Translations under genes and position numbers: made by a program
Part shown: one piece after another, positions 1 through 64,000 of the stretch
Numbering within the stretch: position 1 is the stretch's first letter
Layout of the letters: each line of letters starts with the position of its first letter
NCBI GenBank assembly: GCA_014730275.1
Contig: WJIL01000016.1
Coordinates: 62,001 to 126,000, forward strand
Direction of reading: 5' to 3'
Source of the DNA: Candidatus Lokiarchaeota archaeon
Lineage (GTDB): Archaea; Asgardarchaeota; Thorarchaeia; Thorarchaeales; Thorarchaeaceae
Length of the DNA: 64,000 nt
The notes under the pieces: generated by a model
Databases searched by the model: none
The model's input: the letters and a program-made list of their open reading frames with translations, nothing else
What the model was told of the DNA's origin: nothing

Positions 1-63
1 AAAGCATAATTAGGATAATCCGCACAATAATAGATGAACCCAGTAACGAGGCGATGATCTATA

Positions 64-804
64 ATGGTTCTTTTTTGGATTATAGCAAGTTGCTTTGCAA
101 TGAGTTTGATTGCATGGGTTGGCCTACTTACCTTGTCAATCAGAGAAGAGTTACTACAGAAGATTCTTCTCCCTCTCGTGGCGTTTTCAGCTGGTTCATT
201 GCTGGGCGGGGCATTTCTACATCTCATCCCCGAAACCGTAAAGGAAACCGGTGGATCTATTGATATCTTCGTCTGGCTCCTTGTCGGTTTTTCTATCTTC
301 TTCCTCCTAGAACAAATTCTCGAATGGCACCACTGTCATCGCATCCCATCAAATCACAAGAAGCCGGTAAGCTATCTGATTTTGGTTGCTGACGGTCTAC
401 ACAATCTGATAGGTGGGTTAGCTATAGCTGGTTCTTTCTTGGTCAGCATCCCAATAGGCATAGTTACATGGATTGCCGCAGCGGCCCACGAAATTCCACA
501 GGAATTAGGCGATTTCGGAATACTCTTGCATAGTGGCTGGGACAAGATGAAGGCTCTCACGTTCAATTTCTTCTCCGCATTGACTATCATGATTGGAGGA
601 TTGATTACCTACTTTGCGTCAGCGAGCTTACCAACAACATTCCTCTTACCGTTCGCAGCGGGCAATTTCATCTACATCGCATCATCCGACTTGATACCTG
701 AAGTTAAACATGGCGAGAGTATCTCCAAAGGCATAGGGTATTTCCTCTGCTTTGTTGCTGGGAATGTACTAATACTCGCAGTTAGAATCATATTCGCACT
801 GTAA
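64..804 (+). CDS. ZIP-family divalent metal transporter
   Basis: Integral membrane protein of 246 residues, probably moving zinc or a similar divalent cation into the cytoplasm. About eight hydrophobic segments are visible. The ZIP signature is clear: segment IV has HNLIGGLAIAG (H113, N114) and segment V has AAHEIPQELGDF (H142, E143, E147), the metal-binding helices. A histidine-containing loop (EWHHCHR, about residues 87-93) sits between segments III and IV, as is usual for ZIPs. The length is normal for a bacterial or archaeal ZIP. It converges on the formate dehydrogenase operon. The exact metal cannot be told from sequence. Confidence 0.9.
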   Translation: MVLFWIIASCFAMSLIAWVGLLTLSIREELLQKILLPLVAFSAGSLLGGAFLHLIPETVKETGGSIDIFVWLLVGFSIFFLLEQILEWHHCHRIPSNHKKPVSYLILVADGLHNLIGGLAIAGSFLVSIPIGIVTWIAAAAHEIPQELGDFGILLHSGWDKMKALTFNFFSALTIMIGGLITYFASASLPTTFLLPFAAGNFIYIASSDLIPEVKHGESISKGIGYFLCFVAGNVLILAVRIIFAL

Positions 805-811
805 TCAATGA

Positions 812-2056
812 CTACCCTTTACGGAAATCTATCGAAGAAATATCCAAGAATACATCATCTATGTTGCTTTCTTCATCTGTAATTGCCAGTAGTGGCGGGG
901 GTTCTTCCTCATCAATGCCTGGCGTGTATTCAAAGATACTACTGAGCCTCTTGTGGACTATAGTGAACAATTTTGTTAAAGGTAATTCCATTGGACAAGC
1001 ATCCTGACATTGACCGCAGTTGACACACGAATCAGCAACATGCGAGAGCCGTGTAAGTGGAAACAGGGCATTTGGTGGTATTACCCCTTTCTTCAAAACG
1101 TCTCTATTTGCCTCTAGAATACAATTATCACAGTAGCAGATTGGACATGCATCTCTACAACCAAAACATTTCACGCATTTTCCAAACTCCTCCATCCAAT
1201 AGTTAAATCTCTCTTGTTGACTCAGTTCCTCTAGTGGTTTCAGGTCATGCTCAATCCATTGTTGCGAATTCTGAATTTCTGTCTGATTCTTCTTCTCACG
1301 CAGTTCAATGCTCTCTCGATCAGGAGATTCAATCTGAATGAAGCCGCCCTCTACTGCTTCGTGAATCAATGTTTTCCCTTTCTCGGAACATGCTTCAACG
1401 AATGTCCAGTCGCCTCCTACATTCTCGGTTCCCCATTTTCCACAGGCCAAGTCAGCCATGGTTGGGATATTGAATTCACATCTTCTGCAGTTCTCTCGAC
1501 GACCGTAACCTTTGCTTTCAAGCTCTGAGAGTGGCCTAGAAATCTTGGTTCCATCTTCAAGAGTGATGGTCAGCGTCTCATCATCAATATCTTCCATGAC
1601 GACTTCACTTGGTCTAACTTCAAACTCCTTTCTGAGCATTTCTTTGGCTACAGTTGGTGAAAGAGAACCTGTACAATTCAATCCCACAAGATATAGTTCA
1701 TCCAGTTCAATTTGATTTCTTTTCTGTAACTCTATGATTGCCCTAATGTCACACGGCTTGCCAACTACCGCTAGGTTTCTGACAGAACATTCATCAAGAT
1801 ATGTGTTGATAAAACGGGCAATATTCGGTGTGGAACAATGAAGCGAGCCGGAGGTATTACTCAACTCTGCTGATTCTGTAATTAGAACAGGAACCCCTGA
1901 ATATCTATCTCCGTTCATGGCCTTTACCGCAACTACGCCATCGACTCTCTCTGTGTCTAATACGAATTTAAGAACAGAAGTGACAGCACCACCATGTTCC
2001 CCACTTTCTGCTATTCTGATGTCTGAAGAACACACTAAATACATATTATCGCTCAT
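812..2056 (-). CDS. fdhB: Formate dehydrogenase beta subunit (FrhB/FdhB family iron-sulfur flavoprotein)
   Basis: Electron-transfer subunit of 414 residues that would pass electrons from the FdhA cofactor to F420 or to an MvhD/Hdr partner. The N-terminal half is the F420 hydrogenase/dehydrogenase beta-subunit fold. The C-terminal part has ferredoxin-like clusters: CVKCFGCRDACPICYC and CVNCGQCQDACPM. The start at 2056 is preferred over an upstream in-frame ATG at 2107, because it gives an ATGA overlap with the stop of fdhA (2053-2056), implying translational coupling. Last gene of a three-gene minus-strand operon. Whether it uses F420 or feeds a bifurcating complex is not decided by the sequence. 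Confidence 0.85.
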   Translation of the reverse strand: MSDNMYLVCSSDIRIAESGEHGGAVTSVLKFVLDTERVDGVVAVKAMNGDRYSGVPVLITESAELSNTSGSLHCSTPNIARFINTYLDECSVRNLAVVGKPCDIRAIIELQKRNQIELDELYLVGLNCTGSLSPTVAKEMLRKEFEVRPSEVVMEDIDDETLTITLEDGTKISRPLSELESKGYGRRENCRRCEFNIPTMADLACGKWGTENVGGDWTFVEACSEKGKTLIHEAVEGGFIQIESPDRESIELREKKNQTEIQNSQQWIEHDLKPLEELSQQERFNYWMEEFGKCVKCFGCRDACPICYCDNCILEANRDVLKKGVIPPNALFPLTRLSHVADSCVNCGQCQDACPMELPLTKLFTIVHKRLSSIFEYTPGIDEEEPPPLLAITDEESNIDDVFLDISSIDFRKG

Positions 2057-4080
2057 TTTATCCCCTCGATTTTTGCTGCCGAGACTTTGTACTCGGGCAT
2101 ACCACAAGCTGGATCCACAACAGAGTTAGTCAATTCATTGGCATTTGATTCACTGAAATGAATGGGAACAAAAAGCATGCCATTCGGTACCGAGTCGGTT
2201 ACTTGTGCCACTGCCGTTATGCTGCCTCTTCTAGTACTCACAAGAAGCTCATCTTTGTCTCTGATTCCTTCCAAATTAGCATCTTTTGGGTTGATTTGAC
2301 AAAAGCATCTCGGAACCTCGGTATCAAGCTTTGGCGTTCTTCGACTCATTGTACCGGTATGATAATGGAAGATGCTTCTGCCGGTCGTCAGGACATATGG
2401 GTAGTCATTATCCGGTGTCTCGGCAGGAGAGTTGGAATCTACTGCTTGAAGATGGCCCAACCCGTCTGGAGTATTGAACTTCTCTGTGAAGAAGGTTGAT
2501 GTCCCTGGATGATTTTCATTTGGGCATGGCCATTGAATACCTCCAATTGTTTCATCAAGCCTGTCATATGTTATCCCACTGTATGATGGAACGCATTCCC
2601 GTATCTCCTCGAAAATCTCCTCTGAAGAGGAGAACCTGAATTTCTGACCATAGCCCATCCTTTCTGCAACTTGGCAAACAATCCACCAATCTGGTTTCGC
2701 TTCACCTGGCGGATTAACTATTTTGTTAATCTTCTGTACCCGTCTGTCAATATAGGCATGGACTCCCTGCCTTTCCACCCACGTTGCTGCTGGCAAGACG
2801 ATATCTGCTAACTCAGCAGTCTCATTGAGAAAGATATCTTGGACGATGAGCAAGTCCTTCTCCTGTAGAGCCTTCCTTACTGCGTTAGCATCCGGGGCCG
2901 CCATTACTGGATTAGTTCCTATCACCCATAGCCAATTGGTTTCTTGGAGCATTTTGGTGTAAGGCAATCCAGGTTTGGAAGGCAAATCGGCTACCTCCCA
3001 TAACTTCTCGAATACCTCATGTGCTCCCGTTCCTACTTTCTTGAAGCCAGGATAAAACACATTGAGACAGCCCATATCTCCGGTACCTTCACCATTGATT
3101 TGCCCCCGAGTGGGACATACTCCAGCCCCTGGTCTACCATACTGCCCTGTTAACAAGGCAAGCGTAGCAATGGTTTTGACATTGTCCGAACCTGAGGTAT
3201 GTTGATTGAGTCCCTGATTGTACAGTATAGTACAAATATCCGACTCCGCTATCCATCTCGCCGCCTGCTGCATTCTTTCCAAGGGTAAACCAGTTTTCGT
3301 TTCCACATCATCAAATTGCAGCGAAGATAATTGGGTCCTTAACCTATCTATCCCCTCTGTTCTCGAAACGATGAATTCTTTGTCCTCAAGATTCTCATCA
3401 AGAATCGTTTTGAGCATAGTATTGAGTACGGCAATATCTGTGCCCGGTTTGTGCTGGAGATGCAGATCTGCTAAATCTCTTGCACTAACCGATTTTCTTG
3501 GGTCCAATACGATGACTTTTGCTCCTTTCTTCTTCGCTCGCAGAATCCTTCTTGTTATCATTGGGAACGTTTCTTTTGGATTGATTCCAGCTAGGAAAAT
3601 GCAATCAGCCTTGTCGATGTCCAGTTCTGATATCGGCATGACACCAGATCCAACTGTTGGACCCAAACCTGCTGCACTAGGTGAATGGCACAAACGACCG
3701 CAATACTCGATATTGTTCGTTCCCATCACAACTCGAGCAAATTTCTGCAATACATATGCATCTTCATTAGTGTTCTTACCAGAAGCCAACATACCAAAAT
3801 CGTCAGACTTGGCCTCTCCTAGTTTGCTGGCTATATGGTCAAGAGCTTCATCCCATGTGCCCTCCTCCAATCTGCCATTCCTTCTTATCAGTGGAGTAGT
3901 CAGTCTATCTTCAGCATACAAGAATTGGTAAGCATTCATTCCCTTGGGACAGTGTGTCCCTTCGTTTACAGGGTGTTCCTTCCAAGGTTCTTGCCCAATG
4001 ATTTTTCCGTTCTTAACCACCAGATACAGTCCACAGCCACAGCTACAATATGGGCAAATCGTTGCCTCATATTTGAGCAT
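2053..4080 (-). CDS. fdhA: Formate dehydrogenase catalytic subunit (molybdopterin, Cys type)
   Basis: Molybdenum or tungsten bis-MGD oxidoreductase of 675 residues that oxidises formate to CO2. The N-terminus carries a [4Fe-4S] motif (C9-x2-C12-x3-C16, then C44 in THCPKG). The metal-ligand position is YCGRLCHSPSAAGL, with C131 where selenocysteine sits in many relatives, so this is a Cys enzyme. The molybdopterin-binding middle and C-terminal domains are complete (for example TTGRSIFHYHTGTMSRRTP near the end). It starts immediately after the mvhD stop codon (TAGATG) and overlaps fdhB by four bases. An assimilatory nitrate reductase-like protein is less likely given the FdhB and MvhD neighbours. 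Confidence 0.88.
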   Translation of the reverse strand: MLKYEATICPYCSCGCGLYLVVKNGKIIGQEPWKEHPVNEGTHCPKGMNAYQFLYAEDRLTTPLIRRNGRLEEGTWDEALDHIASKLGEAKSDDFGMLASGKNTNEDAYVLQKFARVVMGTNNIEYCGRLCHSPSAAGLGPTVGSGVMPISELDIDKADCIFLAGINPKETFPMITRRILRAKKKGAKVIVLDPRKSVSARDLADLHLQHKPGTDIAVLNTMLKTILDENLEDKEFIVSRTEGIDRLRTQLSSLQFDDVETKTGLPLERMQQAARWIAESDICTILYNQGLNQHTSGSDNVKTIATLALLTGQYGRPGAGVCPTRGQINGEGTGDMGCLNVFYPGFKKVGTGAHEVFEKLWEVADLPSKPGLPYTKMLQETNWLWVIGTNPVMAAPDANAVRKALQEKDLLIVQDIFLNETAELADIVLPAATWVERQGVHAYIDRRVQKINKIVNPPGEAKPDWWIVCQVAERMGYGQKFRFSSSEEIFEEIRECVPSYSGITYDRLDETIGGIQWPCPNENHPGTSTFFTEKFNTPDGLGHLQAVDSNSPAETPDNDYPYVLTTGRSIFHYHTGTMSRRTPKLDTEVPRCFCQINPKDANLEGIRDKDELLVSTRRGSITAVAQVTDSVPNGMLFVPIHFSESNANELTNSVVDPACGMPEYKVSAAKIEGIK

Positions 4081-4506
4081 CTAGGGACCTCCATTGAGGG
4101 AATTTGGCCCAATCTTTTGGATTCGTGCAGCGAAATCGTCAACAATCTCTCCGAATCTTCCACCTTCTGAGGCGGATATCCATTCCAAGCGGACTCTATC
4201 AGCCGGTATTCCCACCGTTTCTATAACTTCTTTGAGTATCATCATCCTTCTTCTTGCATAGAGGTTTCCCACCTTGTAGTGACAATCCCCCGGATGACAC
4301 CCTGCAACTAGCACACCATCTGCTCCACTGAGCAAAGCGTGAATCACAAAGACGGGATCCACTCTCCCTGAACAGTTGACTCTGACATTGTGTACAGTTG
4401 GAGAGTATTGCACACGACTTGTACCGGCTAAATCCGCACCTGCATAACTGCACCAGTTACAGAGATATGCTACTATTCTTGGCTCGAAGTCAGTTTCATG
4501 CTCCAT
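4081..4506 (-). CDS. mvhD: MvhD/FlpD-family hydrogenase or formate dehydrogenase iron-sulfur subunit
   Basis: Small 141-residue [2Fe-2S] protein of the MvhD family, which links hydrogenase or formate dehydrogenase to heterodisulfide reductase HdrA. Conserved cysteines are visible in YLCNWCSYAGADLAG, in VNCSGRVD and in AGCHPGDCHYKVGN. It is the first gene of the operon with fdhA and fdhB, which suggests that electrons from formate reach an Hdr-type flavin-bifurcating complex. No hdrABC genes lie in the window. The family call is firm; the Hdr partnership is inferred from known methanogen systems. Confidence 0.9.
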   Translation of the reverse strand: MEHETDFEPRIVAYLCNWCSYAGADLAGTSRVQYSPTVHNVRVNCSGRVDPVFVIHALLSGADGVLVAGCHPGDCHYKVGNLYARRRMMILKEVIETVGIPADRVRLEWISASEGGRFGEIVDDFAARIQKIGPNSLNGGP

Positions 4507-4794
4507 CTTAGTCCCTCTATTTTTCGAATAAGCGTCTTATCCCGTTTTCCATCAGGGGGAACTGGGAATGCTACAACGTTAGGTTGGTATGACCAATACT
4601 GTTCTTATTCACAAAATTAATACAGGAACCGAGAGATAAGCCCTTCGTTTCAAAAATAAAATAATTGCATGTATATTATAATAGGGAATCTTCTATCAGA
4701 ATTTCGTATTCCGCCACTTCTTTACAGTTTTCCCTTATGATTCGGAAGTATGATATGGGGGGAAAGGGAGTAGGAAGCGAAGGAGGATAAAACC
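4507..4794. promoter_or_regulatory. Divergent promoter region between mvhD and the TspO-like gene
   Basis: A 288-base AT-rich gap between divergent genes. A TATA-like element (tgtatattataat) lies near 4670-4682 in the orientation of the downstream plus-strand gene. A small inverted repeat, ttggt-atg-accaa, spans 4584-4596. A strong Shine-Dalgarno sequence (aggagg, 4781-4786) precedes the TTG start at 4795. No open reading frame or RNA structure stands out. Confidence 0.45.
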
Positions 4795-5607
4795 TTGGAA
4801 CGATTGCAACAGAAACGAGTTCTCCAAATTCTCAATCTCCTAGCACCTTTCATAGCTGGAGCTATAGCGATGATATTTGGTGGAAGTTCGGGGAATTGGG
4901 AAGATGTATTTGTAGATGATTCACTCACAAAGCTTCTCTCACCCGCCCCCATCACTTTCGCTATATGGGGGCCGATTTTCTTCTTGTTGGGTCTGTTCTA
5001 TTTCTATCAGGCTCGAGATTTGATTCCAGGTAAGAAGGAGATTGAGATGCCTTTCATTCGCCAGGTAAGCGTTTTCTTCCTACTTTCTTCGGTGATGGCT
5101 ACAGTATGGTTTGTCACGTGGGCAGCAGGAATGATCTGGGCTTCAGTTGCTTCGATGATAGTCTATCTCATCACAATACTTGTCGCCTATTTTCGCCTTG
5201 GTGTAAACCTTGATGAACGTACTCGAAAAGAGCGATTGTTTATCACCTCTGGCTGGAGCATGTATGCAGGATGGATAACCGTCGCTACGCTTGTGAATAG
5301 TACAACAGGTCTTGTTTATACCGGCTTTGAAAACCTGCCATTTACAGAACTGCAATGGACCATTGGCCTTGGCATTCTGGCTCTAGTAGTGTACTTGGTA
5401 TTCCTCTTGTTTAGAAAAGACTACATATTCGCCGGTGTTGGAATCTGGGCTTTCATCGGACTAAGTATTACCCATGCCTCACCTGCCTCCCCGTCAAATC
5501 TGACAGTATTTGTGATTTCGATTGCCGGTGCAGTCGTGATAGCGGCTACGATGCTCATAAACCACTATTTCGACATAACCTCTCGATTGCAATCCGCAAT
5601 GGCTTAG
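4795..5607 (+). CDS. TspO/MBR-related membrane protein
   Basis: Membrane protein of 270 residues with about eight hydrophobic segments. The stretch PITFAIWGPIFFLLGLF and several conserved tryptophans (TVWFVTWAAG, GWSMYAGW) resemble the tryptophan-rich TspO/MBR superfamily, whose members bind tetrapyrroles or related ligands. It is longer than a classic five-helix TspO (about 160 residues), so it belongs to an extended subgroup. The TTG start is fixed by an excellent Shine-Dalgarno sequence (aggagg) eight bases upstream. Ligand and role are unknown. Confidence 0.7.
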   Translation: MERLQQKRVLQILNLLAPFIAGAIAMIFGGSSGNWEDVFVDDSLTKLLSPAPITFAIWGPIFFLLGLFYFYQARDLIPGKKEIEMPFIRQVSVFFLLSSVMATVWFVTWAAGMIWASVASMIVYLITILVAYFRLGVNLDERTRKERLFITSGWSMYAGWITVATLVNSTTGLVYTGFENLPFTELQWTIGLGILALVVYLVFLLFRKDYIFAGVGIWAFIGLSITHASPASPSNLTVFVISIAGAVVIAATMLINHYFDITSRLQSAMA

Positions 5608-5728
5608 GGATAATTACTAAAGGAATTGCGGTTTCTGCTCAGATAGCTCTCCGGTTGAGGGCTGTGTTCACTTGGACATGGAAGAAGCATAGAAGAATGT
5701 ATTCTCATAGTTAACGAGGTAGTTACTA

Positions 5729-7258
5729 TTGGTAATTCATGTTGATGGAGAAAGTTTGACCATTCCCGATGTTGTGAAAGTGGCAAAGGAACATGTCGAA
5801 GTTTCCTTGGATGAAGATGCAAAACAAAGGGTAGTCCGAAGTCGCGAGGTGGTTGAAAAAGCGGTGCAAGAGGGGAAAACTGTGTATGGCGTAAACACCG
5901 GCTTTGGTGACCTTGCCCGTGTAGCGATTGAAGAAACCGATTTGGAGAACCTACAGGTCAATCTTCTCAGGAGTCATAGCTCTGGGGTTGGCCCCCCTTT
6001 TTCGACTGATATCGTGCGGGCCATGATGCTTTTGCGTGCCAATGCATTGGCGAAAGGTTTCTCAGGTGTACGGCTAGAAGTAATCGAGACCTTGTTGGCT
6101 ATGCTCAATTGTGAAGTCGTCCCCATAGTACCACAAAAGGGGTCTGTAGGAGCTAGCGGAGACTTGGCTCCACTGGCTCATATGGCACTTGTGCTGATTG
6201 GGGAAGGTGCTGCAGAGTACAACGGGGAAAGAATGGAGGGAGCTAAGGCATTGGAATTGGCGGGAATAGAACCCATCAAACTCGGTGCGAAAGAAGGGGT
6301 CGCTCTCATCAATGGAACTCAACCAATGACTGCTATTGGCGTTCTTACGGTTCATGATGCTCTCACTCTGGTCAAGGATGCGGTTATCGCTGGGGCTATG
6401 AGTCTCGAAGCACTTCGAGGTACTCGAACCGCCTTTGATGAACGTATTCACAAAATCAGGCCGCATAGTGGGCAGATTGCAATTGCCGATGCACTGATGA
6501 GAGTGCTTAGAGACAGCGAAATTAACCAATCGCATGCAGACTGTGGAAAGGTTCAGGATGCTTACTCCCTGCGTTGCTCCCCCCAGGTTCTAGGAGCTTC
6601 ACTTGATGCAATTGAATACGTGAAGACGGTTCTGGATACCGAGGTTAACTCCGCTACAGACAATCCCCTCATTTTTCCTGAGAATAACGATGTATTGTCT
6701 GGGGGAAACTTCCATGGTCAACCGATTGCATTGGTAATGGACTTTCTATCTACTGCACTCTCCGAAATTGCTAGTATCTCCGAGAGGCGTATTTACCGTC
6801 TGACTGACTCAAAGGTTAGTGGTCTTGCTCCTTTCCTCACGGAAGGCAGCGGCTTACAGTCGGGGATGATGATTGCTCAATATACAGCCGCCGCACTTGT
6901 TTCAGAAAACAAGACACTCGCACATCCTGCAAGTGTTGACTCAATTCCAACGAGTGCTGGACAAGAGGATCATGTCAGCATGGGGACAATCGCAGCTAGG
7001 CATGCATATGAGATTCTGGATAATGTGAAAACTGTGGTAGCTATCGAGTATCTGTGTGCAGCGCAAGGGTTGGATCTCCTTGCACCTCTTCAGCCGTCTA
7101 ATCCGTTGAAAGCTGCACATAAAACCATCCGCAAATTCGTAGATCGTCTTCATGACGATCGTTCTCTCACTAATGACATAGAACAGATTAGAAATCTTAT
7201 GGATTCCAGGAAAATAGCTTTAGCTGTGGAGAGCGAAACTGGGTCGCTCTTAGGTTAG
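5729..7258 (+). CDS. hutH: Histidine ammonia-lyase
   Basis: Cytoplasmic enzyme of 509 residues that removes ammonia from L-histidine to give urocanate, the first step of histidine breakdown. The Ala-Ser-Gly triad that forms the MIO cofactor is present in GSVGASGDLAPLAH (A142-S143-G144), and the active-site YGVNTGFG motif lies at 53-60. The length is typical. The start is a TTG at 5729, with gaggt about nine bases upstream. hutI lies 0.6 kb downstream on the opposite strand, with a DtxR-like regulator between. hutU and later pathway genes are not in the window. The neighbouring hutI argues against an aromatic-amino-acid lyase of another specificity. Confidence 0.93.
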   Translation: MVIHVDGESLTIPDVVKVAKEHVEVSLDEDAKQRVVRSREVVEKAVQEGKTVYGVNTGFGDLARVAIEETDLENLQVNLLRSHSSGVGPPFSTDIVRAMMLLRANALAKGFSGVRLEVIETLLAMLNCEVVPIVPQKGSVGASGDLAPLAHMALVLIGEGAAEYNGERMEGAKALELAGIEPIKLGAKEGVALINGTQPMTAIGVLTVHDALTLVKDAVIAGAMSLEALRGTRTAFDERIHKIRPHSGQIAIADALMRVLRDSEINQSHADCGKVQDAYSLRCSPQVLGASLDAIEYVKTVLDTEVNSATDNPLIFPENNDVLSGGNFHGQPIALVMDFLSTALSEIASISERRIYRLTDSKVSGLAPFLTEGSGLQSGMMIAQYTAAALVSENKTLAHPASVDSIPTSAGQEDHVSMGTIAARHAYEILDNVKTVVAIEYLCAAQGLDLLAPLQPSNPLKAAHKTIRKFVDRLHDDRSLTNDIEQIRNLMDSRKIALAVESETGSLLG

Positions 7259-7338
7259 GAGGTAGCGATGTCTGCTATTCATGAAGCTTTATTTGCCTAG
7301 CCTTGCCCTTGCTAATTGTTTCTAGCTGAGCCAACACA

Positions 7339-7842
7339 TTGGCTTTACTGATTGGTGTGTGTTCCGTATTGCCTGAAGATGCAAATCATGAATTAACAAA
7401 AACCATGGAGCAATACCTAGAGACAATATACGATTTGCAGAAGAAAGACGGATTTGCCACGGTTACTGACATTGCAGAAGCGCGCGACGTGAAGGCTCCC
7501 AGTGTAACATATGTTCTCCAGAAGCTTGGTGATGCTGGGCTTGTCAACTATGAAAAATACCGTAGTGTAACATTAACCCCCAAAGGAATGAAAATCGCAG
7601 AGCGTCTTGAGCGCATACATGAAATCCTTAGATGGTTCTTGAAGCTTATAGGTGTTGATGACGAGATTGCTGATGAAGACGCCTGTGAAATCGAACATAT
7701 AGTTCGTCCGGAAACGGTACAGAAACTAACTCAATTCGCTGAATGGGTTAAGGGTGCCCCGAAAAGCCCCAAGTGGCTGACCCACTTCCGGGAATACCAG
7801 GAGACAGGAACACGATCTTCTGAGTGTGAGGAAGGGGACTAG
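7339..7842 (+). CDS. DtxR/MntR-family metal-dependent transcriptional regulator
   Basis: Winged-helix DNA-binding protein. The N-terminal helix-turn-helix reads MEQYLETIYDLQ then VTDIAEARDVKAPSVTYVLQ, typical of DtxR/MntR proteins. It is followed by the metal-binding dimerisation domain (VDDEIADEDACEIEHIV, with C, E and H ligands). No SH3-like third domain is present, so it is of the short MntR type. The start is uncertain: TTG 7339, TTG 7369 and ATG 7405 are all in frame, and none has a strong ribosome site. It could regulate metal uptake genes such as the ZIP transporter at the window start, but that is only inference. Confidence 0.85.
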   Translation: MALLIGVCSVLPEDANHELTKTMEQYLETIYDLQKKDGFATVTDIAEARDVKAPSVTYVLQKLGDAGLVNYEKYRSVTLTPKGMKIAERLERIHEILRWFLKLIGVDDEIADEDACEIEHIVRPETVQKLTQFAEWVKGAPKSPKWLTHFREYQETGTRSSECEEGD

Positions 7843-7864
7843 AAGCCTCGGATTTGCCATATAC

Positions 7865-9127
7865 TCATGGACCAAGTTTTGTGTTTACAATCTGCCCATT
7901 TGCAAGTACAGTGTGGGTGAGATTCATAGCAAATCGATAGGATAGATACTCAGGATTTGGGCATTCGAGGATAATCATATTTGCTGTCTTACCTACTTCA
8001 ATACTCCCCAAGGTTTCTTGACGATCTATTGCATGAGCCGCGTTTATTGTTGCAGCGGATATGGCTTCTCGTGGATGCATCTTCATTTTGTAGCAAGCAA
8101 GGGCGATTGTGAAGAACATTGATTCATTTGCACAATTCGGATTGAAATCCGTAGCAAGTGCTACAGGCAGCTCCATTTCAATCATGTTGCGTGCATCTGC
8201 ATACTCGGTATCAAGGCTGAATGCTGTAGCCGGAAGAAGAGTGGCTATTGTCCCTGACTTTTTCATTGCTTCTAGGTCCGATTCAGCCGCTTGGAGAAGA
8301 TGATCCGCTGAAACAGCTCCAAGTTCTGCTGCCAATCCTGCACCACCAAGGTGGACAATTTCATCAGCATGGACTTTCAGTTTCATTCCAGCTTCTCTTG
8401 CTGCTTTTAGAATTCGTCGCGATTGTTCTATATTGAATACCCCTTTTTCACAAAACACATCACAGAACTCAGCAAGATTATTTTCATTAACAGCTGGTAT
8501 CATCTCATTGACCACCAATTCGACATAATCCTCGGTTTGTCCCTTGTACTCTGGTGGAATTGCGTGTGCTCCAAGGAATGTCGGAATGACTTCCATTGGC
8601 ATTCTCTGATCTATGTCTTTGACAGCCTCGAGTATCTTCAGCTCGTCCTGTACGTTGAGACCATAGCCACTTTTTGCTTCTACTGTCGTAGTACCGTGTC
8701 CGAGCATGTTATTGGCATAGCTGAAACCATTCTTGCACAATACTGCACGACTTGCCTTTCGCGTTGCTTTTAGGGTGTTGAGGATTCCACCACCTGCTTC
8801 CAAAATCTCCATGTAGCTCTTACCCGCGAGCTTCATCGCAAAATCCTTCTCACGGGACCCCCCGAAGACTAGGTGCGTATGGCTGTCAATGAAACCGGGT
8901 AGAGCTAGCATATTGGGGAATTCAAGCTTGTCCACGTTGTCACCCTCAATCTCTGATAGAACATCCTTCGTTGAACCCACTGCAATGAATTTACCATCCT
9001 TTACCGCTACTGCACCATTTTCGATAATAGAGAGATCTTCGAGATCTTCGCCTTTTTTCGGTTCTGTGCTGTTTCCTTGCAGTGTCGCAAGCTGGCCAAT
9101 GTCTGTTAATACAAGGTCGGGCTTCAT
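7865..9127 (-). CDS. hutI: Imidazolonepropionase
   Basis: Metal-dependent amidohydrolase of 420 residues that opens 4-imidazolone-5-propionate to formiminoglutamate, the third step of histidine degradation. The metal-binding HxH is in GFIDSHTHLVFGGSREKDF (H83, H85). Later ligands lie in LGAHAIPPEYKG, KVHADEIVHLGG and ALATDFNPNC. The length and ATG start are standard. It converges on the DtxR-like gene and lies close to hutH. Other amidohydrolases are ruled out by the HutI-specific FGGSREKDF and HAIPPEYKG stretches. Confidence 0.93.
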   Translation of the reverse strand: MKPDLVLTDIGQLATLQGNSTEPKKGEDLEDLSIIENGAVAVKDGKFIAVGSTKDVLSEIEGDNVDKLEFPNMLALPGFIDSHTHLVFGGSREKDFAMKLAGKSYMEILEAGGGILNTLKATRKASRAVLCKNGFSYANNMLGHGTTTVEAKSGYGLNVQDELKILEAVKDIDQRMPMEVIPTFLGAHAIPPEYKGQTEDYVELVVNEMIPAVNENNLAEFCDVFCEKGVFNIEQSRRILKAAREAGMKLKVHADEIVHLGGAGLAAELGAVSADHLLQAAESDLEAMKKSGTIATLLPATAFSLDTEYADARNMIEMELPVALATDFNPNCANESMFFTIALACYKMKMHPREAISAATINAAHAIDRQETLGSIEVGKTANMIILECPNPEYLSYRFAMNLTHTVLANGQIVNTKLGP

Positions 9128-9250
9128 TCAACTCATCCGATTGTGTTTGTAAAAGGACCTAGATGAGCATTACGCTCGCTTTCCACCAATAGTGTTAAAG
9201 GAAGATTACTAGAAATCCCCTAACATATTATCCCAGGTGGACCAAATACA

Positions 9251-9832
9251 ATGGAATATCTCATTCTTAGCTGGCAAGAAGTATACAACCTGACCCTACA
9301 GCTATCTGAGCGGGTTGTTGATAGTGGATTCAAACCGGATGTTATCGTGGGTATTGCCAGAGGGGGCTGGATTCCTGCCCGGATACTCTCAGATGTTCTT
9401 TATACAAATACAATGTGGAATGTACGGATCGAATATTACTCCGATGTTGGAGTTGCTGGTCGAGAACCAAAGATAACTCAGCCTATATCAGTATCCATAG
9501 AGAACAAAAATATCCTATTGGTCGATGAGGTTACTGATACGGGGGACACTCTTGAGCATGCTATTCAGCATATCGAAGCCCTCGGTGTCAAAGAAGTACG
9601 ATCGGCTGTACTCCATCTCAAACCTGGCTCGAAAATCAGGCCGGATTACTTCATGCGAGAAGTTGAAGCTTGGACGGTGTATCCTTGGGAGCACCGTGAA
9701 TCTATTATCGCATTGGTAAAGAAGTTCAAACAAGAAGAACCCGAGTTCTCAATGCAGGAGATTCGCGAGAAACTCGTATTCGAAGTAGGTTTTGAACCAA
9801 CTACGGCTGATTACTTCATCAAGCGACTCTGA
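9251..9832 (+). CDS. Purine/xanthine-type phosphoribosyltransferase
   Basis: Type I phosphoribosyltransferase of 193 residues. The PRPP-binding loop is ILLVDEVTDTGDTL (88-101), and an N-terminal VGIARGGWIPAR loop binds pyrophosphate. Archaeal relatives salvage hypoxanthine, guanine or xanthine. The C-terminal VYPWEHRES stretch is common in this archaeal subgroup. It lies six bases upstream of the Cgi121 gene in the same direction, so the two are probably cotranscribed. The base specificity cannot be read from sequence. Confidence 0.85.
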   Translation: MEYLILSWQEVYNLTLQLSERVVDSGFKPDVIVGIARGGWIPARILSDVLYTNTMWNVRIEYYSDVGVAGREPKITQPISVSIENKNILLVDEVTDTGDTLEHAIQHIEALGVKEVRSAVLHLKPGSKIRPDYFMREVEAWTVYPWEHRESIIALVKKFKQEEPEFSMQEIREKLVFEVGFEPTTADYFIKRL

Positions 9833-9838
9833 CTCGTA

Positions 9839-10435
9839 ATGGAGTTGAATGGTCTGTTGATTGAGATTCTTGACTATAAAGACTGGAAATGTACGATTGG
9901 TATAGCCGAGCTACAGAATGAGCACAGTCTTTCTAAAGATGATTTTGTAAATTTGGCGTCTAGATTGGTTGATAATCTCTTGATTGTCCAGTTCATGAGA
10001 CCCGACTTTGTTGCGGGAACTGAACATCTTCTTTCGGCATCACAGAACGCTCTTAATGCTTGGAAAGGAGGGTATATGATTAGCAGAAATTTGGATATCG
10101 AGGTTGTACTCTATACGTCTGCTCAACGGCAAATAGATGACGCCTTACAGGATATGGGGACTATTGATGGGCTGGAAACCGTTGCCCTGGTCATAATGGG
10201 CGAGTCAGAGAAAAATGTGAATGACTGTATTAGCCGAGCTCAGGAAGCTGTGGGCCCAGAAATCAGTCCGCCATTCAAACTGAGTGAGAAAAGAATCAAG
10301 CGAGTTCGTGAGCATTTCGGCATTACCGAAACGGAAATAGAAGCAATTACAACCTCAAGGGATTTACAGGATAGATATGAGGCGGTTATCGCAGCTGTCG
10401 TGAGCAGAGTTTCAATGGTTGCCCTTGAAGCATAG
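9839..10435 (+). CDS. cgi121: KEOPS complex subunit Cgi121
   Basis: Accessory subunit of the KEOPS complex, which makes threonylcarbamoyladenosine (t6A) at position 37 of ANN-decoding tRNAs. Cgi121 binds the Bud32 kinase and tRNA. The family signature is the stretch MISRNLDIEVVLYTSAQRQI, which matches the conserved core (RNLDIE, YxSxQRQI). The 198-residue length is somewhat above the archaeal norm because of a C-terminal helical extension. It follows a phosphoribosyltransferase by six bases. A Sua5 gene for the preceding step of t6A synthesis lies 0.6 kb away on the other strand. Confidence 0.85.
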   Translation: MELNGLLIEILDYKDWKCTIGIAELQNEHSLSKDDFVNLASRLVDNLLIVQFMRPDFVAGTEHLLSASQNALNAWKGGYMISRNLDIEVVLYTSAQRQIDDALQDMGTIDGLETVALVIMGESEKNVNDCISRAQEAVGPEISPPFKLSEKRIKRVREHFGITETEIEAITTSRDLQDRYEAVIAAVVSRVSMVALEA

Positions 10436-10458
10436 CCTAATGCATCGGCAGATATCTT

Positions 10459-11001
10459 TCATTCCTCTTCCCGCATTGGCATTATCGACAATATATCCTG
10501 CTCTTCCTTCAAAATAGAAACTCCTGTTTTCTCTCCGATGACCTCGAGCCACACTATCTTGTCTGGTTCTTCTAGGTCAACTTCGTTATTGAAGACTTTT
10601 GCCACTTCATTGACGATTTCCATATGATCTAAGTCAGAATGCCGTTTCCTCACAGTGACGCGGAAAGTTTCATCCTCTTCCATTTTGTCCTGCAGTTCCT
10701 CTGCAGCTTGTACCATTTTCTCAATTTCAGACTCAACACAGATTTCAAGGGGGGTGAACTTGATAGCGAAACGGAACTGGAAGGGGTTCTGTTCAGCAAA
10801 TTCTTCCAGCTTGTGTACTACTTGAAACGGATTTAATGATGTCTTGCATGTTACAAGTCCAGATACGTTAGTCTTTTCTATATCCAGATTCTCGTCTTCG
10901 AGCAAGTCACCAATGAAATATTTGACTTCAGAAATCGCAGCCCGCTCTCTGTTTCGGGGAGTGCTGACTAACAGATTGAAATCTTGCAAACAATCCCTCA
11001 C
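10459..11001 (-). CDS. THUMP-domain protein, Tan1-like tRNA modification factor
   Basis: Protein of 180 residues with an N-terminal ferredoxin-like part (FNLLVSTPRNRERAAISEV) followed by a THUMP RNA-binding domain (about 70-175, with FRVTVRKRHSDLDHMEIVNEV and KIVWLEVIGEKTGVSIL). This architecture matches Tan1/THUMPD1, which helps an acetyltransferase form N4-acetylcytidine in tRNA. There is no catalytic domain. Its start codon overlaps the sua5 stop (ATGA, 10998-11001), so the two are translationally coupled. Its enzymatic partner is not in the window. Confidence 0.8.
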   Translation of the reverse strand: MRDCLQDFNLLVSTPRNRERAAISEVKYFIGDLLEDENLDIEKTNVSGLVTCKTSLNPFQVVHKLEEFAEQNPFQFRFAIKFTPLEICVESEIEKMVQAAEELQDKMEEDETFRVTVRKRHSDLDHMEIVNEVAKVFNNEVDLEEPDKIVWLEVIGEKTGVSILKEEQDILSIMPMREEE

Positions 11002-11684
11002 ATTTCTGGGTGAATGATACGTGCCGTCCAGTATCTCAATGCGTCTGTATCGACTTTAAGACTATTACTTAATTCCTCTATACTCAATTCCCCCTCACGA
11101 TAGACCTTGATATCACTGCCAGATACACCGACTATGGTTGAACTTTCGCCTGCTTCGGATTCTCCCCCATCCAAGTAAAGATCGATATCATCGCCAAGTT
11201 GTTCTTGTGCCACTGAAATATCGAATGGGGTTTCGCCTCCGTGCCTGTTAGCGCTCGTTCCCACAATTGGTCCCCCAAGCTCTTTGGCAATACCCCGCGG
11301 AACCACGTGATCTGGCACACGGACTGTAATCGTAGTCCTTTTCCCTGAGACGTATTCAGGGATTTCTTTCTTAGCAGTAACCACAAGTGTAAGTGCTCCT
11401 GGCCAGAAGAATCTGGCGATAATATGCTCAAGATCACCAAAATTATGATAATCTTTCACTTGTTCGTAATCCGAGAATAGTAGCGGAACGCCAAGGTCTG
11501 GGTCTCTTTGCTTGACATCAATTAGCTTTTCAAGCGCAGTTTCGTTTGTTGGATCACACGCCAGGCCGTAGCATGTATCGGTAGGATACACTACCAACCC
11601 TCCTGATTCAAGAACCGAAGCTGCTTCTTCTATGGCGGAATCTATATCATCCACATCTGATACATCTAGGGTTCGTGTTGTCAA
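10998..11684 (-). CDS. sua5: L-threonylcarbamoyladenylate synthase (Sua5/YrdC family)
   Basis: Uses threonine, bicarbonate and ATP to form threonylcarbamoyl-AMP, the donor for t6A synthesis by KEOPS. The YrdC fold is evident from YPTDTCYGLACDPTN, the lysine-containing VKQRDP, and IVGTSANRHGGETP. The protein is short and lacks the extra C-terminal Sua5 domain. The start at TTG 11684 has gggA-type ribosome-site spacing; a TTG at 11711 is the longest alternative. A TATA-like gccatatacc lies just upstream. It forms a two-gene operon with the THUMP protein. Confidence 0.88.
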   Translation of the reverse strand: MTTRTLDVSDVDDIDSAIEEAASVLESGGLVVYPTDTCYGLACDPTNETALEKLIDVKQRDPDLGVPLLFSDYEQVKDYHNFGDLEHIIARFFWPGALTLVVTAKKEIPEYVSGKRTTITVRVPDHVVPRGIAKELGGPIVGTSANRHGGETPFDISVAQEQLGDDIDLYLDGGESEAGESSTIVGVSGSDIKVYREGELSIEELSNSLKVDTDALRYWTARIIHPEM

Positions 11685-11874
11685 GGAAAATCCCTGCCTG
11701 TACAGTGACAAATTGGTATATGGCGCTTGTGTTTATGATGGACATTTGTATTTCAGCAATAAGTGATGTTTCGACCTGAATCACTCTGGTTTGCTATTAT
11801 CGTACACTCAAATAAAAAATATGTCTTATAAGAAGGCTACCCAGTATCTCAAGAGTGTTCTGTGTTAGAATGCT

Positions 11875-12930
11875 TTGTCCGACATACCTTCAGGGGGCTT
11901 AGAAATCAGAGCGGTAATACTTGCTGCAGGAAAAGGAACACGACTAAGACCTCTTACAAATGACTTGTCTAAGGCCTTTGTTCAGATTGGCGATAAGACC
12001 TTGGTTGATGTATTGGTTGAGAACTACGAAGCGGCAGGGATTACGTCTCTTACTGTGGGAGTAGGTTGGCAGGGAGATGTGCTTCGGAGTCATCTGGAGG
12101 AACGACAATCCGCAATGGATATTGAAGTTGTTGATGTTCCTGATTATGAAGACGGTCCTCTAAGAACATTGACAACGACCTTGAGGACCGTTGAAGACGA
12201 AACCGTGATTGTTGGACCTGTAGATCAGCTCATGGATGACAATCTCGTGAGTAATGCATTAGAACAGTATCATGACAAGAAGTCGCCTGAAGACATTATT
12301 CTCCTAGTTGACCTTTCGACCAAGAAAGGAACTCAGGTGTTTTTGGACGAGGCTGGATTAGTTGTTGGACTTGGCACCCCTCTACGAGACTACGATTCGA
12401 CGGCGTGCTCTGCTATGTTGATGATTATTTCGAAGAGCAGATACCGCACATTCATTGAGTCTGCTAACAAGGGAGTTCCAAAAGTATCAGAGGCATTGAA
12501 TCAACTCATCACTGAAGGCGCAAAGGTAGGCCATATCCCCATAGAAGGAACCTGGTTTGACATTGATACCGTTCATGACATACTGCAGGTAAATCGGTTT
12601 GTGCTTCGTCACATGCAAGAGTCTGTGAATGCACCAATCTCTATTCGTCTTGGTGACACCATGGAATTCGGTCAATCAATCGCACTTCCTGCTGAAGTAT
12701 TCGTAGAATGTGGGGTTTCATTGCATGGGCCAGTATTGGTCCAAGAGAACTGCAAAATCGCCAAGAATACTATAATTGGCCCAGATGTTGTGATAGCAAA
12801 AGGTGCAGAAATTGGAGCAAATTGCAGAATAGAGAATACAACTCTCTTTAAGAATGCAAAGATAAGGAAAAATACGAACATACAAGATGCAGTAGTATTT
12901 GATTCTGAAGTACTCTATTCGGAGGAATAA
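11875..12930 (+). CDS. Sugar/polyol-phosphate nucleotidyltransferase with left-handed beta-helix tail
   Basis: Nucleotidyltransferase of 351 residues. The N-terminal signature AVILAAGKGTRLRPLTND and the following SKAF lysine mark the NTP-transferase fold. PVDQLMDD is the expected metal-binding region. The C-terminal hexapeptide-like repeats (for example NCKIAKNTIIGPDVVIAKGA) form a left-handed beta-helix. It would make an NDP-sugar or CDP-polyol. The next gene is a CDP-alcohol phosphatidyltransferase two bases downstream, which suggests that the product is the CDP-activated alcohol used there. That link is inference. The TTG start is the only good in-frame choice. Confidence 0.8.
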   Translation: MSDIPSGGLEIRAVILAAGKGTRLRPLTNDLSKAFVQIGDKTLVDVLVENYEAAGITSLTVGVGWQGDVLRSHLEERQSAMDIEVVDVPDYEDGPLRTLTTTLRTVEDETVIVGPVDQLMDDNLVSNALEQYHDKKSPEDIILLVDLSTKKGTQVFLDEAGLVVGLGTPLRDYDSTACSAMLMIISKSRYRTFIESANKGVPKVSEALNQLITEGAKVGHIPIEGTWFDIDTVHDILQVNRFVLRHMQESVNAPISIRLGDTMEFGQSIALPAEVFVECGVSLHGPVLVQENCKIAKNTIIGPDVVIAKGAEIGANCRIENTTLFKNAKIRKNTNIQDAVVFDSEVLYSEE

Positions 12931-12932
12931 AT

Positions 12933-13544
12933 GTGTCTCCCAGCAAGTGGCGATTACGAAAAATATTCAGAAGACCTGTACTTGCTGCAGCACGACCCCT
13001 AGCTAGGGCGAATATCTCCCCGAATTCAATTACTTATCTCGCGCTTTTCGTGTCCATTATGGCTTTTCTGTCTCTAAACTTGAATGAAATACAGTGGTTG
13101 TATGGCATTCTGGTTTTCCTAGTTGGATTTCTTGATGGTGTGGACGGTGCAGTTGCTAGACTGGAAGAAAGGGCATCAACCCAAGGAGCTTTCATTGACT
13201 CTGTAAGCGATAAGATTTCTGAATTCATTATTCTTCTTACAATTGCCATTGCATATCCTTCTCAGACGATATTCGCACTGTCCGTCCCATTGTGGGTGCT
13301 GCTAGCTACCGTCGGTTGGTTAATGACGAGCTACACCCGATCCCGGGCAGAATCTTTAGGCATTGAAGATCTTGATGTCGGGCTTGGGGCCAGATCAGAA
13401 CGCCTTATGCTTCTGGTTATCTTTGCAGTTCTGCAATTGTTGTTATACGGATTGGTTGCAGTAACGCTGCTAGGAACCTTGACTGCAGCCTATCGTTTCC
13501 ATCATTATTCATCTCTACTGGAAGCCCCTCCAGTTGAAATCTGA
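12933..13544 (+). CDS. CDP-alcohol phosphatidyltransferase family membrane enzyme
   Basis: Integral membrane enzyme of 203 residues that transfers a phospho-alcohol from a CDP-linked donor. The family motif is complete: DGVDGAVARLEERASTQGAF followed by IDSVSD, matching D-G-x2-D-G-x2-A-R-x8-G-x3-D-x3-D. Several hydrophobic helices flank it. It begins with GTG at 12933, preceded by ggagg and two bases after the upstream stop, so it is in an operon with the nucleotidyltransferase. Possible products include an archaetidyl lipid headgroup or a di-inositol-type solute precursor. The substrate cannot be read from the sequence. Confidence 0.88.
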   Translation: MSPSKWRLRKIFRRPVLAAARPLARANISPNSITYLALFVSIMAFLSLNLNEIQWLYGILVFLVGFLDGVDGAVARLEERASTQGAFIDSVSDKISEFIILLTIAIAYPSQTIFALSVPLWVLLATVGWLMTSYTRSRAESLGIEDLDVGLGARSERLMLLVIFAVLQLLLYGLVAVTLLGTLTAAYRFHHYSSLLEAPPVEI

Positions 13545-13633
13545 TTTTCGCAGTTCATTTGACACACCTACCATCACGTTTAAGAGCGCCGTCAGATAGC
13601 CGTTGCCAGAAATCAGTGGAGACCCCGTCTACA

Positions 13634-14050
13634 ATGGCAATTTTCAGAGCAGATCACTACATTACCGCGGAACTAAAGGAAACAGATTTGGAGACCGATG
13701 GCAAAAAAGTTTTGGACGCTTTAGAAGCCATACCTGAAATCAAGGATCTTGCTTTAGTCTCACGGAAATTTGAAGGTAAACGCTGGGCTGAGATATCAGG
13801 TCGTATTGCAATTCCTGAGGGATCAAAGGCTTTCTGGGGAATGATAAAGAAGGAGGTTACTGATAGAGAACCCTATAATCTCTTTGTCAGAGTAGATGTG
13901 AACGCTGAAGCTGAGACAATCGATGCAGCCAGAGAGAAGGTAAAGAACTGGATTGAAACAGAGATCGTCCCACACATTGAGAAGAACGTCGATGTGAAGA
14001 AAATACATGTCCAACAGCCATCAGATGTATACATGCCTGATTTGAATTAG
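13634..14050 (+). CDS. Conserved-looking hypothetical protein, alpha/beta
   Basis: Unrecognised soluble protein of 138 residues, starting at an ATG (MAIFRADHYI) with ggag about 12 bases upstream. An upstream TTG at 13559 would add a poorly structured arm. It alternates predicted strands and helices, with no cysteines, membrane segments or known motif. Its stop overlaps by four bases the stop of the convergent beta-propeller gene (14047-14050). No function can be assigned. Confidence 0.55.
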   Translation: MAIFRADHYITAELKETDLETDGKKVLDALEAIPEIKDLALVSRKFEGKRWAEISGRIAIPEGSKAFWGMIKKEVTDREPYNLFVRVDVNAEAETIDAAREKVKNWIETEIVPHIEKNVDVKKIHVQQPSDVYMPDLN

Positions 14051-15060
14051 CCATCCTCAATTTGGATAATACTCAAGTGATGACCGGCTGCTTGAGCTAT
14101 CTCGATTTTTCCATCACCAGAGAGATCACCACAGCTTACCATGGAATCAGCACATTTGCTCATTGCCTTGATCGAAGCTTTCTGAACCAATCTTCGTCCA
14201 TCCAATTCGAATAATGTAATCAGAGAATCAGCGTGGCTGACTACCAGATGCCCTGTACCTTCAGTGTTTGGTAGAAGATTGCCAATGTACAATGAGGTTA
14301 TTGCTTGAGGTGCAGTAAGCCCGTCAAACTTGTCAAACCCCTTCTCCGCAATGGCATAAAGACCAAGATATTTCTCCTCTGACACAGAAACTATCTCATC
14401 TGTGCCATTCCCAGTGATATCACCGGTGGCAACCAGTTCTACACTCCCTTTGGTTTCTCTTCTGAGCAATTCATGCAATCGATCGTCAGCGTATTTGTAC
14501 GCATAGATGTTTGCGGATTCATCTCCAAAAACGAACCTGTTGTATGGCATTCCTTCAGATTGTAGCGGAACCATAGAGAAAACAGGCATGTCAACTACCT
14601 TGTGTGCAAGCTTGTCTAGACAGCCGTCAAACCAACCATAGCACCTGAGGGCTTTGTCATTGGAACTCACAAGAACTTCTTCTGCTGGTGTTCCTGAAAG
14701 GTTCGTGATACAGATACCTGTTGGTAGTGTCCCCACTGGTGTTTCTGCCCGGAGATCCAGCTCACCATCTATGATCGATAGAACCCGCAGTTGATTATCA
14801 AGACTACCGATGACGAAATCTGTAGTCTCATTGCCATCCACATCTCCCAAGGCTAATGCTGAGTGTGGTGGGAGATCATGGGCCTTGTACTTCTCATCGT
14901 ATGCTTTGGATTCTATATCTTGAAAATCAATTATCCTGATATCCCCGCCCATAGTTGACATGACAAGTGACTGTACTCCATCACCATGTATGTCGGCTAT
15001 TTCGATACCAGTCACAACTTCCTTAAATGGAATCTTGGCTAAGATATTCAACTTGGGCAT
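14047..15060 (-). CDS. Intracellular FG-GAP/VCBS-type beta-propeller protein
   Basis: Protein of 337 residues built of repeated blades with a calcium-type loop such as ALGDVDGNETTDFVIG, VATGDITGNGTDEIVSV and CGDLSGDGKIEIAQA. These resemble FG-GAP repeats of integrin alpha chains and related propellers. There is no signal peptide and no transmembrane segment, so it is expected in the cytoplasm, where a protein-interaction role is likely. The start MPKLNILAKIPF is the only reasonable one. Its 3' end overlaps the convergent hypothetical gene by four bases. Confidence 0.7.
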   Translation of the reverse strand: MPKLNILAKIPFKEVVTGIEIADIHGDGVQSLVMSTMGGDIRIIDFQDIESKAYDEKYKAHDLPPHSALALGDVDGNETTDFVIGSLDNQLRVLSIIDGELDLRAETPVGTLPTGICITNLSGTPAEEVLVSSNDKALRCYGWFDGCLDKLAHKVVDMPVFSMVPLQSEGMPYNRFVFGDESANIYAYKYADDRLHELLRRETKGSVELVATGDITGNGTDEIVSVSEEKYLGLYAIAEKGFDKFDGLTAPQAITSLYIGNLLPNTEGTGHLVVSHADSLITLFELDGRRLVQKASIKAMSKCADSMVSCGDLSGDGKIEIAQAAGHHLSIIQIEDG

Positions 15061-15294
15061 ATGGTGAAAACCTCAAGATCGGCTGGTTATCAGGTCTTGT
15101 GGACTCCAATTTAAGAATTGTCCGGACCGTTGCTATGAATCTACTCTTTGCTTTCTGATATCGTTATTCCTTTTGTTGTGTGTTTATAAGTTTCTAGCAG
15201 ACATTCAACCTCGGGATGCTTTCTGTCTGGCAAACCCCGCAATCTCCGTTAGTTCTTGCCTTACAGATAGAGAATCTGAAACAGACGATCAAAA

Positions 15295-15834
15295 ATGAAC
15301 AATACAAATCCGAATCTTAGCTCTGAGTGGAATACAACCCCTGTACAGTTGAGTAAGGAGCTGGAATCTTTCATTGAGGAGTTTGGCTCGTTTACTCCCG
15401 AATGGTTTATTGAGGTGAAGTTCCATCTTCTGAAAGACTCGGGCCTGACTTCCACTACAAGAGACGAGCTGTGCGATGTATCAATTCATGGGGAATTCTG
15501 CAAGAATTGTGATCTTCTCTACAAAGCAAAAAAGTGCAAATTATGGTATCAGCTCTTTGACCTTGTAACTTGGAAAATAGTTCATAAAGCACCACCTTGC
15601 ATCCGATTGGCTTATGCAAAGAACAACATACGAACCGTTGTCAATTTTCTAACTGCGGCGAATCTAATTGACCCCCCTTTTTACTCGGTACGGTCTGCTC
15701 CCTCATGCAAAAGCCTACGGAGGTGGGGGTACTGTAATCCGAATCGTTATTGCCGAGCGATGACGACAGATAATACCCTGGAATATCAAAGAGCAAGAAC
15801 AAAAGTACAACATAATCGGGCAATTGAAGAGTAG
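15295..15834 (+). CDS. Cysteine-rich protein resembling the primase large-subunit Fe-S domain
   Basis: Unassigned protein of 179 residues with eight cysteines (60, 69, 72, 81, 102, 138, 147, 153). The C-terminal stretch KAPPCIRLAYAK, then SAPSCKSLRRWGYCNPNRYC, resembles the order of motifs in the [4Fe-4S] C-terminal domain of PriL/Pri2 (PPCI..., then PSC...GxC...C). The spacing between the first and second cysteine is shorter than in PriL. An upstream FCKNCDLLYKAKKC may be a second metal site. The primase N-terminal domain is absent. It precedes an HD phosphohydrolase gene with its own promoter. The PriL comparison is tentative. Confidence 0.5.
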   Translation: MNNTNPNLSSEWNTTPVQLSKELESFIEEFGSFTPEWFIEVKFHLLKDSGLTSTTRDELCDVSIHGEFCKNCDLLYKAKKCKLWYQLFDLVTWKIVHKAPPCIRLAYAKNNIRTVVNFLTAANLIDPPFYSVRSAPSCKSLRRWGYCNPNRYCRAMTTDNTLEYQRARTKVQHNRAIEE

Positions 15835-15879
15835 CACTTGCTGCAATCTTCTTCTCAAGTCCATGCAAAACATACCGTC

Positions 15880-15887
15880 TTAAATAT
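15880..15887 (+). promoter_or_regulatory. Probable TATA box for the HD phosphohydrolase gene
   Basis: The sequence ttaaatat inside an otherwise mixed region fits an archaeal TATA element. It lies 65 bases before the ATG at 15952, predicting a transcript start near 15910. This supports the shorter start over the longer open frame from 15838. Confidence 0.45.
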
Positions 15888-15951
15888 CACCTCACTACAT
15901 CTCTCTTCTACTCAGCTTACTCGAATGCCTGCATTTGCCGGAGAAATGATT

Positions 15952-17463
15952 ATGCGTGACAGTGTAGATAGGGATCTTACACGACTCATTCGAATCACGG
16001 GTATGCGAGGGAAGGCTATCACCTCCGCTAAGGCATCCGGTGGTGAGAAATGGAAAGCGGTTCAGAATCGGTTGGAAGCCCATAGCGAGCTGATTGCCAT
16101 GGGCGAATCACATACACGACAGAAAGCTATCCAAGATCCTGTTCATGGGCCGATACTTTTCGAGCCTTGGGAACTGGACCTAATTTCTTCCTGGGAAATG
16201 CTACGACTACGTTTTGTAAAGCAGCTTGGGCCAGCACACATGGTTTATCCAGGAGCAACACATACACGCTTCCAACATTGTTTAGGTACAAATTACCTTG
16301 CCCAGAAATGCATCGGGGTTGTCAATTATTGTGATGATTTGGATACTGCCAAATTTCATCCACTTTCTCGCCTTTTAGATGAATATCATCAAAAGATATT
16401 CCGGGCAACAGCTCTGCTTCATGATATAGGCCACCCACCGGCATCACATACCATTGAATTTGCATTACAATCCTATGCTAATCTGACTCATGTGGATCTT
16501 GGTGAGTACCTTGTTCTAAACAGCAGCATCACGGAGATTCTAGAGAACCACGATATTGAGCCATCGAAGATTGTTGATATCCTACAGCGAAGAACCAACG
16601 ACCCGAAAATGTTGTTGATTGCTGATTTCTTGGATAGCCCACTGGACCTGGACAAAACCGATTATCTAATTCGTGACGCTCATTTCAGTGGTGTGCAGTT
16701 AGGTGTATTCCCGGCTGAAAGAGTGATGCTAACCAATCGGGTAGTACAGAATCGCGAAGGGCGTTATCTCCGGGCTTTCATGCTCAAGGCGCTTCACTCT
16801 TTGGAAGCGCTCATACTCAGTCGAAATTGGATGTTTAGCGACCTGTATCTGCATCATGCAGTAAGAGTTGCTGAAGCCTTATTGTCAAAGGCAACCTACT
16901 TCCGAATGAAGGAGGAGGATTTTTCACTGAATGAGTGTGTGGGTCTATTCACCAGAATGACCGATGAGGATCTTTATCGTTGGCTTAGAGAATCTGAGAT
17001 TGACTTTGTTCGAGAATATGCTGCACGTTTTCGCTATCGTCGTTTGTTCAAAGTTGCTGTGGCTAGGCCCTTGAGTGCTTTTGCACCCCATATCGAAGAT
17101 AATCTCTTGTCTCTGAATGAGGATATTGACGCACTTATTGAAGCTGAGCAGCAGCTATCTGAAGAGCCGGGGTCTGTTATTCTCGATGTTGTTAAACCCG
17201 AATTGGGAGAGAAGACTTTGCGGAACATACCCCTCTTAGTTGGAGGAGAGAAAACAGGCCTTGAAATCTTGGATTTGGAAGATACAGAGGAGGGAAAACC
17301 CCTAGCACACGCTATTGCTCAGCAAGAACGAACCATTCCCTCAGTACGAGTTTATACTTCGCCTCATATGATTGATGAGATACGAAACAGGTTTGATCGA
17401 TTATATCCTGTTTCTAACAAGAACATGCATCGACAGGATGAGTATGATATGTATGAAACTTGA
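15952..17463 (+). CDS. HD-domain phosphohydrolase (SAMHD1/dGTPase-like)
   Basis: Protein of 503 residues from the chosen ATG, which has ggag eight bases upstream. The HD signature is intact: THTRFQHCLGTNYLA (first His), then ATALLHDIGHPPASHTIEF (HD), and later LDKTDYLIRDAHFSG (Asp). The N-terminal QDPVHGPILFEPWELDLI is typical of the SAMHD1-like branch, whose members hydrolyse dNTPs or related nucleotides. An N-terminal helix and a C-terminal 200-residue region are extra to the core. It sits in an accessory block with RNase III-like and CARF-like genes. The substrate is unknown. Confidence 0.85.
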   Translation: MRDSVDRDLTRLIRITGMRGKAITSAKASGGEKWKAVQNRLEAHSELIAMGESHTRQKAIQDPVHGPILFEPWELDLISSWEMLRLRFVKQLGPAHMVYPGATHTRFQHCLGTNYLAQKCIGVVNYCDDLDTAKFHPLSRLLDEYHQKIFRATALLHDIGHPPASHTIEFALQSYANLTHVDLGEYLVLNSSITEILENHDIEPSKIVDILQRRTNDPKMLLIADFLDSPLDLDKTDYLIRDAHFSGVQLGVFPAERVMLTNRVVQNREGRYLRAFMLKALHSLEALILSRNWMFSDLYLHHAVRVAEALLSKATYFRMKEEDFSLNECVGLFTRMTDEDLYRWLRESEIDFVREYAARFRYRRLFKVAVARPLSAFAPHIEDNLLSLNEDIDALIEAEQQLSEEPGSVILDVVKPELGEKTLRNIPLLVGGEKTGLEILDLEDTEEGKPLAHAIAQQERTIPSVRVYTSPHMIDEIRNRFDRLYPVSNKNMHRQDEYDMYET

Positions 17464-17527
17464 ATAGAAGCCACGCAATACTAGATAAGAGAAGCATATG
17501 CTCGTTTCTTGGTGCATGAAAACTAGC

Positions 17528-18220
17528 TTATCGAAGAATATGTGTTATTTCTCTTTCAACCGTATCAAAACCATGTTCAACATAGATGATACCATATACC
17601 GCCTCTAGCAATGTGCCTTTGTCATGTTGCATTTCTGCATCACTAGGATATCCGGGATCGAAATGAATTCTATATTCATAGAGTCCCCAATCATCACAGA
17701 TGTCGGCGAGATGCTCATTCGAAACGATATCTGCTCTGCGTTGTGTCAGCATTCCTACGTCAGCAGCAATGGGTTCCCATAAGTAGTGCAGTACCGCCAT
17801 ATCTATAGCAGCATCTCCTACCAGTGCAAGTGCTTGTGCCATTTCGGGGAGATTGATTAGATTCTCGAAATCTTGGTTTGACAAGGGGCAATTCCTATCA
17901 TAGCGATATTCGGTTTCGAGCTCGAGGAATATGTTCTTTGTACTGGGCTGAAACATGCCAATTTGAAGGAGTTCACTATCCCTGAAATCGATGTCTAGCT
18001 CATTCTCCAGCCTTGGTCCAAGTATCTCTTCTATCTCAACAAGCTTCGATTCAACTTGCTGTATTGATTCATCCCACCGATCAAGCTTGTCGAGAGTTCT
18101 AGTGTTTCTTCCAGGTGTTTCTTTTCGCTTCTCGTGAATCATCGTTTGGATTGTGTGTATCTTCTGTTTAAGGCCAATCTGTATCCAATCGAGCTGGTGA
18201 ATCGGTTGCTTCGAACTCAA
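17528..18220 (-). CDS. RNase III-like domain protein
   Basis: Protein of 230 residues. Residues 1-75 look helical or coiled-coil. From about 125 it resembles the RNase III fold: ALALVGDAAIDMAVLHYL (131-147), ADIVSNEHLADICDDWGL (163-180) and LLEAVYGIIYVEHG (204-217). D136 and E206 match the paired catalytic Asp and Glu of Mini-III enzymes. The other two acidic positions of classical RNase III (EtlE) are replaced by Q and A. No dsRNA-binding domain is present. It starts with TTG two bases after the stop of the CARF-like gene, so the two form an operon. RNase III-type proteins are uncommon in archaea. Confidence 0.6.
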   Translation of the reverse strand: MSSKQPIHQLDWIQIGLKQKIHTIQTMIHEKRKETPGRNTRTLDKLDRWDESIQQVESKLVEIEEILGPRLENELDIDFRDSELLQIGMFQPSTKNIFLELETEYRYDRNCPLSNQDFENLINLPEMAQALALVGDAAIDMAVLHYLWEPIAADVGMLTQRRADIVSNEHLADICDDWGLYEYRIHFDPGYPSDAEMQHDKGTLLEAVYGIIYVEHGFDTVEREITHILR

Positions 18221-18222
18221 GG

Positions 18223-18990
18223 CTATCCTCTCGGAATTAACTGAAATGTGCGGAATTCCCCTCTTTCTGTTCTATCTAGGTATACAGCTTCAAGTGAATA
18301 GTCTGATGCAAGCATAAAAAGAGCTAATACGATGACAGCCGGGCCCATGGACACGTCGACAATCAAATTGTATTTCTTCATGTCTTGGAGAGCAATCTTT
18401 TCTATATGTTCGTAGATGCCTTCCAGATTCCCGTGTCCTTCTACCACGGTACTGTGTAGAAGGGTGTCTGGTATTTCATGCCATGTAGTTTCCCACGATC
18501 CATCACAATCATTGGGAATGAATCTACTCAAGCTCCTTTGGACCCCTCTGGAGAAACGACGCTCGCTGACGAAAATCCTGACTATCTCAACGTTTATTCT
18601 TTCATCCCTGCTTAGCCACTTGGCAAGAGGCCTTTGGTCATCTGGCATTGCAATAGATGTGATGAGAATATTGGGCCTGGGAGACCTGAGGACTTTCCTA
18701 ACTGGGTGAATGGCTTCGGGAGAAAGCTGGTATACTCTCTTTCGCCCCTCCTTGGAACTGGATATCATTCCCTTTTTCTCAAGATGTTTGGTATTGAAGT
18801 AGAGTTTGGGATCCGTGACTTTCACTTCATCATCTTTATCACCTTGTCGGGCAATTATGTCTCTCCTTATTGCCTCTCTGAGTTCACTTCCTGTCTTCTT
18901 TCCCCCTTCTAGCTGCTCTAGAATGATTCTTCTGACGGGAACACTCTCTATTTCTTGGCGAATAGCTGCTTCTGCAGTTTCCACGAACAT
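18223..18990 (-). CDS. Winged-helix protein with C-terminal CARF-like domain
   Basis: Protein of 255 residues. Residues 1-95 form a winged helix (RRIILEQLEGGKKTGSELREA, then KHLEKKGMISSSKEGRKRVY). Residues about 106-250 look like a Rossmann-type CARF sensor: NILITSIAMPDDQRPLAKWL opens it, and IVDVSMGPAVIVLALFMLA (210-228) occupies the place of the CARF D-x-[ST]-G-G-x-[KR] nucleotide loop, but without its lysine. The order HTH then CARF is the reverse of Csa3. A TATA-like aaatatatta (19013-19022) 27 bases before the ATG suggests a leaderless transcript. No CRISPR genes are in the window. Confidence 0.55.
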   Translation of the reverse strand: MFVETAEAAIRQEIESVPVRRIILEQLEGGKKTGSELREAIRRDIIARQGDKDDEVKVTDPKLYFNTKHLEKKGMISSSKEGRKRVYQLSPEAIHPVRKVLRSPRPNILITSIAMPDDQRPLAKWLSRDERINVEIVRIFVSERRFSRGVQRSLSRFIPNDCDGSWETTWHEIPDTLLHSTVVEGHGNLEGIYEHIEKIALQDMKKYNLIVDVSMGPAVIVLALFMLASDYSLEAVYLDRTERGEFRTFQLIPRG

Positions 18991-19073
18991 AATGGATGCC
19001 CATTCTTACAACAAATATATTACCTATATATGATATTGCGATGTCCTCAGGAAATACACGACGCACGTATGCT

Positions 19074-19094
19074 GGTATTACTAGGAGTAATACC
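19074..19094. repeat. Perfect 9-base inverted repeat with 3-base spacer
   Basis: ggtattact and agtaatacc flank agg. The arms are exact reverse complements. The position, 84 bases upstream of the CARF-like gene start, fits an operator for a dimeric winged-helix protein. A second weaker dyad (acccg/cgggt) overlaps its right end. Confidence 0.6.
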
Positions 19095-19180
19095 CGGCAA
19101 ATACGGGTTTTAGAGGGGCTCTAGGAGCATTCTGTGAATGTTGTCGAGATGGACGCATCACGAAGTGTTTACTGGTTCTG

Positions 19181-19198
19181 TGATGTATATATACATCA
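19181..19198. promoter_or_regulatory. 18-base perfect palindrome upstream of actin
   Basis: The sequence tgatgtatatatacatca is its own reverse complement over 18 bases. It lies about 50 bases upstream of the actin TATA-like element and 138 bases before the actin ATG. Symmetry of this length suggests a binding site for a dimeric regulator. Confidence 0.6.
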
Positions 19199-19335
19199 TA
19201 TAGATATTGTAAATAATGGGCGATTTATCGAAAGCATGCAAACAAGGCTTAAATACGGCATTACAGACTGTTTACTCGCAAATGGTTTTGGAAATCCTGT
19301 TCTAGAACATATCAAAAAGCGAAATAAGGAGACTG

Positions 19336-20481
19336 ATGAATTTGGCGGAAGACGAGTACTTGGGCGCGAAGCCCATTGTGATTGATAACGGTACAGGCCT
19401 GAGTAAGAACGGATACGCGGGCGAAGACCAACCCCGTAGTGTTTGGCCTACACTGATTGGCTACCCCCGATACGAGTCAATAATGACTGACGTTGACCAT
19501 TACACTCGGGACTACTACATCGGTGAAGAGGCAATCAACCTACGTGGTGTCCTTCGACTGGTATATCCTATTACCCACGGTGTGATTGATGACTGGGATG
19601 CGATTGAGAAGATATGGTCTTACACTTTCTATAATGACTTGAAGGTCGACCCCAGCGAGAATCCGGTACTGCTTACTGAAGCACCATTCAACCCACGAGA
19701 AAACAGAGAGCGCATGGCATCTGTCATGTTTGATAATTTTGGAGTTCCTGCAGTTTATGTGGCAACACAGGCTGTCCTATCACTCTACGCATCGGGCAGA
19801 ACGACAGGACTCGTTATTGACTCGGGAGATGGTGTTACTCACATTGTACCTATCTACGAGGGCTTTGCTATTACTCATGCAATCAGGCGAATCGATCTGG
19901 CAGGTCGTGACATAACGGAATACCTCCGGAGACTCCTGAGACAGCGTGGTTACACCTTCGTAAGTGGTGCAGAAAAAGAGATTGTGAGAGATATCAAGGA
20001 GAAGCTTTGCTACGTCGCACTTGATCCTGAGAAGGAAAGACAGGTTGCTGATAAGGCCGGCGTAGACAAACCGTACATGCTGCCTGACGGTGAGACTATT
20101 ACCATCGGCGCAGAGCGGTTCCAGGCACCAGAGCTCTTCTTTAATCCGAGCGCAATTGGACTTGACACCATCCCGATGGATGATCATATTGTCGAGTCAA
20201 TCAAGCAGTGTGACGTTGACTTGCGACGTGAGCTTTATGCCAACATCGTATTGTCTGGTGGTTCAACCATGTTCCCAGGTCTTAAGGAGCGACTCCACAA
20301 GGAGGTTTCCGAACAGCTACCTGAGAACCTCGAGGTTCGCATCATTGCACCTCCTGAGAGACAGTACTCAGTTTGGATTGGTGGCTCCATCCTTGCTTCT
20401 CTGAAGACCTTCCAGAAGATGTGGGTCAGCAAGAAAGAGTTCGAAGAAGCTGGACCGGAAGTCATCCACCGCTGTATCTGA
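19336..20481 (+). CDS. Eukaryote-like actin (Asgard actin)
   Basis: Cytoskeletal ATPase of 381 residues, close in length to eukaryotic actin (about 375). The phosphate loops are IDNGTGLSKNGYAG (16-29) and VIDSGDGVTHIVPIYEG (160-176). Residues Q145 and H169 match the eukaryotic catalytic Gln and His. The adenosine loop VLSGGSTMFPGL (305-316) and the C-terminus SVWIGGSILASLKTFQKMW to EEAGPEVIHR are nearly eukaryotic in wording. This sets it apart from MreB, crenactin and ParM. A Shine-Dalgarno aaggag precedes the ATG. A profilin- or gelsolin-regulated filament is expected; a gelsolin-like gene lies 8 kb away. Confidence 0.96.
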   Translation: MNLAEDEYLGAKPIVIDNGTGLSKNGYAGEDQPRSVWPTLIGYPRYESIMTDVDHYTRDYYIGEEAINLRGVLRLVYPITHGVIDDWDAIEKIWSYTFYNDLKVDPSENPVLLTEAPFNPRENRERMASVMFDNFGVPAVYVATQAVLSLYASGRTTGLVIDSGDGVTHIVPIYEGFAITHAIRRIDLAGRDITEYLRRLLRQRGYTFVSGAEKEIVRDIKEKLCYVALDPEKERQVADKAGVDKPYMLPDGETITIGAERFQAPELFFNPSAIGLDTIPMDDHIVESIKQCDVDLRRELYANIVLSGGSTMFPGLKERLHKEVSEQLPENLEVRIIAPPERQYSVWIGGSILASLKTFQKMWVSKKEFEEAGPEVIHRCI

Positions 20482-20500
20482 TACAAGGCAAATAGTTTCA

Positions 20501-20527
20501 GAAGGACGGGCTGCAATGCCCTCCTTC
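20501..20527 (+). terminator. Probable terminator hairpin after actin
   Basis: A ten-pair stem: gaagga pairs with tccttc and gggc pairs with gccc, with one bulged c, around a six-base loop (tgcaat). It is followed by a T-rich run (tttcattttt). It begins 20 bases after the actin stop and touches the end of the convergent gene, so it could serve both. Confidence 0.6.
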
Positions 20528-21029
20528 AACTTTCATTTTTCTCATCTGTTGTTATTGATTGTTTCAGCCTTTCCTTTTTCTTTAGAATGACAAGAACAAC
20601 TGAAACCACAACGGCTCCTAGTATGGCTATCGCAATTTGCTGGTTATTGAAAATGACGAATTCACATAACGAAACTGAGGAATCCAAAGGATCGAAACCG
20701 TGACAGTATTCCCATGTATCGGGTATGGAATCGCCGTCCGAATCACGGGCTGTTGAATTTGTGCCAAGAGTATCCTCCTGAGAATCTGATAATCCATCGA
20801 AGTCCTCATCGATATCTGCGAGGCTGTGTGTATAGCTGAAATCTCCAGTTCCCCCTCTGTTACTCCAGTAGAGGTTCTCCCCGGATGCTTCCGGTTCAAT
20901 AGCATATCGAATATCGCTAACTGAATCCTCTGCTCCACCTAATTGTTCATGTAAGTTCCAAGAATTCCTCCCAGAGTTTGGGAGTACACGCCAGAGCTGA
21001 TTCTCCGAAGGCAATCTGATTCCCATCAA
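20526..21029 (-). pseudogene. C-terminal fragment of a cell-surface protein (thrombospondin type 3-like repeats plus membrane anchor)
   Basis: An open frame of 167 residues containing calcium-type repeats (ADIDEDFDGLSDSQEDTLGT and ARDSDGDSIPDTWEYCHGFDP) and a C-terminal transmembrane helix (IAIAILGAVVVSVVLVILKKK) with a lysine-rich cytoplasmic end. This is the usual C-terminus of large archaeal surface proteins. There is no signal peptide, and the only starts lie inside the upstream phosphatase gene (overlap 20947-21029). A secreted N-terminal part appears to be missing. It may be a remnant, or a small protein with an unusual start. Confidence 0.45.
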
Positions 21030-21714
21030 GATCTCCGAAATGACCTCCTGCTTCTGTTATGATGGGCATTAGCGGAGCAATATCCCACAGTTCCATGACC
21101 GGGTCTAGCATAGCATCTGAACGCCCAGTTGCTACAAGCAAGTATCCGTAGGCATCTCCCCATGTCCTAAGGAAACCGGCCTTTGTTGAGAGCTTGTCAA
21201 AGAGGACAGGCCTATGTCTTGCAAGTGAGACTACATCAGTTACCTGTACCCACGCATCTGCAAGCGAATCTGTGTTTGATACCTGACATGCTTCACCGTC
21301 ATGAAAACACCCTATACCTATCCCGGCTGCAACGGTTTCATGGAGCGGCGGAATATGAATGACCCCTAGAAGCGGCTCGTTTTCATACTGAACTGCTATC
21401 AGAACCGCATACAGAGGCACCCCACGAACAAATGACTGTGTTCCGTCAATAGGATCAATAATCCATCTGAAGGGGGAGGCCGTCGTTTTGTCATCATACT
21501 CTTCTCCAAGAATCGAATGGTCCGGATATGTCATTTCTATGGTATCCCTAATCATCCTTCCAGCTTTCTTATCTGCTACCGTCACAGGAGTTTTGTCCTC
21601 TTTTCTTTCCACTTTGAAGGATCCCCGAAAATACTCAAGTGTTAACTCTCCGGCTTCTTCAGCGCTCCTCACTGCGAAGTCAAGTAGTTCCCGTTTGTAT
21701 TTGTCATCAATCAT
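20947..21714 (-). CDS. hisN: Inositol-monophosphatase-family phosphatase, probable histidinol-phosphatase
   Basis: Magnesium-dependent phosphatase of 255 residues. Metal ligands are in LGEEYDD, in WIIDPIDGTQSFVRGVP and in MELWDIAPLMPIITEAGG. The stretch WGDAYGYLLVATGRSDAMLDP is characteristic of the HisN subgroup, which removes phosphate from L-histidinol phosphate. The his operon at 37.2-43.6 kb lacks a phosphatase (its HisB is a dehydratase only), so this gene can fill that gap. Inositol-1-phosphatase or fructose-bisphosphatase activity remains possible. The length is normal. Confidence 0.78.
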   Translation of the reverse strand: MIDDKYKRELLDFAVRSAEEAGELTLEYFRGSFKVERKEDKTPVTVADKKAGRMIRDTIEMTYPDHSILGEEYDDKTTASPFRWIIDPIDGTQSFVRGVPLYAVLIAVQYENEPLLGVIHIPPLHETVAAGIGIGCFHDGEACQVSNTDSLADAWVQVTDVVSLARHRPVLFDKLSTKAGFLRTWGDAYGYLLVATGRSDAMLDPVMELWDIAPLMPIITEAGGHFGDLDGNQIAFGESALACTPKLWEEFLELT

Positions 21715-21754
21715 GATAGATTCCTCTTCTAGATGGCTTCACTAATACTATCTC

Positions 21755-22456
21755 TTAGGTATCCTCACAGGCTTGTTGTATAGTTCTCGCTATAGTAGCA
21801 ACTTCCTTTGAACTATAGTGATGGTTCACCTGATGTGTTCGTACTGTATCAATCAGCTTGTTCGACCTAACAGCGACCACTGTAGGTTCCTTGGCCTCGA
21901 GTTTCATTTTTTCATTGCTGAAAACGATTAGCGGCTCAACAAAAATGCGGTTTTTGAATCGAGCGTCAAGAGTATCTGTCAGAATCTTGTTCAAATTAGC
22001 TGCATTTTTCTTAACTTGCATGCTAATACTTCGAATCTCTTTCTTACTGGCTCCCGATATCCTTGTATGATACCACTTGTCCCCGTGAACAGATAGCCTA
22101 CTGCTATAGTTTTTCACTTCTATCACAAAAATGCCGTTGGCCCCGACCAGAACATGATCAATATTCCCTTCCCGCGAATGTAAGATGACATCTTCAAGAA
22201 GGTAGTAGCTGTCATCCAATTCTTTCAGTACTTCACTCACCAATCGCTCTCCTACCATGCCTGCGTCATAGTCCGAATACTCTTTCCAGTACTTCATGGC
22301 GAGTGCCAGTATGAGGACACCTAGCAGAAAACCAACCTGTGGGACTGCAAACATGATAATAGCTCCACTAATGAGAAGAACTATCGCTCCATTGCGGAAG
22401 AATTTGGCCTTGCCTGAGAGATAAGGAAAGCTGGTTTCTTTCAGGACTTTGACCAC
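21755..22456 (-). CDS. NERD-domain membrane protein
   Basis: Protein of 233 residues with two N-terminal hydrophobic helices (about 22-55). These are followed by a nuclease-related domain: GMVGERLVSEVL, then EGNIDHVLVGANGIFVIEVKNY with the conserved Asp, Glu and Lys of a PD-(D/E)xK-like core. NERD proteins are thought to act on nucleic acids, but their roles are mostly unknown. The GTG start has a good Shine-Dalgarno aggagg seven bases upstream, and a TATA-like gattatatgag lies further up. No partner gene is evident. Confidence 0.8.
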   Translation of the reverse strand: MVKVLKETSFPYLSGKAKFFRNGAIVLLISGAIIMFAVPQVGFLLGVLILALAMKYWKEYSDYDAGMVGERLVSEVLKELDDSYYLLEDVILHSREGNIDHVLVGANGIFVIEVKNYSSRLSVHGDKWYHTRISGASKKEIRSISMQVKKNAANLNKILTDTLDARFKNRIFVEPLIVFSNEKMKLEAKEPTVVAVRSNKLIDTVRTHQVNHHYSSKEVATIARTIQQACEDT

Positions 22457-22663
22457 TTGAAATCCTCCTGCTTCGGAATAAGAATCGATTATGGTATGCG
22501 CTCATATAATCTGAATATTCTGTGATAAAGCCCTCGTGCAATCGAAACGGGTTCTTGTGCTGCTGATTTCCAGAAGACAGCATACTTCTTTCCGGGTTCT
22601 CGCCTAAATCCGCTTAGATTATCATTCTTCAGATGTACTGAGAATGTTTTCCAATTTCAGTAA

Positions 22664-24055
22664 CTACGAGCCAGCCTTCAAAAAGCCCTCAGCTGCCGCT
22701 TCAGCCAGTTTGGAAGCAATCCTCTGAGCTTCTCTCAAAATTGCATTTTCGTTCATCGTTGTGATATTGCCATTCTGCAATACTATTTTGCCATCAATAA
22801 TCGCGGTAGTTACTTCAGATCCACTCGCGTGCAATATTAGGTTTGGAATGATATTCCTGATAGGTTGTTGCACTATCGGTACCAAATTAGGCCGTTCCAT
22901 ATCAACGAGTATCAAATCAGCCTTTTTTCCAGCTTCGATTGAACCTATATCCCTATGAAGTCCATGACACATGGCTCCACCTATAGTTACCATTCGAAGG
23001 ACATCCCAAGCTGGTAGTGCGGTAGGGTCCTTGTGCTCAGTTTTTGAAAGGATTGAGGCGTATTTCGCTTCCATGAACATATTGTGCCCATCAGGTGGGC
23101 ACTGGTCCGAGCCAAGCCCTGCCACTCCTCCAAGCTTTTTGAAGCTCGCCAATGGTGGTACTATCCCGTCTATCATCCCAATTGATCCTGGACAACCCAC
23201 CATTCTCACATTCTTCTTTGCGAGTAAAGACAGTTCTTTCTTGGTGGTATCGTGGCAGTGAACAGCTATCAGTCTGTCATCCAAGTATCCTATCTCATCG
23301 AGATAATTCACAGTAGACTTACCATATCGCTCCATCATCTGTCGCCGTTCTCTCTCGCCTTGAGCCACATGCATGTGGATGGGCAAATCATGTTCGATTG
23401 CAGCATCTCTTACCTGTAAAAGAAGTTCCTCACTTAGCATATCCGCAGCTTGTGGGCCAAACAGACAAGTAATCCGCCCATTTTCCGCTCCATGCCATTT
23501 CTTTATCAATTCGATGTTCTCTTTGAGCCTTCTCTCTCCCAGTGCATGGTCAAATGGGTACAAGATGCCTTTCCCCTCTTTCTTTGTACCTACTTCATTG
23601 ATGGTAGCGCAAACATGTGCACGAACTCCGGCGACAAGATAGACATTCTTTACTAAATCTGCCATCGATGTAGCATAGTCGCAGAAGCATGTAGTCCCAG
23701 CCCTGAGTCCCTCAATAACGGTTAGCTTGGAACCGATAATTGCCGCCTTCTTAGTCATCTTGTTTGCTAGGGGATCGATTGCTTTGGTCATCCATTCAGA
23801 TTCAGGCACATCTTGGGCGAGCCCCCTGAATAAGCTCAAAGGTGTGTGAATGTGCGCATCCACGAAACCTGGAAGAATCGCCTTTCCCGTGGCGTCAATT
23901 TCGATTTCTGCTGAGAATTTCGATTCAATTTCGGAGGTCCTTCCAACCGCCTCGATTTGGCTCCCCTCTATTGCGACAGCACCGTTTTCAACGATTTTCA
24001 TTCCCTTCGAGCTGGGCGTCACAACAGTTCCATTAGTAACAATAATTGAACTCAT
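22664..24055 (-). CDS. Amidohydrolase, MTA/SAH deaminase-chlorohydrolase family
   Basis: Metal-dependent hydrolase of 463 residues from ATG 24055 (MSSIIVTNGTVVTPSSKG). The upstream in-frame extension to 24157 overlaps the next gene and is not credible. Metal ligands are in FVDAHIHTPLSLFRGLAQD (HxH), PIHMHVAQGERERRQ, LIAVHCHDT and AGLGSDQCPPDGHN. The family deaminates S-adenosylhomocysteine, methylthioadenosine or related purines and guanine. The substrate cannot be chosen from sequence alone. It probably shares a transcript with the membrane protein gene upstream (gap 14 bases). Confidence 0.82.
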   Translation of the reverse strand: MSSIIVTNGTVVTPSSKGMKIVENGAVAIEGSQIEAVGRTSEIESKFSAEIEIDATGKAILPGFVDAHIHTPLSLFRGLAQDVPESEWMTKAIDPLANKMTKKAAIIGSKLTVIEGLRAGTTCFCDYATSMADLVKNVYLVAGVRAHVCATINEVGTKKEGKGILYPFDHALGERRLKENIELIKKWHGAENGRITCLFGPQAADMLSEELLLQVRDAAIEHDLPIHMHVAQGERERRQMMERYGKSTVNYLDEIGYLDDRLIAVHCHDTTKKELSLLAKKNVRMVGCPGSIGMIDGIVPPLASFKKLGGVAGLGSDQCPPDGHNMFMEAKYASILSKTEHKDPTALPAWDVLRMVTIGGAMCHGLHRDIGSIEAGKKADLILVDMERPNLVPIVQQPIRNIIPNLILHASGSEVTTAIIDGKIVLQNGNITTMNENAILREAQRIASKLAEAAAEGFLKAGS

Positions 24056-24069
24056 GGCCTTTCCCACTC

Positions 24070-24783
24070 CTACCTGATGAGGTATGGTAACATTGAGTAA
24101 CCAGAGAACAGTACACTGGTGAAATTTAGGAGAAAATGAATAATACCAATGGGCCACATACTCCTTGATTGCCTGTATATGATCAAGTAACAGAGTGAAA
24201 CAACGAACTGTAGCACGAAGAAAATCTCAGTGAAGGGAGAGACACTTGCACTCCCGAGGAGAAATCGCCCCCAGAACAATGCGTGTATCAGTCCAATATA
24301 TGTCACATACAGAAGAACCCCAATAGCTATACCCAACCATCTCTTCGTTTTTTCATCCCAGAATTCGGAGAAGGATTCAAAGACGTACAGCCATGAAAGC
24401 TGTTCTGAGAAGGCGTTTATTGGTGCCCAGAGCAATAATGTTCCCAGAAATCCCACTAGGGTGCTATTTGTCACTCGTTCAACAACAATCCAGCTATCGA
24501 TGATCAGCCCAATTTGGGCTACAAGTGCGATAATAAACGGAATTGTGACATAGCCTTTGAATTGACCAATGATGTTACTATCCTCTATTTCGTACCCTGT
24601 GTTTCCGTATCGCCATTTTCTGACTCCGATACAGAAGATCCCGTAGTAAATTATTAGAACAGGAAGCGCTCCGATAGATGTATAGAGATACCAGCTGAGT
24701 ATTGGTAATCCAACGGTTGCAATGATTGCTATGACTAAATCGAGGGGTTCTGGCTGGAACGATGACATCTGTTTCTTTCCCAT
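24070..24783 (-). CDS. Multi-pass membrane protein, CPBP-protease-like
   Basis: Membrane protein of 237 residues with about seven hydrophobic segments. The arrangement FSEQLSWLYVFESF, then YIGLIHALFW, then IIHFLLNF resembles the three motifs of CPBP (CAAX protease/bacteriocin-processing) proteins. However, the first motif has EQ in place of the usual paired glutamates and lacks the arginine, so activity is doubtful. The start at 24783 has agagg six bases upstream and is preferred over ATG 24834. Confidence 0.55.
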   Translation of the reverse strand: MGKKQMSSFQPEPLDLVIAIIATVGLPILSWYLYTSIGALPVLIIYYGIFCIGVRKWRYGNTGYEIEDSNIIGQFKGYVTIPFIIALVAQIGLIIDSWIVVERVTNSTLVGFLGTLLLWAPINAFSEQLSWLYVFESFSEFWDEKTKRWLGIAIGVLLYVTYIGLIHALFWGRFLLGSASVSPFTEIFFVLQFVVSLCYLIIYRQSRSMWPIGIIHFLLNFTSVLFSGYSMLPYLIR

Positions 24784-24883
24784 TGCTATCCTCTCGTAAC
24801 CTTGTATGGCTGGAATTCCCTTAAGATACATCATGCATAACGGCTCTTATTACTATATTCTCGCAATTACGAGGTGATGCGCC

Positions 24884-25186
24884 TTGTCTCATGAAGAAAA
24901 CCGGAATATGGAGAATTTGGATATAGCCAGTCGTGAACATGATCTCGTGAAGCTAGACCCCGATCGGCGAATTTGGGGTTATGAAGGATGCGGCATTATG
25001 TGGAATTTCTATCTGGTCAAGGATGAAGCAAGGAACCGAGCTGATGATAGAGACCTAATCGAAGTGACTCTAAAGGAAGGATACGAGCTGGATAGTACCC
25101 GTCGAAAGCAGATGGGTCTCAAGAGAATTTCAATTGAAGATTTCCAACGCATTCTACTTGACGATAGGGAACCATCAGAAACATGA
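24884..25186 (+). CDS. Small hypothetical protein
   Basis: Unrecognised, charged and soluble, 100 residues. It has no cysteine pairs (only one Cys), no membrane segment and no known motif. A TTG start is preceded by gaggtg at suitable spacing. It may be in one transcript with the membrane protein 92 bases downstream. No function can be given. Confidence 0.55.
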   Translation: MSHEENRNMENLDIASREHDLVKLDPDRRIWGYEGCGIMWNFYLVKDEARNRADDRDLIEVTLKEGYELDSTRRKQMGLKRISIEDFQRILLDDREPSET

Positions 25187-25278
25187 CATGGATTTTCCAA
25201 TCCTCGGAATGAAGACCAGCGCTGAAGTGAAGTCTTATTTTCTAAAGCGAATCAAATCTACACAAAGGTTGAGAGAAC

Positions 25279-25659
25279 TTGACTGATGATTCTACCACCA
25301 AGGATGCGTGGCTCGTCTCGGAGAAGGGCTTGAGCCGTTGGGCCAAGGTTCGGCGACTTGTTATCCTGATCTTACTGGTTGATTTGATAATTATGGTTTG
25401 GTTTGGAAGAGTGATAACAGGTAATCCACTAGACGGTTTCTACTGGCCGCGGCCAAATATGGTACTCTTTCCAATACCCATGGATTTCGGGTCATGGACT
25501 CCGGTGTTTAGTCCACTCAATCCACTTGATGCTTTCATCTATACGGTCTTCATTTATGGCGGCTTATGGATTCTATGGTCTTTTGTTGCGATTCTTTACG
25601 TAATCTATCCTTTTATTGAACCTCTTCGAACAAGGGTAGAGGGCCTGAGAAAACGCTAG
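25279..25659 (+). CDS. Hypothetical two-helix membrane protein
   Basis: Unrecognised protein of 126 residues with two clear transmembrane segments (about 27-46 and 90-112) and basic residues at the C-terminus (RTRVEGLRKR), which suggests that the tail is cytoplasmic. The TTG start lies after gttgagagaac. No family motif is seen. Confidence 0.55.
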   Translation: MTDDSTTKDAWLVSEKGLSRWAKVRRLVILILLVDLIIMVWFGRVITGNPLDGFYWPRPNMVLFPIPMDFGSWTPVFSPLNPLDAFIYTVFIYGGLWILWSFVAILYVIYPFIEPLRTRVEGLRKR

Positions 25660-25712
25660 CAGTAAACCAAATGCCCTATTTCTTACGTATATTTTAAAGC
25701 ACAAATTCTAAG

Positions 25713-26702
25713 GTGAATTCAGCGGCTTGCAAGATGACTGTGAATGATGGCAAGAGTGATAGCAGTAGTTCTGGCGCAAGTAGCTCAGGCTATGTTCCAA
25801 ATCTTGCAGAGTTTTATTTTGAACCAACTCATGATTGGTCAGCAAAAGAGGCCCATATACTATACGAAGAAAAGGGGAATGAGATTCCATCAGAGCTCTG
25901 TAATCAAGTATATTATCAAGATTGTATCACCGGGATGAATGAGCTTCCTAACGAATGCATTGACCTCGTGGTTGCGGATCCACCCTTTGGGATAGATTTT
26001 GATGGCAAAAGTAGTGTCTACAATAGAAATGAGAATCATGTAGTAGATGGTTACGAGGAAATAGACGGGTCGTATTCTGAGTTTACACTCCGTTGGATGG
26101 CTGAGTTACCACGTTTACTCAAAGATCACGGGTCTGCATATGTTTTCAGCGGCTGGAGTAACTTGGAATCAGTTCTTAAGGGTGGTCGCCTAGCAGGGCT
26201 TTCCGTCCTCAACCATATTGTGTGGAAATACCCCTTCGGCGTATTTACACGAAAGAAATTCGTAACAAGTCACTATCATGTACTGCTTTTTGTCAAGAAC
26301 TCAGAATCCTATTTTTTCAACAAAATTGAGCATTATCCTCTAGACGTTTGGAATATTAAACGACGATATCGTGCAGGTCGTGCAAAGAACGGGACTCGAC
26401 TCCCTCTTGAAGTGGTCATGAGATGCATCGACTACTCTTCTCGTCCTGGAGACCTTGTTTTGGACCCGTTTATGGGCAATGGTACCACTGCTGTTGCGTG
26501 TAAAACAAACTACCGGCATTACCTCGGGTATGAAATCAATGATGAACTACAACCCATTATTGAGGATGAGCTTTCTCATAGAGATACTGGAGAATCCTAT
26601 GTCCCTTACAAGGATAGGCTTCCTTCAATAGAAGAGCTCGCCAAGAAATACCCGAAGGCGTATGAGGTTTATAGAGAACGTGAGAACCAGAAAGTGAGAT
26701 AA
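25713..26702 (+). CDS. Beta-class DNA methyltransferase (N6-adenine or N4-cytosine)
   Basis: S-adenosylmethionine-dependent DNA methyltransferase of 329 residues. The catalytic motif IV DPPFGIDF (89-96) comes before the SAM-binding motif I DLVLDPFMGNGTTAVACK (247-264), so the order is beta class. The variable region between them would read the target. A Ser-rich N-terminus (16-26) is probably disordered. The start is GTG 25713; ATG 25734 is equally plausible, with a TATA-like tattttaaag 20-45 bases before. The next gene starts 10 bases downstream and is not a recognisable endonuclease, so a classical restriction pair is not evident. Confidence 0.88.
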   Translation: MNSAACKMTVNDGKSDSSSSGASSSGYVPNLAEFYFEPTHDWSAKEAHILYEEKGNEIPSELCNQVYYQDCITGMNELPNECIDLVVADPPFGIDFDGKSSVYNRNENHVVDGYEEIDGSYSEFTLRWMAELPRLLKDHGSAYVFSGWSNLESVLKGGRLAGLSVLNHIVWKYPFGVFTRKKFVTSHYHVLLFVKNSESYFFNKIEHYPLDVWNIKRRYRAGRAKNGTRLPLEVVMRCIDYSSRPGDLVLDPFMGNGTTAVACKTNYRHYLGYEINDELQPIIEDELSHRDTGESYVPYKDRLPSIEELAKKYPKAYEVYRERENQKVR

Positions 26703-26712
26703 CAGAAAGAAG

Positions 26713-28161
26713 GTGATTAGTCTGGAGCCAAGTGACCTGCTAGAAGACTACGGGAAGTCCCGGGATAGACTAGCTGATGTTTCGGCTGATTCTGATGTTT
26801 TCAATCGGGAATTTGGCTCACAACTCACAGCCTGGGAGTATCGTTTCCATCAAGAATTCAGGCAAAGAGTTAGCGGTCAAAGGATGCGATACAAAGGTTT
26901 TGTACGGCATACGACCAATGATTCTGTTTTCCTACTTTCTCCCAGTCCCTACATGCTTGGTGGAGTTTTCGTCTATCTTTACGAGAATCAAGAGCTCCCG
27001 CCAGATGGAGCAATAGTAGAGATTGAAGGGAGAAACATAGCCGTCCCATCTCTGCTCCAGCGCTCTGATGAGACTGTGCGGGCGATTTCTGCTGATGCTC
27101 TAGAAAAGGTAGAGTTCGATCTTCTTTCCGAAATCGAGCCACCAATGTCACTCAAGAATCTCTCACGATTGCTTTTCGAAGACGTCGGAATGGCAGAGGC
27201 AAGCAAACGGGTTTTTGCCCGTCTCTTCGTATCCAGTCCCCCATATCAAGATGCGGTTGGTGGATTGGCAACAGGAATCCAAGCCATCGCTAAGAAGAAA
27301 CAGGTACGCCGTCTATTTTCATTCATGAAAAAAGCTGTTCCGCGTACTCTTCGCGGGAGCTGGCCTGTAACCAAGAATGTGCGCGGTTTGCGTGTAGCAA
27401 CACCTGACCGTTGGCGCCTTGATGTTGGTACTACGAATAAATCAAAAATCAAGAAGCTTTGTGTGGAACGGGTCGACCCCTCTGGATTTCGTGAAGTTTC
27501 CATTGGTGCCCTTACTAATCGCGAGACCGCAGCACTGCCTGATGTACCTCTGGCTTTAGCCACCGAGGATTTCTGGGTTGAAAGTACCAATGCTGAGACA
27601 TTGAGCTTGCCAATCCTCAAATCCGCTATCACCTACCAGCTTCTTACCCCGCAGATTTCCGAAGATGCGATAGAATCTGCGACTGAGCATATAGTTTCAC
27701 GTCTTCAGCTATTGCGAGACAGTTTTGGTTTTGACAGATCTGTACTTGGAAGAGGTCATCTTCTAGATGCAGACCGTATGGGACGCCCACTTAGCACAAT
27801 ACGTCTAGCACGTTCGACAGCACGGGCTAAGTGGGATACCGATGTGACTGCGAAGGATTTGAGGCGAGCTTGGGACAATGTCCTTGAACCAGCCTTGAAA
27901 GAATTCGCTGAGATTGCTGCCCTGAGGGAAGGGGCTGAAGCTGATTGGGGCAAAGGCAGACCTTTGCATCGATACAATACGAAAGTACACCGGGCTCTGA
28001 GAAAACTGGATACTGGCAAAGCCACTTCACTTGGACCGACTTTGCAGGAGATTGCTGAGGAGGCTGGTGTTGAGGTTCAAAAGGCTGCAAGAACACTAGA
28101 AGAGATGAAGAAAGACGCAGTAGTCTATGAACCGCGCTCAGGTCATTACCGGCTAGTCTAG
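26713..28161 (+). CDS. MCM-like protein lacking ATPase motifs
   Basis: Protein of 482 residues. An N-terminal OB-like section (RYKGFVRHTTNDSVFLLSPSP) precedes a region like the start of the MCM AAA+ core (LLFEDVGMAEASKRVFARLF). The lid part is recognisable: LPILKSAITYQLLTPQISED, then RPLSTIRLARSTARAKWDTD and VTAKDLRRAW. The C-terminus is an MCM-type winged helix (LQEIAEEAGVEVQKAARTLE ending EPRSGHYRLV). No Walker A (GxxGxGKS) or Walker B is visible, so ATP hydrolysis is unlikely. It is 10 bases after the DNA methyltransferase and surely cotranscribed. This is inference from motif order. Confidence 0.55.
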   Translation: MISLEPSDLLEDYGKSRDRLADVSADSDVFNREFGSQLTAWEYRFHQEFRQRVSGQRMRYKGFVRHTTNDSVFLLSPSPYMLGGVFVYLYENQELPPDGAIVEIEGRNIAVPSLLQRSDETVRAISADALEKVEFDLLSEIEPPMSLKNLSRLLFEDVGMAEASKRVFARLFVSSPPYQDAVGGLATGIQAIAKKKQVRRLFSFMKKAVPRTLRGSWPVTKNVRGLRVATPDRWRLDVGTTNKSKIKKLCVERVDPSGFREVSIGALTNRETAALPDVPLALATEDFWVESTNAETLSLPILKSAITYQLLTPQISEDAIESATEHIVSRLQLLRDSFGFDRSVLGRGHLLDADRMGRPLSTIRLARSTARAKWDTDVTAKDLRRAWDNVLEPALKEFAEIAALREGAEADWGKGRPLHRYNTKVHRALRKLDTGKATSLGPTLQEIAEEAGVEVQKAARTLEEMKKDAVVYEPRSGHYRLV

Positions 28162-28167
28162 CGAATT

Positions 28168-28791
28168 TCACATATTGGAATAGAGCTTATCTTCCTGATC
28201 CGTAACTAGACCGTGCTTGAATTCTTCAGATTCTTCCCCCTCTTCCACTATAGACACATCACGGGGCCCTATTCTTCGAGCGTCGTACCCTCTAACTATA
28301 ACCATGGGGTCTAAATTCGCTTTGTCCGCGTCTTTCCCCCTCCAGATGTAGAATTTTTCCCAAGTGTCGAGAACAAATATCCCGTCACTCTTTAGTGAAT
28401 CTTCTCGTGCGGGTACTTCTCGAAACCAGATTTCATCTTCTACCTTGTGGACCTTCCATAGTCTGTGTTCATGCCTTCGAGTAGCAACTTCTCGTACAAA
28501 ACTTTCTGCGCTTTCTCGAGTCACTCGAAAGTTGGGAAATAGCTCACGAAATTCTCGGGGTTCATGTCCTGCTGGAAGACGAAGCAGTTCGATTTCTTCT
28601 TCCTTTGTCTGTTTGAGCACTCTGGCAGCTTGGCCCAATGTATGTTCTTCTACTTCGTTTTCAGACCCAACCCAGAGATATAGCTCGTCATCTGCATCTA
28701 CCAAGTAACAGTCTCTCTTTCCGAATGCTCCTTTTCTGGGCATGCGAATGAGCCTGCCCTTGATGATGTAGTAAACAACTGCTTCCGACAT
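28168..28791 (-). CDS. Two-domain gelsolin-like actin regulator
   Basis: Protein of 207 residues from the ATG at 28791 (MSEAVVYYIIKGRL). It has two gelsolin-like domains: about 6-90 (CYLVDADDELYLWVGSENE) and about 108-190 (GIFVLDTWEKFYIWRGKDAD). Each carries the family aspartates and the W-x-G signature. Thorarchaeota two-domain gelsolins are known to bind and sever actin in a calcium-dependent way. The actin target is probably encoded at 19336-20481. An in-frame ATG at 28866 would add an unlikely N-terminal arm. Confidence 0.85.
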   Translation of the reverse strand: MSEAVVYYIIKGRLIRMPRKGAFGKRDCYLVDADDELYLWVGSENEVEEHTLGQAARVLKQTKEEEIELLRLPAGHEPREFRELFPNFRVTRESAESFVREVATRRHEHRLWKVHKVEDEIWFREVPAREDSLKSDGIFVLDTWEKFYIWRGKDADKANLDPMVIVRGYDARRIGPRDVSIVEEGEESEEFKHGLVTDQEDKLYSNM

Positions 28792-29056
28792 TCGAATCCC
28801 CGTTTTGAAATTTGCAATCTTCTGGCTTTTGTTTATGGTCCGGATATTGGACGAATATATGAACAATTCCCTTCAAGATTGCCTTCGTTGATTAGTATTT
28901 GCTACTCGTTTTATTCTAAACGAATCGTGAAGTGAACCGCGCTATATCCCATAGATTGCTTGGTAAAAACTGCTTATGCATGTATTCTGTTTCTTAGGAG
29001 CCAGAATTGCAGCAAATTGATAAGAAAAACTCTCTACAATTCATTGAGGGAATGGC

Positions 29057-29720
29057 ATGCAACAGAAAAAGCTTGTTGGCATTATTGTTTTCTGTACCAT
29101 TGCGCTCATATTGATTCACCCGGTTCTCGGATGGCAAAACACCGGTGTCAAAAGCGACCATCTGAATGAGTACTACTTCTGGTGGGATGAAGAAACCCCA
29201 TTTGCGAATGTATCTTACAACATGCGATACCCCGCAACTAGTGCTAGTAGTCCTCTTGATCAGAGCGATCCAGGATTCCGCGTATCCATGAATGTGGATG
29301 GTGGAGAACAGCCCTGGTTCGCATATGCGGCTCTCGAGCTTCATGTTAGAGTTCAAGGACCTAGCTCACCAGAAGTTATGGTAGATGATGTATACTATGG
29401 TCAAGATACGATTGACGCATCCTTGGATGAGATGTTCAGCTTCCAAATTGCCACTTCTTCACATTCAAACATCCAGTATGATTGCAAGAGCCTTTCTGAG
29501 GAGAATTTCTTCCGAGTGGTATTCATGGGATGCTAACGGTTGGCCAACGAAGTACGACAAAGCATTGACAGTCACTTTAGAGCTGTCACTGGACCCTGAT
29601 ATCACAGCTCAATACAATGTTACTGTGGCTTATACCTACAAATTCTATACTAGTGGCCATTGGATGAATGAAGATGTCACATATTATGATTCTTGGTTGT
29701 ACTATTACAGCCCTTCGTAG
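29057..29720 (+). pseudogene. Secreted protein gene with a frameshift
   Basis: Frame 1 (29057-29536) begins with a signal peptide (KLVGIIVFCTIALILIHPVLG, about 5-25, cleavage near GW). It continues with a beta-rich extracellular sequence and stops after RVVFMGC. The natural continuation is in the next frame, 29505-29720 (SSEWYSWDANGWPTKYDKAL to YYDSWLYYYSPS). Removing one T from the ttt at 29506-29508 restores a single frame of about 220 residues. It is either a sequencing or assembly slip in a short homopolymer, or a recent mutation. No family was recognised; the aromatic- and Asn-rich C-terminus fits a beta-sandwich. Confidence 0.65.
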
Positions 29721-29805
29721 GAATCGAAGATAGTCAAGTGTACTCTCACAACTAATTTATGCCCGGCTTGCATATTATATACCATTCAGGGGGTTGAAAA
29801 GACGG

Positions 29806-30987
29806 ATGAATAAGTGGGAAACTGAGTTCCTCCGCAAATTGGTTGAACTGGATACCAACAGCGTTGAGAAACTGAATTACCCTCAGTGCGCAGAAGTATT
29901 GATGGATTATTGTAAGGATGCCGGTCTAGAGGTTGAAGTATTCGATTCCGAGGACGGGGGCATATCCCAACCAAATGTTGTTGCCACTATGGATGTAGGC
30001 GCCGAGAAGACGGTTTTGCTATGTACTCACTATGACATTGTGCCTGCTGGAGAGAGAGAAGAATGGACTAGAGATCCCTTTGCTTTAACTGTTGAGAAGG
30101 GAAAGGCATACGGTAGAGGCGTTAGTGATGACAAAGGTAACGTTGTTGCTGCTGTCAGTGCGGCAAAAGAGCTTATAGCAAATGGCACTTCAAAAGTGAA
30201 TCTCAAGATACTTATTTCGCCAAATGAGGAAGTCGGCGGCGAATATGGTATTGACTATTTGATCAATGGTCCGCCAACCATCCGTGGTGATTTTGCGGTA
30301 GTTGTAGATAGTGGTCCAGAATATGTGAGCATAGGAGCTAGCGGTGTAGTTGCAGGAGCAATCACTATCAAGGGTAAACAAGGACATGCTGGTTATCCCT
30401 TTATGTTCAGAAATGCAATACACTTGTCACTACCTTTTCTGGATGAAATAATGCGATTCTCCGATGCAAGACAAAATGTCGAATCCATGGTTCCTGCTCC
30501 TCCGGGGTCACCGCATCGAAATCTCTGGGGTCGTTTCAGTATAACCATGTATAACGCAGGAACAAAAACCAACGTGATTCCTGGTAAGGCCCAGATCTGT
30601 TTCGATTTGCGCTTGATTCCAGAGGAGAAATCTGAGGATATCATTAACGAGTTTGAGACGTTCTTCGAAAGTGTAAAAGAAGAAACCTTTGTCGATGCTG
30701 ATTTGGAAATCAAGCACAAGATTGACGGCTGGTCAACGGATCCACAACATCCGATGGTTACTTCTTTCCATGCTGCTGCAAAAGAAGTAGTGTCTCCAGA
30801 TATTGCACTTTGTGGCGAACTTGGTGGTAATGATGGAACCTACTTCAGGAAAGTTGGCATACCTACTGTTTGCTATGGTGTTATAGCTCGAGACTGTAAT
30901 TTTCATGGAGTTGATGAATTCATGCGGCTAGCTGATTTTGATAAAGTGAAGAACCTACTTATCCGATTTGCAGAGACTGGTGCCTGA
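29806..30987 (+). CDS. M20-family metallopeptidase/deacylase
   Basis: Zinc-dependent amide hydrolase of 393 residues, related to ArgE, DapE and carboxypeptidase G2. Metal and catalytic residues: LCTHYDIVPAG, YGRGVSDDKGNVVA, SPNEEVGGEYG, and the late His in DCNFHGVDEF. The dimerisation domain with GKQGHAGYPF is present. The ATG at 29806 is preferred; TTG 29794 is also in frame. A TATA-like attatata lies about 30 bases upstream. Its stop overlaps the start of the next gene (TGATG). The substrate is undetermined. Confidence 0.85.
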   Translation: MNKWETEFLRKLVELDTNSVEKLNYPQCAEVLMDYCKDAGLEVEVFDSEDGGISQPNVVATMDVGAEKTVLLCTHYDIVPAGEREEWTRDPFALTVEKGKAYGRGVSDDKGNVVAAVSAAKELIANGTSKVNLKILISPNEEVGGEYGIDYLINGPPTIRGDFAVVVDSGPEYVSIGASGVVAGAITIKGKQGHAGYPFMFRNAIHLSLPFLDEIMRFSDARQNVESMVPAPPGSPHRNLWGRFSITMYNAGTKTNVIPGKAQICFDLRLIPEEKSEDIINEFETFFESVKEETFVDADLEIKHKIDGWSTDPQHPMVTSFHAAAKEVVSPDIALCGELGGNDGTYFRKVGIPTVCYGVIARDCNFHGVDEFMRLADFDKVKNLLIRFAETGA

Positions 30988-32111
30988 TGTCTTCGCTTTC
31001 AGACCTAAAAATTGGGGCTCCGGGCCCCTTTCTTCCTCCATGGGAGAATGTTGAGAAGAATGCTCGATTAATTGATTCATTGGGTTATGACAGTATGGCA
31101 TTCCCAGATCATTTTGCAGGATTTGTACCTGATAGCATATGGACGCCTGATGTTACCCCTTTGGCCCTTGTTCAACAATCCCCTCATACGTACTTCGAGC
31201 TGGGGAGCATAATGTCTGCCTGTGCTGTCGTAACCGAGAGAGTCAAGTTGATTTCTGCTGTTACCGAACCGATTCGACGACATCCCTTCTTACTAGCTCA
31301 AATGTTCTTGACCCTGGACCATATTAGCCACGGTCGCACCATTATGGGCATTGGTGCAGGGGAGGTTGAGAATATCGAGCCCTACGGGTTATCGTACTCC
31401 GCCCAAGTTGGGAAACTTCGAGAAGCACTAGAAATCATTCAGATGATCTGGGAAACTCACGAACCTATCACCTTTGAGGGTCGCTTTTGGAACCTGAAGA
31501 ATGCAGTAATGTCTTTGAGACCCGCTAGAGAAGGTCACCCACCGCCAATTTGGATTGGAGCGCATGGACCAAAGATGCTAGAGTTAACAGCTGAATTTGG
31601 GGATGGCTGGATACCCACATTGCTTAAGCCACACGATTATGGTGAACGGTTGAGAATTATCGAGAATCATAGGGATCGAATGGACAAAGAGGGGAATTTT
31701 ACGCCAGCTTTGTGGAGCTGGTGTATCCTCGATCAGGACCCGACGATTTGTGAAGAGATGATGGATACTCCATTGGCCAAAGCATTTGCTCTTCTGTATC
31801 CCGCAACTGAATGGAAGAAGCTTGGATATTCTCATCCATTGGGTGACGATTTCTACTCGTTGAGGGACTATGTACCCCAAGAGCTGGATCGCGAGACTGC
31901 ACTCAGGGCGATTGAACAAGTACCAATGGACATTCTCAAGGAGTTTTATCTGTACGGCTCAGCCGAGGACATCATATCTGCGCTCGAAGACTATCAGGAA
32001 AAAGGCCTTGAGCACATCATCCTCTGGAATTCTACCGGGATGTTTGATTTGGAACGGACCAAAAACTCTTACAGCATATTGAAACAAATTCTGTCCTATG
32101 TCAAAGGATAA
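30987..32111 (+). CDS. LLM-class F420-dependent oxidoreductase (Mer-like)
   Basis: Luciferase-like TIM-barrel enzyme of 374 residues. Features include FPDHFAGFVPDS, a conserved MGIGAGEVENIEPYG and PPIWIGAHGPKMLELTAEFGDGWIPT, typical of F420-dependent members such as methylene-H4MPT reductase and related dehydrogenases. The start overlaps the M20 stop by one base, and the end overlaps the ITPase gene by 14 bases, so the three are coexpressed. True Mer activity is possible but not provable here. Confidence 0.82.
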   Translation: MSSLSDLKIGAPGPFLPPWENVEKNARLIDSLGYDSMAFPDHFAGFVPDSIWTPDVTPLALVQQSPHTYFELGSIMSACAVVTERVKLISAVTEPIRRHPFLLAQMFLTLDHISHGRTIMGIGAGEVENIEPYGLSYSAQVGKLREALEIIQMIWETHEPITFEGRFWNLKNAVMSLRPAREGHPPPIWIGAHGPKMLELTAEFGDGWIPTLLKPHDYGERLRIIENHRDRMDKEGNFTPALWSWCILDQDPTICEEMMDTPLAKAFALLYPATEWKKLGYSHPLGDDFYSLRDYVPQELDRETALRAIEQVPMDILKEFYLYGSAEDIISALEDYQEKGLEHIILWNSTGMFDLERTKNSYSILKQILSYVKG

Positions 32112-32661
32112 CACCCCTCTCATCTTGGTTACGCAAAACAAACATAAACTCAAGGAACTCACTCCTCTGTTCGAACGATATGATGTGAATTTCGAAACCT
32201 CCCCAATAGAGAAAACGGAGGTCCGCTCTCAGAGTGTTGAGATTATTGCTAAGAAAGCTGCACAAATCGCGTATGACTCACTGAACCGACCGGTAGTCCT
32301 AGACGATACTGGATTCTACATTGAGCATCTTGATGGTTTCCCAGGAGCTTATGCAGCCTATGTCCTCGATACAATCGGCACTGCAGGAATCCTCAAGCTC
32401 ATGGAAGATGCCACTGACAGAACGGCACGATTCATTACGGGGGTTGGATATTGCGATAGCCATCAATGTAGGACCTTCGAAGGTGTTATGGAGGGCCAAA
32501 TAGGCTATGAAGAAGCAGGAGGGGGCGGCTTTGGATACGATCCTATTTTCAAGCCTGAAGGTTTCGAGAAGACATATGCTGAGCTTGCATTTTCCGAAAA
32601 AGTAGAAATTTCTCATCGTACCCGCGCTTTCAAGAAATTCTTGAAATGGTATACAACTTAA
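32098..32661 (+). CDS. rdgB: XTP/dITP diphosphatase (Ham1/RdgB family)
   Basis: House-cleaning nucleotide pyrophosphatase of 187 residues that removes dITP, XTP and similar bases from the pool. The signature LILVTQNKHKLKEL, the central VLDDTGFYIEHLDGFPGAY and GGGFGYDPIFKPEG are all present, ending SHRTRAFKKF. It is the third gene of the 29.8-32.7 kb operon, starting inside the end of the LLM gene. Confidence 0.93.
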   Translation: MSKDNTPLILVTQNKHKLKELTPLFERYDVNFETSPIEKTEVRSQSVEIIAKKAAQIAYDSLNRPVVLDDTGFYIEHLDGFPGAYAAYVLDTIGTAGILKLMEDATDRTARFITGVGYCDSHQCRTFEGVMEGQIGYEEAGGGGFGYDPIFKPEGFEKTYAELAFSEKVEISHRTRAFKKFLKWYTT

Positions 32662-32697
32662 AAGCACCAGAATTATCACCATCAGTAGTGGTGGTAT

Positions 32698-33456
32698 ATG
32701 TCTGTCAGTGAAGCTACGAAAAAGGCGCTGAAGGAGCTCGGTCTTACTGAATACGAGCTCCAAGCATATGTGGCGCTGGTATCCGGTGGCGAAATGTCCG
32801 CCTCTGAAGTGAGTTCTGCTTCTGAAGTTCCGTACAGCAGAGTGTATGATGTGCTGAATCGGCTGGAGGACAAAGGATTCATTCAAGTTCGAGGTGGACG
32901 TCCTACTATCTATGTTGCCAAGGCCCCTACTGAAGTGGTTCGCCTTGTGAAACTGGAGTGGGAACGACGTTTGGAGAAACACGGGGATCGTGTCGTAGAA
33001 GAATTACAGCCACGTTTTGAGAAGGATACACAGGCAACAACCCGTGATGTCTGGGTACTTCACGGACGAGCAGCAATTCTTGCAAAAGCAATGGAAATGC
33101 TAGAACAAGCAAGAGATGAAGTTAAGCTATCATTACCGAGGCTTGACTTGTCACTAGAAGATCTCGATGCTGTTGTTGAAAGGGTTCTAGAGCTCAAGGC
33201 AAAACGGGTGCGGATTCTAACCGCGGATGTTGATGAAACAATTGAACCCGTCATACCATCGGAATATGAAGTCCGGACAAGGGATCGAGTTTTTGGTGCT
33301 GGCTTGGTTGTTGATTCTGAACAAACACTGATTATCATTGCAGGCGGAGAGGATGAAACCAGTTTTGTTGGCGTTTATTCGTCTCATGCCGTTTTCGCAG
33401 CTATTGCGAATGCTTACTTCGATTCGCTATGGGATGAAAGCACTGATTTCGGGTGA
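32698..33456 (+). CDS. TrmB-family transcriptional regulator
   Basis: Protein of 252 residues. The N-terminal winged helix LGLTEYELQAYVALVSGG, then VPYSRVYDVLNRLEDKGFI, is the TrmB signature. It is followed by a helical spacer and a sensor domain (about 110-250) that in TrmB proteins binds sugars or other effectors. It is followed by another HTH protein gene 74 bases downstream. The regulated genes are unknown. Confidence 0.88.
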   Translation: MSVSEATKKALKELGLTEYELQAYVALVSGGEMSASEVSSASEVPYSRVYDVLNRLEDKGFIQVRGGRPTIYVAKAPTEVVRLVKLEWERRLEKHGDRVVEELQPRFEKDTQATTRDVWVLHGRAAILAKAMEMLEQARDEVKLSLPRLDLSLEDLDAVVERVLELKAKRVRILTADVDETIEPVIPSEYEVRTRDRVFGAGLVVDSEQTLIIIAGGEDETSFVGVYSSHAVFAAIANAYFDSLWDESTDFG

Positions 33457-33530
33457 TACAGGAGCTTTTTAGACCTAACAAAGACCATTCTCTGAGGTCC
33501 GTTTATTGGAGGATCTCAGGGGTTTGTAGA

Positions 33531-34874
33531 ATGGATGGATTGGAAGCTAAGCTCACGCCTAATGCCCAAGCATTTCTCGATAAAGTAGAGTATTTCCAGA
33601 TTTCTAATGGTATTGCCAGCGTGGAAGATGAACACCAACACCTTTACGAAATAGTTGAGAATTTCAGAGGGAATCTCTATGAAGCACTGGTTCAAAGGCT
33701 TAAAGAAATACTGAGACCGGGCGGTGTGAAAATCGTTACCGAGAGCGACCTTTCGTCCATTGTTAATGAGCTTGTGAGGACAAATGCGTCAATCTTACGG
33801 AAACCAGAATTAAGCACCCTTTCGGTAGCAGTAGAAAAACCTGGTATGTCTATGAAACGAATGAGTACGGAAATTACAGATTTAAGCTATAACCAAGTAC
33901 GAAGAGCGATGTCCAGGTTAGAGAGTAATGGCATCTATACTGTACGTGGTCTTTTGAATGCGTCCTTGTTGGGACTACGGCGATACCTCATTGTGCTCGA
34001 TTCGCCGAACCTTATTCCCACAGGACCATATTTTCACAAATTCTTGTTCACAACTACAGCTCAGAAAGTGTATGTTGTAGCCACCTTTCCTAAAGAAAAG
34101 GAGGCTGATTTTCTAAATATGGTGCGATCACTCCGGACAGATGCAAGAAGTGTAACAGCCTACTCGCTGTCGAGAGGCTCTCTCCATTTCAGTCCAGCCT
34201 ACTACTCGGAGGAAAAACGATCATGGGAAATCGAACCACTACACTTTGGCATGATGCTTCGACAAGGAGGTGAAGAGCTAGTGTTTGGTCGTCCAATACG
34301 ACATTCTGATGAAACCGAAGTTATTCTCGCGAATTCTGAACCGAAAATACTTCATGTTCTCCAACAGTCCTATAACATGTCCATTTCACAGATTGCATCT
34401 AAGACTGGCCTTTCAGAGACTACAGTGGTAGAAACACGCCTGTGTTTATTCAATGATCGTATTGTGCTCCCTCGCCCACATTTACGCATTCCGACATTAC
34501 GGGAAATGCTTCTTTTTCATATGTCTGATGCAGCTGGGGATTTGTTTGCTACGTCTCGTTATCTACCCATAACCTACAGCTCGAAACTTGAAAATCTAGA
34601 GACCTCCGAACAGAGGATATTGCTTCTAGCATACTGCAGAGGCGGATTGACAAAGCAGATGAAAGACTTGGCATTACGTGCTACTTCGCTTGTTGATAAC
34701 GTCGTGGTTCACAGACTGCAGTGTGGAATATCTGATTGCGTCCCTGTTGAGACCATGTATGATACCAAGAAGGGGGAATGGATTTACAGCAACACTCTGT
34801 TCGACGCTATCGGGTACAACACGATCAAACGAAGTGCGTCACGGGACAGCATTCCTCTTGACTTGTCTTGGTAA
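33531..34874 (+). CDS. HTH-containing protein of unknown function
   Basis: Protein of 447 residues from ATG 33531 (MDGLEAKLTPNAQ); a longer frame from 33453 overlaps the TrmB stop. Two helix-turn-helix-like segments are visible: MSTEITDLSYNQVRRAMSRL (about 110-130) and ISQIASKTGLSETTVVETRL (about 285-305). Between them are repeated beta-alpha blocks. It resembles archaeal Lrp/PadR-like large regulators only in general plan. It lies just downstream of a TrmB gene and is probably regulatory, but no family is certain. Confidence 0.55.
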   Translation: MDGLEAKLTPNAQAFLDKVEYFQISNGIASVEDEHQHLYEIVENFRGNLYEALVQRLKEILRPGGVKIVTESDLSSIVNELVRTNASILRKPELSTLSVAVEKPGMSMKRMSTEITDLSYNQVRRAMSRLESNGIYTVRGLLNASLLGLRRYLIVLDSPNLIPTGPYFHKFLFTTTAQKVYVVATFPKEKEADFLNMVRSLRTDARSVTAYSLSRGSLHFSPAYYSEEKRSWEIEPLHFGMMLRQGGEELVFGRPIRHSDETEVILANSEPKILHVLQQSYNMSISQIASKTGLSETTVVETRLCLFNDRIVLPRPHLRIPTLREMLLFHMSDAAGDLFATSRYLPITYSSKLENLETSEQRILLLAYCRGGLTKQMKDLALRATSLVDNVVVHRLQCGISDCVPVETMYDTKKGEWIYSNTLFDAIGYNTIKRSASRDSIPLDLSW

Positions 34875-34940
34875 CCTTGCTATCAAAATCCATATTTGGG
34901 CGCCTGAACTGATTCAGTTTTGCAGAAAGGGCGTCCGGCT

Positions 34941-35876
34941 ATGTTTGAAATAGTGTTTCTTGGAACAGGTGGCTCCATGCCTACTGAAGGCCGGAATCTT
35001 CCTGCTGTAGCTGTGCGGTTCAAAGGGTGGATTTTCCTCCTTGACGCAGGCGAAGACGTTCAGCGGCAATTTCAGAAGGCCAACTTAGGTCTTAACAAGA
35101 ACATGGCTGTATTCATAAGCCACATGCATGCTGATCATATCCTTGGTTTACCAGGACTCTTACTCAGGTTTTCTCTGCTTGGCAGAATCAAACCACTTTC
35201 TATCTACGGACCTCCACCGTTAGTCCAATACGTAAAATCATGTCAAGAGACTATTCACCTGGGTACACCCTTTGAGACAACAGTGTATGCAATCGAAGAG
35301 GGCCCTCTTCTTGATGTTGATGATCTGTCTATCGAAGCCTTTGAGGTAGACCATCGCGGATTCGCTTTGGGCTATTCACTCACCTATCAGCGGCCAACTG
35401 GCCCTTTCATTCCTGAAACTGCAAGGGATTTAGGAATCCCTGAAGGCCCCTTGTGGGGCAAGCTGTCTTCTGGTGAGGCTGTTGAACTGGAAAACGGCCA
35501 GATTATTGAACCACAAGAGGTTACAGGTCCAAAGCCCCCGCCTATCAAAATCGTCTATTCCGGTGATACGCGATATTGCGACACACTTGTAGAAGCGGCT
35601 CAAAACGCAGATGTACTGATTTCTGAAGCTATGTACACCTCTGAGCATGCTGATTTAGCCGAGCCTCGTGGTCACATGACCGCTACAGAAGCAGCACAGC
35701 TAGCAGTAGAAGCAGATGTAGATCTATTGGTGCTAACTCATTACAGTCCACGCTACGAAGATGGTGGACAAATCGCACATGATGCTAGAACGATATTCTC
35801 CAATTCGATTGTTGCTGAAGACTTGATGCGAATCAAGATGGATACCGAGGGCAATCAGCAAATCATTCGTCCGTGA
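34941..35876 (+). CDS. rnz: Ribonuclease Z
   Basis: Metallo-beta-lactamase-fold endonuclease of 311 residues that removes 3' trailers from pre-tRNAs. The zinc motif SHMHADHILGLPG (H61, H63, D65, H66) is followed by VDHRGFALGY, YSGDTRYCDT and HMTATEAAQLA. The family exosite arm is represented by RPTGPFIPETARDLGIPEG. The start at 34941 gives the usual MFEIVFLGTGG. Since CCA is not encoded in the tRNA gene of this window, 3' processing would be needed before CCA addition. Confidence 0.93.
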   Translation: MFEIVFLGTGGSMPTEGRNLPAVAVRFKGWIFLLDAGEDVQRQFQKANLGLNKNMAVFISHMHADHILGLPGLLLRFSLLGRIKPLSIYGPPPLVQYVKSCQETIHLGTPFETTVYAIEEGPLLDVDDLSIEAFEVDHRGFALGYSLTYQRPTGPFIPETARDLGIPEGPLWGKLSSGEAVELENGQIIEPQEVTGPKPPPIKIVYSGDTRYCDTLVEAAQNADVLISEAMYTSEHADLAEPRGHMTATEAAQLAVEADVDLLVLTHYSPRYEDGGQIAHDARTIFSNSIVAEDLMRIKMDTEGNQQIIRP

Positions 35877-35885
35877 TACGGATAC

Positions 35886-37082
35886 TCAGATGGTGAAACG
35901 AATTGCTTCCAATGGGTGCCGTGTTATCATTCTCTGTATGATTTTACGTTTCAAGTATTCACCGCTATTCCCTAAAATGATTTGTTTTGCATAGCCGCGG
36001 AGGACCTTGTCCTCTGAGAGTAATCTGATAAGCCGCGAGATACGGTCTTCAGATTGAAACAGGGTTTCTGCTATGAATCTTTCAATTTCCAGCTGTTTTC
36101 CTAATTCTTCTGCTATTCTTTCTTGATATGATATGACATGTGCGGCCCGTTTCATATCAACAGCCTCTTTGGCTACTTCAGCCGCAATTGTGCCTGAGCG
36201 TATGGCATAATAGATACCCTCACCTGTTATCGGTGATGCTAATCCGGCTGCGTCACCTAGAAGCATAGTCCTTCGGCTGACCAGTTTCGTACTTCTAGTG
36301 TAGAAAGGTAACCTGAATCCTTGCTGATTTGGCTTTTCCACTTCAATCTTCTTGTTCTTCTGCACTTGTTGAAGGAATGATTCCCATTCAGCTTTAAGAT
36401 TCTCAGCTTTGTCTGATCTGCATCCAAGCCCAATGCTGATTTCCTCTCGCCTTGGGAAAAACCAGCCGTATCCCCATTTGATGGCACCGGGATAAATCTC
36501 AAGGCCCAACCGACCGGTTGAATCCTTGTAGCTGATTTCTTCAATAACCCTTTCTTTTAGAGGTATATTGGTGGCAAACCCTATAGCTACTTCATCTGGC
36601 TGCCAGCAGTCCCGTATCTTCATACTTCTGGCAACAACACTTTCAAAACCGTCTGCACCTGCTATTAGCCTTGCTTTGAAGGAATCTCCTTCACATAGAA
36701 CCCGTACCGCCCTTCGAAGCTGCTCACAAGCTACGGCTTTGACATTTTCAAAAACATCTACACCTGCTTCTTTAGCCCTCTCTAATAGGGAAGAATCAAA
36801 ACGGGAACGCTTCACCATGTATCCCTTCTTCTTCTGTAGAGTTAGTTCAACACTGTCCCCTTCAGGTCCAAGGATGCTTGCAGAGTAGAACTTCCTTTCC
36901 GCTATTTTGTCAATGGGAACACCCAATTCTTGTTCTACTCGCGGACCAATTGCTCCACCACAGATTTTCTCACGTGGGTGTTTCTCTTTCTCCAAGATTG
37001 CAGTATCCAGCCCTGCAAGAGCTGCCTTTCTAGCACATGTGCTTCCTGCAGGACCGCTTCCTACTACAACCAAATCGTACAT
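35886..37082 (-). CDS. Geranylgeranyl reductase family flavoprotein
   Basis: FAD-dependent oxidoreductase of 398 residues. The N-terminal dinucleotide fold is LVVVGSGPAGSTCARKAALAG, with the family CGG turn (KICGGAIG). The substrate-site motif WGYGWFFPR matches the P-x2-Y-x-W-x-F-P region, and the second FAD motif is LLGDAAGLASPITGEGI. Archaeal members saturate the isoprenoid chains of membrane lipids (digeranylgeranylglycerophospholipid reductase) or of quinones. It lies just downstream of the his operon on the same strand (gap 137 bases). Several paralogues are normal in archaea, so specificity is open. Confidence 0.83.
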   Translation of the reverse strand: MYDLVVVGSGPAGSTCARKAALAGLDTAILEKEKHPREKICGGAIGPRVEQELGVPIDKIAERKFYSASILGPEGDSVELTLQKKKGYMVKRSRFDSSLLERAKEAGVDVFENVKAVACEQLRRAVRVLCEGDSFKARLIAGADGFESVVARSMKIRDCWQPDEVAIGFATNIPLKERVIEEISYKDSTGRLGLEIYPGAIKWGYGWFFPRREEISIGLGCRSDKAENLKAEWESFLQQVQKNKKIEVEKPNQQGFRLPFYTRSTKLVSRRTMLLGDAAGLASPITGEGIYYAIRSGTIAAEVAKEAVDMKRAAHVISYQERIAEELGKQLEIERFIAETLFQSEDRISRLIRLLSEDKVLRGYAKQIILGNSGEYLKRKIIQRMITRHPLEAIRFTI

Positions 37083-37219
37083 CCTTCTCGCTCCCAGAAT
37101 AACAACGCTAAGGCACTAGATTACTCTATGTACAACATACAACTCGTTTTTGTATTATGTAGCTTTAGCATTGATAATTGGAATGAAACATACCAGATTT
37201 CAGCTCTTCATTCAGGGCT

Positions 37220-37552
37220 TCATATCGCGATTTCCTTGTGGAAACACGATTCCTCACCAAGGTGGCAGGCGACCCCCGTTTGATTTACAACATAAACAAT
37301 AGAATCGTTGTCGCAGTCAGCGAGAATCCTCACTATTTCTTGTATATTTCCTGACGTTATGCCTTTCTTCATAACTCGACCATGAGATCGGCGGTAATAG
37401 TGCGCATAGCCTGTTTCGATCGTCTTCTCTAAGGCCTTTCTGTTGACGTATGCTAGGGTGAGAACGTCGCTGTTTTCGTTGTTCTGAACAACAACAGGAA
37501 TCAGACCGTTACCTTTTGCGAAATCCAAGTCTTCTATTTCGATTCTAATCAT
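37220..37552 (-). CDS. hisI: Phosphoribosyl-AMP cyclohydrolase
   Basis: Third step of histidine synthesis, opening the adenine ring of PR-AMP. The 110-residue protein has the family zinc and magnesium residues: [45 protein letters not shown] and [13 protein letters not shown]. It is the stand-alone HisI form; there is no fused HisE, and no hisE gene in the window. It overlaps hisF by four bases (ATGA). Last gene of the operon. Confidence 0.93.
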
Positions 37553-38340
37553 ATTCGTATCACTACTCCATTCTCATGCAGATACTCCTTGATGACGGGA
37601 ATGGGATATGAGCTGAAATGAAACACTGATGCTGCCAAAGCTGCATCTGCATTAGCTTCTCTAAGAACTGAAAGAAAATGATTGGGTTCTCCTGCCCCAC
37701 CACTGGCGATTACAGGTATTCCTACTGAATCGACGATTGCCTTAGTTAGTTCCAGATCATACCCTTCTTTTGTTCCATCTCTGTCCATAGAGGTAAGCAG
37801 GATCTCTCCCGCCCCCAAACGCTCGACCCTTTTTGCCCATTCAATACAGTTCATGCCAGTTGCTTCCCGTCCACCATGGATGTAAACCTCCGCTGCTGGT
37901 TGGCGGTTCTTTTCTACATCTCTATCCGCCGGCGCGAGCCGCTTGGCATCAATTGCAACAACGACGCACTGCGAACCGAAAACTCGTGCTACTGCCCCAA
38001 TAAGATTGGGGTCCTTCACAGCGGCAGTATTCAGCGTGACCTTGTCTGCCCCACTCTTCAGAATCGATCTGATATCATCAAGATTCCTTAAACCCCCTCC
38101 AACTGTGAACGGGATATCAATCTCGGATGCGACCGCGGTAACCGTTTCACCAAGAATCTGTCTGGATTCTACCGACGCAGTTATGTCAAGGAATACAAGT
38201 TCATCTGCTCCATTGTCCCTGTATCTTATAGCTAGTTCTACTGGGTCTCCGGCGCCTCTCAAATCAACAAAATTGATGCCTTTAACAACTCTTCCGTGGT
38301 CTACATCCAAACAGGGTATTACCCTCTTTGCAAGCGTCAT
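37549..38340 (-). CDS. hisF: Imidazole glycerol phosphate synthase, cyclase subunit
   Basis: TIM-barrel subunit of 263 residues that joins ammonia from HisH to PRFAR, giving imidazole glycerol phosphate and AICAR. The N-terminus [19 protein letters not shown] carries catalytic Asp 13, and the second Asp is in [17 protein letters not shown]. An insertion at about 140-160 ([19 protein letters not shown]) is longer than in many homologues. It is coupled to hisA and hisI by ATGA overlaps. Confidence 0.95.
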
Positions 38341-39068
38341 TTCTGCACCTCCTGAGTGTTTATCGCCTCTCGGAGCGAGAATCGCCCTTCATACAATGCT
38401 TTTCCCACAACTACTGCATTTGCACCTATGCGGGAAAGTGATGAAAGATCCTTCACAGAGGATACGCCACCAGCCGCAATAATATTGACATCATTTCGTG
38501 AACATATATTGGCAAGTTCTGCAATATCTGGCCCTTCAAGAGTACCATCTCTGTCTATTGCAGTGAGGAGAAACCATACGAAACCAATCTCTGAGAGATA
38601 ATCCATAGCCTCAAGAACCGTTGTATCCGTTTCTACTCTCCATCCATCAATGCAAACACATTCTTGCTGATAGTCCAAAGCTGCTACTATACTGTCTGGA
38701 CCATATTCTCTCAACAAACCTATGGCTTCATGCATGTTTCCGATTATCATAGAACCTAAGATGATTCGACAATTGTCATTCTGTAGCAGTTTTGAGGCAA
38801 TATCCCGTGATCTTATGCCTCCCCCAACTTGAAATTTGCAGTCAATTTCTTCGATGATTTCTTTTATTATGTCTCGGTTGTGCCCATGTCCTGTTGCTGC
38901 ATCCAAGTCGATTATGTGTACCGTCTCAGCACCACTGTCAGCCCAACTAGCCGCTACTTCTATCGGTGTGCCCCAATGAGAATAGTTACACCGTTTGCTG
39001 GCCTTACCCTTCTGCAATCTTACAACCTTTCTATCCATTATGTCAATTGCAGGAATAACTTCCATCAT
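38337..39068 (-). CDS. hisA: ProFAR isomerase (HisA)
   Basis: TIM-barrel isomerase of about 243 residues that converts ProFAR to PRFAR. The start at 39068 ([18 protein letters not shown]) is one base after the hisH stop; the longer frame from 39164 lies inside hisH. The catalytic aspartates are in [15 protein letters not shown] and in [15 protein letters not shown]. It is coupled to hisF by an ATGA overlap. Some archaeal HisA proteins also act as TrpF; this cannot be excluded. Confidence 0.93.
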
Positions 39069-39069
39069 C

Positions 39070-39672
39070 TCATCCCTCCATAATGTCAAGAAAATTGGAC
39101 AGGATTTTTCTACCATCAGATCCTGATTTTTCCGGATGAAATTGAGTACCGAAAAAGGTACCATGTTCTACAATAGATGGAAATCTTACTCCGTGTTCTG
39201 TTTCCGCCAATACTACTGAGTCAGCATTTGGTTCGGCGAAGTAGGAATGTGCGAAGTAAAACCATGAGGATTCGTCTAGCCCTTCCAAGATAGGGCTGTC
39301 AGTCAACGTCTTGATTTGATTCCATCCCATATGAGGCACCCGTATCGTTCTTGGAAACCTACGAATTCTTCCTGGAATGAAACCAAGGCCTTCTTTGTTC
39401 CCCTCCTCGCTAAATTCGAAGACCAATTGCAAACCGAGACAGATTCCAAGTACTGGTATAGAGGATTCCAGATACGCCCTGATGGCTGAACTGAATCGCT
39501 TGATTCGTTCAGCTGCAACGGAGAAACTTCCGACGCCTGGAATCACAAGCCCTTTTGCATTGCCTATTTCCTCGGGCTTAGAACAGATTCTCACGTTGCA
39601 ACCTTGACGCACCAGCGCATTCCGCATGCTGAACAAGTTGCCTGCGCCATAATCGATGATGCCGATAATCAT
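39070..39672 (-). CDS. hisH: Imidazole glycerol phosphate synthase, glutamine amidotransferase subunit
   Basis: Class I glutaminase of 200 residues that supplies ammonia to HisF. The catalytic triad is visible: Cys in GICLGLQLVFEFSEEG, and His and Glu in GTQFHPEKSG. The oxyanion-loop PGVGSF is present. Starting at 39672 (MIIGIIDYGAGN) gives an ATGA overlap with hisB, preferred over the ATG at 39678. Confidence 0.94.
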   Translation of the reverse strand: MIIGIIDYGAGNLFSMRNALVRQGCNVRICSKPEEIGNAKGLVIPGVGSFSVAAERIKRFSSAIRAYLESSIPVLGICLGLQLVFEFSEEGNKEGLGFIPGRIRRFPRTIRVPHMGWNQIKTLTDSPILEGLDESSWFYFAHSYFAEPNADSVVLAETEHGVRFPSIVEHGTFFGTQFHPEKSGSDGRKILSNFLDIMEG

Positions 39673-40244
39673 AGACACCCCTTTGTACTCTGTGGCAACT
39701 GCTCTGTTCCCCTTTCCGCAATTGCTTGGCGGATGGCCAATGCAATGGCCTTGAATGCGGCTTCAGCTCTGTGATGGTCATTCTCACCGTATTCTATGTT
39801 CACGTGTAAGTCGATTTTCATGGAGAAAGCAAAACTTCTGATGAAATGTACCAAATCCTCTGTTGCAGTCTTCTCTATCCGTTCGCCTTTGAATCCTAAA
39901 TCAACAACAGCATAAGGCCGTTCAGCCAAATCAATGGCTGCTCGTGCAAGTGAACATTCCATTGGCGTGAAAGCGAAGCCGAATCTCGCTATGTCCTTCC
40001 TCTTACCGAGGGCTTCGTTCATTGCCTGCCCCAGGACCAAGGCAGCATCTTCTATGATGTGGTGTGTGAGATCACCACTCGCACTCATGGTAATATCTAT
40101 CAAACTATGAGTGGAGAAGGTTGCTAGCATATGAGAGAAGAATGCAGGTGTAACCTGGAGGTCATGCTTTCCAGTCCCATCGAGATTGACTTCAACGGAG
40201 ATATTGGTTTCGCGGGTGTCTCTTGTCCGTGTTGTCCTTCTCAT
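39669..40244 (-). CDS. hisB: Imidazoleglycerol-phosphate dehydratase
   Basis: Manganese enzyme of 191 residues, single-function, with no phosphatase domain. Metal ligands are in HMLATFSTH (H38), LTHHIIEDAA (H61, H62, E65) and NDHHRAEAAFKA (H157, H158, E161). One oddity: the usual FDHM is FFSHM here, so the Asp before His is replaced. The histidinol-phosphate phosphatase must come from elsewhere, probably the gene at 20947-21714. It overlaps both neighbours through ATGA junctions. Confidence 0.9.
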   Translation of the reverse strand: MRRTTRTRDTRETNISVEVNLDGTGKHDLQVTPAFFSHMLATFSTHSLIDITMSASGDLTHHIIEDAALVLGQAMNEALGKRKDIARFGFAFTPMECSLARAAIDLAERPYAVVDLGFKGERIEKTATEDLVHFIRSFAFSMKIDLHVNIEYGENDHHRAEAAFKAIALAIRQAIAERGTEQLPQSTKGCL

Positions 40245-41338
40245 GAAATAGCCTCCTTGAGAGCATTGACGAAGTAATCCATGACTGCTTGAGGCCCAAC
40301 TGTAGCTCTGATGCAGTTTCTGTGTTCAAGAACACGCCCTATGTTACGGACTTCTACTCCCTTCTGTGCCAGTTCTGCAGTGATTCTACTTGAAGATTGC
40401 TCGGTTTTGAATAACACGAAATTGGTCTCGGAATCAAATGCCTTGACTGTCGATAGGTCATTCAATCTCGAAATTAGATGCTTACGTTCTCTTATTGCCT
40501 CTCTAATCGCCTTCTTTACCAACTCATCCCGTTTTAGAAGCCGAATGGCAATTTCTGTAGCGAGAGAACTAACTGGAAAGGGATGTTGCATTGATGTCTT
40601 GATAGTGGAGATGATGTTCTTCTCTCCTAGAGCATATCCAATCCTGAGTCCTGCTAACCCCAAGGACTTGGAGAAGGTTCGAATGATTACAAGGTTCTCG
40701 TAGGATTCAATGAAGTCCACGAAACTGGTACCTGCAAAGTCTGCATATGCCTCATCAATAACAACCAAGCTATTTGTCTGTGATAATACCTTCTCAACGC
40801 TGCTTTGGCCGAATGTGCGTGCAGTTGGATTGTTTGGAGAACAAAGAAACACCAATTGACATACAGAATTGAGTTCTGCAAGCAGCTTCTTGACGTCTAG
40901 TGTAAAATCGTTCTTGAGAGGAACTGTTCGGTATGTGGCGCAATTAGCCCGCACATATCTCTTGTACATGGAAAATGTTGGGGTGACAGAAACGACCGTA
41001 CTGCCTGGCCCGGCTATGGCCCTTACAAGAAGGTCTATCAGTTGATCGCCCCCGTTTCCTACTAGAACACCCTCCGGACTGCAATTGTGCTTCTCTGCTA
41101 GCAGCTTCTCCAATTTACGTACTGACTGTGAAAAGTATATCCTCGGATCTACACTACTTGCAGCTTCTACCATGATTTCGTTGAGTGTTTCGCGATTAAG
41201 GAAGAGATTTGCATTGGCGGAAAGCATTGCCTTTCTGTGTGTCGACAGGACACCAGTGTCCTTGCTAGGTTGATAAACTGGTGTTCGGCGAGATATATCA
41301 CCTAACCTCCTTCGCCATGATGAACTACCGCATGTCAT
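40241..41338 (-). CDS. hisC: Histidinol-phosphate aminotransferase
   Basis: PLP enzyme of 365 residues that converts imidazole acetol phosphate to histidinol phosphate. The lysine site is IRTFSKSLGLAGLRIGY. Other landmarks are VGNGGDQLIDLL, CSPNNPTARTF, VVIDEAYADFAG and the C-terminal IRATVG. The N-terminus DISRRTPVYQP resembles the usual family start. The position in the operon supports HisC rather than another class I aminotransferase. Confidence 0.93.
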   Translation of the reverse strand: MTCGSSSWRRRLGDISRRTPVYQPSKDTGVLSTHRKAMLSANANLFLNRETLNEIMVEAASSVDPRIYFSQSVRKLEKLLAEKHNCSPEGVLVGNGGDQLIDLLVRAIAGPGSTVVSVTPTFSMYKRYVRANCATYRTVPLKNDFTLDVKKLLAELNSVCQLVFLCSPNNPTARTFGQSSVEKVLSQTNSLVVIDEAYADFAGTSFVDFIESYENLVIIRTFSKSLGLAGLRIGYALGEKNIISTIKTSMQHPFPVSSLATEIAIRLLKRDELVKKAIREAIRERKHLISRLNDLSTVKAFDSETNFVLFKTEQSSSRITAELAQKGVEVRNIGRVLEHRNCIRATVGPQAVMDYFVNALKEAIS

Positions 41339-42636
41339 TCAATGAACCTCCCTTCTACTGCCTTTCCGTGATTAGGAAGACCCTCGCTTTCAGAAAGAAT
41401 TTGGATGTGCGGTGCAACCTGTTTTAACCCGGAACGGCTGCTTTCCACAATCATGAATGATCTCATGAAGTCGTTTACAGATAATCCCGAGAATGCATTC
41501 CCAAACCCCCCAGTTGGGAGAATATGATTTGTTCCTAAGCAGTAGTCACTTGCAGCAACAGGTGAATAATCTCCAATGAGAACTACTCCTGCCGAGGTGA
41601 TTTTCTCAGCTATTCCCTTTGCATTCTTGGCCATGATTTGAACATGCTCAGGAGCATATTTGTTGGCAAACTCTACTCCCTCCTCCATATTCTGGCACAC
41701 ATATATGAGGGCGTTTTGTTGTAGTGCTTCAAAAATGGTCTCTGCTCTAGCTACAGAAGAAAGCCTCTTTCGCAGTTGTGATTCAACTTTGCTTGCTGTC
41801 TCGTTCGATGAAGTTACCAATAGAACTGAGGCGTCAATATCGTGTTCCGCTTGGGAAATCAAATCAAGGGCAATAAACTCTGGTTTCGCTGAGTTATCTG
41901 CAAGCACTAGAAGCTCACTGGGGCCTGCAGGCAAATCTATCTGAACATCTGCTGAGACGATCCTTTTCGCCAATGTGACATACTTGTTTCCTGGCCCTAC
42001 AATCTTCTGAACTTTCTTGATGCTCTCGGTCCCATATGCTAGTGCTGCTATTGCTTGAGCCCCACCAACGCTATACACCTCATCAACCTGACATCTGTCA
42101 GCTGCTACAAGTGTTAACGGGTGTATGTTCCCCTTTTCATTGGGGGGCGTACAGATAACGATTCTCTTGACACCAGCTACTCTTGCTGGAACTGTTGCCA
42201 TCACAACCGAACTTGGATATGCGGCAAGACCACCAGGTATGTAACAACCCACACGGCTGATTGGGCATACTCTACTCCACGTTCTAATACCGTCTGATTT
42301 GAAACTGAATTCCGCTCGCTGGAGGTATCTTCTGCTAGTAGCGGCTAGTCTACTTATTGCAACCTCGATGGCGGCTACTTGCTTCTTGGTTACTTGATTG
42401 TATGCATCTTCGATTTCTTGGCCTGTAATTCGAAACCTTCCATCTAGGTCAATTCCATCGAATTTTTGGGTATATCGAGAAACTGCTCTGTCACCTTCCT
42501 TTCGGACCCTGCTTACAATTTCTTTGACATTTCCATACAATTCGCTTCTGTGTGTTTTTATGTAGGGCCATCTAGATTCTAGCAAATCCTGCGGAATAGA
42601 ATTCACTTTTCTGATATTCAGTCTTCTACCAGTCAT
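41335..42636 (-). CDS. hisD: Histidinol dehydrogenase
   Basis: Zinc and NAD-dependent enzyme of 433 residues that performs the last two oxidations to histidine. Recognisable parts are GCYIPGGLAAYPSSVVMATV, GGAQAIAALAYGTESI, VGPGNKYVTLAKRIV, LPAGPSELLVLAD, AEHDIDASVLLV and TNHILPTGGFGNAFSGLSV. The length is typical. It is coupled to hisG and hisC by ATGA overlaps. Confidence 0.95.
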   Translation of the reverse strand: MTGRRLNIRKVNSIPQDLLESRWPYIKTHRSELYGNVKEIVSRVRKEGDRAVSRYTQKFDGIDLDGRFRITGQEIEDAYNQVTKKQVAAIEVAISRLAATSRRYLQRAEFSFKSDGIRTWSRVCPISRVGCYIPGGLAAYPSSVVMATVPARVAGVKRIVICTPPNEKGNIHPLTLVAADRCQVDEVYSVGGAQAIAALAYGTESIKKVQKIVGPGNKYVTLAKRIVSADVQIDLPAGPSELLVLADNSAKPEFIALDLISQAEHDIDASVLLVTSSNETASKVESQLRKRLSSVARAETIFEALQQNALIYVCQNMEEGVEFANKYAPEHVQIMAKNAKGIAEKITSAGVVLIGDYSPVAASDYCLGTNHILPTGGFGNAFSGLSVNDFMRSFMIVESSRSGLKQVAPHIQILSESEGLPNHGKAVEGRFIE

Positions 42637-43619
42637 TGGCTACCGCCTCCACCAACTCCAATCGCATCAAGAGGCAAAACCTGCCTGGGTTCATACACAA
42701 CAAGACCCTGTGCCAATTCCCGGAGTATAGGAATGAATTTGAGATACTGCTGTCTAGCAATCACGGTATTGACAGCCACCCAGTCCTGATCAGAAAGAGG
42801 GGATATAGTGGGTCTCTTGAGAGCAGGTAGCCGTTCTAAGAGATCATCGAGGTTCTCTTTTTTCACGTTCACAAACACGTGAAGTTTCTTTCTCCCGTCA
42901 ATGACCCCCTGCAGTAGAGTCATAATATCCATGATTTTTGAGGCTTTCACTGAATCTTCAAGAGATTCCTTATTTGAAATCAGTACTGCAGAGGATTCCA
43001 TGATTACCTCGATGACCTTGAGACCATTTCGCCGGAGAGAAGTACCTGTATCAACCACCTCTACAATGGCCTCTGCAGCAATTGGGGGCTTGGCTTCAGT
43101 TGCTCCAAACGACAGGTAGATAGATACATTGGGGTTATTCCCTGTTCGCCACCATGGAGTCACCACCAGAGGCTTCTTGTCCCCAAAATGCTTCCGATAT
43201 ACCTCGTTCTCTTGTATTGTCCTCGTAGCGATATTGGGGTATTCGGTAGCTATTCTCAGAGATTTCTTTTCTTTTCCATATTTCTTGAGAAGATCTGACA
43301 GCGATGACACATCATCCATTCGCTTCTGTACTGCAACTACTAGGGAAATGGTGCTGTATTCAAGATTCAATAGGGTTTCTACCTGAGATTCGGTTTCGAT
43401 AACCCAGTCTTTACCAGTTATCCCAATATCCTGCAACCCCTCTTCCACATAGATTGGGATTTCTTGTGGTCGTAGAATTCTCAGTTTGATATGGTGATCA
43501 TTTATTGATGGACTGTACGTGCGCTTTTCTCCAGATATCTTGTAGCCGGCGCGTTCCATTGTTCTCATTGTATCTTTCATCAAGTGTCCATTTGGCAATG
43601 CAAGTCTTACTTGTTCCAT
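42633..43619 (-). CDS. hisG: ATP phosphoribosyltransferase, long form
   Basis: First and committed enzyme of histidine synthesis. The 328-residue length indicates the long form with a C-terminal regulatory (histidine-binding) domain, so feedback inhibition is expected and no HisZ is needed. Landmarks are RLALPNGHLMKD, DIGITGKDWVIE, RIATEYPNIATR, and the PRPP region AIVEVVDTGTSLRRNGL. First gene of the operon hisGDCBHAFI, in which most junctions overlap by four bases. Confidence 0.94.
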   Translation of the reverse strand: MEQVRLALPNGHLMKDTMRTMERAGYKISGEKRTYSPSINDHHIKLRILRPQEIPIYVEEGLQDIGITGKDWVIETESQVETLLNLEYSTISLVVAVQKRMDDVSSLSDLLKKYGKEKKSLRIATEYPNIATRTIQENEVYRKHFGDKKPLVVTPWWRTGNNPNVSIYLSFGATEAKPPIAAEAIVEVVDTGTSLRRNGLKVIEVIMESSAVLISNKESLEDSVKASKIMDIMTLLQGVIDGRKKLHVFVNVKKENLDDLLERLPALKRPTISPLSDQDWVAVNTVIARQQYLKFIPILRELAQGLVVYEPRQVLPLDAIGVGGGGSQ

Positions 43620-44005
43620 AAGAAATCACCTAGAATTACGTCAGGATTTTTAGAGGTTCGGAGCAACTCAACATGTGGAGTATATTCTGCTCTGAAGCTC
43701 AAATTGTCTGTCCTGAAAAACAATACTCGCGGAGAAGCCACTAGAGGTTGTCTGCTGTTGACGTCTATGACCTGTGCATTACAGATGAACACAATCGCCA
43801 CAGATGAACACAATACCTCATTATGCACTTCACCTGAACTCTGCGGGCGTATGACGACATATAAGCATTGTTGTATAGATGTGTACATTGATTGGAGATT
43901 ACATCGGAACTTAACTACTATTCCACCCTTCATCCCTAAACTGGCTATCGCAGAGACAACCTCTTCGGAATCAATAAAACCCATTCATGAGTTTGCAACT
44001 CGGAG
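43620..44005. promoter_or_regulatory. Divergent region upstream of hisG and the asparaginase gene
   Basis: A 386-base gap without a credible gene. A TATA-like element (gcttatatgtcg on the minus strand, about 43867-43878) could drive hisG, implying a long leader of over 200 bases. A 15-base direct repeat (acagatgaacacaat) occurs at 43781-43795 and 43800-43814. This lies between the candidate TATA and the hisG start, so it would be in the leader RNA. Confidence 0.4.
43781..43814. repeat. Two 15-base direct repeats upstream of hisG
   Basis: acagatgaacacaat is present twice, exactly, with 19 bases from start to start. Two copies are too few for a CRISPR. They could be a small tandem duplication or tandem binding sites on DNA or on the his leader transcript. 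Confidence 0.55.
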
Positions 44006-45064
44006 TTGGTATCAATCAATTCAAAGAAAAAATCGCGCGTCTGCCTTATTTCTACTGGAGGCACCATCTCTAGCATATACGATGAAGAGCTTATGGCATA
44101 TCGCCCGGGATTGTCTGCTGAGAAACTGCTTGAAGCCCTTCCTGAGGGAACGAGTGATATCAAAGTAATCAAACAGGATTTGTTTCAGCTTGATTCAGCA
44201 AATGCTCAACCTCATCATTGGGTTGAGATAGCTGCTGCCATAAAGGAAGCTGATGAGTCCATTGAGAACCTTGATGGTATTGTAGTTCTTCACGGTACTG
44301 ATACTATGGCATACTCAGCGTCAGCAACAAGCTTCTTCATCCAAGAATTCGGCCGCCCAATTGTTTTTACTGGCTCTCAGATTGCGGCCAGTGTACCTTG
44401 GAGTGATGGTCCAAGGAACCTTCTTGATGCACTTAGGGTAGCGGCTTGGGGTGATATCGGTGAAGTTTGCATCGTATTCAATGGCGAGATACACCGTGCA
44501 ACCCGAACAAGGAAAATCCGGGAACGTGCTCTTGACGCCTTCGATACATTCGACCAAACCCCACTAGGTGTGCTGGCACGGGAAATAGTGCTCTACGAAT
44601 CTCGTATGAGACGAACAGATCCTTCTCCACAGTATGATTTCGCCTTGGATGAGCGTGTATTTCTGTTGAAGACATTCCCGGGCATGAATCCTGATGTTTT
44701 TTCAAAAATCGTAGAGCTTGGCTACAAGGGCATTGTGATAGAAGGATTCGGTTCCGGAAACATTCCAACACAAGAGAATTCTCTTACTAGTGCCATTCGA
44801 GAGGTTGTTCAAGGCGGCTATCCGGTTTTTATCAGTAGCCAATGTGCATTTGGACAAGCCGACTTGTCGCTCTATGAAGTTGGTAAAGCGGCACTCGAAG
44901 TAGGAGCCTTGAGTGCCCATGATATGACTTCGGAAGCCGCTGTTGTCAAACTCATGTGGGTGCTTGGTCACACAAAAGACCTAGAGGAGATTGAAGAAAT
45001 GATGACCACCAATTATGTAGGCGAAATTTCTTTCTCAGGGGCGGTTGGCCTTCGCGGAACCTAA
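44006..45064 (+). CDS. L-asparaginase, type I
   Basis: Amidohydrolase of 352 residues that hydrolyses asparagine to aspartate. The first catalytic Thr is in CLISTGGTISSIYDEE and the second in IVVLHGTDTMAYSASATSF. The region IVFTGSQIAASVPWSDGPRN follows, as in cytoplasmic archaeal enzymes. It lacks the N-terminal extension of about 80-90 residues found in GatD of the Glu-tRNA amidotransferase. The only available start is a TTG at 44006 with ggag directly abutting it, so the true start is uncertain. Confidence 0.85.
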   Translation: MVSINSKKKSRVCLISTGGTISSIYDEELMAYRPGLSAEKLLEALPEGTSDIKVIKQDLFQLDSANAQPHHWVEIAAAIKEADESIENLDGIVVLHGTDTMAYSASATSFFIQEFGRPIVFTGSQIAASVPWSDGPRNLLDALRVAAWGDIGEVCIVFNGEIHRATRTRKIRERALDAFDTFDQTPLGVLAREIVLYESRMRRTDPSPQYDFALDERVFLLKTFPGMNPDVFSKIVELGYKGIVIEGFGSGNIPTQENSLTSAIREVVQGGYPVFISSQCAFGQADLSLYEVGKAALEVGALSAHDMTSEAAVVKLMWVLGHTKDLEEIEEMMTTNYVGEISFSGAVGLRGT

Positions 45065-45073
45065 TCAAGAAAA

Positions 45074-45108
45074 ACGGTGAAACGTCAGTTTTAAATCGCC
45101 ATCACCGT
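45074..45108. promoter_or_regulatory. TATA-like box flanked by a 7-base inverted repeat
   Basis: acggtga (45074-45080) and tcaccgt (45102-45108) are exact inverted copies on either side of ttttaaat (45089-45096). The TATA-like element is 63 bases before the mature tRNA start, so the primary transcript would carry a 5' leader removed by RNase P. The dyad could be a repressor site or a hairpin ending the asparaginase transcript. Confidence 0.45.
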
Positions 45109-45178
45109 GACCTTTGCCTGTTCAATGGATGCGTAGCGCATTCACAGTATGGAAGTAAGCCCGGATAGCCAAGTGGTT

Positions 45179-45208
45179 GGCCTGTCACATTTCGTTGCAG
45201 GTCCATAA
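45179..45208 (+). other. tRNA-Ser D-loop intron (30 bases)
   Basis: The exon-intron pairing forms a 3-4-3 bulge-helix-bulge. The central helix pairs gtgg (45173-45176) with ccat (45203-45206). The bulges are ttg (45177-45179) and aaa (45207-45209). The intron stem pairs gcctg (45180-45184) with caggt (45198-45202). Cutting after the second base of each bulge gives this interval and joins gtggtt to ac before the D-stem ggc. Confidence 0.65.
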
Positions 45209-45225
45209 ACGGCGGCAGCCTGGAA

Positions 45226-45256
45226 CGGGTGTCTTCAATATACAACCCCTACGGGC
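45226..45256 (+). other. tRNA-Ser anticodon-loop intron (31 bases, position 37/38)
   Basis: It lies at the canonical archaeal intron site, one base after anticodon GGA. The central helix pairs ctgg (45220-45223) with acgg (45251-45254), with one mismatch. The intron body pairs gggt (45227-45230) with accc (45245-45248). The exact ends depend on this pairing. Confidence 0.65.
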
Positions 45257-45402
45257 AGCTGCTGTCCTTTGTGGACGCGTGCGTTCGAATCGCACTCCGG
45301 GCGCTTCTCTTACCAAAAGTGCGCCGCTTCATGATAACTATTATAAGGTCACTTCATTCACCCCGGAGTGAATCAGACCAGATAATAATGAGGCTGTAGA
45401 CC

Positions 45403-45888
45403 ATGTCCGAACAGAAGTATAGACACATCGTCCGATTGGCCGGTACAGACATTCCTGGAGAGGAGGATATCCTCCAAGGGTTAACCCAGATTACCGGAGT
45501 AGGTCTTAGAGTGGCGAAAGGTATAACTCGCCGCCTAGGACTTGATGGATCAACACGGATCGGTTTTGTGAGCGAAGAACAAGTTGAGAAGATAGAGGAC
45601 ATGCTCGACGATCCAGTTAGCAAAGGTTTTCCCAAATGGTATGTGAACAGACAACGGGATCGAGTCAGCGGAAAGAATCTACATCTTCTTGGGTCTGATT
45701 TGAGATTCGCACAGCGAACAGATATTGAGCGATTGAAGCGGATTCGATGCTGGAGAGGTGTACGTCATCAGTTGGGCCTCAAGGTACGTGGTCAACGAAC
45801 ACGGACTACCGGTCGTGGTGGTATGGCTGTTGGTGTATCCAGAAAGCGAATCAAGCGAGAGAGACGAGAAGCCGAGGAAGAAGAGTAG
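45403..45888 (+). CDS. rps13: Ribosomal protein uS13
   Basis: Small-subunit head protein of 161 residues that contacts the P-site tRNA and the B1 bridges. The archaeal uS13 pattern is clear: HIVRLAGTDIPGEEDI, ITGVGLRVAKGITRRLG, RCWRGVRHQLGLKVRGQRTR and TTGRGG. A lysine/glutamate-rich tail ends it. A TATA-like attataagg (about 45340-45348) and a dyad attcac/gtgaat (45356-45373) lie upstream. First gene of uS13-uS4-uS11. Confidence 0.96.
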   Translation: MSEQKYRHIVRLAGTDIPGEEDILQGLTQITGVGLRVAKGITRRLGLDGSTRIGFVSEEQVEKIEDMLDDPVSKGFPKWYVNRQRDRVSGKNLHLLGSDLRFAQRTDIERLKRIRCWRGVRHQLGLKVRGQRTRTTGRGGMAVGVSRKRIKRERREAEEEE

Positions 45889-45900
45889 GAGAGATAAGCT

Positions 45901-46491
45901 ATGGGAGATCCAAGACGACAACAGAAGCACTATGTGATACCCAAGCGACCTTTTGATTCGGATCGCTTCGAAAGCGAACTACAGCTAATTGGAACATATG
46001 GCTTGCGAAATAAGAAGGAGCTTTGGATTCATAGAACAAAGCTCTCGGACTACCGACGACAAGCTCGGAATATCCTAGCTCTTCCACCAGAAGAGCGACA
46101 TGAACCGACAAAAGAATTGATTAAGAAACTAGAGCGTCTTGGTGTTCTGTCGGGCGAAGCTACACTCGACACGGTACTCGATCTTACAGTTGAAGATCTC
46201 CTAGAGCGGAGGCTTCAGACAATTGTTTTCAAGAAGGGAATGGCCTCTTCATTGCACCATGCTAGGCAACTAGTTGCTCATGGTCATATTGCTCTCGATA
46301 GAGCAAGGGTAATGACCCCGAGCAGAATCATTAAAACCTCCGAGCAAGAGCTAATTGACTATGCCCCCGGCTCACCACTCAATGATGAGTCACATCCTGC
46401 TAGAGTGGCAGCTGCTGAAACAGCCGAAATGATGGCTGAGACAGGGGGGCCTTCACGCGACAGATATAATGAACCGGGTCAACCCGATTAG
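45901..46491 (+). CDS. rps4: Ribosomal protein uS4
   Basis: Primary 16S rRNA-binding protein of 196 residues. Archaeal uS4 landmarks are RRQQKHYVIPKRPFDSDRF, YGLRNKKELWIHRTKL and an S4 RNA-binding domain (LEDLLERRLQTIV region through ARQLVAHGHIALDRARV). The ATG is 12 bases after the uS13 stop. Confidence 0.95.
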   Translation: MGDPRRQQKHYVIPKRPFDSDRFESELQLIGTYGLRNKKELWIHRTKLSDYRRQARNILALPPEERHEPTKELIKKLERLGVLSGEATLDTVLDLTVEDLLERRLQTIVFKKGMASSLHHARQLVAHGHIALDRARVMTPSRIIKTSEQELIDYAPGSPLNDESHPARVAAAETAEMMAETGGPSRDRYNEPGQPD

Positions 46492-46504
46492 GAGATAATA
46501 AGAA

Positions 46505-46906
46505 ATGAGCAAGAAAGACAATCGGGATAAATGGGCAATTGCCCACATTTATGCTTCATACAACGATACTATTGTACATCTCACGGATATCACTGGTGCC
46601 GAGACTATTTCACGCAAATCTGGTGGAATGGTTGTTAAGGCAGACCGAAACGAATCCTCGCCTCATGCTGCGATGCAGGCTGCTTTCCAAGCTGCTCGAG
46701 AAGCAAAGGACAAAGGAATCTATGGTATCCACATTCGTGTACGTGCTCCTGGGGGACACGGTCCAAAAACTCCTGGACCTGGTGCACAGGCAGCTATTCG
46801 TGCCCTAAGCAGAGCAGGGCTCAGGATTGGTATTATTGACGAAGTTACTCCCATTCCACACGATGGTACACGAAAACCAGGTGGCCGACGAGGCCGCAGA
46901 GTCTGA
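46505..46906 (+). CDS. rps11: Ribosomal protein uS11
   Basis: Platform protein of 133 residues near the mRNA exit. Landmarks are [37 protein letters not shown], and the C-terminal [20 protein letters not shown]. Third gene of the cluster, 13 bases after uS4. In many archaea RNA polymerase subunit D (rpoD) follows; here tiaS follows on the opposite strand. Confidence 0.96.
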
Positions 46907-46936
46907 TCAAGCTTTCAATTGCTTGCAGTCCCTACA

Positions 46937-48271
46937 TTAGGGCATGTGCCATTTCTTGATAAGCTCACTAGGTCTACCGCTGTTTTGCTTTCCTACTCTG
47001 GCGTGAGGTCTAGTTAGATGCCGTTGGGCTCTGAGCGGCGGTAAGTATAGCTTTTTTGAGAGTTCTCGAGGTATCACTTCTTTGATTTTCTTCCCATCAC
47101 GAGCCCTGAAACCACAGTTTTTGCACTTGTAGCCCTTATTGCGTCCGGCGCTTGTCATTCGCCGAGAACATTCCGGACATATTGGATTGTGATACTTCGC
47201 TTTTTCTGCTAGTTCAATGACTTCCATTCCTTCCACATTAACAGTCATACCATGAGTTCGTGAAGCGGGACGTATCCCTGAATGCAGTATCAGTTTATCC
47301 CCGGGTATCAGTTTCAGCACGGTCTTCCTGAAATCCCCGGTTGGTTCGTATGCTGCACAATCGATAGTTCCAGTAGCATCTGACACTTGGAATATAGCAT
47401 GCCCTCCCTCTATCATTTCTGGTTTTGATTTGACCTCACAGAAAACGGTTGCAGCCATATAGGGTCTTAGATTTTCGATTTCGACCCTATGTTGGAGGTG
47501 TTCACCCGTTCCTTGATTGGTTCTAAAAAGCAACCATCTTTCTCTATTTGGAGTACTCTGCACCATCTTCCCAGCTGTAACTGTGTCAACGGCATTCTCA
47601 CCTCGTACGCCATAAACAACGGGATCTGGACCATGAGGAGCGATTAGGACCCTTCCTGTTCGACGATCAATGTTGGAAAAAACAGTATTGTCCATTTTCT
47701 TGTCCATCTTTCTTACAGATTTGGGTTCGACACCTCTATCCCGGGAGTGATCCTCTTGACTCCGGTAGGCTATGAATTCGTAAGTGTAATCATCAAAGAG
47801 TTGATTCCCAATTGCGGAAAGGGCTCCTATGAGTCCACGTTTGTTCCCATAGGCATGAACATCCACTTCCAGTTCCTCAATGAGGCGGCGGACAAAGGTT
47901 ATTGGAATTACTCGCCAGAGTGCCCGTTTTGATAGAGCTACGAGCATGGATGGTACTTCCCCTTTTACAAGCACAATTCCGGGGTTTGTATTCAAGTATT
48001 CCTCATCTATGTATTCCTCGATGGCCTTCTGGAGGATATTTTGAATGCTATCAATGTGCTTTTCTTCTGTCTTGAATCGAAGCGCAATCGAACCATTCCC
48101 TCGTGTGCGATAGGGTATGTTAGGATTCAACCTGATGAGATTAGGGTAGTCGAGCCACTCTACTTCGAGGGCATCTAGCTTTTCGACAATGATACTACCA
48201 AAATGAGTCGTACATCTTCCCCGGGGACTATCAATGTCATCGAAACCTATATGCAGCGTTTTGCGAGTCAT
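46937..48271 (-). CDS. tiaS: tRNA(Ile2) 2-agmatinylcytidine synthetase
   Basis: Archaea-specific enzyme of 444 residues that attaches agmatine to C34 of tRNA-Ile(CAU), so that it reads AUA. The N-terminal catalytic part begins LHIGFDDIDSPRGRCTTHF, with VEWLDYPNLIRLNPNIPYRT next. An OB-fold (PYMAATVFCEVKSKPEMIEG) and a zinc ribbon (CPECSRRMTSAGRNKGYKC, CGFRARDG) are near the C-terminus. Its start overlaps the stop of the upstream zinc-finger gene (TAATG). Confidence 0.94.
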   Translation of the reverse strand: MTRKTLHIGFDDIDSPRGRCTTHFGSIIVEKLDALEVEWLDYPNLIRLNPNIPYRTRGNGSIALRFKTEEKHIDSIQNILQKAIEEYIDEEYLNTNPGIVLVKGEVPSMLVALSKRALWRVIPITFVRRLIEELEVDVHAYGNKRGLIGALSAIGNQLFDDYTYEFIAYRSQEDHSRDRGVEPKSVRKMDKKMDNTVFSNIDRRTGRVLIAPHGPDPVVYGVRGENAVDTVTAGKMVQSTPNRERWLLFRTNQGTGEHLQHRVEIENLRPYMAATVFCEVKSKPEMIEGGHAIFQVSDATGTIDCAAYEPTGDFRKTVLKLIPGDKLILHSGIRPASRTHGMTVNVEGMEVIELAEKAKYHNPICPECSRRMTSAGRNKGYKCKNCGFRARDGKKIKEVIPRELSKKLYLPPLRAQRHLTRPHARVGKQNSGRPSELIKKWHMP

Positions 48272-48540
48272 TATTCATCCGCTCGACAGTTGTCACAAAT
48301 GGTGGCTTCACCATCTTTGACCCCGTGATCTTCACATACAAGTCGACCACAAACATCACAAGCTCGTGAAGCCAAGTATTCCTCACAGATATAGCAACGG
48401 GCCTCCATGCATACCAGACAAATCCCTTCTTGTTCCAACACATCATCTCTACAGACATAGGCTCCACACATGCTGCATTGTGTTAGTGTGGAGTCAGAGT
48501 CTCCACAGATTTCACATGACTCGCCCGGGTTAAACAGCAT
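48271..48540 (-). CDS. Small zinc-finger protein, HIT/B-box-like
   Basis: Protein of 89 residues from ATG 48540 (MLFNPGESCEICGD). It holds about 14 cysteines and one histidine, arranged as CEICGDSDSTLTQCSMCG, CRDDVLEQEGICLVC, CYICEEYLASRACDVCG and CEDHGVKDGEATICDNC. It can form four or so zinc knuckles of treble-clef or B-box-like spacing. It is coupled to tiaS by a one-base overlap. The role is unknown; a partner or RNA-binding helper of TiaS is only a guess. Confidence 0.7.
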   Translation of the reverse strand: MLFNPGESCEICGDSDSTLTQCSMCGAYVCRDDVLEQEGICLVCMEARCYICEEYLASRACDVCGRLVCEDHGVKDGEATICDNCRADE

Positions 48541-48605
48541 GATATTCACAAATGAAAAGCTGAATGACAAACCTGAAATTTGTTGTGGAATGGGTTGTAT
48601 GTATC

Positions 48606-49145
48606 ATGGCAGAAGTTGAACAGCGGCGCCCTCAAGTGCTCATCTATCACACCGGACAATGCGATCCGAAGAAATGCACGGGTTTGAGGCTTGAGCGGAT
48701 GAAGAAAGCGAAGACCCTCAATCACATACGTCAGATTCCCCATGGGTCAGTTGTCCTTAATCCCATTTCCGAAGTGGCATTCTCAGTCGCAGACCGTCAA
48801 TCCATGTTTCGTCGTGGCCTTGTAGCGCTTGATTGTTCGTGGCGTCAGGCAGAATCGATTTTTCGTGAGGCACGCCAGGGTATCCAGCGCGCCCTGCCCT
48901 ATCTTCTTGCAGCTAATCCCATCAATACGTACAAGCCAATCAAGCTTTCAACAGCTGAGGCCCTTGCTGCAGCCCTATATATAGCAGGTCTGAAGGAAAG
49001 AGCTGAAGATTTGCTATCTGTTTTCAAGTGGGGTCCCAACTTCATAGTTCTGAACAAAGAATGGTTGGATGCTTATGCTGAATGCCGTACCAGCTCAGAG
49101 GTTGTGGAGGTTCAATCTGAAATCATGGAATTTCATAAAAAATGA
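48606..49145 (+). CDS. Tsr3 rRNA aminocarboxypropyltransferase
   Basis: SPOUT-like enzyme of 179 residues that transfers the 3-amino-3-carboxypropyl group of SAM to a pseudouridine in small-subunit rRNA (helix 31). Landmarks are HTGQCDPKKCTGLRLERM, VALDCSWRQAE, ALPYLLAANPINTYKPIKLS and FKWGPNFIVLN. The start at ATG 48606 (MAEVEQRRPQ) is preferred over 48564, which runs into the divergent gene's leader. Confidence 0.92.
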   Translation: MAEVEQRRPQVLIYHTGQCDPKKCTGLRLERMKKAKTLNHIRQIPHGSVVLNPISEVAFSVADRQSMFRRGLVALDCSWRQAESIFREARQGIQRALPYLLAANPINTYKPIKLSTAEALAAALYIAGLKERAEDLLSVFKWGPNFIVLNKEWLDAYAECRTSSEVVEVQSEIMEFHKK

Positions 49146-49270
49146 CCTACTAATTTTGAAGAGTGGCCAGATTCGGTTCAGTTTTCAGGATTTTTCTGAC
49201 AAATCATGTCGTACCCTTCGACATAGATTGGCTTTCGACAAAGAAAACTCATCAACTTCATGAAGAAAAA

Positions 49271-49626
49271 TGGCCTTGGTCCGAAGCAGTAACCCCAATT
49301 CTGTTCCGTCAATCATGTTACCAGCGATTGACCTCGCGACATCGAACTATCGCTCTCTACCCGGCGCCTCAGGTCGACTCGTCACAGGCGCACTCTTGAG
49401 ATTGCTCCCCAGTGTTGGGCCGTTTCATCGTTTCCAAGTAGATCCTCAGCAGAGCAATGAAGCTCCGCATCATGGTCGTTTCTTGCTTGGACGTGTCGTT
49501 TCTGCTCCCAGAGCGAGGCTCTCACCTCCCTGCTTTCGCAGGACTGGCATCGACACGGAGTTGGGAGTTTCCTCAGCGTTCTGTCCAATGGACGAACACC
49601 GTCAGTCGCTCTTTCGCTCCAAGGCT
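49271..49626 (-). ncRNA. rnpB: RNase P RNA (archaeal)
   Basis: On the minus strand the RNA begins with the P1 strand gccttgg (49619-49625) and ends with its partner ccaaggc (49273-49279). The conserved core element gaggaaactccc (49563-49574) follows about 50 bases in. The second core element acagaa (49299-49304), with ttggggttactgc after it, lies near the 3' end as in all RNase P RNAs. The length of about 355 bases is normal. A TATA-like ctttatgtt lies about 30 bases upstream. It catalyses 5' maturation of tRNA together with protein Rnp1, encoded at 63305-63589. Confidence 0.9.
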
Positions 49627-49712
49627 ATTGGTAATGATGTAATCTGAACATAAAGGGTTTGACCTAGTAGCACTTGCTAATCTTATCTATGCATAGAACG
49701 ATTCTACATTGC

Positions 49713-50708
49713 CTAGTCCCGTTTCCACATTGAAGGATACCGCCCTCGTTCCATCAATACGCGCTCCGTCACTGCAACAATTCCCGTGTTCTTCTTTGCT
49801 ATCTCATTGCTACTCCCTTGGCTGCGGGAAAGGGCAACAGCTTCACCCTTCATCGTCCTGAGAAGTACCATGTCTCCCTCTTTGATTCCTGTTGTAAGCC
49901 TGACAATGCCGTTTGCAGCCAAATCAGCTCCGTGACATATGGCATCAACAGCACTATCTCTGAGTTCTAGGTATGGAAGATGTTGAAGAGCATACTCAAC
50001 TGGGAGAAGATACTCGCGCAGTTCTTTCTCGTAACCATCATCTTTCCAGAAGCAATAGGCATCTTTGAGATCATACAGTGAGCAAGTGCGTTTCTCTTCT
50101 TTGAAGGGTCCAACTCTGGTTCTTCGGAGTTCTTTCATATGACCTCCGGTCCCCAAAGCGTCTCCCAAATCGTGGCAGAGCTTCCGGATGTATGTTCCTG
50201 CCTGACATCCTACTTTCATAAGAACAAGACGCCCTTTGATTTCAAGGACCTCATTATAGTATATTTCTCTAACCCGCAGTACTCTTTTCACGGAAGATCG
50301 CAATGGCGGCTTCTGGTATATTTTACCAGTGAATTCCTCGATAACCCGTTTGATTTCCGCTTCTGGTGTGCTTGCATGGAGCTCCAGTATTGTAATGTAT
50401 TCTTTACCAGCTGAAAGTAGAGCTTGCATAGCTTTGGTGCCATCTCCAATTCCCAATGGAAGCACCCCTGTTACCGCTGGATCCAAAGTTCCACCATGGC
50501 CAGCTTTGTCTGATCCGAGTATCTTTCGTGCCCACGTTGCTATTTCGTGACTGCTTGGTCCCGCTGGCTTGTCTAGACTGACAACTCCCTTGTCCAATAG
50601 ATGTTCAATTGGTATGTCTTTCGGACTCTCGAATCCATATGCTGGATTTGTAGAATCAGTCGCCTTGACTATGATGTCCCTTGGGCGATCTGCCGGCAGG
50701 ATGCCCAT
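49713..50708 (-). CDS. cbf5: rRNA/tRNA pseudouridine synthase Cbf5
   Basis: Catalytic subunit of H/ACA RNPs, of 331 residues, also able to modify tRNA U55. The catalytic Asp is D76 in KAGHGGTLDPAVTGVLPLG. The TruB core (CQAGTYIRKLCHDLG) is followed by a C-terminal PUA domain (about 250-325, GADLAANGIVRLTTGIKEGD). The start MGILPADRPRD at 50708 is preferred over an ATG at 50771 inside eL14. Last gene of the long ribosomal run. Confidence 0.94.
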   Translation of the reverse strand: MGILPADRPRDIIVKATDSTNPAYGFESPKDIPIEHLLDKGVVSLDKPAGPSSHEIATWARKILGSDKAGHGGTLDPAVTGVLPLGIGDGTKAMQALLSAGKEYITILELHASTPEAEIKRVIEEFTGKIYQKPPLRSSVKRVLRVREIYYNEVLEIKGRLVLMKVGCQAGTYIRKLCHDLGDALGTGGHMKELRRTRVGPFKEEKRTCSLYDLKDAYCFWKDDGYEKELREYLLPVEYALQHLPYLELRDSAVDAICHGADLAANGIVRLTTGIKEGDMVLLRTMKGEAVALSRSQGSSNEIAKKNTGIVAVTERVLMERGRYPSMWKRD

Positions 50709-50736
50709 ATGTTTCCCGTCCTGAATCTGACTCCAT

Positions 50737-51015
50737 TTAGAGCATTCTGATCTTGCTACGGAACTGTTCAATTAGCTCGGCACTCTCTAAGGCCTCAAGG
50801 ACTTCATCATCATCTGCTCCCTTTTCGATATCTAGCATTTCTTCCAAGGGCTCCAAATGCTTGATATTACAGGCCCGTCTTCGGACGCTGGATATATGCT
50901 TCGGCCCAGTGACCATTACATAATTCTCGTCCATCTCATCAACAACAACACAGTAGCTGCCAGCCTCTCGGCCAGCAGTCTTGACACAGATTCTGCCTGT
51001 TTCGTATAATTGCAT
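50737..51015 (-). CDS. rpl14e: Ribosomal protein eL14
   Basis: Large-subunit protein of 92 residues with an SH3-like fold: ETGRICVKTAGREAGSYCVV, then VMVTGPKHISSVRRRACNIK HLEPL. The position between cmk and cbf5 is the standard archaeal arrangement. Confidence 0.93.
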   Translation of the reverse strand: MQLYETGRICVKTAGREAGSYCVVVDEMDENYVMVTGPKHISSVRRRACNIKHLEPLEEMLDIEKGADDDEVLEALESAELIEQFRSKIRML

Positions 51016-51154
51016 TTGTTTTCACCAATCCTCGACCCCTCCCTCGTCAATCTGAATCCAAAGTCACCTCGGGGATTCATTCCGTTGGAAGGGGAGAATT
51101 ATGTGGCTAGTTTACTGGGCAAATATCAGCTTTGTGCTAGGCCCGGATGTGAGG

Positions 51155-51694
51155 CTACTTATATGAATCCAAGTGGCGAATTGCCGTTGAGAGAATTGAA
51201 ACAACGCCTTCAAGAGGATATATTTCTGTGTTTAAAATCAGGTCATATACAGAATGGTCGCTTATGTCGATTCCATAGTAGTCTTTGTACCTCTCACGTT
51301 CGCTCTCTTCTCTAGTTAGTGTCTCTTCCTTTGCATCTTCAAAAGTTGTTTCATCTCGGTCCGCTATTCTCTGCACTCTAATATCCAACGGCGCTGTTAG
51401 TAGAATGCGCAAATCAGCATGCTTTCCCGCCATCCATGCTGCCAATTGACCGTCTAGAATAACATTTCCTTTCTTGGCTTCAGCCTTGAGCCTTGCATCC
51501 AGCTTCATATCCACTTTCTTGTTATCTTCTGCATAAGCACTGAATTCCTCAAGATCCATTCCTTTCTCTGCAGCTAATCCCCTGAAAATTTGCCCTGCAG
51601 AGACTCTTCTAAGATTGAATTCTTTGGCTAGTCTGTCTGCAACGGAGCTCTTGCCGGTACCATGAAGGCCACCAAGAGTTACTACAAGAGCCAT
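51155..51694 (-). CDS. cmk: Cytidylate kinase
   Basis: Phosphorylates CMP and dCMP. The 179-residue protein has a P-loop TLGGLHGTGKSSVADRLA, the nucleotide-binding VILDGQLAAW and lid residues RDETTFEDAKEETLTREE. This is the archaeal Cmk subfamily in its usual place next to eL34 and eL14. The 140 bases between it and eL14 hold nothing recognisable. Confidence 0.93.
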   Translation of the reverse strand: MALVVTLGGLHGTGKSSVADRLAKEFNLRRVSAGQIFRGLAAEKGMDLEEFSAYAEDNKKVDMKLDARLKAEAKKGNVILDGQLAAWMAGKHADLRILLTAPLDIRVQRIADRDETTFEDAKEETLTREESERERYKDYYGIDISDHSVYDLILNTEIYPLEGVVSILSTAIRHLDSYK

Positions 51695-51698
51695 TCTA

Positions 51699-51965
51699 CT
51701 ATTCTCTTACCTGTCTTTTGATCAGTCTTCGTAATGCTTTGGGGCTCAAGACACCACCATAGGGTCTATTTGGTCGCTTTGATGACTTGCTTGATTTTCT
51801 GTTCAGGTTGTGTTTGGCCTCTTTTGGAAGATTCAGTTTCGTCCCGGTAATTGGACAACGACCTTTTGGTGAATAGAATTTCTCTCTATGCACTACGTGA
51901 CGTCCGCCTGGCGTGGTCTTTTTCCTGTTTGCTCTACCTCTTGTCAACTCTCCTGGTCTTGGCAT
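51699..51965 (-). CDS. rpl34e: Ribosomal protein eL34
   Basis: Large-subunit protein of 88 residues, rich in Arg and Lys. It starts MPRPGELTRGRANRKKTTPG and contains CPITGTKLN. Archaeal eL34 usually has a four-Cys zinc site; only one cysteine remains here, so zinc binding is lost. It is four bases upstream of cmk. Confidence 0.88.
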   Translation of the reverse strand: MPRPGELTRGRANRKKTTPGGRHVVHREKFYSPKGRCPITGTKLNLPKEAKHNLNRKSSKSSKRPNRPYGGVLSPKALRRLIKRQVRE

Positions 51966-52089
51966 GATTAATCACCGTTATTCGTTTTGTTCACGAGCAT
52001 TGTTTTCATCTTTTAAGGGCAATGGTCCACAGCTCTTTTCTTTGAAGTGGGTAAGCTGTGACATTGCCTCTAGTAAGAGCAAGTTTGTC

Positions 52090-52647
52090 TTACATCACTC
52101 GAGTTCCCATAATCCGTTGAAGGATTGACGATAGTCCAAGTCCTGACAGCAGATAAAATCCCCAGAAGGTCATTCCAAATCCTGCAGCTGTTGGAAACCC
52201 AATCCATCCAACAAGGAATGGTAGCACCTTGTGAACGCTGAAGGGCAATACCGCAACAATTAGATCTCCTTCGGGACCACTATAGAAACCCCGCAATATT
52301 GCGAAGAACAGGGCAAATGGGATGAAGAAGAAGAGTGAGGGCTTACAACGCTCAGAAAGCATCTCACGCTGAATCTTTTCTATGTATCCTCGTTTTCGCT
52401 CTAATTTCTTGAGCATCTTTTCGTCCTGACTTTCTTCTGCTTTCTTCTGGAGTTCTTGGAATTCCTTGATTTGCTTCTGATGTCGCTTCAATGTCCGCAT
52501 ATCTGCAAAACGTTTCATTGCAAGATTGCTGATACTTGATATTGTCACTGATACAAAAACCACAAACAGGGCTGAAAGGGGTGGTTCCCGGAAAATTGCG
52601 AATGTGGCAGTGAACCAATTCATGAAATCTGCGATTAGGTTCTGCAT
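52090..52647 (-). CDS. EMC3/TMCO1 family (DUF106) membrane insertase
   Basis: Oxa1-superfamily membrane protein of 185 residues. Three hydrophobic helices (about 18-40, 105-125, 145-175) are separated by a charged coiled coil (RHQKQIKEFQELQKKAEESQ). This is the archaeal homologue of eukaryotic EMC3 and TMCO1, which helps insert membrane proteins. Its location between secY-adkA and eL34 is conserved in archaea and fits a role beside SecY. Confidence 0.9.
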   Translation of the reverse strand: MQNLIADFMNWFTATFAIFREPPLSALFVVFVSVTISSISNLAMKRFADMRTLKRHQKQIKEFQELQKKAEESQDEKMLKKLERKRGYIEKIQREMLSERCKPSLFFFIPFALFFAILRGFYSGPEGDLIVAVLPFSVHKVLPFLVGWIGFPTAAGFGMTFWGFYLLSGLGLSSILQRIMGTRVM

Positions 52648-52653
52648 ATGTGG

Positions 52654-53244
52654 TTACTCCATTACTGTTTCTGCAAGCTTCGCAGCTGCTACCTCTGCTT
52701 TGCCTTGCCGATTCTTGATGATTCTTACAGTTGCACCAGTTAAGGTACCTGCCGCTGCTGCTGCGGCTCTGCACATCTCTTGGTGGGTTCTAATCTCGGT
52801 GGCCAGCTGCACGTCTCGGTTACGGGTCTCGTCTTGGGCACGCCTGCTGGCGATATTTTCAGGTTCTGCTTCAACCAACACGATGGTCTTTGGCATAATA
52901 GCCTTGACGACCCATTCCGGAAGACCAATTAGGAATCCATTGGGCGTCTCTATCAGGGTGTGAGTGTCAACAATAACTCGCGACGCTTCTGCTTTCTTTG
53001 CAATGGACTCTCCTGCGAGTCGTTGAATCTCTCGTTGTTTAGTAGTAGGTAGTTTTCGCATTTCATCTCGGTCGGTTACAAGACCTCGTTCTGAAGCCAC
53101 CTCAAACATCTCTGTACCGAAATTGATAACATTGACTTCTTCACCATGTTCTTCATCAACGGCTTCAACAGCGCCATCAATGACTGTGGTCTTACCAACG
53201 CCTGGAATTCCAGTTGCTATTACGACATTTCTTGCATCGCTCAT
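52654..53244 (-). CDS. adkA: Archaeal adenylate kinase
   Basis: AdkA-type nucleotide kinase of 196 residues, distinct from bacterial Adk. The P-loop is VIATGIPGVGKTTVIDGAV; INFGTEMFEVASERGLVTDR and VDTHTLIETPNGFLIGLP are family landmarks. The ATG at 53244 has ggtga seven bases before it; a GTG at 53256 lies inside that ribosome site. It follows secY in the same operon. Confidence 0.93.
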   Translation of the reverse strand: MSDARNVVIATGIPGVGKTTVIDGAVEAVDEEHGEEVNVINFGTEMFEVASERGLVTDRDEMRKLPTTKQREIQRLAGESIAKKAEASRVIVDTHTLIETPNGFLIGLPEWVVKAIMPKTIVLVEAEPENIASRRAQDETRNRDVQLATEIRTHQEMCRAAAAAAGTLTGATVRIIKNRQGKAEVAAAKLAETVME

Positions 53245-53415
53245 GTTATTGGTCACCTGTCGTATCGTATTGGCTCATCAGCTATCAGGCTTTTAATAGT
53301 TCCTTCCCTCGTACATGAATCGAATCATGGCTGTCTTTTGTCTATAGAGTATTTTTGGTATTCTTTTCACTGGAGGGGTGGCCCCCTCCAGATCAGATTT
53401 CGCACAGTAGTATGG

Positions 53416-54912
53416 CTAGAGAATACCAAGTAAGCCCTCGACGCCTTCACCGCCCATGGCGGAGAGTTGCTCCTTGGCAATTTGCTCGTAGTATTGCTTG
53501 ATGATGGATACCATAAGCAGAATTCCAGTTCCGCTGGCTAGCGCTCCTAGAACATCTGCAGCGGCTGCTAGGCAACCGATGATGACTCCACCAAGTCCAG
53601 CTACTACCGGAATATACCTCTGCAATAATCGCTCAAGGACTTTCTCGCTTCTTCTAAAGCCCGGAACAATATATCCAGAATTCAGAAGCTGGCGAGACAC
53701 ATCCCGTGGTGCGATTCCTGAAATTTCGACCCATATAGTGCTGAAACCCCAACAAAGCAACACCATAAGAACGGCATATACGATGATGTGCAGAATACCA
53801 TCGAACCCTTCATTTATGATACTGAATAGCCCCTGCGGCGGCGTTATGTATTTGGCCAAGCCTCCATCTGCTATCAGCCGCGTGCTATTCGGATCCTGTT
53901 TAAAGGTCCCTATGAGGTTGAGGAATGGATTGTTTCCTTCACTGTTGAAGTTGGTGAATATGATTTGTCCAAAGAACAGTATGTTTGCATACAGGGCCTG
54001 TGACAGGATTACCGGGATATTCGAGGTATAAAGCAGTTTGATGGGATACCTCGCTTTCATTCCTCGATACTTTGCATATTGAAGGGGTATTTCTACACGA
54101 ACAGACTCCAGCCAAATGACGACAAAGAAGATTCCAAAGGTCACAGCTAGTGACATGATGCTCGGATTGAAGCCATCACGAACAAGGAACCAGCCCAATC
54201 CAACCACTCGACCTTGCTCCGTTCCAATCCCAATCCATCGGAGGAGATTGGAGACGAGCGCAGCTATGATTCCCTTTGGCAGATTGGTCGGATTGCCTTC
54301 AGGTACAGTCGTTTCAAATTCGGTAATGTTGAACATGTTGAAGATGACTTGTCCCGCGACATTGGTCATGATGAACAATGAGACACCTGAACCAAGTCCC
54401 CAACCCTTCTGTACAAGTTCGTCCATAAGAATGACAACAATACCCGCGATGAAGAGCTGCATGAACACGAAAACTTGGTTGTTTGGGGACAGTTCTCCAT
54501 ATGCGCCACCGAAGATGTAAGCGAGGGCTTGGAATGCTGTCATGAACATGGCCAGTACTTTCTGTCCGCCCGTGAAGAGTGCTCGTTCCTCCGGATTACC
54601 GTAATCAACATCGATGATTTTCGACCCTGATAGGAGTTGCATAACAAGTCCTGCAGTGACTATGGGTCCTATACCCAGTTCCATAAGCGTACCGCGTGAG
54701 CTAGCTAGGATAACTCTCATTGCCCATAGATAATCCGTACCGGTTTGCGGATCAACTCCGTATAACGGCATGTGAGACATTACGAGAAAAACTATGAGCA
54801 CCAAGAGAGTCCATATCGCTTTTTCTCTAAACGACACTTCTCGATCTGGTGCCTTCACCTGCGGCATGATTCGCACGAAAGGCGAAAGCAGTCTAAGGAA
54901 CGTAGACGTCAC
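53416..54912 (-). CDS. secY: Protein translocase subunit SecY
   Basis: Channel subunit of the Sec translocon, 498 residues with ten predicted membrane helices. It has the plug-region MPLYGVDPQTGTDYL, the TM7-8 region with IPLQYAKYRGMKARYPIKLL and the late GFRRSEKVLERLLQRYIP. The GTG start is nine bases after ggagg. A TATA-like gtttaaaggcac (about 54957-54968, minus strand) suggests that secY also has its own promoter, apart from the ribosomal run. Confidence 0.95.
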   Translation of the reverse strand: MTSTFLRLLSPFVRIMPQVKAPDREVSFREKAIWTLLVLIVFLVMSHMPLYGVDPQTGTDYLWAMRVILASSRGTLMELGIGPIVTAGLVMQLLSGSKIIDVDYGNPEERALFTGGQKVLAMFMTAFQALAYIFGGAYGELSPNNQVFVFMQLFIAGIVVILMDELVQKGWGLGSGVSLFIMTNVAGQVIFNMFNITEFETTVPEGNPTNLPKGIIAALVSNLLRWIGIGTEQGRVVGLGWFLVRDGFNPSIMSLAVTFGIFFVVIWLESVRVEIPLQYAKYRGMKARYPIKLLYTSNIPVILSQALYANILFFGQIIFTNFNSEGNNPFLNLIGTFKQDPNSTRLIADGGLAKYITPPQGLFSIINEGFDGILHIIVYAVLMVLLCWGFSTIWVEISGIAPRDVSRQLLNSGYIVPGFRRSEKVLERLLQRYIPVVAGLGGVIIGCLAAAADVLGALASGTGILLMVSIIKQYYEQIAKEQLSAMGGEGVEGLLGIL

Positions 54913-55283
54913 AATAGGATTCCTCCTGCAGGTTATTGTGGGTCCACCTTGATTGTGCCTTTAAACATATTGATGGATGAAGGCATAGTTTATTCTAAGA
55001 AATCCAAAAAAATAGCATGATTGATACATTAAGCAAAAGGCATGTTAGATTTAGGTGGCCTTGCTAGCTGCTATATCAAAGAATTAGAGCAATCCACAGA
55101 GACGAACTCAGTCGATTAACGGTCTATAGAGTGGAATTCATAATGCATCACAAGCCTGATCGGGACAGAAAACTCCCTGCTCCGGTATGTATTGTTCTAC
55201 GAGAATTCCATTTCACAGAGCGATTCGTCTTCTATCTGCGGAAAAAGGGAGATATACTCAGAAAAGAAACGAGGTGAGGAGGT
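54913..55283. promoter_or_regulatory. Gap between uL15 and secY
   Basis: A 371-base gap in an otherwise tight operon. Near secY there is a TATA-like tttaaa (54960-54965). At the uL15 end, gagga and tcctc arms around the stop codon (about 55271-55287) could form a small hairpin followed by T-rich DNA on the minus strand, possibly a terminator. An 8-base inverted pair (tggaattc, 55132-55139; gaattcca, 55203-55210) is also seen. No gene is evident. Confidence 0.4.
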
Positions 55284-55733
55284 TCAATCCTCTATTAGAT
55301 CGATTGTACCGCCTTCCTCGGTGATTTTCCTCTTGGCACTATCTGAAATGTCCTCAACACCTCGGAGATCTAGTTTTCGTGTAACTCTGCCTGCGCCGAG
55401 GACCTTGTCTATTCCCATTTCAGAAACATCAATTTCATATCTTTCGCCGTTCTTCTCAGCAAGACCTTGTTCAACCAGCTGATCTGCGCGCATATCGATA
55501 TCTCGTATGTTAAGCACACTGATGTCTTCAATAACCCGCTGTGGTCTTGTGAAACCATGCTTTCCAAAATAGTTGGGATCTTCAGCTATTACCTTCTGAT
55601 AGTGGTGCTTCTCGGATCCTGCTGCACCCTTACCGCCACGTTGACCTGATTTCCTATGACCCTTCGTGAATCCGTATCCTGAACCTCGTCGACCACGGGT
55701 TTTGTTGATTTTCTTCTTCTTTCGATTAGCCAT
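55284..55733 (-). CDS. rpl15: Ribosomal protein uL15
   Basis: Large-subunit protein of 149 residues with the usual glycine/arginine-rich N-terminus: KTRGRRGSGYGFTKGHRKSG QRGGKGAAG. The later LDLRGVEDISDSAKRKITEE is typical of archaeal uL15. Shine-Dalgarno gaggag precedes the ATG. It is separated from uL30 by an Hsp20 gene. Confidence 0.94.
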   Translation of the reverse strand: MANRKKKKINKTRGRRGSGYGFTKGHRKSGQRGGKGAAGSEKHHYQKVIAEDPNYFGKHGFTRPQRVIEDISVLNIRDIDMRADQLVEQGLAEKNGERYEIDVSEMGIDKVLGAGRVTRKLDLRGVEDISDSAKRKITEEGGTIDLIED

Positions 55734-55746
55734 TCTTTTATCTCCT

Positions 55747-56289
55747 CTATGCTTTCTTCAATCGAATTTCTAGGACGCCATTTCTGATAGAAGAGCTCGC
55801 ATCTTCCTTCTTGACTTTGCCCGGCAACTCAATTTCTTTGTGATAAGGTTTTGCCGGATTATCAACACGTATTGTGAGCTGCTGTCCCTTAACACGGACG
55901 TTAATATCGTCCTTGTCTACACCTGGCAATTCTGCCACGACGATAATCTCATTATCTTCCTCAATAACATCCACTAGCGGCTCGTATTGACCGGCTCTAG
56001 GACTTCCTTTTTCCTGGAAATCAGTGTTACCGAATCTCTTGATGACCGGTTGCCCATCGGGACCAACACTCATTGAGAATCCAAAGACAAATGGATTGGT
56101 TCTTCCTTGCTGTTTCATGAATTCGTTGAGTGATTTTCTGTCTAGCATACCCTCCTTCCTCATCTGTCTCATCATCCGCTCCATCATCTTATCAATATCT
56201 GCAAAGAACCCTTCCGGAAGGAACTCACCAAACCACTTACGTAATTCCTTGCGTGGATCCTCATCATCGTCATCATAATACCAAGACAT
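55747..56289 (-). CDS. Hsp20/alpha-crystallin small heat-shock protein
   Basis: ATP-independent chaperone of 180 residues. The alpha-crystallin domain covers about 95-180, with EPLVDVIEEDNEIIVVAELP GVDKDDINVRV, the LTIRV strand and the C-terminal VLEIRLKKA. The N-terminal arm is acidic (YYDDDDEDPRKEL) and then Met/Arg-rich (DKMMERMMRQMRKEGM). It lies between uL30 and uL15 in the ribosomal operon, a place normally without a chaperone gene. A good Shine-Dalgarno (gaggtga) suggests real expression. Confidence 0.93.
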   Translation of the reverse strand: MSWYYDDDDEDPRKELRKWFGEFLPEGFFADIDKMMERMMRQMRKEGMLDRKSLNEFMKQQGRTNPFVFGFSMSVGPDGQPVIKRFGNTDFQEKGSPRAGQYEPLVDVIEEDNEIIVVAELPGVDKDDINVRVKGQQLTIRVDNPAKPYHKEIELPGKVKKEDASSSIRNGVLEIRLKKA

Positions 56290-56312
56290 GATTTTTCACC
56301 TCTTTTGCTTCA

Positions 56313-56795
56313 CTATATCATTCTCTTGGCAAGGTTATTAATGTCAGGACCGCGGTATCCGAGTACTCCCCCTTTCTTGATTGGGTCACTTATTTTTCCG
56401 CGATATCCTCCACTTGGTGGACTTAGTCTGAATAATGGCTTCAGACCTTCAACGTCTGACAGTTTGGCCTCACCTGCTGCGAGTGACTTCGAAAATTCCT
56501 TCATAGACTTGTACTCAGAATGCTCTTTGACGTACTCATCGCTTAGTCTTCTGTTTCCAGAAAGGCGACCACGTTTCCTAACAAGCATCTCAGCTATGTC
56601 TGAGTCTATTTCACCCCACGTGACATAATCCTTCACTCTATTGATCATGCCTCTCATAGACTGAGTGTTCTGTATGACTATGGCGCTATGATTTCTTCCT
56701 AGTCGTAGCTTCTTCAGAGTATCCTCAATTTGAGGTCTAACTCTTACGTTACCACGTGTTCGGATAACCAGCAACATTTGTCCTTCGTTACTCAT
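56313..56795 (-). CDS. rpl30: Ribosomal protein uL30
   Basis: Large-subunit protein of 160 residues, archaeal/eukaryotic long form: MLLVIRTRGNVRVRPQIEDT LKKLRLGRNHSAIVI, then DYVTWGEIDSDIAEMLVRKR. The C-terminal LFRLSPPSGGYRGKISDPIK is typical. The ATG at 56795 overlaps the uS5 stop (ATGA), preferred over an upstream in-frame start at 56825. Confidence 0.93.
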   Translation of the reverse strand: MSNEGQMLLVIRTRGNVRVRPQIEDTLKKLRLGRNHSAIVIQNTQSMRGMINRVKDYVTWGEIDSDIAEMLVRKRGRLSGNRRLSDEYVKEHSEYKSMKEFSKSLAAGEAKLSDVEGLKPLFRLSPPSGGYRGKISDPIKKGGVLGYRGPDINNLAKRMI

Positions 56796-57445
56796 TCTGT
56801 AACAACCCCTGTTCGTCTGGCCCACTCTTGGGGTGGAAGCATCTTGTAGGTTTGCTGCAGTGCGTCAACAAATGCTTTGGCGAAGTTGCCAGAAATCCTT
56901 GATCTTCCTCGACGCTCCGACCAGACATCTTCAACACCAGCTATACTAAGAACAGTTTTTCCCACATCTGCGGTGACAAGTCCTGTTCCTTTTGGAGCTG
57001 GTTTAAGAGTCACACGGACTGAACCCGATTTTCCTGTGACTTCGAATGGAATGCTATGCGGATCATCGCAGCGACATTCCCACGATCCACAGCCTCTCCT
57101 GAAGAGAGTCAGGTTAAGTTTGGCTCTTGCCTCAGCCGCTCGAATGGCCGGAACAAACTCTCCAGCCTTTCCAGTACCTATTCCGATAATTCCTTCCCCG
57201 TTACCAACAACAACACTGATTCTGAAGCTCCGCTGTTGGCCGCTGTCTGACTGTCTGCGCACAACAGTTACATCTACAATTTCCTGTCTTAAATCGGGAA
57301 ACAGCATATCACCAATTTCTGGTTCACGTATAGTGTAGTTGTTCTCAACTATTTCTTCAAGACTATTGATGTGTCCTTCCTTGACAAGACGACCAAGTCT
57401 GGTCTTCGGGACCCAGTCTTCTAGTGAATCTCTATTTCTACTCAT
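56792..57445 (-). CDS. rps5: Ribosomal protein uS5
   Basis: Small-subunit protein of 217 residues. The dsRBD-like N-domain has RSFRISVVVGNGEGIIGIGT GKAGEFVPAIRAA, and the C-domain has GSVRVTLKPAPKGTGLVTAD VGKTVLSIAGVEDVWS. WECRCDDPHSIPF is the archaeal-type insertion. It overlaps uL30 by four bases. Confidence 0.95.
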   Translation of the reverse strand: MSRNRDSLEDWVPKTRLGRLVKEGHINSLEEIVENNYTIREPEIGDMLFPDLRQEIVDVTVVRRQSDSGQQRSFRISVVVGNGEGIIGIGTGKAGEFVPAIRAAEARAKLNLTLFRRGCGSWECRCDDPHSIPFEVTGKSGSVRVTLKPAPKGTGLVTADVGKTVLSIAGVEDVWSERRGRSRISGNFAKAFVDALQQTYKMLPPQEWARRTGVVTE

Positions 57446-57459
57446 TCTTCATCAATCCT

Positions 57460-58206
57460 CTATTTCTTACGCTTCTTGTCATGGCTTTGGACCAGTCTTC
57501 TTCGGTGCTTGATAGGCTTCGCCCGTGGTGGGTGCTCTTCTGGCTCTTCACGTTCTTTGGGCTCATGCTTCTTTTGAATAGGCCGTCTGTCTTTTGCCTT
57601 TTCTTTCATCTGTTCGAGTTCTTCAACCGAGCTTTCAATGATTGTCTCTTTGGCTTTCTCAAACTGCTCAGGAGCCTTTGATACATCAACACCCATGCGC
57701 TCGAGACGATCGAACATATGATTCTCCTCATCACTTTCATTGAAATGCTCATAGGCAGCTGCAATATGTTCGCCTTGTATTCTTGAGTCGTCTGGTAACA
57801 CTTCTGGATTATGGGGGACATCAATCCCGCCATCAAGTGCTCCTTTCAGAACAGCAAAGACTGAAGACCCCGCAACTGGGGGATTCAATCCTATATCCAA
57901 TACAGCTTCTTCGATTCCTTTTTCTTTTGCTCTCTTTGCTGCGAGAAGACCCGTAAGATATGCTGCGGGCATATTTCCCATCCCCATATCCCAGCCATAT
58001 GCATATAGCTCGCTGGAGACCGCTGCTGCTATCGTCCGATCACCAGAGCGCTTTGCAATGATGAATTGTGCAATAGTTCGTGTATTGGTTTTTCTGACAA
58101 CCAAACGTGGTTTTCCAGACAACAGAAGCCTGCGCCTGCGATAGTAATCAGTGCGGCCTTCTCGACGACGTCTGAATTTGACTTTGTACGTAGATCCACG
58201 TGCCAT
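57460..58206 (-). CDS. rpl18: Ribosomal protein uL18
   Basis: 5S rRNA-binding protein. Landmarks: KVKFRRRREGRTDYYRRRRL LLSGKPRLVVRKTNTRT, then GWDMGMGNMPAAYLTGLLAA and LDIGLNPPVAGSSVFAVLKG. At 248 residues it is longer than a typical archaeal uL18 (about 190-200), because of a charged Lys/Arg/Glu-rich C-terminal tail from about 200. It overlaps the eL19 stop by one base. Confidence 0.94.
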   Translation of the reverse strand: MARGSTYKVKFRRRREGRTDYYRRRRLLLSGKPRLVVRKTNTRTIAQFIIAKRSGDRTIAAAVSSELYAYGWDMGMGNMPAAYLTGLLAAKRAKEKGIEEAVLDIGLNPPVAGSSVFAVLKGALDGGIDVPHNPEVLPDDSRIQGEHIAAAYEHFNESDEENHMFDRLERMGVDVSKAPEQFEKAKETIIESSVEELEQMKEKAKDRRPIQKKHEPKEREEPEEHPPRAKPIKHRRRLVQSHDKKRKK

Positions 58207-58658
58207 TATTCTTCAGTCTCCAAGTTTCTTTCTGAAATGTATGTTCTCAGGTGTGCAACGTTTCTGAATGTGTTCCCCTTGGCTTTTCTGTAGAGGGTTC
58301 TGTAGACCGAAGATGTGATTTCACCTTCATCACGCATACGTCGAAGTTCCTTCCTAATTGGCCGGATTTTTCTAATCCAGCGGTCCTTCTTTGACAGCTT
58401 TGCGGTGGCCTTGCCTTTCTTGCGGCCTGGTCCTTTTCGTTGTCCTTTCCGCTTCTGAGCTGCCTTATGTCGTGCTCGGCCTCTGCTGACACCCTTCTTT
58501 GCTTTCTTCTGGATGATACCTTCATCAATGAGTCTTCGGATGTCATTCTTTGTGATGGCCAGGCTTACTTCATCTACCCATTCTGGGTCAATCCAAACAC
58601 GGGATTTGCCTACACCCATCACTTCTGCAGCTAGTCTTTTCTGTGCAGTAAGCTTCAT
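58206..58658 (-). CDS. rpl19e: Ribosomal protein eL19
   Basis: Large-subunit protein of 150 residues. It starts LTAQKRLAAEVMGVGKSRVW, followed by EWVDEVSLAITKNDIRRLID and a very basic middle (KGVSRGRARHKAAQKRKGQR). The C-terminal long helix (RRMRDEGEITSSVYRTLYRK) is typical. It is one base after eL32. Confidence 0.95.
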   Translation of the reverse strand: MKLTAQKRLAAEVMGVGKSRVWIDPEWVDEVSLAITKNDIRRLIDEGIIQKKAKKGVSRGRARHKAAQKRKGQRKGPGRKKGKATAKLSKKDRWIRKIRPIRKELRRMRDEGEITSSVYRTLYRKAKGNTFRNVAHLRTYISERNLETEE

Positions 58659-58659
58659 T

Positions 58660-59619
58660 TCATTCCACCTCGATATCTTCTAAGCCTTCGAGCTCCTCGA
58701 ATAGTTCTTCTTCGATGATAGCTTCCTCTACACCCGGGTTGAGAACTCTAAGCATCATTGCATCAGCTTTCTGAATGATATTCTGACGCTTCCTCTCTCC
58801 GACAGTACCGCCAATCCGGACAGCTTGTTTTGTGGGATCCAGTCCTTCTAGGTCTGCAGGACGATGAACAAGCACCTCTTCGTATCCTGAAGGATGAAGC
58901 CCTCGTACTTCCTTAGGTGTACGAAAGCCAGCAGATGGCATCTTTATGTGCCCTTTCTTCTTTTCACGGATATCACTATCGATTCCGCGTACTCGCCTCC
59001 AGGAATCATCTACTCTCTTCCATCGATGAGCTTGATTGTGTCTGAATTTGGGTTTTCGTTGCTTCTTTTTCTTCGCTATTCTCCAAATCCGTTCATCAAC
59101 TTCTGGTTCAGTATCCATTTCAGGACCCGGTTCTTCTGGAGCCGCTGCCTCCTTGGGAGGAGTTGGCTTCTTTGCCTTCTTCTTTTTCTTTGCCTTCTCG
59201 GGAAGCATATCCTCCGCCGCTGAAATCATTTCCTCTGCTCTGCTTTCGCTTATTCCATCAACCTTGGTAGCAACTTCTTCAGCTTCTGCCCGTGCCAAGT
59301 CATTGAGATTCTTGTATCCTGCATCAATCAGTCTCTCTTCAAGAGTAGGCCCCACACCTGATATGTCACTCAACGACGGTTCTTTCTTCTTTGCTTTCTT
59401 TTTCTTCTTTTTTGGCTTAGGTACAAGCTTCTTCGCTTGTGCAATAAGGTCCTCAGCTTTGCTCTCGCTGATACCTTTTACTTCCGCAACTTTTTCAGGT
59501 TGAGCTTTTGCAAGTTTCTTGAGTGACGAATATCCACTCTCTTTCAATCTCTCCTGTAGCGTAGGTCCTACGCCATCCAAATCCTTGAGAGTGGGTTTTT
59601 CTTTGGAACTTCCTGACAT
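58660..59619 (-). CDS. rpl32e: Ribosomal protein eL32 with two N-terminal helix-hairpin-helix domains
   Basis: The protein is 319 residues, against about 130 for a plain eL32. Residues 9-65 and 82-140 are two similar HhH modules (DLDGVGPTLQERLKESGYSS; DISGVGPTLEERLIDAGYKN), each ending KGISESKAEDLI-like. They are joined by lysine-rich linkers (KPKKKKKKAKKK). The eL32 core follows: RKPKFRHNQAHRWKRVDDSW RRVRGIDSDIREK, GFRTPKEVRGLHPSGYEEVL and a very acidic tail. HhH extensions on eL32 are known in some archaea; the double module adds nucleic-acid contact surface. Confidence 0.93.
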   Translation of the reverse strand: MSGSSKEKPTLKDLDGVGPTLQERLKESGYSSLKKLAKAQPEKVAEVKGISESKAEDLIAQAKKLVPKPKKKKKKAKKKEPSLSDISGVGPTLEERLIDAGYKNLNDLARAEAEEVATKVDGISESRAEEMISAAEDMLPEKAKKKKKAKKPTPPKEAAAPEEPGPEMDTEPEVDERIWRIAKKKKQRKPKFRHNQAHRWKRVDDSWRRVRGIDSDIREKKKGHIKMPSAGFRTPKEVRGLHPSGYEEVLVHRPADLEGLDPTKQAVRIGGTVGERKRQNIIQKADAMMLRVLNPGVEEAIIEEELFEELEGLEDIEVE

Positions 59620-59632
59620 TTCTCTGTCTCCT

Positions 59633-60196
59633 TTAGACTATTGATTCGATTTCGTCGCCTTTCCTCTTCCTGATAACATAGACGCCATCAAGGAAGATTC
59701 GCCTGTCTTTGTCTCTGATCTTCAGTGATTGCTGAATATTGGCTGCTGTTTGAGAAACGGCTTCGATGTCTATTCCACTAATGATAACGTCATCATCTGT
59801 GGTTTCGATTTCCACGTCTCCCATTACTCTTGCTCGACGTGGTCCTTGCTCTCCAATGAAATTCTTGATGAGCACCACGTCTCCATCACGTTCCACAGTT
59901 ATTGGAAAGTGGCTGTAGACGATTTTCATCTCGTAGGTGTAACCTTTTGTCACACCTATCATCATGTTGCGAGTGTGCGCAATGACGGTTCCCACCAATG
60001 CCCTTGTATTCTTACGAGAAATAGGGGTTGTAGCTACTAGCTCGTTTTCTTCTATAGAGAAATCTACCAGAGGTTCCGGAAAGCTTCTTTCTAAGTCACC
60101 AAGCTCTCCTGCAACTTTGATTGTCTTTTCCTCGATTGTAACGTCTACTTCATCAGGAATCTCTATTCTTTGTTCGTATGCTGCTTCTGTGGACAT
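59633..60196 (-). CDS. rpl6: Ribosomal protein uL6
   Basis: Two-domain large-subunit protein of 187 residues near the factor-binding site: RIEIPDEVDVTIEEKTIKVA GELGDL, then GTVIAHTRNMMIGVTKGYTY EMKIVYSHFPI. The start ATG 60196 has a strong aaggagg five to six bases upstream, so the ATG at 60247 is rejected. Confidence 0.95.
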   Translation of the reverse strand: MSTEAAYEQRIEIPDEVDVTIEEKTIKVAGELGDLERSFPEPLVDFSIEENELVATTPISRKNTRALVGTVIAHTRNMMIGVTKGYTYEMKIVYSHFPITVERDGDVVLIKNFIGEQGPRRARVMGDVEIETTDDDVIISGIDIEAVSQTAANIQQSLKIRDKDRRIFLDGVYVIRKRKGDEIESIV

Positions 60197-60209
60197 TTTT
60201 GAACCTCCT

Positions 60210-60602
60210 TCAATATACATAAGCCAGTAATCTTCCACCAATTCCACGTTTCTTGGCTTCTCGATGTGTCATGACCCCTTGTGGGGTAGTTATTATGAGA
60301 ACACCGTAGTCATAGGCGGGCAAGTATTCTTTCTCAAACTTCTCATAACCATCATGTTTGACTGGAAATCTCGGTTTGACTACACCGCACTTGTTCGTCC
60401 GGCCCATCAGTTGAACTCTAAATCTACCTGCTTTTCCATCATCAATTCTTTCGAATTCTCCGATGTATCCAGTCATTTGCATGACTCGAAGTACTCGCTC
60501 AATCAGACTAGATGCTGGAGCGATGGATATTTCTGGTTTTCCGACTAATTCCGAGTTATAGATGGTTGACATCGCATCAGCCAATGGATCTAATAATGTC
60601 AT
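60210..60602 (-). CDS. rps8: Ribosomal protein uS8
   Basis: Primary 16S-binding protein of 130 residues: [40 protein letters not shown] and [25 protein letters not shown] standard archaeal form ending [11 protein letters not shown]. It follows uS14 closely. Confidence 0.95.
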
Positions 60603-60618
60603 CTTCCTTCTTGCCTCC

Positions 60619-60783
60619 TTAGCTGTATTTACGGAATCCGAGTTTCTCCGCTACCTCCCTGAAGCAACGTCGGCAAAGATTCAGATTATATCGACGAATA
60701 ATGCCCTGATGTGTACCACAGCGCATACAAGTTCTATTTCCTTTGCCTCTCGGTTTCGTCTCATTTTCATCATTGTTCGTCAT
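60619..60783 (-). CDS. rps14: Ribosomal protein uS14 (zinc form)
   Basis: A 54-residue gene that is easy to miss. The translation starts [20 protein letters not shown], then [20 protein letters not shown], ending [14 protein letters not shown]. The two CxxC pairs form the zinc site of archaeal uS14. It sits between uL5 and uS8, exactly where archaeal operons place it, with gaps of 11 and 16 bases. Confidence 0.95.
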
Positions 60784-60794
60784 TATCTGTCACC

Positions 60795-61370
60795 TCAGAA
60801 GAGATATGTTCGCTCCCTTTCCTTCTCAAGAATCTCAACGCCAAACTTTTCCTTGATGAATACCATACTTTCTTCTGGTGTAATTCTATGGCGGTATGGT
60901 ATCTTCTTTTTCCGTTTTCTCCTTCGCTTTATCCTGAAACCAGGCCTCTCTACACACACAGTAATATTCATGCCCTGTATGCCAAGGTCTGGATCGTATT
61001 CGATACCTGGAATGTTGATATGCTCATCTATTCCAAATGCGAAATTGCCGCTCTGATCCCAATTTTTGATTAGGAGAGTGTTTTCTTTCGCTTCAAGGGC
61101 TCTTTCCAAGAAGTTCTCTGCTTTTTCGTGTCGAAGCGTAACTCTTACCGCTATGGGCTCTCTACGACGAATACCAAACTCACGAACCGTCTGTTTTGCT
61201 CTGGAGTATACGGGTTCTTGGTGGGTAAGCTTCTCAAGAATAGTCTCCGCTTTGTCTAGCTCATCTCCGCCACTGGTGCACATATCGACAACTACTTTCG
61301 CTATCTTCGGCTGTCTCATTGGATATGCTTGCCAATCTTGGACGTACAGTTCTTCATTTGGTATACTCAT
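60795..61370 (-). CDS. rpl5: Ribosomal protein uL5
   Basis: 5S rRNA-binding protein of 191 residues: PMRQPKIAKVVVDMCTSGGD, AKQTVREFGIRRREPIAVRV TLR, and FAFGIDEHINIPGIEYDPDL GIQGMNITV. The C-terminus is Lys/Arg-rich. It overlaps eS4 by four bases (ATGA). Confidence 0.95.
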   Translation of the reverse strand: MSIPNEELYVQDWQAYPMRQPKIAKVVVDMCTSGGDELDKAETILEKLTHQEPVYSRAKQTVREFGIRRREPIAVRVTLRHEKAENFLERALEAKENTLLIKNWDQSGNFAFGIDEHINIPGIEYDPDLGIQGMNITVCVERPGFRIKRRRKRKKKIPYRHRITPEESMVFIKEKFGVEILEKERERTYLF

Positions 61371-62113
61371 TTAGAATTGCCCCCTAAGCTAATTTCGGGC
61401 TTGTCTTCTCCCAAAGCAAATATGTAATCTAGGGCAGTCTCAAACCTGTCGCCCTGTCTATCTTGAATTGTTACAGTACTCGCATGAGTACCGAGTTGTT
61501 TCTGAATTTTTATGATGGTTCCTTCCATACCGACGTTCTTTCCACGTGTAACCAGTGCATCTACCCCGTCCTTGAGCGGAATGACCTTCAGTATGTCCTG
61601 CTCAGGCACTGTGATTTTGAGCGTATCATAGGGAGAGTAACTTGACTGGTCCTCGCCTTCAGGAAGCAATATGTTCTTTCCATCATGAAGCGTAAGCTGA
61701 ACTTTCCCTCCGGGAACCATCTGCTTCTTCTCAATTCGGCAAAGTTTGATTTTTGCTTCCTCATCATCAATGGGGTGAAGTTCAAATCCACCTTTTACAT
61801 GAGGCAAAAGACGGAATCTTTCATCTGAAGACTCTATATGGATTACATCCATAAGACCAACAGGGAATCTTGGATCTTTACGTATGATTCCATCAACTTT
61901 CAACTGCTCACTAGAAAGTATTGCCTTTACTTCACGCATATTCTCGGCGTATCCAAGAACTTCTCTTAGTAAGAGAGTTAGTGTAAGGCAGTGTTCTTTT
62001 GGATGTGGCCCTGGAATAACCCTTGCAACAAACTTGGTCTCCTTTCTTGGAATGGGCCAATGCTTCGGTGCTGGCAAACGTTTCTGGTGTTTTTTCTGTC
62101 CGCGACGTGCCAT
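61367..62113 (-). CDS. rps4e: Ribosomal protein eS4
   Basis: Small-subunit protein of 248 residues with an S4 RNA-binding domain and a KOW-like part. Landmarks: GQKKHQKRLPAPKHWPIPRK, VKAILSSEQLKVDGIIRKDP RFPVGLMDVI, VQLTLHDGKNILLPEGEDQS and DALVTRGKNVGMEGTIIKIQ. It is two bases downstream of uL24. Confidence 0.95.
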   Translation of the reverse strand: MARRGQKKHQKRLPAPKHWPIPRKETKFVARVIPGPHPKEHCLTLTLLLREVLGYAENMREVKAILSSEQLKVDGIIRKDPRFPVGLMDVIHIESSDERFRLLPHVKGGFELHPIDDEEAKIKLCRIEKKQMVPGGKVQLTLHDGKNILLPEGEDQSSYSPYDTLKITVPEQDILKVIPLKDGVDALVTRGKNVGMEGTIIKIQKQLGTHASTVTIQDRQGDRFETALDYIFALGEDKPEISLGGNSK

Positions 62114-62115
62114 TT

Positions 62116-62499
62116 CTATTCACTCTCCATGCTTCGCATCATTCTCTTCTCTATTCGCTCTTCTCTCTCATCATCCATTTCCGGTTGGAGAAGCATGAGG
62201 TTTGAGGGGTGGATCGGCACAGCTATCTCGGTGCCATCTGCTTTCTCAGTCTTTGCACTATCGAGATAGACTCTTACTTCCTTGTAATCGAGCCGTTCAA
62301 CAGTGCCCTCTGTCTCTCTGAATCGCCCTCGCATAATTTTGACCAGATCACCTTTCTTAAGTTTCATAGATCTGAGACCATATTCTTCTCTCAGAAATTC
62401 ATCTAGTCTTACATTGAACATATTCTTGTGTGAATGTATACTACCCTGATGAATGCGTTTCCGCTGCTTACTCGGTGATTTTGGACTGTCTTTCGTCAA
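62116..62499 (-). CDS. rpl24: Ribosomal protein uL24
   Basis: Assembly-initiating large-subunit protein of 127 residues, with a KOW motif MKLKKGDLVKIMRGRFRETE and DYKEVRVYLDSAKTEKADGT. Archaeal long form with the N-terminal PSKQRKRIHQGSIHSHKNMF. The TTG start at 62499 has gaggt nine bases upstream. Confidence 0.93.
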   Translation of the reverse strand: MTKDSPKSPSKQRKRIHQGSIHSHKNMFNVRLDEFLREEYGLRSMKLKKGDLVKIMRGRFRETEGTVERLDYKEVRVYLDSAKTEKADGTEIAVPIHPSNLMLLQPEMDDEREERIEKRMMRSMESE

Positions 62500-62510
62500 T
62501 TGTATCTACC

Positions 62511-62933
62511 TCACACTATCTTGGATGCTATAGCCGCTACTCGAGGCCATTTGAGCGTAACTTCCTTTGCCATTGGACCTCGCAATTCTGAGCCCTGTGG
62601 TTCTCCACCTGGCTTCACAAGAACTGCTGCATTGTCTTCAAACTGAATCCACGATCCATCTGGCCGTCTGTAGGGCTTTCGTTGCCGAACGATTACCGCT
62701 TGAAGCACCTGTTTTCTGAGTTCTTGCTTTCCTTTGATAACACCGACATTAACCAAATCACCAATGCCAGCCTTGCCAATCTTTCTGATAGTGCCTTTGT
62801 ATCCGAAAACAGTAATGATTTCTAATTCTCTGGCTCCTGAATTATCAGCACACAAGACCCGTGCACCGATGGGGAGCCCCCTAGCTATTTTCGGCATGAA
62901 TCTCCTGATTCCTCTACCAACTTTTCTCGACAT
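62511..62933 (-). CDS. rpl14: Ribosomal protein uL14
   Basis: Large-subunit protein of 140 residues at the subunit interface: IGARVLCADNSGARELEIIT VFGYKGTIRKIGKAGIGDLV NVGVIKGKQELRKQVLQAVI VRQRKPYRR covers the whole conserved core. Normal length and place in the operon. Confidence 0.96.
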   Translation of the reverse strand: MSRKVGRGIRRFMPKIARGLPIGARVLCADNSGARELEIITVFGYKGTIRKIGKAGIGDLVNVGVIKGKQELRKQVLQAVIVRQRKPYRRPDGSWIQFEDNAAVLVKPGGEPQGSELRGPMAKEVTLKWPRVAAIASKIV

Positions 62934-62936
62934 TGT

Positions 62937-63302
62937 TTACTCCTCCTTTCCTGAAATTGGCGATTGTCTTGACACAACAACACAGGAAACATTCTTGCTA
63001 AGTGGTCTACATTCGACTACTTTCACCTGGTCTCCTTTCTTGACTTTGATACAAGGTGGCAAGTGCGCATGCTTCTTTGTTCGGCGACGTTCATATCGGG
63101 AGTATTTCTTGACAAGAGATAGGTAGTCCATCTGGAAGGTGATTGCCTTGTGCATCTCCGTACTTGTTACCACTCCTTCCATGATTCTTCCCCTTACGGG
63201 TAAGTGTCCATGAAATGGACAATGCGGATCATCACAAACCTCCTCTGGAGGTTCTACCCCGGGAATACCGATGTTTCTGACTGCATTTTCACCTTTTGCC
63301 AT
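62937..63302 (-). CDS. rps17: Ribosomal protein uS17
   Basis: OB-fold small-subunit protein of 121 residues: GIPGVEPPEEVCDDPHCPFH GHLPVRGRIMEGVVTSTEMH KAI, a typical archaeal form, then HLPPCIKVKKGDQVKVVECR PLSKNVSCVV. The ATG at 63302 has aggaggag nine bases upstream; an ATG at 63311 would be too close to it and overlaps the upstream stop. Confidence 0.94.
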   Translation of the reverse strand: MAKGENAVRNIGIPGVEPPEEVCDDPHCPFHGHLPVRGRIMEGVVTSTEMHKAITFQMDYLSLVKKYSRYERRRTKKHAHLPPCIKVKKGDQVKVVECRPLSKNVSCVVVSRQSPISGKEE

Positions 63303-63304
63303 GT

Positions 63305-63589
63305 TTACCATCTCCTCCTGAGCCTCTGTTTCATTCGTTCCTCAGGCCGTCCTTCCAGTAGTTTTCCATCGACTCGAACAACTCTCCCATCTGGAAGTGA
63401 GAAATCAAATACTGCATTACCCTTTGGAATCTTAACAGTACCAGAAGCTATTTTCAGTTCCAACATATTCTTGCTTTCTCTAATGACCTGTCCTTTGTTT
63501 GAAATCTGGGTTGGATCCGTTGATTGTGCTACGTGGGCCTTTAGCCCCACCAGCTCGTGTCTAACGATGTTTTCGGGCTGAATTCTCAT
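63305..63589 (-). CDS. rnp1: RNase P protein component 1 (Rpp29/Pop4)
   Basis: Protein subunit of archaeal RNase P, 94 residues. The Sm-like core reads IVRHELVGLKAHVAQSTDPT, GQVIRESKNMLELKI, IPKGNAVFDFSLPDGRVVRV and DGKLLEGRPEERMKQRLRRR. Its place between uL29 and uS17 is the classic archaeal one. Start and stop overlap both neighbours or nearly so. The RNA partner is at 49271-49626. Confidence 0.95.
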   Translation of the reverse strand: MRIQPENIVRHELVGLKAHVAQSTDPTQISNKGQVIRESKNMLELKIASGTVKIPKGNAVFDFSLPDGRVVRVDGKLLEGRPEERMKQRLRRRW

Positions 63590-63798
63590 CGGGGTACCCC
63601 CAGTTCTTCTTCTCGTTCGACTGTAAGAATACGCGCAATCGTTTTCTTCACTTGCCGAATCTGATAGGGATTCTCAGTTCCTCCACCTGTCGCGACTTCT
63701 GTACGAAGACTTGAAAGCTGGTCGTACAGCTCCTCTAGCCTCTTTTTACGTTCCTCAGGTGTGAGGTTTCTGATGTCTTGAGCGGTAAGTCTTGCCAT
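63586..63798 (-). CDS. rpl29: Ribosomal protein uL29
   Basis: Small helical protein of 70 residues near the exit tunnel: LTAQDIRNLTPEERKKRLEE LYDQLSSLRTEVATGG, then NPYQIRQVKKTIARILTVER E. It overlaps rnp1 by four bases (ATGA). Confidence 0.95.
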   Translation of the reverse strand: MARLTAQDIRNLTPEERKKRLEELYDQLSSLRTEVATGGGTENPYQIRQVKKTIARILTVEREEELGVPR

Positions 63799-63801
63799 TC
63801 G

Positions 63802-64000
63802 CTACTCCTCTTCCTTAGTTTCTTCAGTAGATGGATCGAGCTCATCTAACTCCTCGAGCTCTTCTAGGGTACTGTCGGTTTCTGCTACTGTTGGTTCTTC
63901 ATCTTCTTTTTTCTCTTCTTCAGTAGCTTCGGGTTGCTCTTCTTCTGGAGCTTCTTGAACTGGTTCTTCTTCTACCAGCTCTAGCTCGTCAAGCTCTTCA
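63802..64000 (-). CDS. rps3: Probable C-terminal tail of ribosomal protein uS3 (cut by the window edge)
   Basis: An open minus-strand frame runs from the window end to a TAG at 63802-63804. Its last 65 residues are almost all acidic or linker residues (for example EELDELELVEEEP and STLEELEELDELDP). Archaeal gene order puts uS3 directly before uL29, and archaeal uS3 often has an acidic tail. The conserved core lies outside the window, so identity rests on position. Confidence 0.6.
   Translation of the reverse strand, partial: EELDELELVEEEPVQEAPEEEQPEATEEEKKEDEEPTVAETDSTLEELEELDELDPSTEETKEEE

Follow-up and report, generated by a model that had tools for sequence, protein, structure and literature searches.

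A winged-helix/CARF protein encoded with an RNase III-domain protein and divergently from actin in Thorarchaeia

An S-R gene pair and a divergent actin gene

The locus lies within a stretch of 64,000 nucleotides, which we refer to as the window: it comprises two minus-strand genes, here called S and R, together with an actin gene that is read away from S across a shared control region (Table 1). According to the ORF coordinates R is found downstream of S after a gap of 2 bp, with its TTG start preceded by GAGAGG, and this start context is identical in a second genome of the same genus. The sequence-only reading of this DNA had drawn attention to the tight spacing of the two genes and to several protein motifs, all of which were found in place. 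It had also reported that neither a Cas gene nor a CRISPR array is present, which holds for the window, where no Cas genes are evident in the ORF list and no CRISPR-spaced 20-mer repeats were detected, but not for the genome, which carries Cas10 on another contig. On the far side of R lies the convergent gene for an HD-domain phosphohydrolase, which is kept beside R in most loci of the family and gives a weak dGTPase match in PADLOC; adjoining it, again in most family loci, is a gene for a Cys-rich protein of 179 aa, for which no Pfam match was obtained.

Table 1. Positions of genes and candidate control elements, numbered from the first letter of the window.
Feature	Position	Strand	Remarks
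Cys-rich protein	15295-15834		179 aa
HD-domain phosphohydrolase	15838-17463		convergent with R
R	17528-18220	(-)	TTG start, 230 aa; RNase III-domain protein
S	18223-18990	(-)	ATG start, 255 aa; predicted wHTH + CARF regulator
Shared divergent control region	18991..19335	(.)	345 bp between S-R and actin; basis: ORF ends
Candidate operator	19074..19094	(.)	perfect palindrome GGTATTACT-AGG-AGTAATACC; matched arm changes in same-genus genome
Second candidate operator	19181..19198	(.)	TGATGTATATATACATCA; upstream of actin promoter element
Actin promoter element	19242..19255	(+)	ACAAGGCTTAAATA; BRE + TATA-like; parts kept in most family loci
Actin, predicted Lokiactin-like	19336..20481	(+)	divergent from S; PF00022, 443 bits

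Within the control region, motifs recurring across the family are confined to the actin promoter and the start site, and no operator common to different genera or to the family was found: the 9-mer GCTTAAATA is present in 20 of 28 family regions and the 10-mer AGGCTTAAAT in 15 of 28, compared with at most 3-4 for shuffled sequences, many of these loci being close relatives. An AT-rich TATA-like stretch is found at the start region on the S side. The perfect palindrome is the only exact copy in the genome; its same-genus version reads GGTATTACC/GGTAATACC, with both arms matched and the spacer changed, and it was not seen in other genera. The outer arms of the second element also co-vary in the same-genus genome (TGACG/CGTCA), which is a weak signal drawn from two genomes only. 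Both palindromes may be regarded as putative operators of the window's genus, on the basis of two genomes and as a lead only. Taken as a whole, an RNA hairpin upstream of S fell short of significance (z -1.4).

Domain architecture of S and R

The N-terminus of S (about residues 1-100) is an ArsR/PadR-like winged helix and the C-terminus (about residues 105-251) a CARF domain. The AlphaFold (AF2) model, built on an alignment of 33 relatives, has a pLDDT of 86.4 and displays the Rossmann-like order of strands and helices; in Foldseek its best solved matches were Csm6, Cam1, Card1 and Cad1 (E about 1e-5), with SqrR/LmrR-type winged helices matching the N-terminus and with TM-scores that are modest because each match covers a single domain. 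This comparison of folds was needed since no CARF relative of S was found among PDB sequences by either single-sequence or profile searches, and Pfam and NCBIfam returned sub-threshold matches alone, mostly to winged helices. The PADLOC profile CARF_m5 (PDLC01987), which represents a minor CARF family, matches the window S at 1.4e-23 over residues 13-243 of 255 and recognises 33/33 S relatives (best 2.4e-80). Model and profile agree in supporting the winged helix with C-terminal CARF fold that had been read from the sequence; the CARF part, which had been left without a class, falls into CARF_m5. S is thus predicted to be a one-component regulator of this family, for which no mention was found in the literature searched and hence no function and no linkage to actin or RNase III.

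In Csa3 and in ring nucleases, an Arg/Lys of CARF motif II contacts cyclic oligoadenylate (cOA; PMC8844856). This residue is absent from all Thorarchaeial S proteins, which show Pro, Ala, Ser or Thr instead (A218 in the window) within a DLSxGPP-like motif; it is present in the listed non-Thorarchaeial S proteins, where the motif is typical of CARF domains (e.g. DVTGGGK or DVTDGTR), and membership of CARF_m5 is independent of it. With Csa3 itself S shares the presence of CARF and winged helix on one polypeptide as well as weak profile matches. However, the domain order is reversed: S has the wHTH first, whereas Csa3 has an N-terminal CARF domain and a C-terminal wHTH, CARF-wHTH being the common order (PMC4012209). 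S further differs from Csa3 in scoring only 12.1 bits against a TIGR01884 cut-off of 60.2 bits, in the lack of cas genes beside it and, in Thorarchaeia, in the loss of the cOA-contacting Arg/Lys.

R consists of an N-terminal helical extension (about residues 1-80) and a nuclease domain (about 81-230) that matches PF00636 at 4.4e-13 (50.3 bits against a cut-off of 27). The AF2 model (pLDDT 91.9) retrieves Drosha and bacterial RNase III in Foldseek, so that profile and structure concur on the RNase III fold proposed earlier. A special closeness to Drosha was considered and rejected: the Drosha score sums two domains, and the single-domain scores are no better than those of bacterial RNase III. 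Alignment with canonical Asgard RNase III places D136 and E206 at two of the four acidic positions and A132 and T203 at the other two; D136 and E206 are invariant across the R family alignment, including relatives from other Asgard families that occur without S, which is in keeping with the suggested Mini-III-like catalytic pair. R resembles class 1 RNase III and the RNase III domains of Drosha and Dicer in fold, these providing its best solved-structure matches, but differs from class 1 enzymes in having lost 2/4 acidic positions and in lacking a dsRBD, for which the Pfam search gave no match. The lack of a dsRBD is instead a feature of Mini-III (class 4 RNase III, MrnC), and the single Asp and single Glu at the active site resemble the Mini-III pair, the correspondence to BsMini-III residues other than E106 being putative. 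E106 itself is essential in BsMini-III (PMC5141509). Differences from Mini-III lie in the archaeal origin of R and in its ~80-residue N-terminal helical region, owing to which R is not a catalytic domain only; the R profile matches Mini-III chains marginally (4oun, E 0.18).

Distribution of S, R and the S-actin pair

We surveyed 228 genomes of the phylum, 47 of them from the window's family, which named records assign to Thorarchaeota (the depositors of two records give Lokiarchaeota instead). S and R were each found in 43/47 family genomes, and no RNase III other than R turned up in the window genome. Where both genes were called, S was followed by R on the same strand in 28/28 loci, the two genes being separated by a small gap or overlapping slightly (most often -4), as it was in 33/35 named Thorarchaeal loci, the other two reaching a contig end inside or just after S: the adjacency noticed in a single genome is conserved among its relatives, and the pair belongs to the Thorarchaeia core genome rather than to a mobile defence island. 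Cas10 was found in 9/47 genomes of the family, and the same-genus genome keeps S and R with Cas10 absent; gaps in draft genomes weaken single Cas10 absences, but the overall pattern stands, and the distribution of S and R is independent of Cas10. The cOA input that the sequence-only reading had brought up for the CARF domain does not fare well against this: Cas10 is rare and no Thorarchaeial S retains the cOA-contacting Arg/Lys, so that S is unlikely to respond to a messenger from CRISPR.

Asgard families other than that of the window (e.g. f2; L134, L136, L138-L149) have R relatives in varied contexts without S, so R also has a use independent of S. In one genus with such an S-less relative a thiolase gene lies nearby. 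A mobile-element origin of S and R was also considered and discarded, as no relatives were found in phages (S and R), plasmids (R only) or viral contigs.

The actin of the window is the single actin-family match in its genome and appears to be Lokiactin-like: its peptides TFYNDLKVDPSENPV and SKNGYAGEDQPRSV resemble the Lokiactin antibody peptides of PMC9834061. S and actin are read away from each other in Thorarchaeia and in eight more families (f3, f5, f6, f9, f11, f12, f16 and f28), with named examples from Hermod-, Sigyn-, Jord-, Frey- and Baldrarchaeota, and in these eight families R is absent beside S. No divergent actin was found beside S in families f4, f23, f24 and f25, one f25 genome having actin about 3.3 kb from S. 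Two loci (L092 and L094) keep the S-actin pair among neighbours otherwise unrelated to those of the window, which indicates that the pair outlasts local gene order. The adjacencies are inherited and therefore do not count as independent events, and the conserved divergence could in part reflect inherited gene order, because several lineages retain other nearby gene pairs as well. Actin is the older and wider partner of S when compared with R, and the eight families that pair S with actin without R make R unlikely as the original target of S. In several non-Thorarchaeial lineages (L115, L121 and L129) the gene after S is convergent with it, and its product, judged by eye from its sequence, is 2-phosphosulfolactate phosphatase (ComB)-like.

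Proposed regulation of actin and the S-R operon

The explanation that we favour, with a probability of roughly one half, is that S regulates the actin/S-R region in response to a ligand, and that Thorarchaeia have recruited R as a dsRNA nuclease expressed together with S. The winged helix of S would bind DNA within the shared 345-bp region, while its CARF domain would sense a small ligand, probably of nucleotide type, that stems from the cell's own metabolism and not from Cas10; S would in this way tune the divergent actin promoter as well as its own S-R operon. In Thorarchaeia this operon would have gained R, a homodimeric dsRNA endonuclease of Mini-III type, expressed with S and adding an output at the RNA level. 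There is precedent for such a regulator in the CARF-wHTH transcription factor Csa3b, for which binding to promoters and to a cOA analogue is known (PMC7480081). We would suggest more tentatively that Asgard archaea possess an ancient, ligand-sensing, non-CRISPR CARF switch dedicated to the transcription of actin, into which Thorarchaeia have wired a dsRNA nuclease.

Among the alternatives, the one that survives best has S acting on S-R only and setting the level of the dsRNA nuclease in response to its ligand, with actin a bystander held in place by inherited order, a picture near to that of the sequence-only reading. The tight co-directional coupling of S and R throughout Thorarchaeia fits this well, as does the position of actin over 300 bp from S with a conserved promoter element of its own; the eight families in which S has a divergent actin but no R beside it speak against it, and we consider it unlikely. 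Still somewhat less likely, to our mind, is that R serves in housekeeping RNA processing (e.g. rRNA or mRNA maturation) and is merely co-transcribed with an unrelated regulator: Mini-III matures 23S rRNA in B. subtilis (PMC4357697), and R is the sole RNase III found in the genome, near-universal in the family and represented elsewhere by relatives without S, yet the strict retention of the S-R operon across the family suggests functional coupling. A defence unit, with the CARF domain detecting a messenger of infection and R degrading RNA in the manner of type III CRISPR ancillary effectors, would accord with the PADLOC-listed CARF family of S and with Cas10 elsewhere in the window genome; the near-universal core distribution with fixed rather than patchy synteny, the rarity of Cas10 in the family, the missing cOA-contact Arg/Lys in Thorarchaeia and the housekeeping-like neighbours render it improbable. 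Control of R through direct contact with S, as a sensor-gated nuclease, we regard as very improbable: the two proteins are encoded adjacently and presumably expressed jointly, and the confidently modelled N-terminal helical extension of R might offer a docking surface, but S has kept a complete N-terminal DNA-binding domain, which makes control at the level of transcription the simpler explanation.

It is chiefly as sensors in defence that CARF domains are known. A core CARF regulator outside CRISPR that lies beside actin in many Asgard lineages would provide an entry point to the control of the actin cytoskeleton, and R, predicted to be an archaeal RNase III whose active site has two residues, would be a nuclease whose target can be sought. 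The Lokiactin literature that we found deals with filaments and actin-binding proteins (including PMC9834061), and our limited literature search returned no candidate regulator of actin expression. The S-R operon and the control region that it shares with actin point to an unstudied way of controlling the actin cytoskeleton in the Thorarchaeia, which are eukaryote-related Asgard archaea, and the control of Asgard actin is tied to the question of eukaryote origins.

Follow-up and report, generated by a model that had tools for sequence, protein, structure and literature searches.

The window is a stretch of 64,000 nucleotides of archaeal DNA, in which two forward-strand genes stand close together. 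The first encodes a DNA methyltransferase of 329 residues and the second, beginning 10 bases past it, encodes a protein of 482 residues, referred to here as Q. A third gene converges with that of Q from the opposite strand. The features of the locus and of Q are as follows:

25713..26702 (+), beta-class DNA methyltransferase of predicted N6-adenine specificity, orphan neighbour (PF01555, PDB matches, motif order)
26713..28161 (+), Q, ATPase-dead MCM paralogue, 482 codons with a GTG start (profiles, models, motif scan)
26854..27114 (+), OB-fold domain of Q, residues 48-134, like the N-terminal OB domain of MCM (model pLDDT about 80; VIA)
27130..27612 (+), putative AAA+ core remnant, residues 140-300: strand 183-191, helix 195-208 and more strands, with no P-loop or Walker B (model, motif scan)
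27283..27297 (+), site of the Walker A loop between strand 1 and helix 1, residues 191-195, motif absent (motif scan; position taken from the model)
27619..27948 (+), MCM-type AAA lid, residues 303-412 (VIA Z 8.7 to 7pfo_6, 88 aligned, 4.0 A; HHalign)
27784..27786 (+), Arg358 of Q, aligned with the MCM residue taken as sensor 2 (alignments)
27955..28158 (+), C-terminal winged helix of the archaeal MCM type, residues 415-482 (PDB 2m45_A, E 8.1e-6 by profile; PF21120)
28168..28866 (-), gelsolin-like gene, convergent with Q and a steady neighbour, outside the proposed mechanism (PF00626, E 1.1e-17; 21 of 25 wide loci)

The methyltransferase matches PF01555 (E 4.7e-35), and its closest PDB matches are 8urk_A (E 3.5e-28) and CcrM, 6pbd_A (E 9.7e-24). 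In its translation motif IV, DPPF, precedes motif I, DPFMGNGTT, and this order places the enzyme in the beta class. A DPPF motif goes, as a rule, with adenine specificity, which may therefore be expected of this enzyme. No restriction endonuclease was found beside it, in that no nuclease family was matched above cut-off by the neighbours 24884 and 25279, Q or the gelsolin-like protein; the Csm6-HEPN match of neighbour 24884 (E 0.09) lies below the family cut-off. Gene orders around the methyltransferase vary across ten other loci, and inspection by eye of their ORF lengths and of the first residues of the proteins revealed no restriction gene. The first-pass annotation of this DNA had described a gene placed 10 bases after a beta-class methyltransferase, and the coordinates and strand of both genes as well as the enzyme class were reproduced. 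Promoter and terminator scans of the locus, which use bacterial patterns, gave matches at chance level only.

Two other genes of the region deserve mention. An actin gene lies at 19336-20481 (+) (PF00022, E 9e-133), and its product is 89-93% identical where it is found in wide loci of the family. At 21755-22456 (-) there is a gene for a 233-residue protein which matches an N-terminal stretch of the PglW (E 3e-8) and MkoA (E 7e-8) defence models and is probably a NERD-type domain; it was not found in 25 wide loci of the family.

Relation of Q to MCM

Taken as a single sequence, Q resembles MCM weakly (PF21120 E 0.058, PF17855 E 0.096, NF040949 E 0.019), the best PDB match being 8x7t_D with E 0.0027 over residues 361-482. 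A clearer result was obtained with alignment A1, which comprises 26 Q rows from the window's family and two other families (two of its loci, L009 and L045, are one gene). Its profile matches 8x7t_D (7.7e-6), 2m45_A (8.1e-6) and 4fdg_B (2.4e-5) in the PDB, all over the end of the lid and the winged helix. HHalign of A1 against 15 Asgard MCMs, a comparison of the kind that the first-pass annotation had proposed for the 482-residue protein, gave a probability of 96 and E 4.8e-9 over residues 361-480 only; a global HHalign was left out because it forces the alignment. In the reverse direction, a profile of Asgard MCM C-termini searched against 847 ORFs matched, with E < 1e-3, 122 of the 129 ORFs that represent Q and 4 further non-Q ORFs, all from loci fetched for MCM C-termini. 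Some loci overlap, so that the same gene can be counted more than once among the Q ORFs, of which 52 are distinct. The Q profile run against the genomes of the phylum likewise matches Asgard MCM C-termini, down to E 7.1e-9. At E <= 10 the MCM model NF040949 is matched by 16 and PF21120 by 10 of the 26 A1 rows; winged-helix families besides MCM also match Q rows, and PF08784 matches some. At the level of sequence, the descent from MCM of the lid end and winged helix, that is of the last 120 residues, is established by matches significant in both search directions.

For the remainder of the protein the evidence comes from predicted structures. The model of full-length Q (mean pLDDT 60, pTM 0.42) has a good OB fold at residues 49-134 (pLDDT about 80), a poor middle, and then the lid and winged helix. 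In a Foldseek search of the PDB, rows 1-22 all came from MCM-containing entries, the best being 8b9d_4 (E 2.8e-5). TM-scores to MCM entries stay around 0.2, a low value for which poor placement of the domains relative to each other is the probable cause. In VIA, which is a second look at Foldseek's rows, the full model scores highest with unrelated winged-helix proteins (Rio2 at Z 9.2), and the winged helix of Q likewise reaches Z about 9 with winged helices unrelated to it, this being a common fold. OB folds are common too and not specific to MCM. The OB domain of Q reaches Z 8.6 with the MCM chain 8w0f_D (80 aligned, 4.0 A), and rows for SSB and PriB tie with it at Z 8.8-8.9.

A second model, covering residues 130-412 and built from 48 rows, has a mean pLDDT of 63.9 and a pTM of 0.53, with core pLDDT of about 46-73. 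It presents a strand, a helix and further strands, a succession compatible with an AAA+ core. Foldseek listed 50 matches (best 9nuk_A, E 1.2e-5, TM about 0.4) and VIA likewise 50 (Z 7.6-8.9, 168-252 residues aligned), and every one of them was an MCM entry. Since the lid is included in this model, the MCM-only matches are support rather than proof for the core. HHalign of the middle region alone (alignment A3) against MCM was weak, E 0.022 over 26 columns, so the MCM identity of the core rests on the models. The models support the presence in Q of an OB fold and of a putative remnant of the ATPase domain. The middle stretch, of 283 residues, keeps its length in most rows of the family.

The catalytic motifs of MCM are missing. 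Neither Walker A nor an MCM-type Walker B was found by motif scan in any of 26 full-length or 48 middle-region rows. The SRFD arginine finger was found in none of the 48 middle-region rows and in one of the 26 full-length rows, at residue 416, outside the core. As a positive control, all 15 Asgard MCMs carry an MCM-type Walker A, the hhhhD[DE] motif and SRFD. There is also only one cysteine in the window's Q, residue 250, which leaves it without a zinc site in the N-domain. As read from its sequence, Q lacks the motifs for ATP-driven DNA unwinding. The OB-like N-terminus, the MCM lid with its C-terminal winged helix and the absence of Walker A and B, all claimed in the first-pass annotation, are borne out by these results. 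The alignment it had called for, in order to locate Walker and sensor positions, added one residue of interest, Arg358, which lies opposite an MCM residue that we take to be sensor 2. All 17 family rows of alignment A2 have this arginine; Lys takes its place in the Baldrarchaeota protein, and in the distant family f7 the residue is not kept. In MCM the sensor 2 residue acts on the ATP of the neighbouring subunit, and one may speculate that Arg358 would suit a dead subunit capping a live MCM subunit.

Occurrence of Q and of intact MCM

Among the 227 genomes of the phylum that were searched, Q is present, whole or cut by contig ends, in all 47 genomes of the window's family (Thorarchaeota) and in 4 of the 180 others, with 34% identity in G003, the source of the Baldrarchaeota protein, and about 21% in G030, G031 and G032. 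The Q profile has further matches in the phylum, which fall on the C-termini of MCMs and of other winged-helix proteins. No full-length Q was found in 176 of the 227 genomes, so Asgards at large do not share its role. With a profile built around the distant members, no new full-length member appeared in the phylum among the matches listed. A scan of genome contigs with alignment A2 yielded 46 loci, with records named Thorarchaeota, Lokiarchaeota (two), "archaeon" (two) and Baldrarchaeota (one); it uses two peptide patterns, which distant non-Asgard members could escape. The scan of viral contigs with A2, limited to the same number of peptide patterns, gave no relative of Q, and a virus origin was rejected on this result. 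No literature report of Q was found; a study of Asgard replication by Feng et al. 2025, cited in PMC12993045, may describe it.

Matches to MCM domains were obtained in all 18 genomes checked, and the five family genomes among them have one full MCM gene each. That of the window's genome is a 691-residue frame (G000:C117), and a counterpart of it is seen in each of the other four. Over four comparison genomes the identity to the window's genome is 48-57% for Q versus 72-77% for MCM. The faster evolution of Q fits a partner of MCM, but would fit just as a paralogue that was set free and took on another role.

Two kinds of frame were met in these searches. In two long frames, of 1649 and 1888 residues (G003:C21 and G031:C122), the canonical MCM matches are split up, as would be expected if these MCM genes carry inteins. 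Frames of about 225-230 residues (G077:C44, G078:C81, G079:C20, G056:C11, G175:C68 and others) have a C-terminal winged helix that matches the Q profile; given that some Q rows are matched by PF08784 too, these frames may be RPA32-like.

Possible roles of Q

Because the cell has an intact MCM, Q is most likely a non-catalytic partner of that MCM. The reading preferred here, to which we would give about an even chance, is that Q is an old chromosomal, ATPase-dead paralogue of the archaeal replicative helicase MCM and controls ring assembly, loading or removal. Q would be built like an MCM subunit, with OB fold, a collapsed ATPase domain, lid and winged helix, but without the motifs for ATP binding and hydrolysis. 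It would dock on MCM subunits through MCM-like surfaces and so govern how the ring is assembled, loaded or removed, in the manner of eukaryotic MCMBP. In MCM the lid and ATPase domain serve ring contacts. Contact of Q with MCM is suggested by their shared ancestry and by the fact that the dead domain has been kept entire, with hardly any change in its length; a part in ring assembly, loading or unloading is what such contact might serve. Archaeal MCM is usually described as a homohexamer of one protein. A motor-less MCM-like protein kept beside an active MCM in every sampled genome of the family suggests a regulatory subunit or chaperone.

It is also conceivable, if on balance unlikely, that Q descends from MCM and has left it, to act as a free DNA-binding factor in repair, origin marking or transcription. 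OB folds and winged helices are both common nucleic-acid modules, the matches of Q to non-MCM winged-helix families and its faster evolution would agree with such a life, and neither an MCM gene nor any other known replication gene was found beside Q in 25 wide loci of its own family, a placement that also counts against the preferred reading. A free factor sits poorly, however, with a lid and an ATPase remnant kept at nearly constant length across the family. As for neighbours elsewhere, in the distant family f7 a PolB gene (L033:9344-11917, -) and a NurA-like gene (L034:7720-9654, +) lie near the Q homologue, which hints weakly at a setting of replication or repair.

There is a slight chance that Q is a true ortholog of eukaryotic MCMBP. 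The profile of that family, PF09739 (MCM_bind), matched Q in none of 22 genomes, 13 of them Q carriers, with weak matches elsewhere in 3. HHalign of Q against the C-terminal half of human MCMBP, a sequence confirmed as PF09739, scored 15.3, while shuffles scored 13.6 in the median and up to 20.9; the best local match, not significant, falls on the helix after strand 1, which is the place one would point to in favour of orthology. Q ends in a winged helix, whereas MCMBP is not known to do so. The design is of the same kind in both, as MCMBP is described in PMC9018068 as MCM-like and without Walker A, but the drawing of MCMBP in that paper includes, according to its figure legend, a Walker B and an arginine finger, and Q has neither. 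Membership of Q in the MCMBP family was rejected on the negative PF09739 search and HHalign comparison.

The first-pass annotation had suggested that the methyltransferase and Q belong together, in that Q could guide methylation to replication forks or the pair could form an anti-phage or replication-licensing device. What speaks for such a device, which we regard as distinctly improbable, is that the genes share a strand with 10 bases between them here and are adjacent in 34 of the 47 family genomes. In the others they are 1.2-1.3 kb apart (4 genomes), the contig ends at Q (3) or the methyltransferase lies elsewhere (6); one of these six, G191, has only about 650 bases upstream, so clear separation with enough flank is seen in five. 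At E <= 1e-30 the methyltransferase is matched in 107 of the 227 genomes, 45 of the 47 in the family and 62 of the 180 outside; those 62 are without full-length Q, and at the same threshold the enzyme was detected in none of the four Q genomes outside the family (G003, G030-G032). Neither is it the steadiest neighbour: counted as presence in 25 wide family loci, some of them cut short, the methyltransferase occurs in 18, fewer than the gelsolin-like gene (21) and the gene at 29794-30987 (22), which makes it one neighbour in a conserved block. A role of Q within a defence system was rejected as well, since Q had no match to PADLOC defence families at E <= 1.

A comparison of co-occurrence, as suggested in the first-pass annotation, finds the two genes apart in some family genomes and, outside the family, each in genomes where the other was not detected; the device was rejected because of this distribution and of the loose linkage. 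The two genes are neighbours of long standing that do not depend on each other, and the methyltransferase probably just lies next to Q as an independent orphan enzyme. At least two copies of this orphan family occur per genome in G183, G190, G008, G081 and others, which suggests its duplication or transfer apart from Q. From the earlier proposal the degenerate MCM without ATPase motifs stands and replication licensing was a sensible direction; the tie to the methyltransferase falls, and a methyltransferase-MCM defence device is removed as a false lead.

That Q is not MCM at all, its OB fold and winged helix having been joined independently, can hardly be credited: the weakness of its single-sequence matches and the tie of its OB domain with SSB and PriB in VIA would allow it, but the domain order OB, lid, winged helix, profile matches significant in both directions and the MCM entries that alone appear among the 50 matches listed for residues 130-412 stand against it.

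Comparison with known systems

The neighbouring enzyme has its counterparts in the orphan beta-class adenine methyltransferases (CcrM; 8urk), with which it shares family, motif order and the lack of an evident adjoining restriction gene. Q itself is to be compared in the first place with the MCM helicase (NF040949, PF00493, PF17855, PF21120), which it resembles by sequence in the lid end and winged helix and by model in the OB fold and, more tentatively, in the topology of the ATPase domain. It differs from the helicase in lacking Walker A, Walker B, SRFD and the zinc site, in its length of 482 versus about 690 residues, and in being far more diverged.

The loss of an active site in a replication protein has a precedent in inactivated RecJ and CDC45 of archaea and eukaryotes, for which PMC3307487 proposes that a replication enzyme without its active site was kept as a structural part; these proteins belong to an unrelated family (DHH). 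Closer in design is MCMBP / ETG1 / Mcb1 (PF09739), likewise an MCM-like protein without Walker A kept alongside active MCMs. It has no detectable sequence relation to Q, and Q differs in ending with a winged helix and in lacking even Walker B. MCMBP of eukaryotes binds MCM subunits and promotes ring assembly, and by analogy Q may work like MCMBP though it is not classed as one. Q occurs in the archaeal lineage nearest to eukaryotes, where it offers a concrete protein for testing the origin of helicase-assembly helpers. It is doubtful, with a small chance of being right, that Q is the archaeal forerunner of MCMBP, or an ortholog so deep that the sequences no longer reveal it. Q would then be a dedicated MCM chaperone, ATPase-dead, which arose in Asgard archaea before eukaryotes; if this were true, a dead paralogue would have governed the assembly of MCM rings before there was an MCM2-7 heterohexamer.
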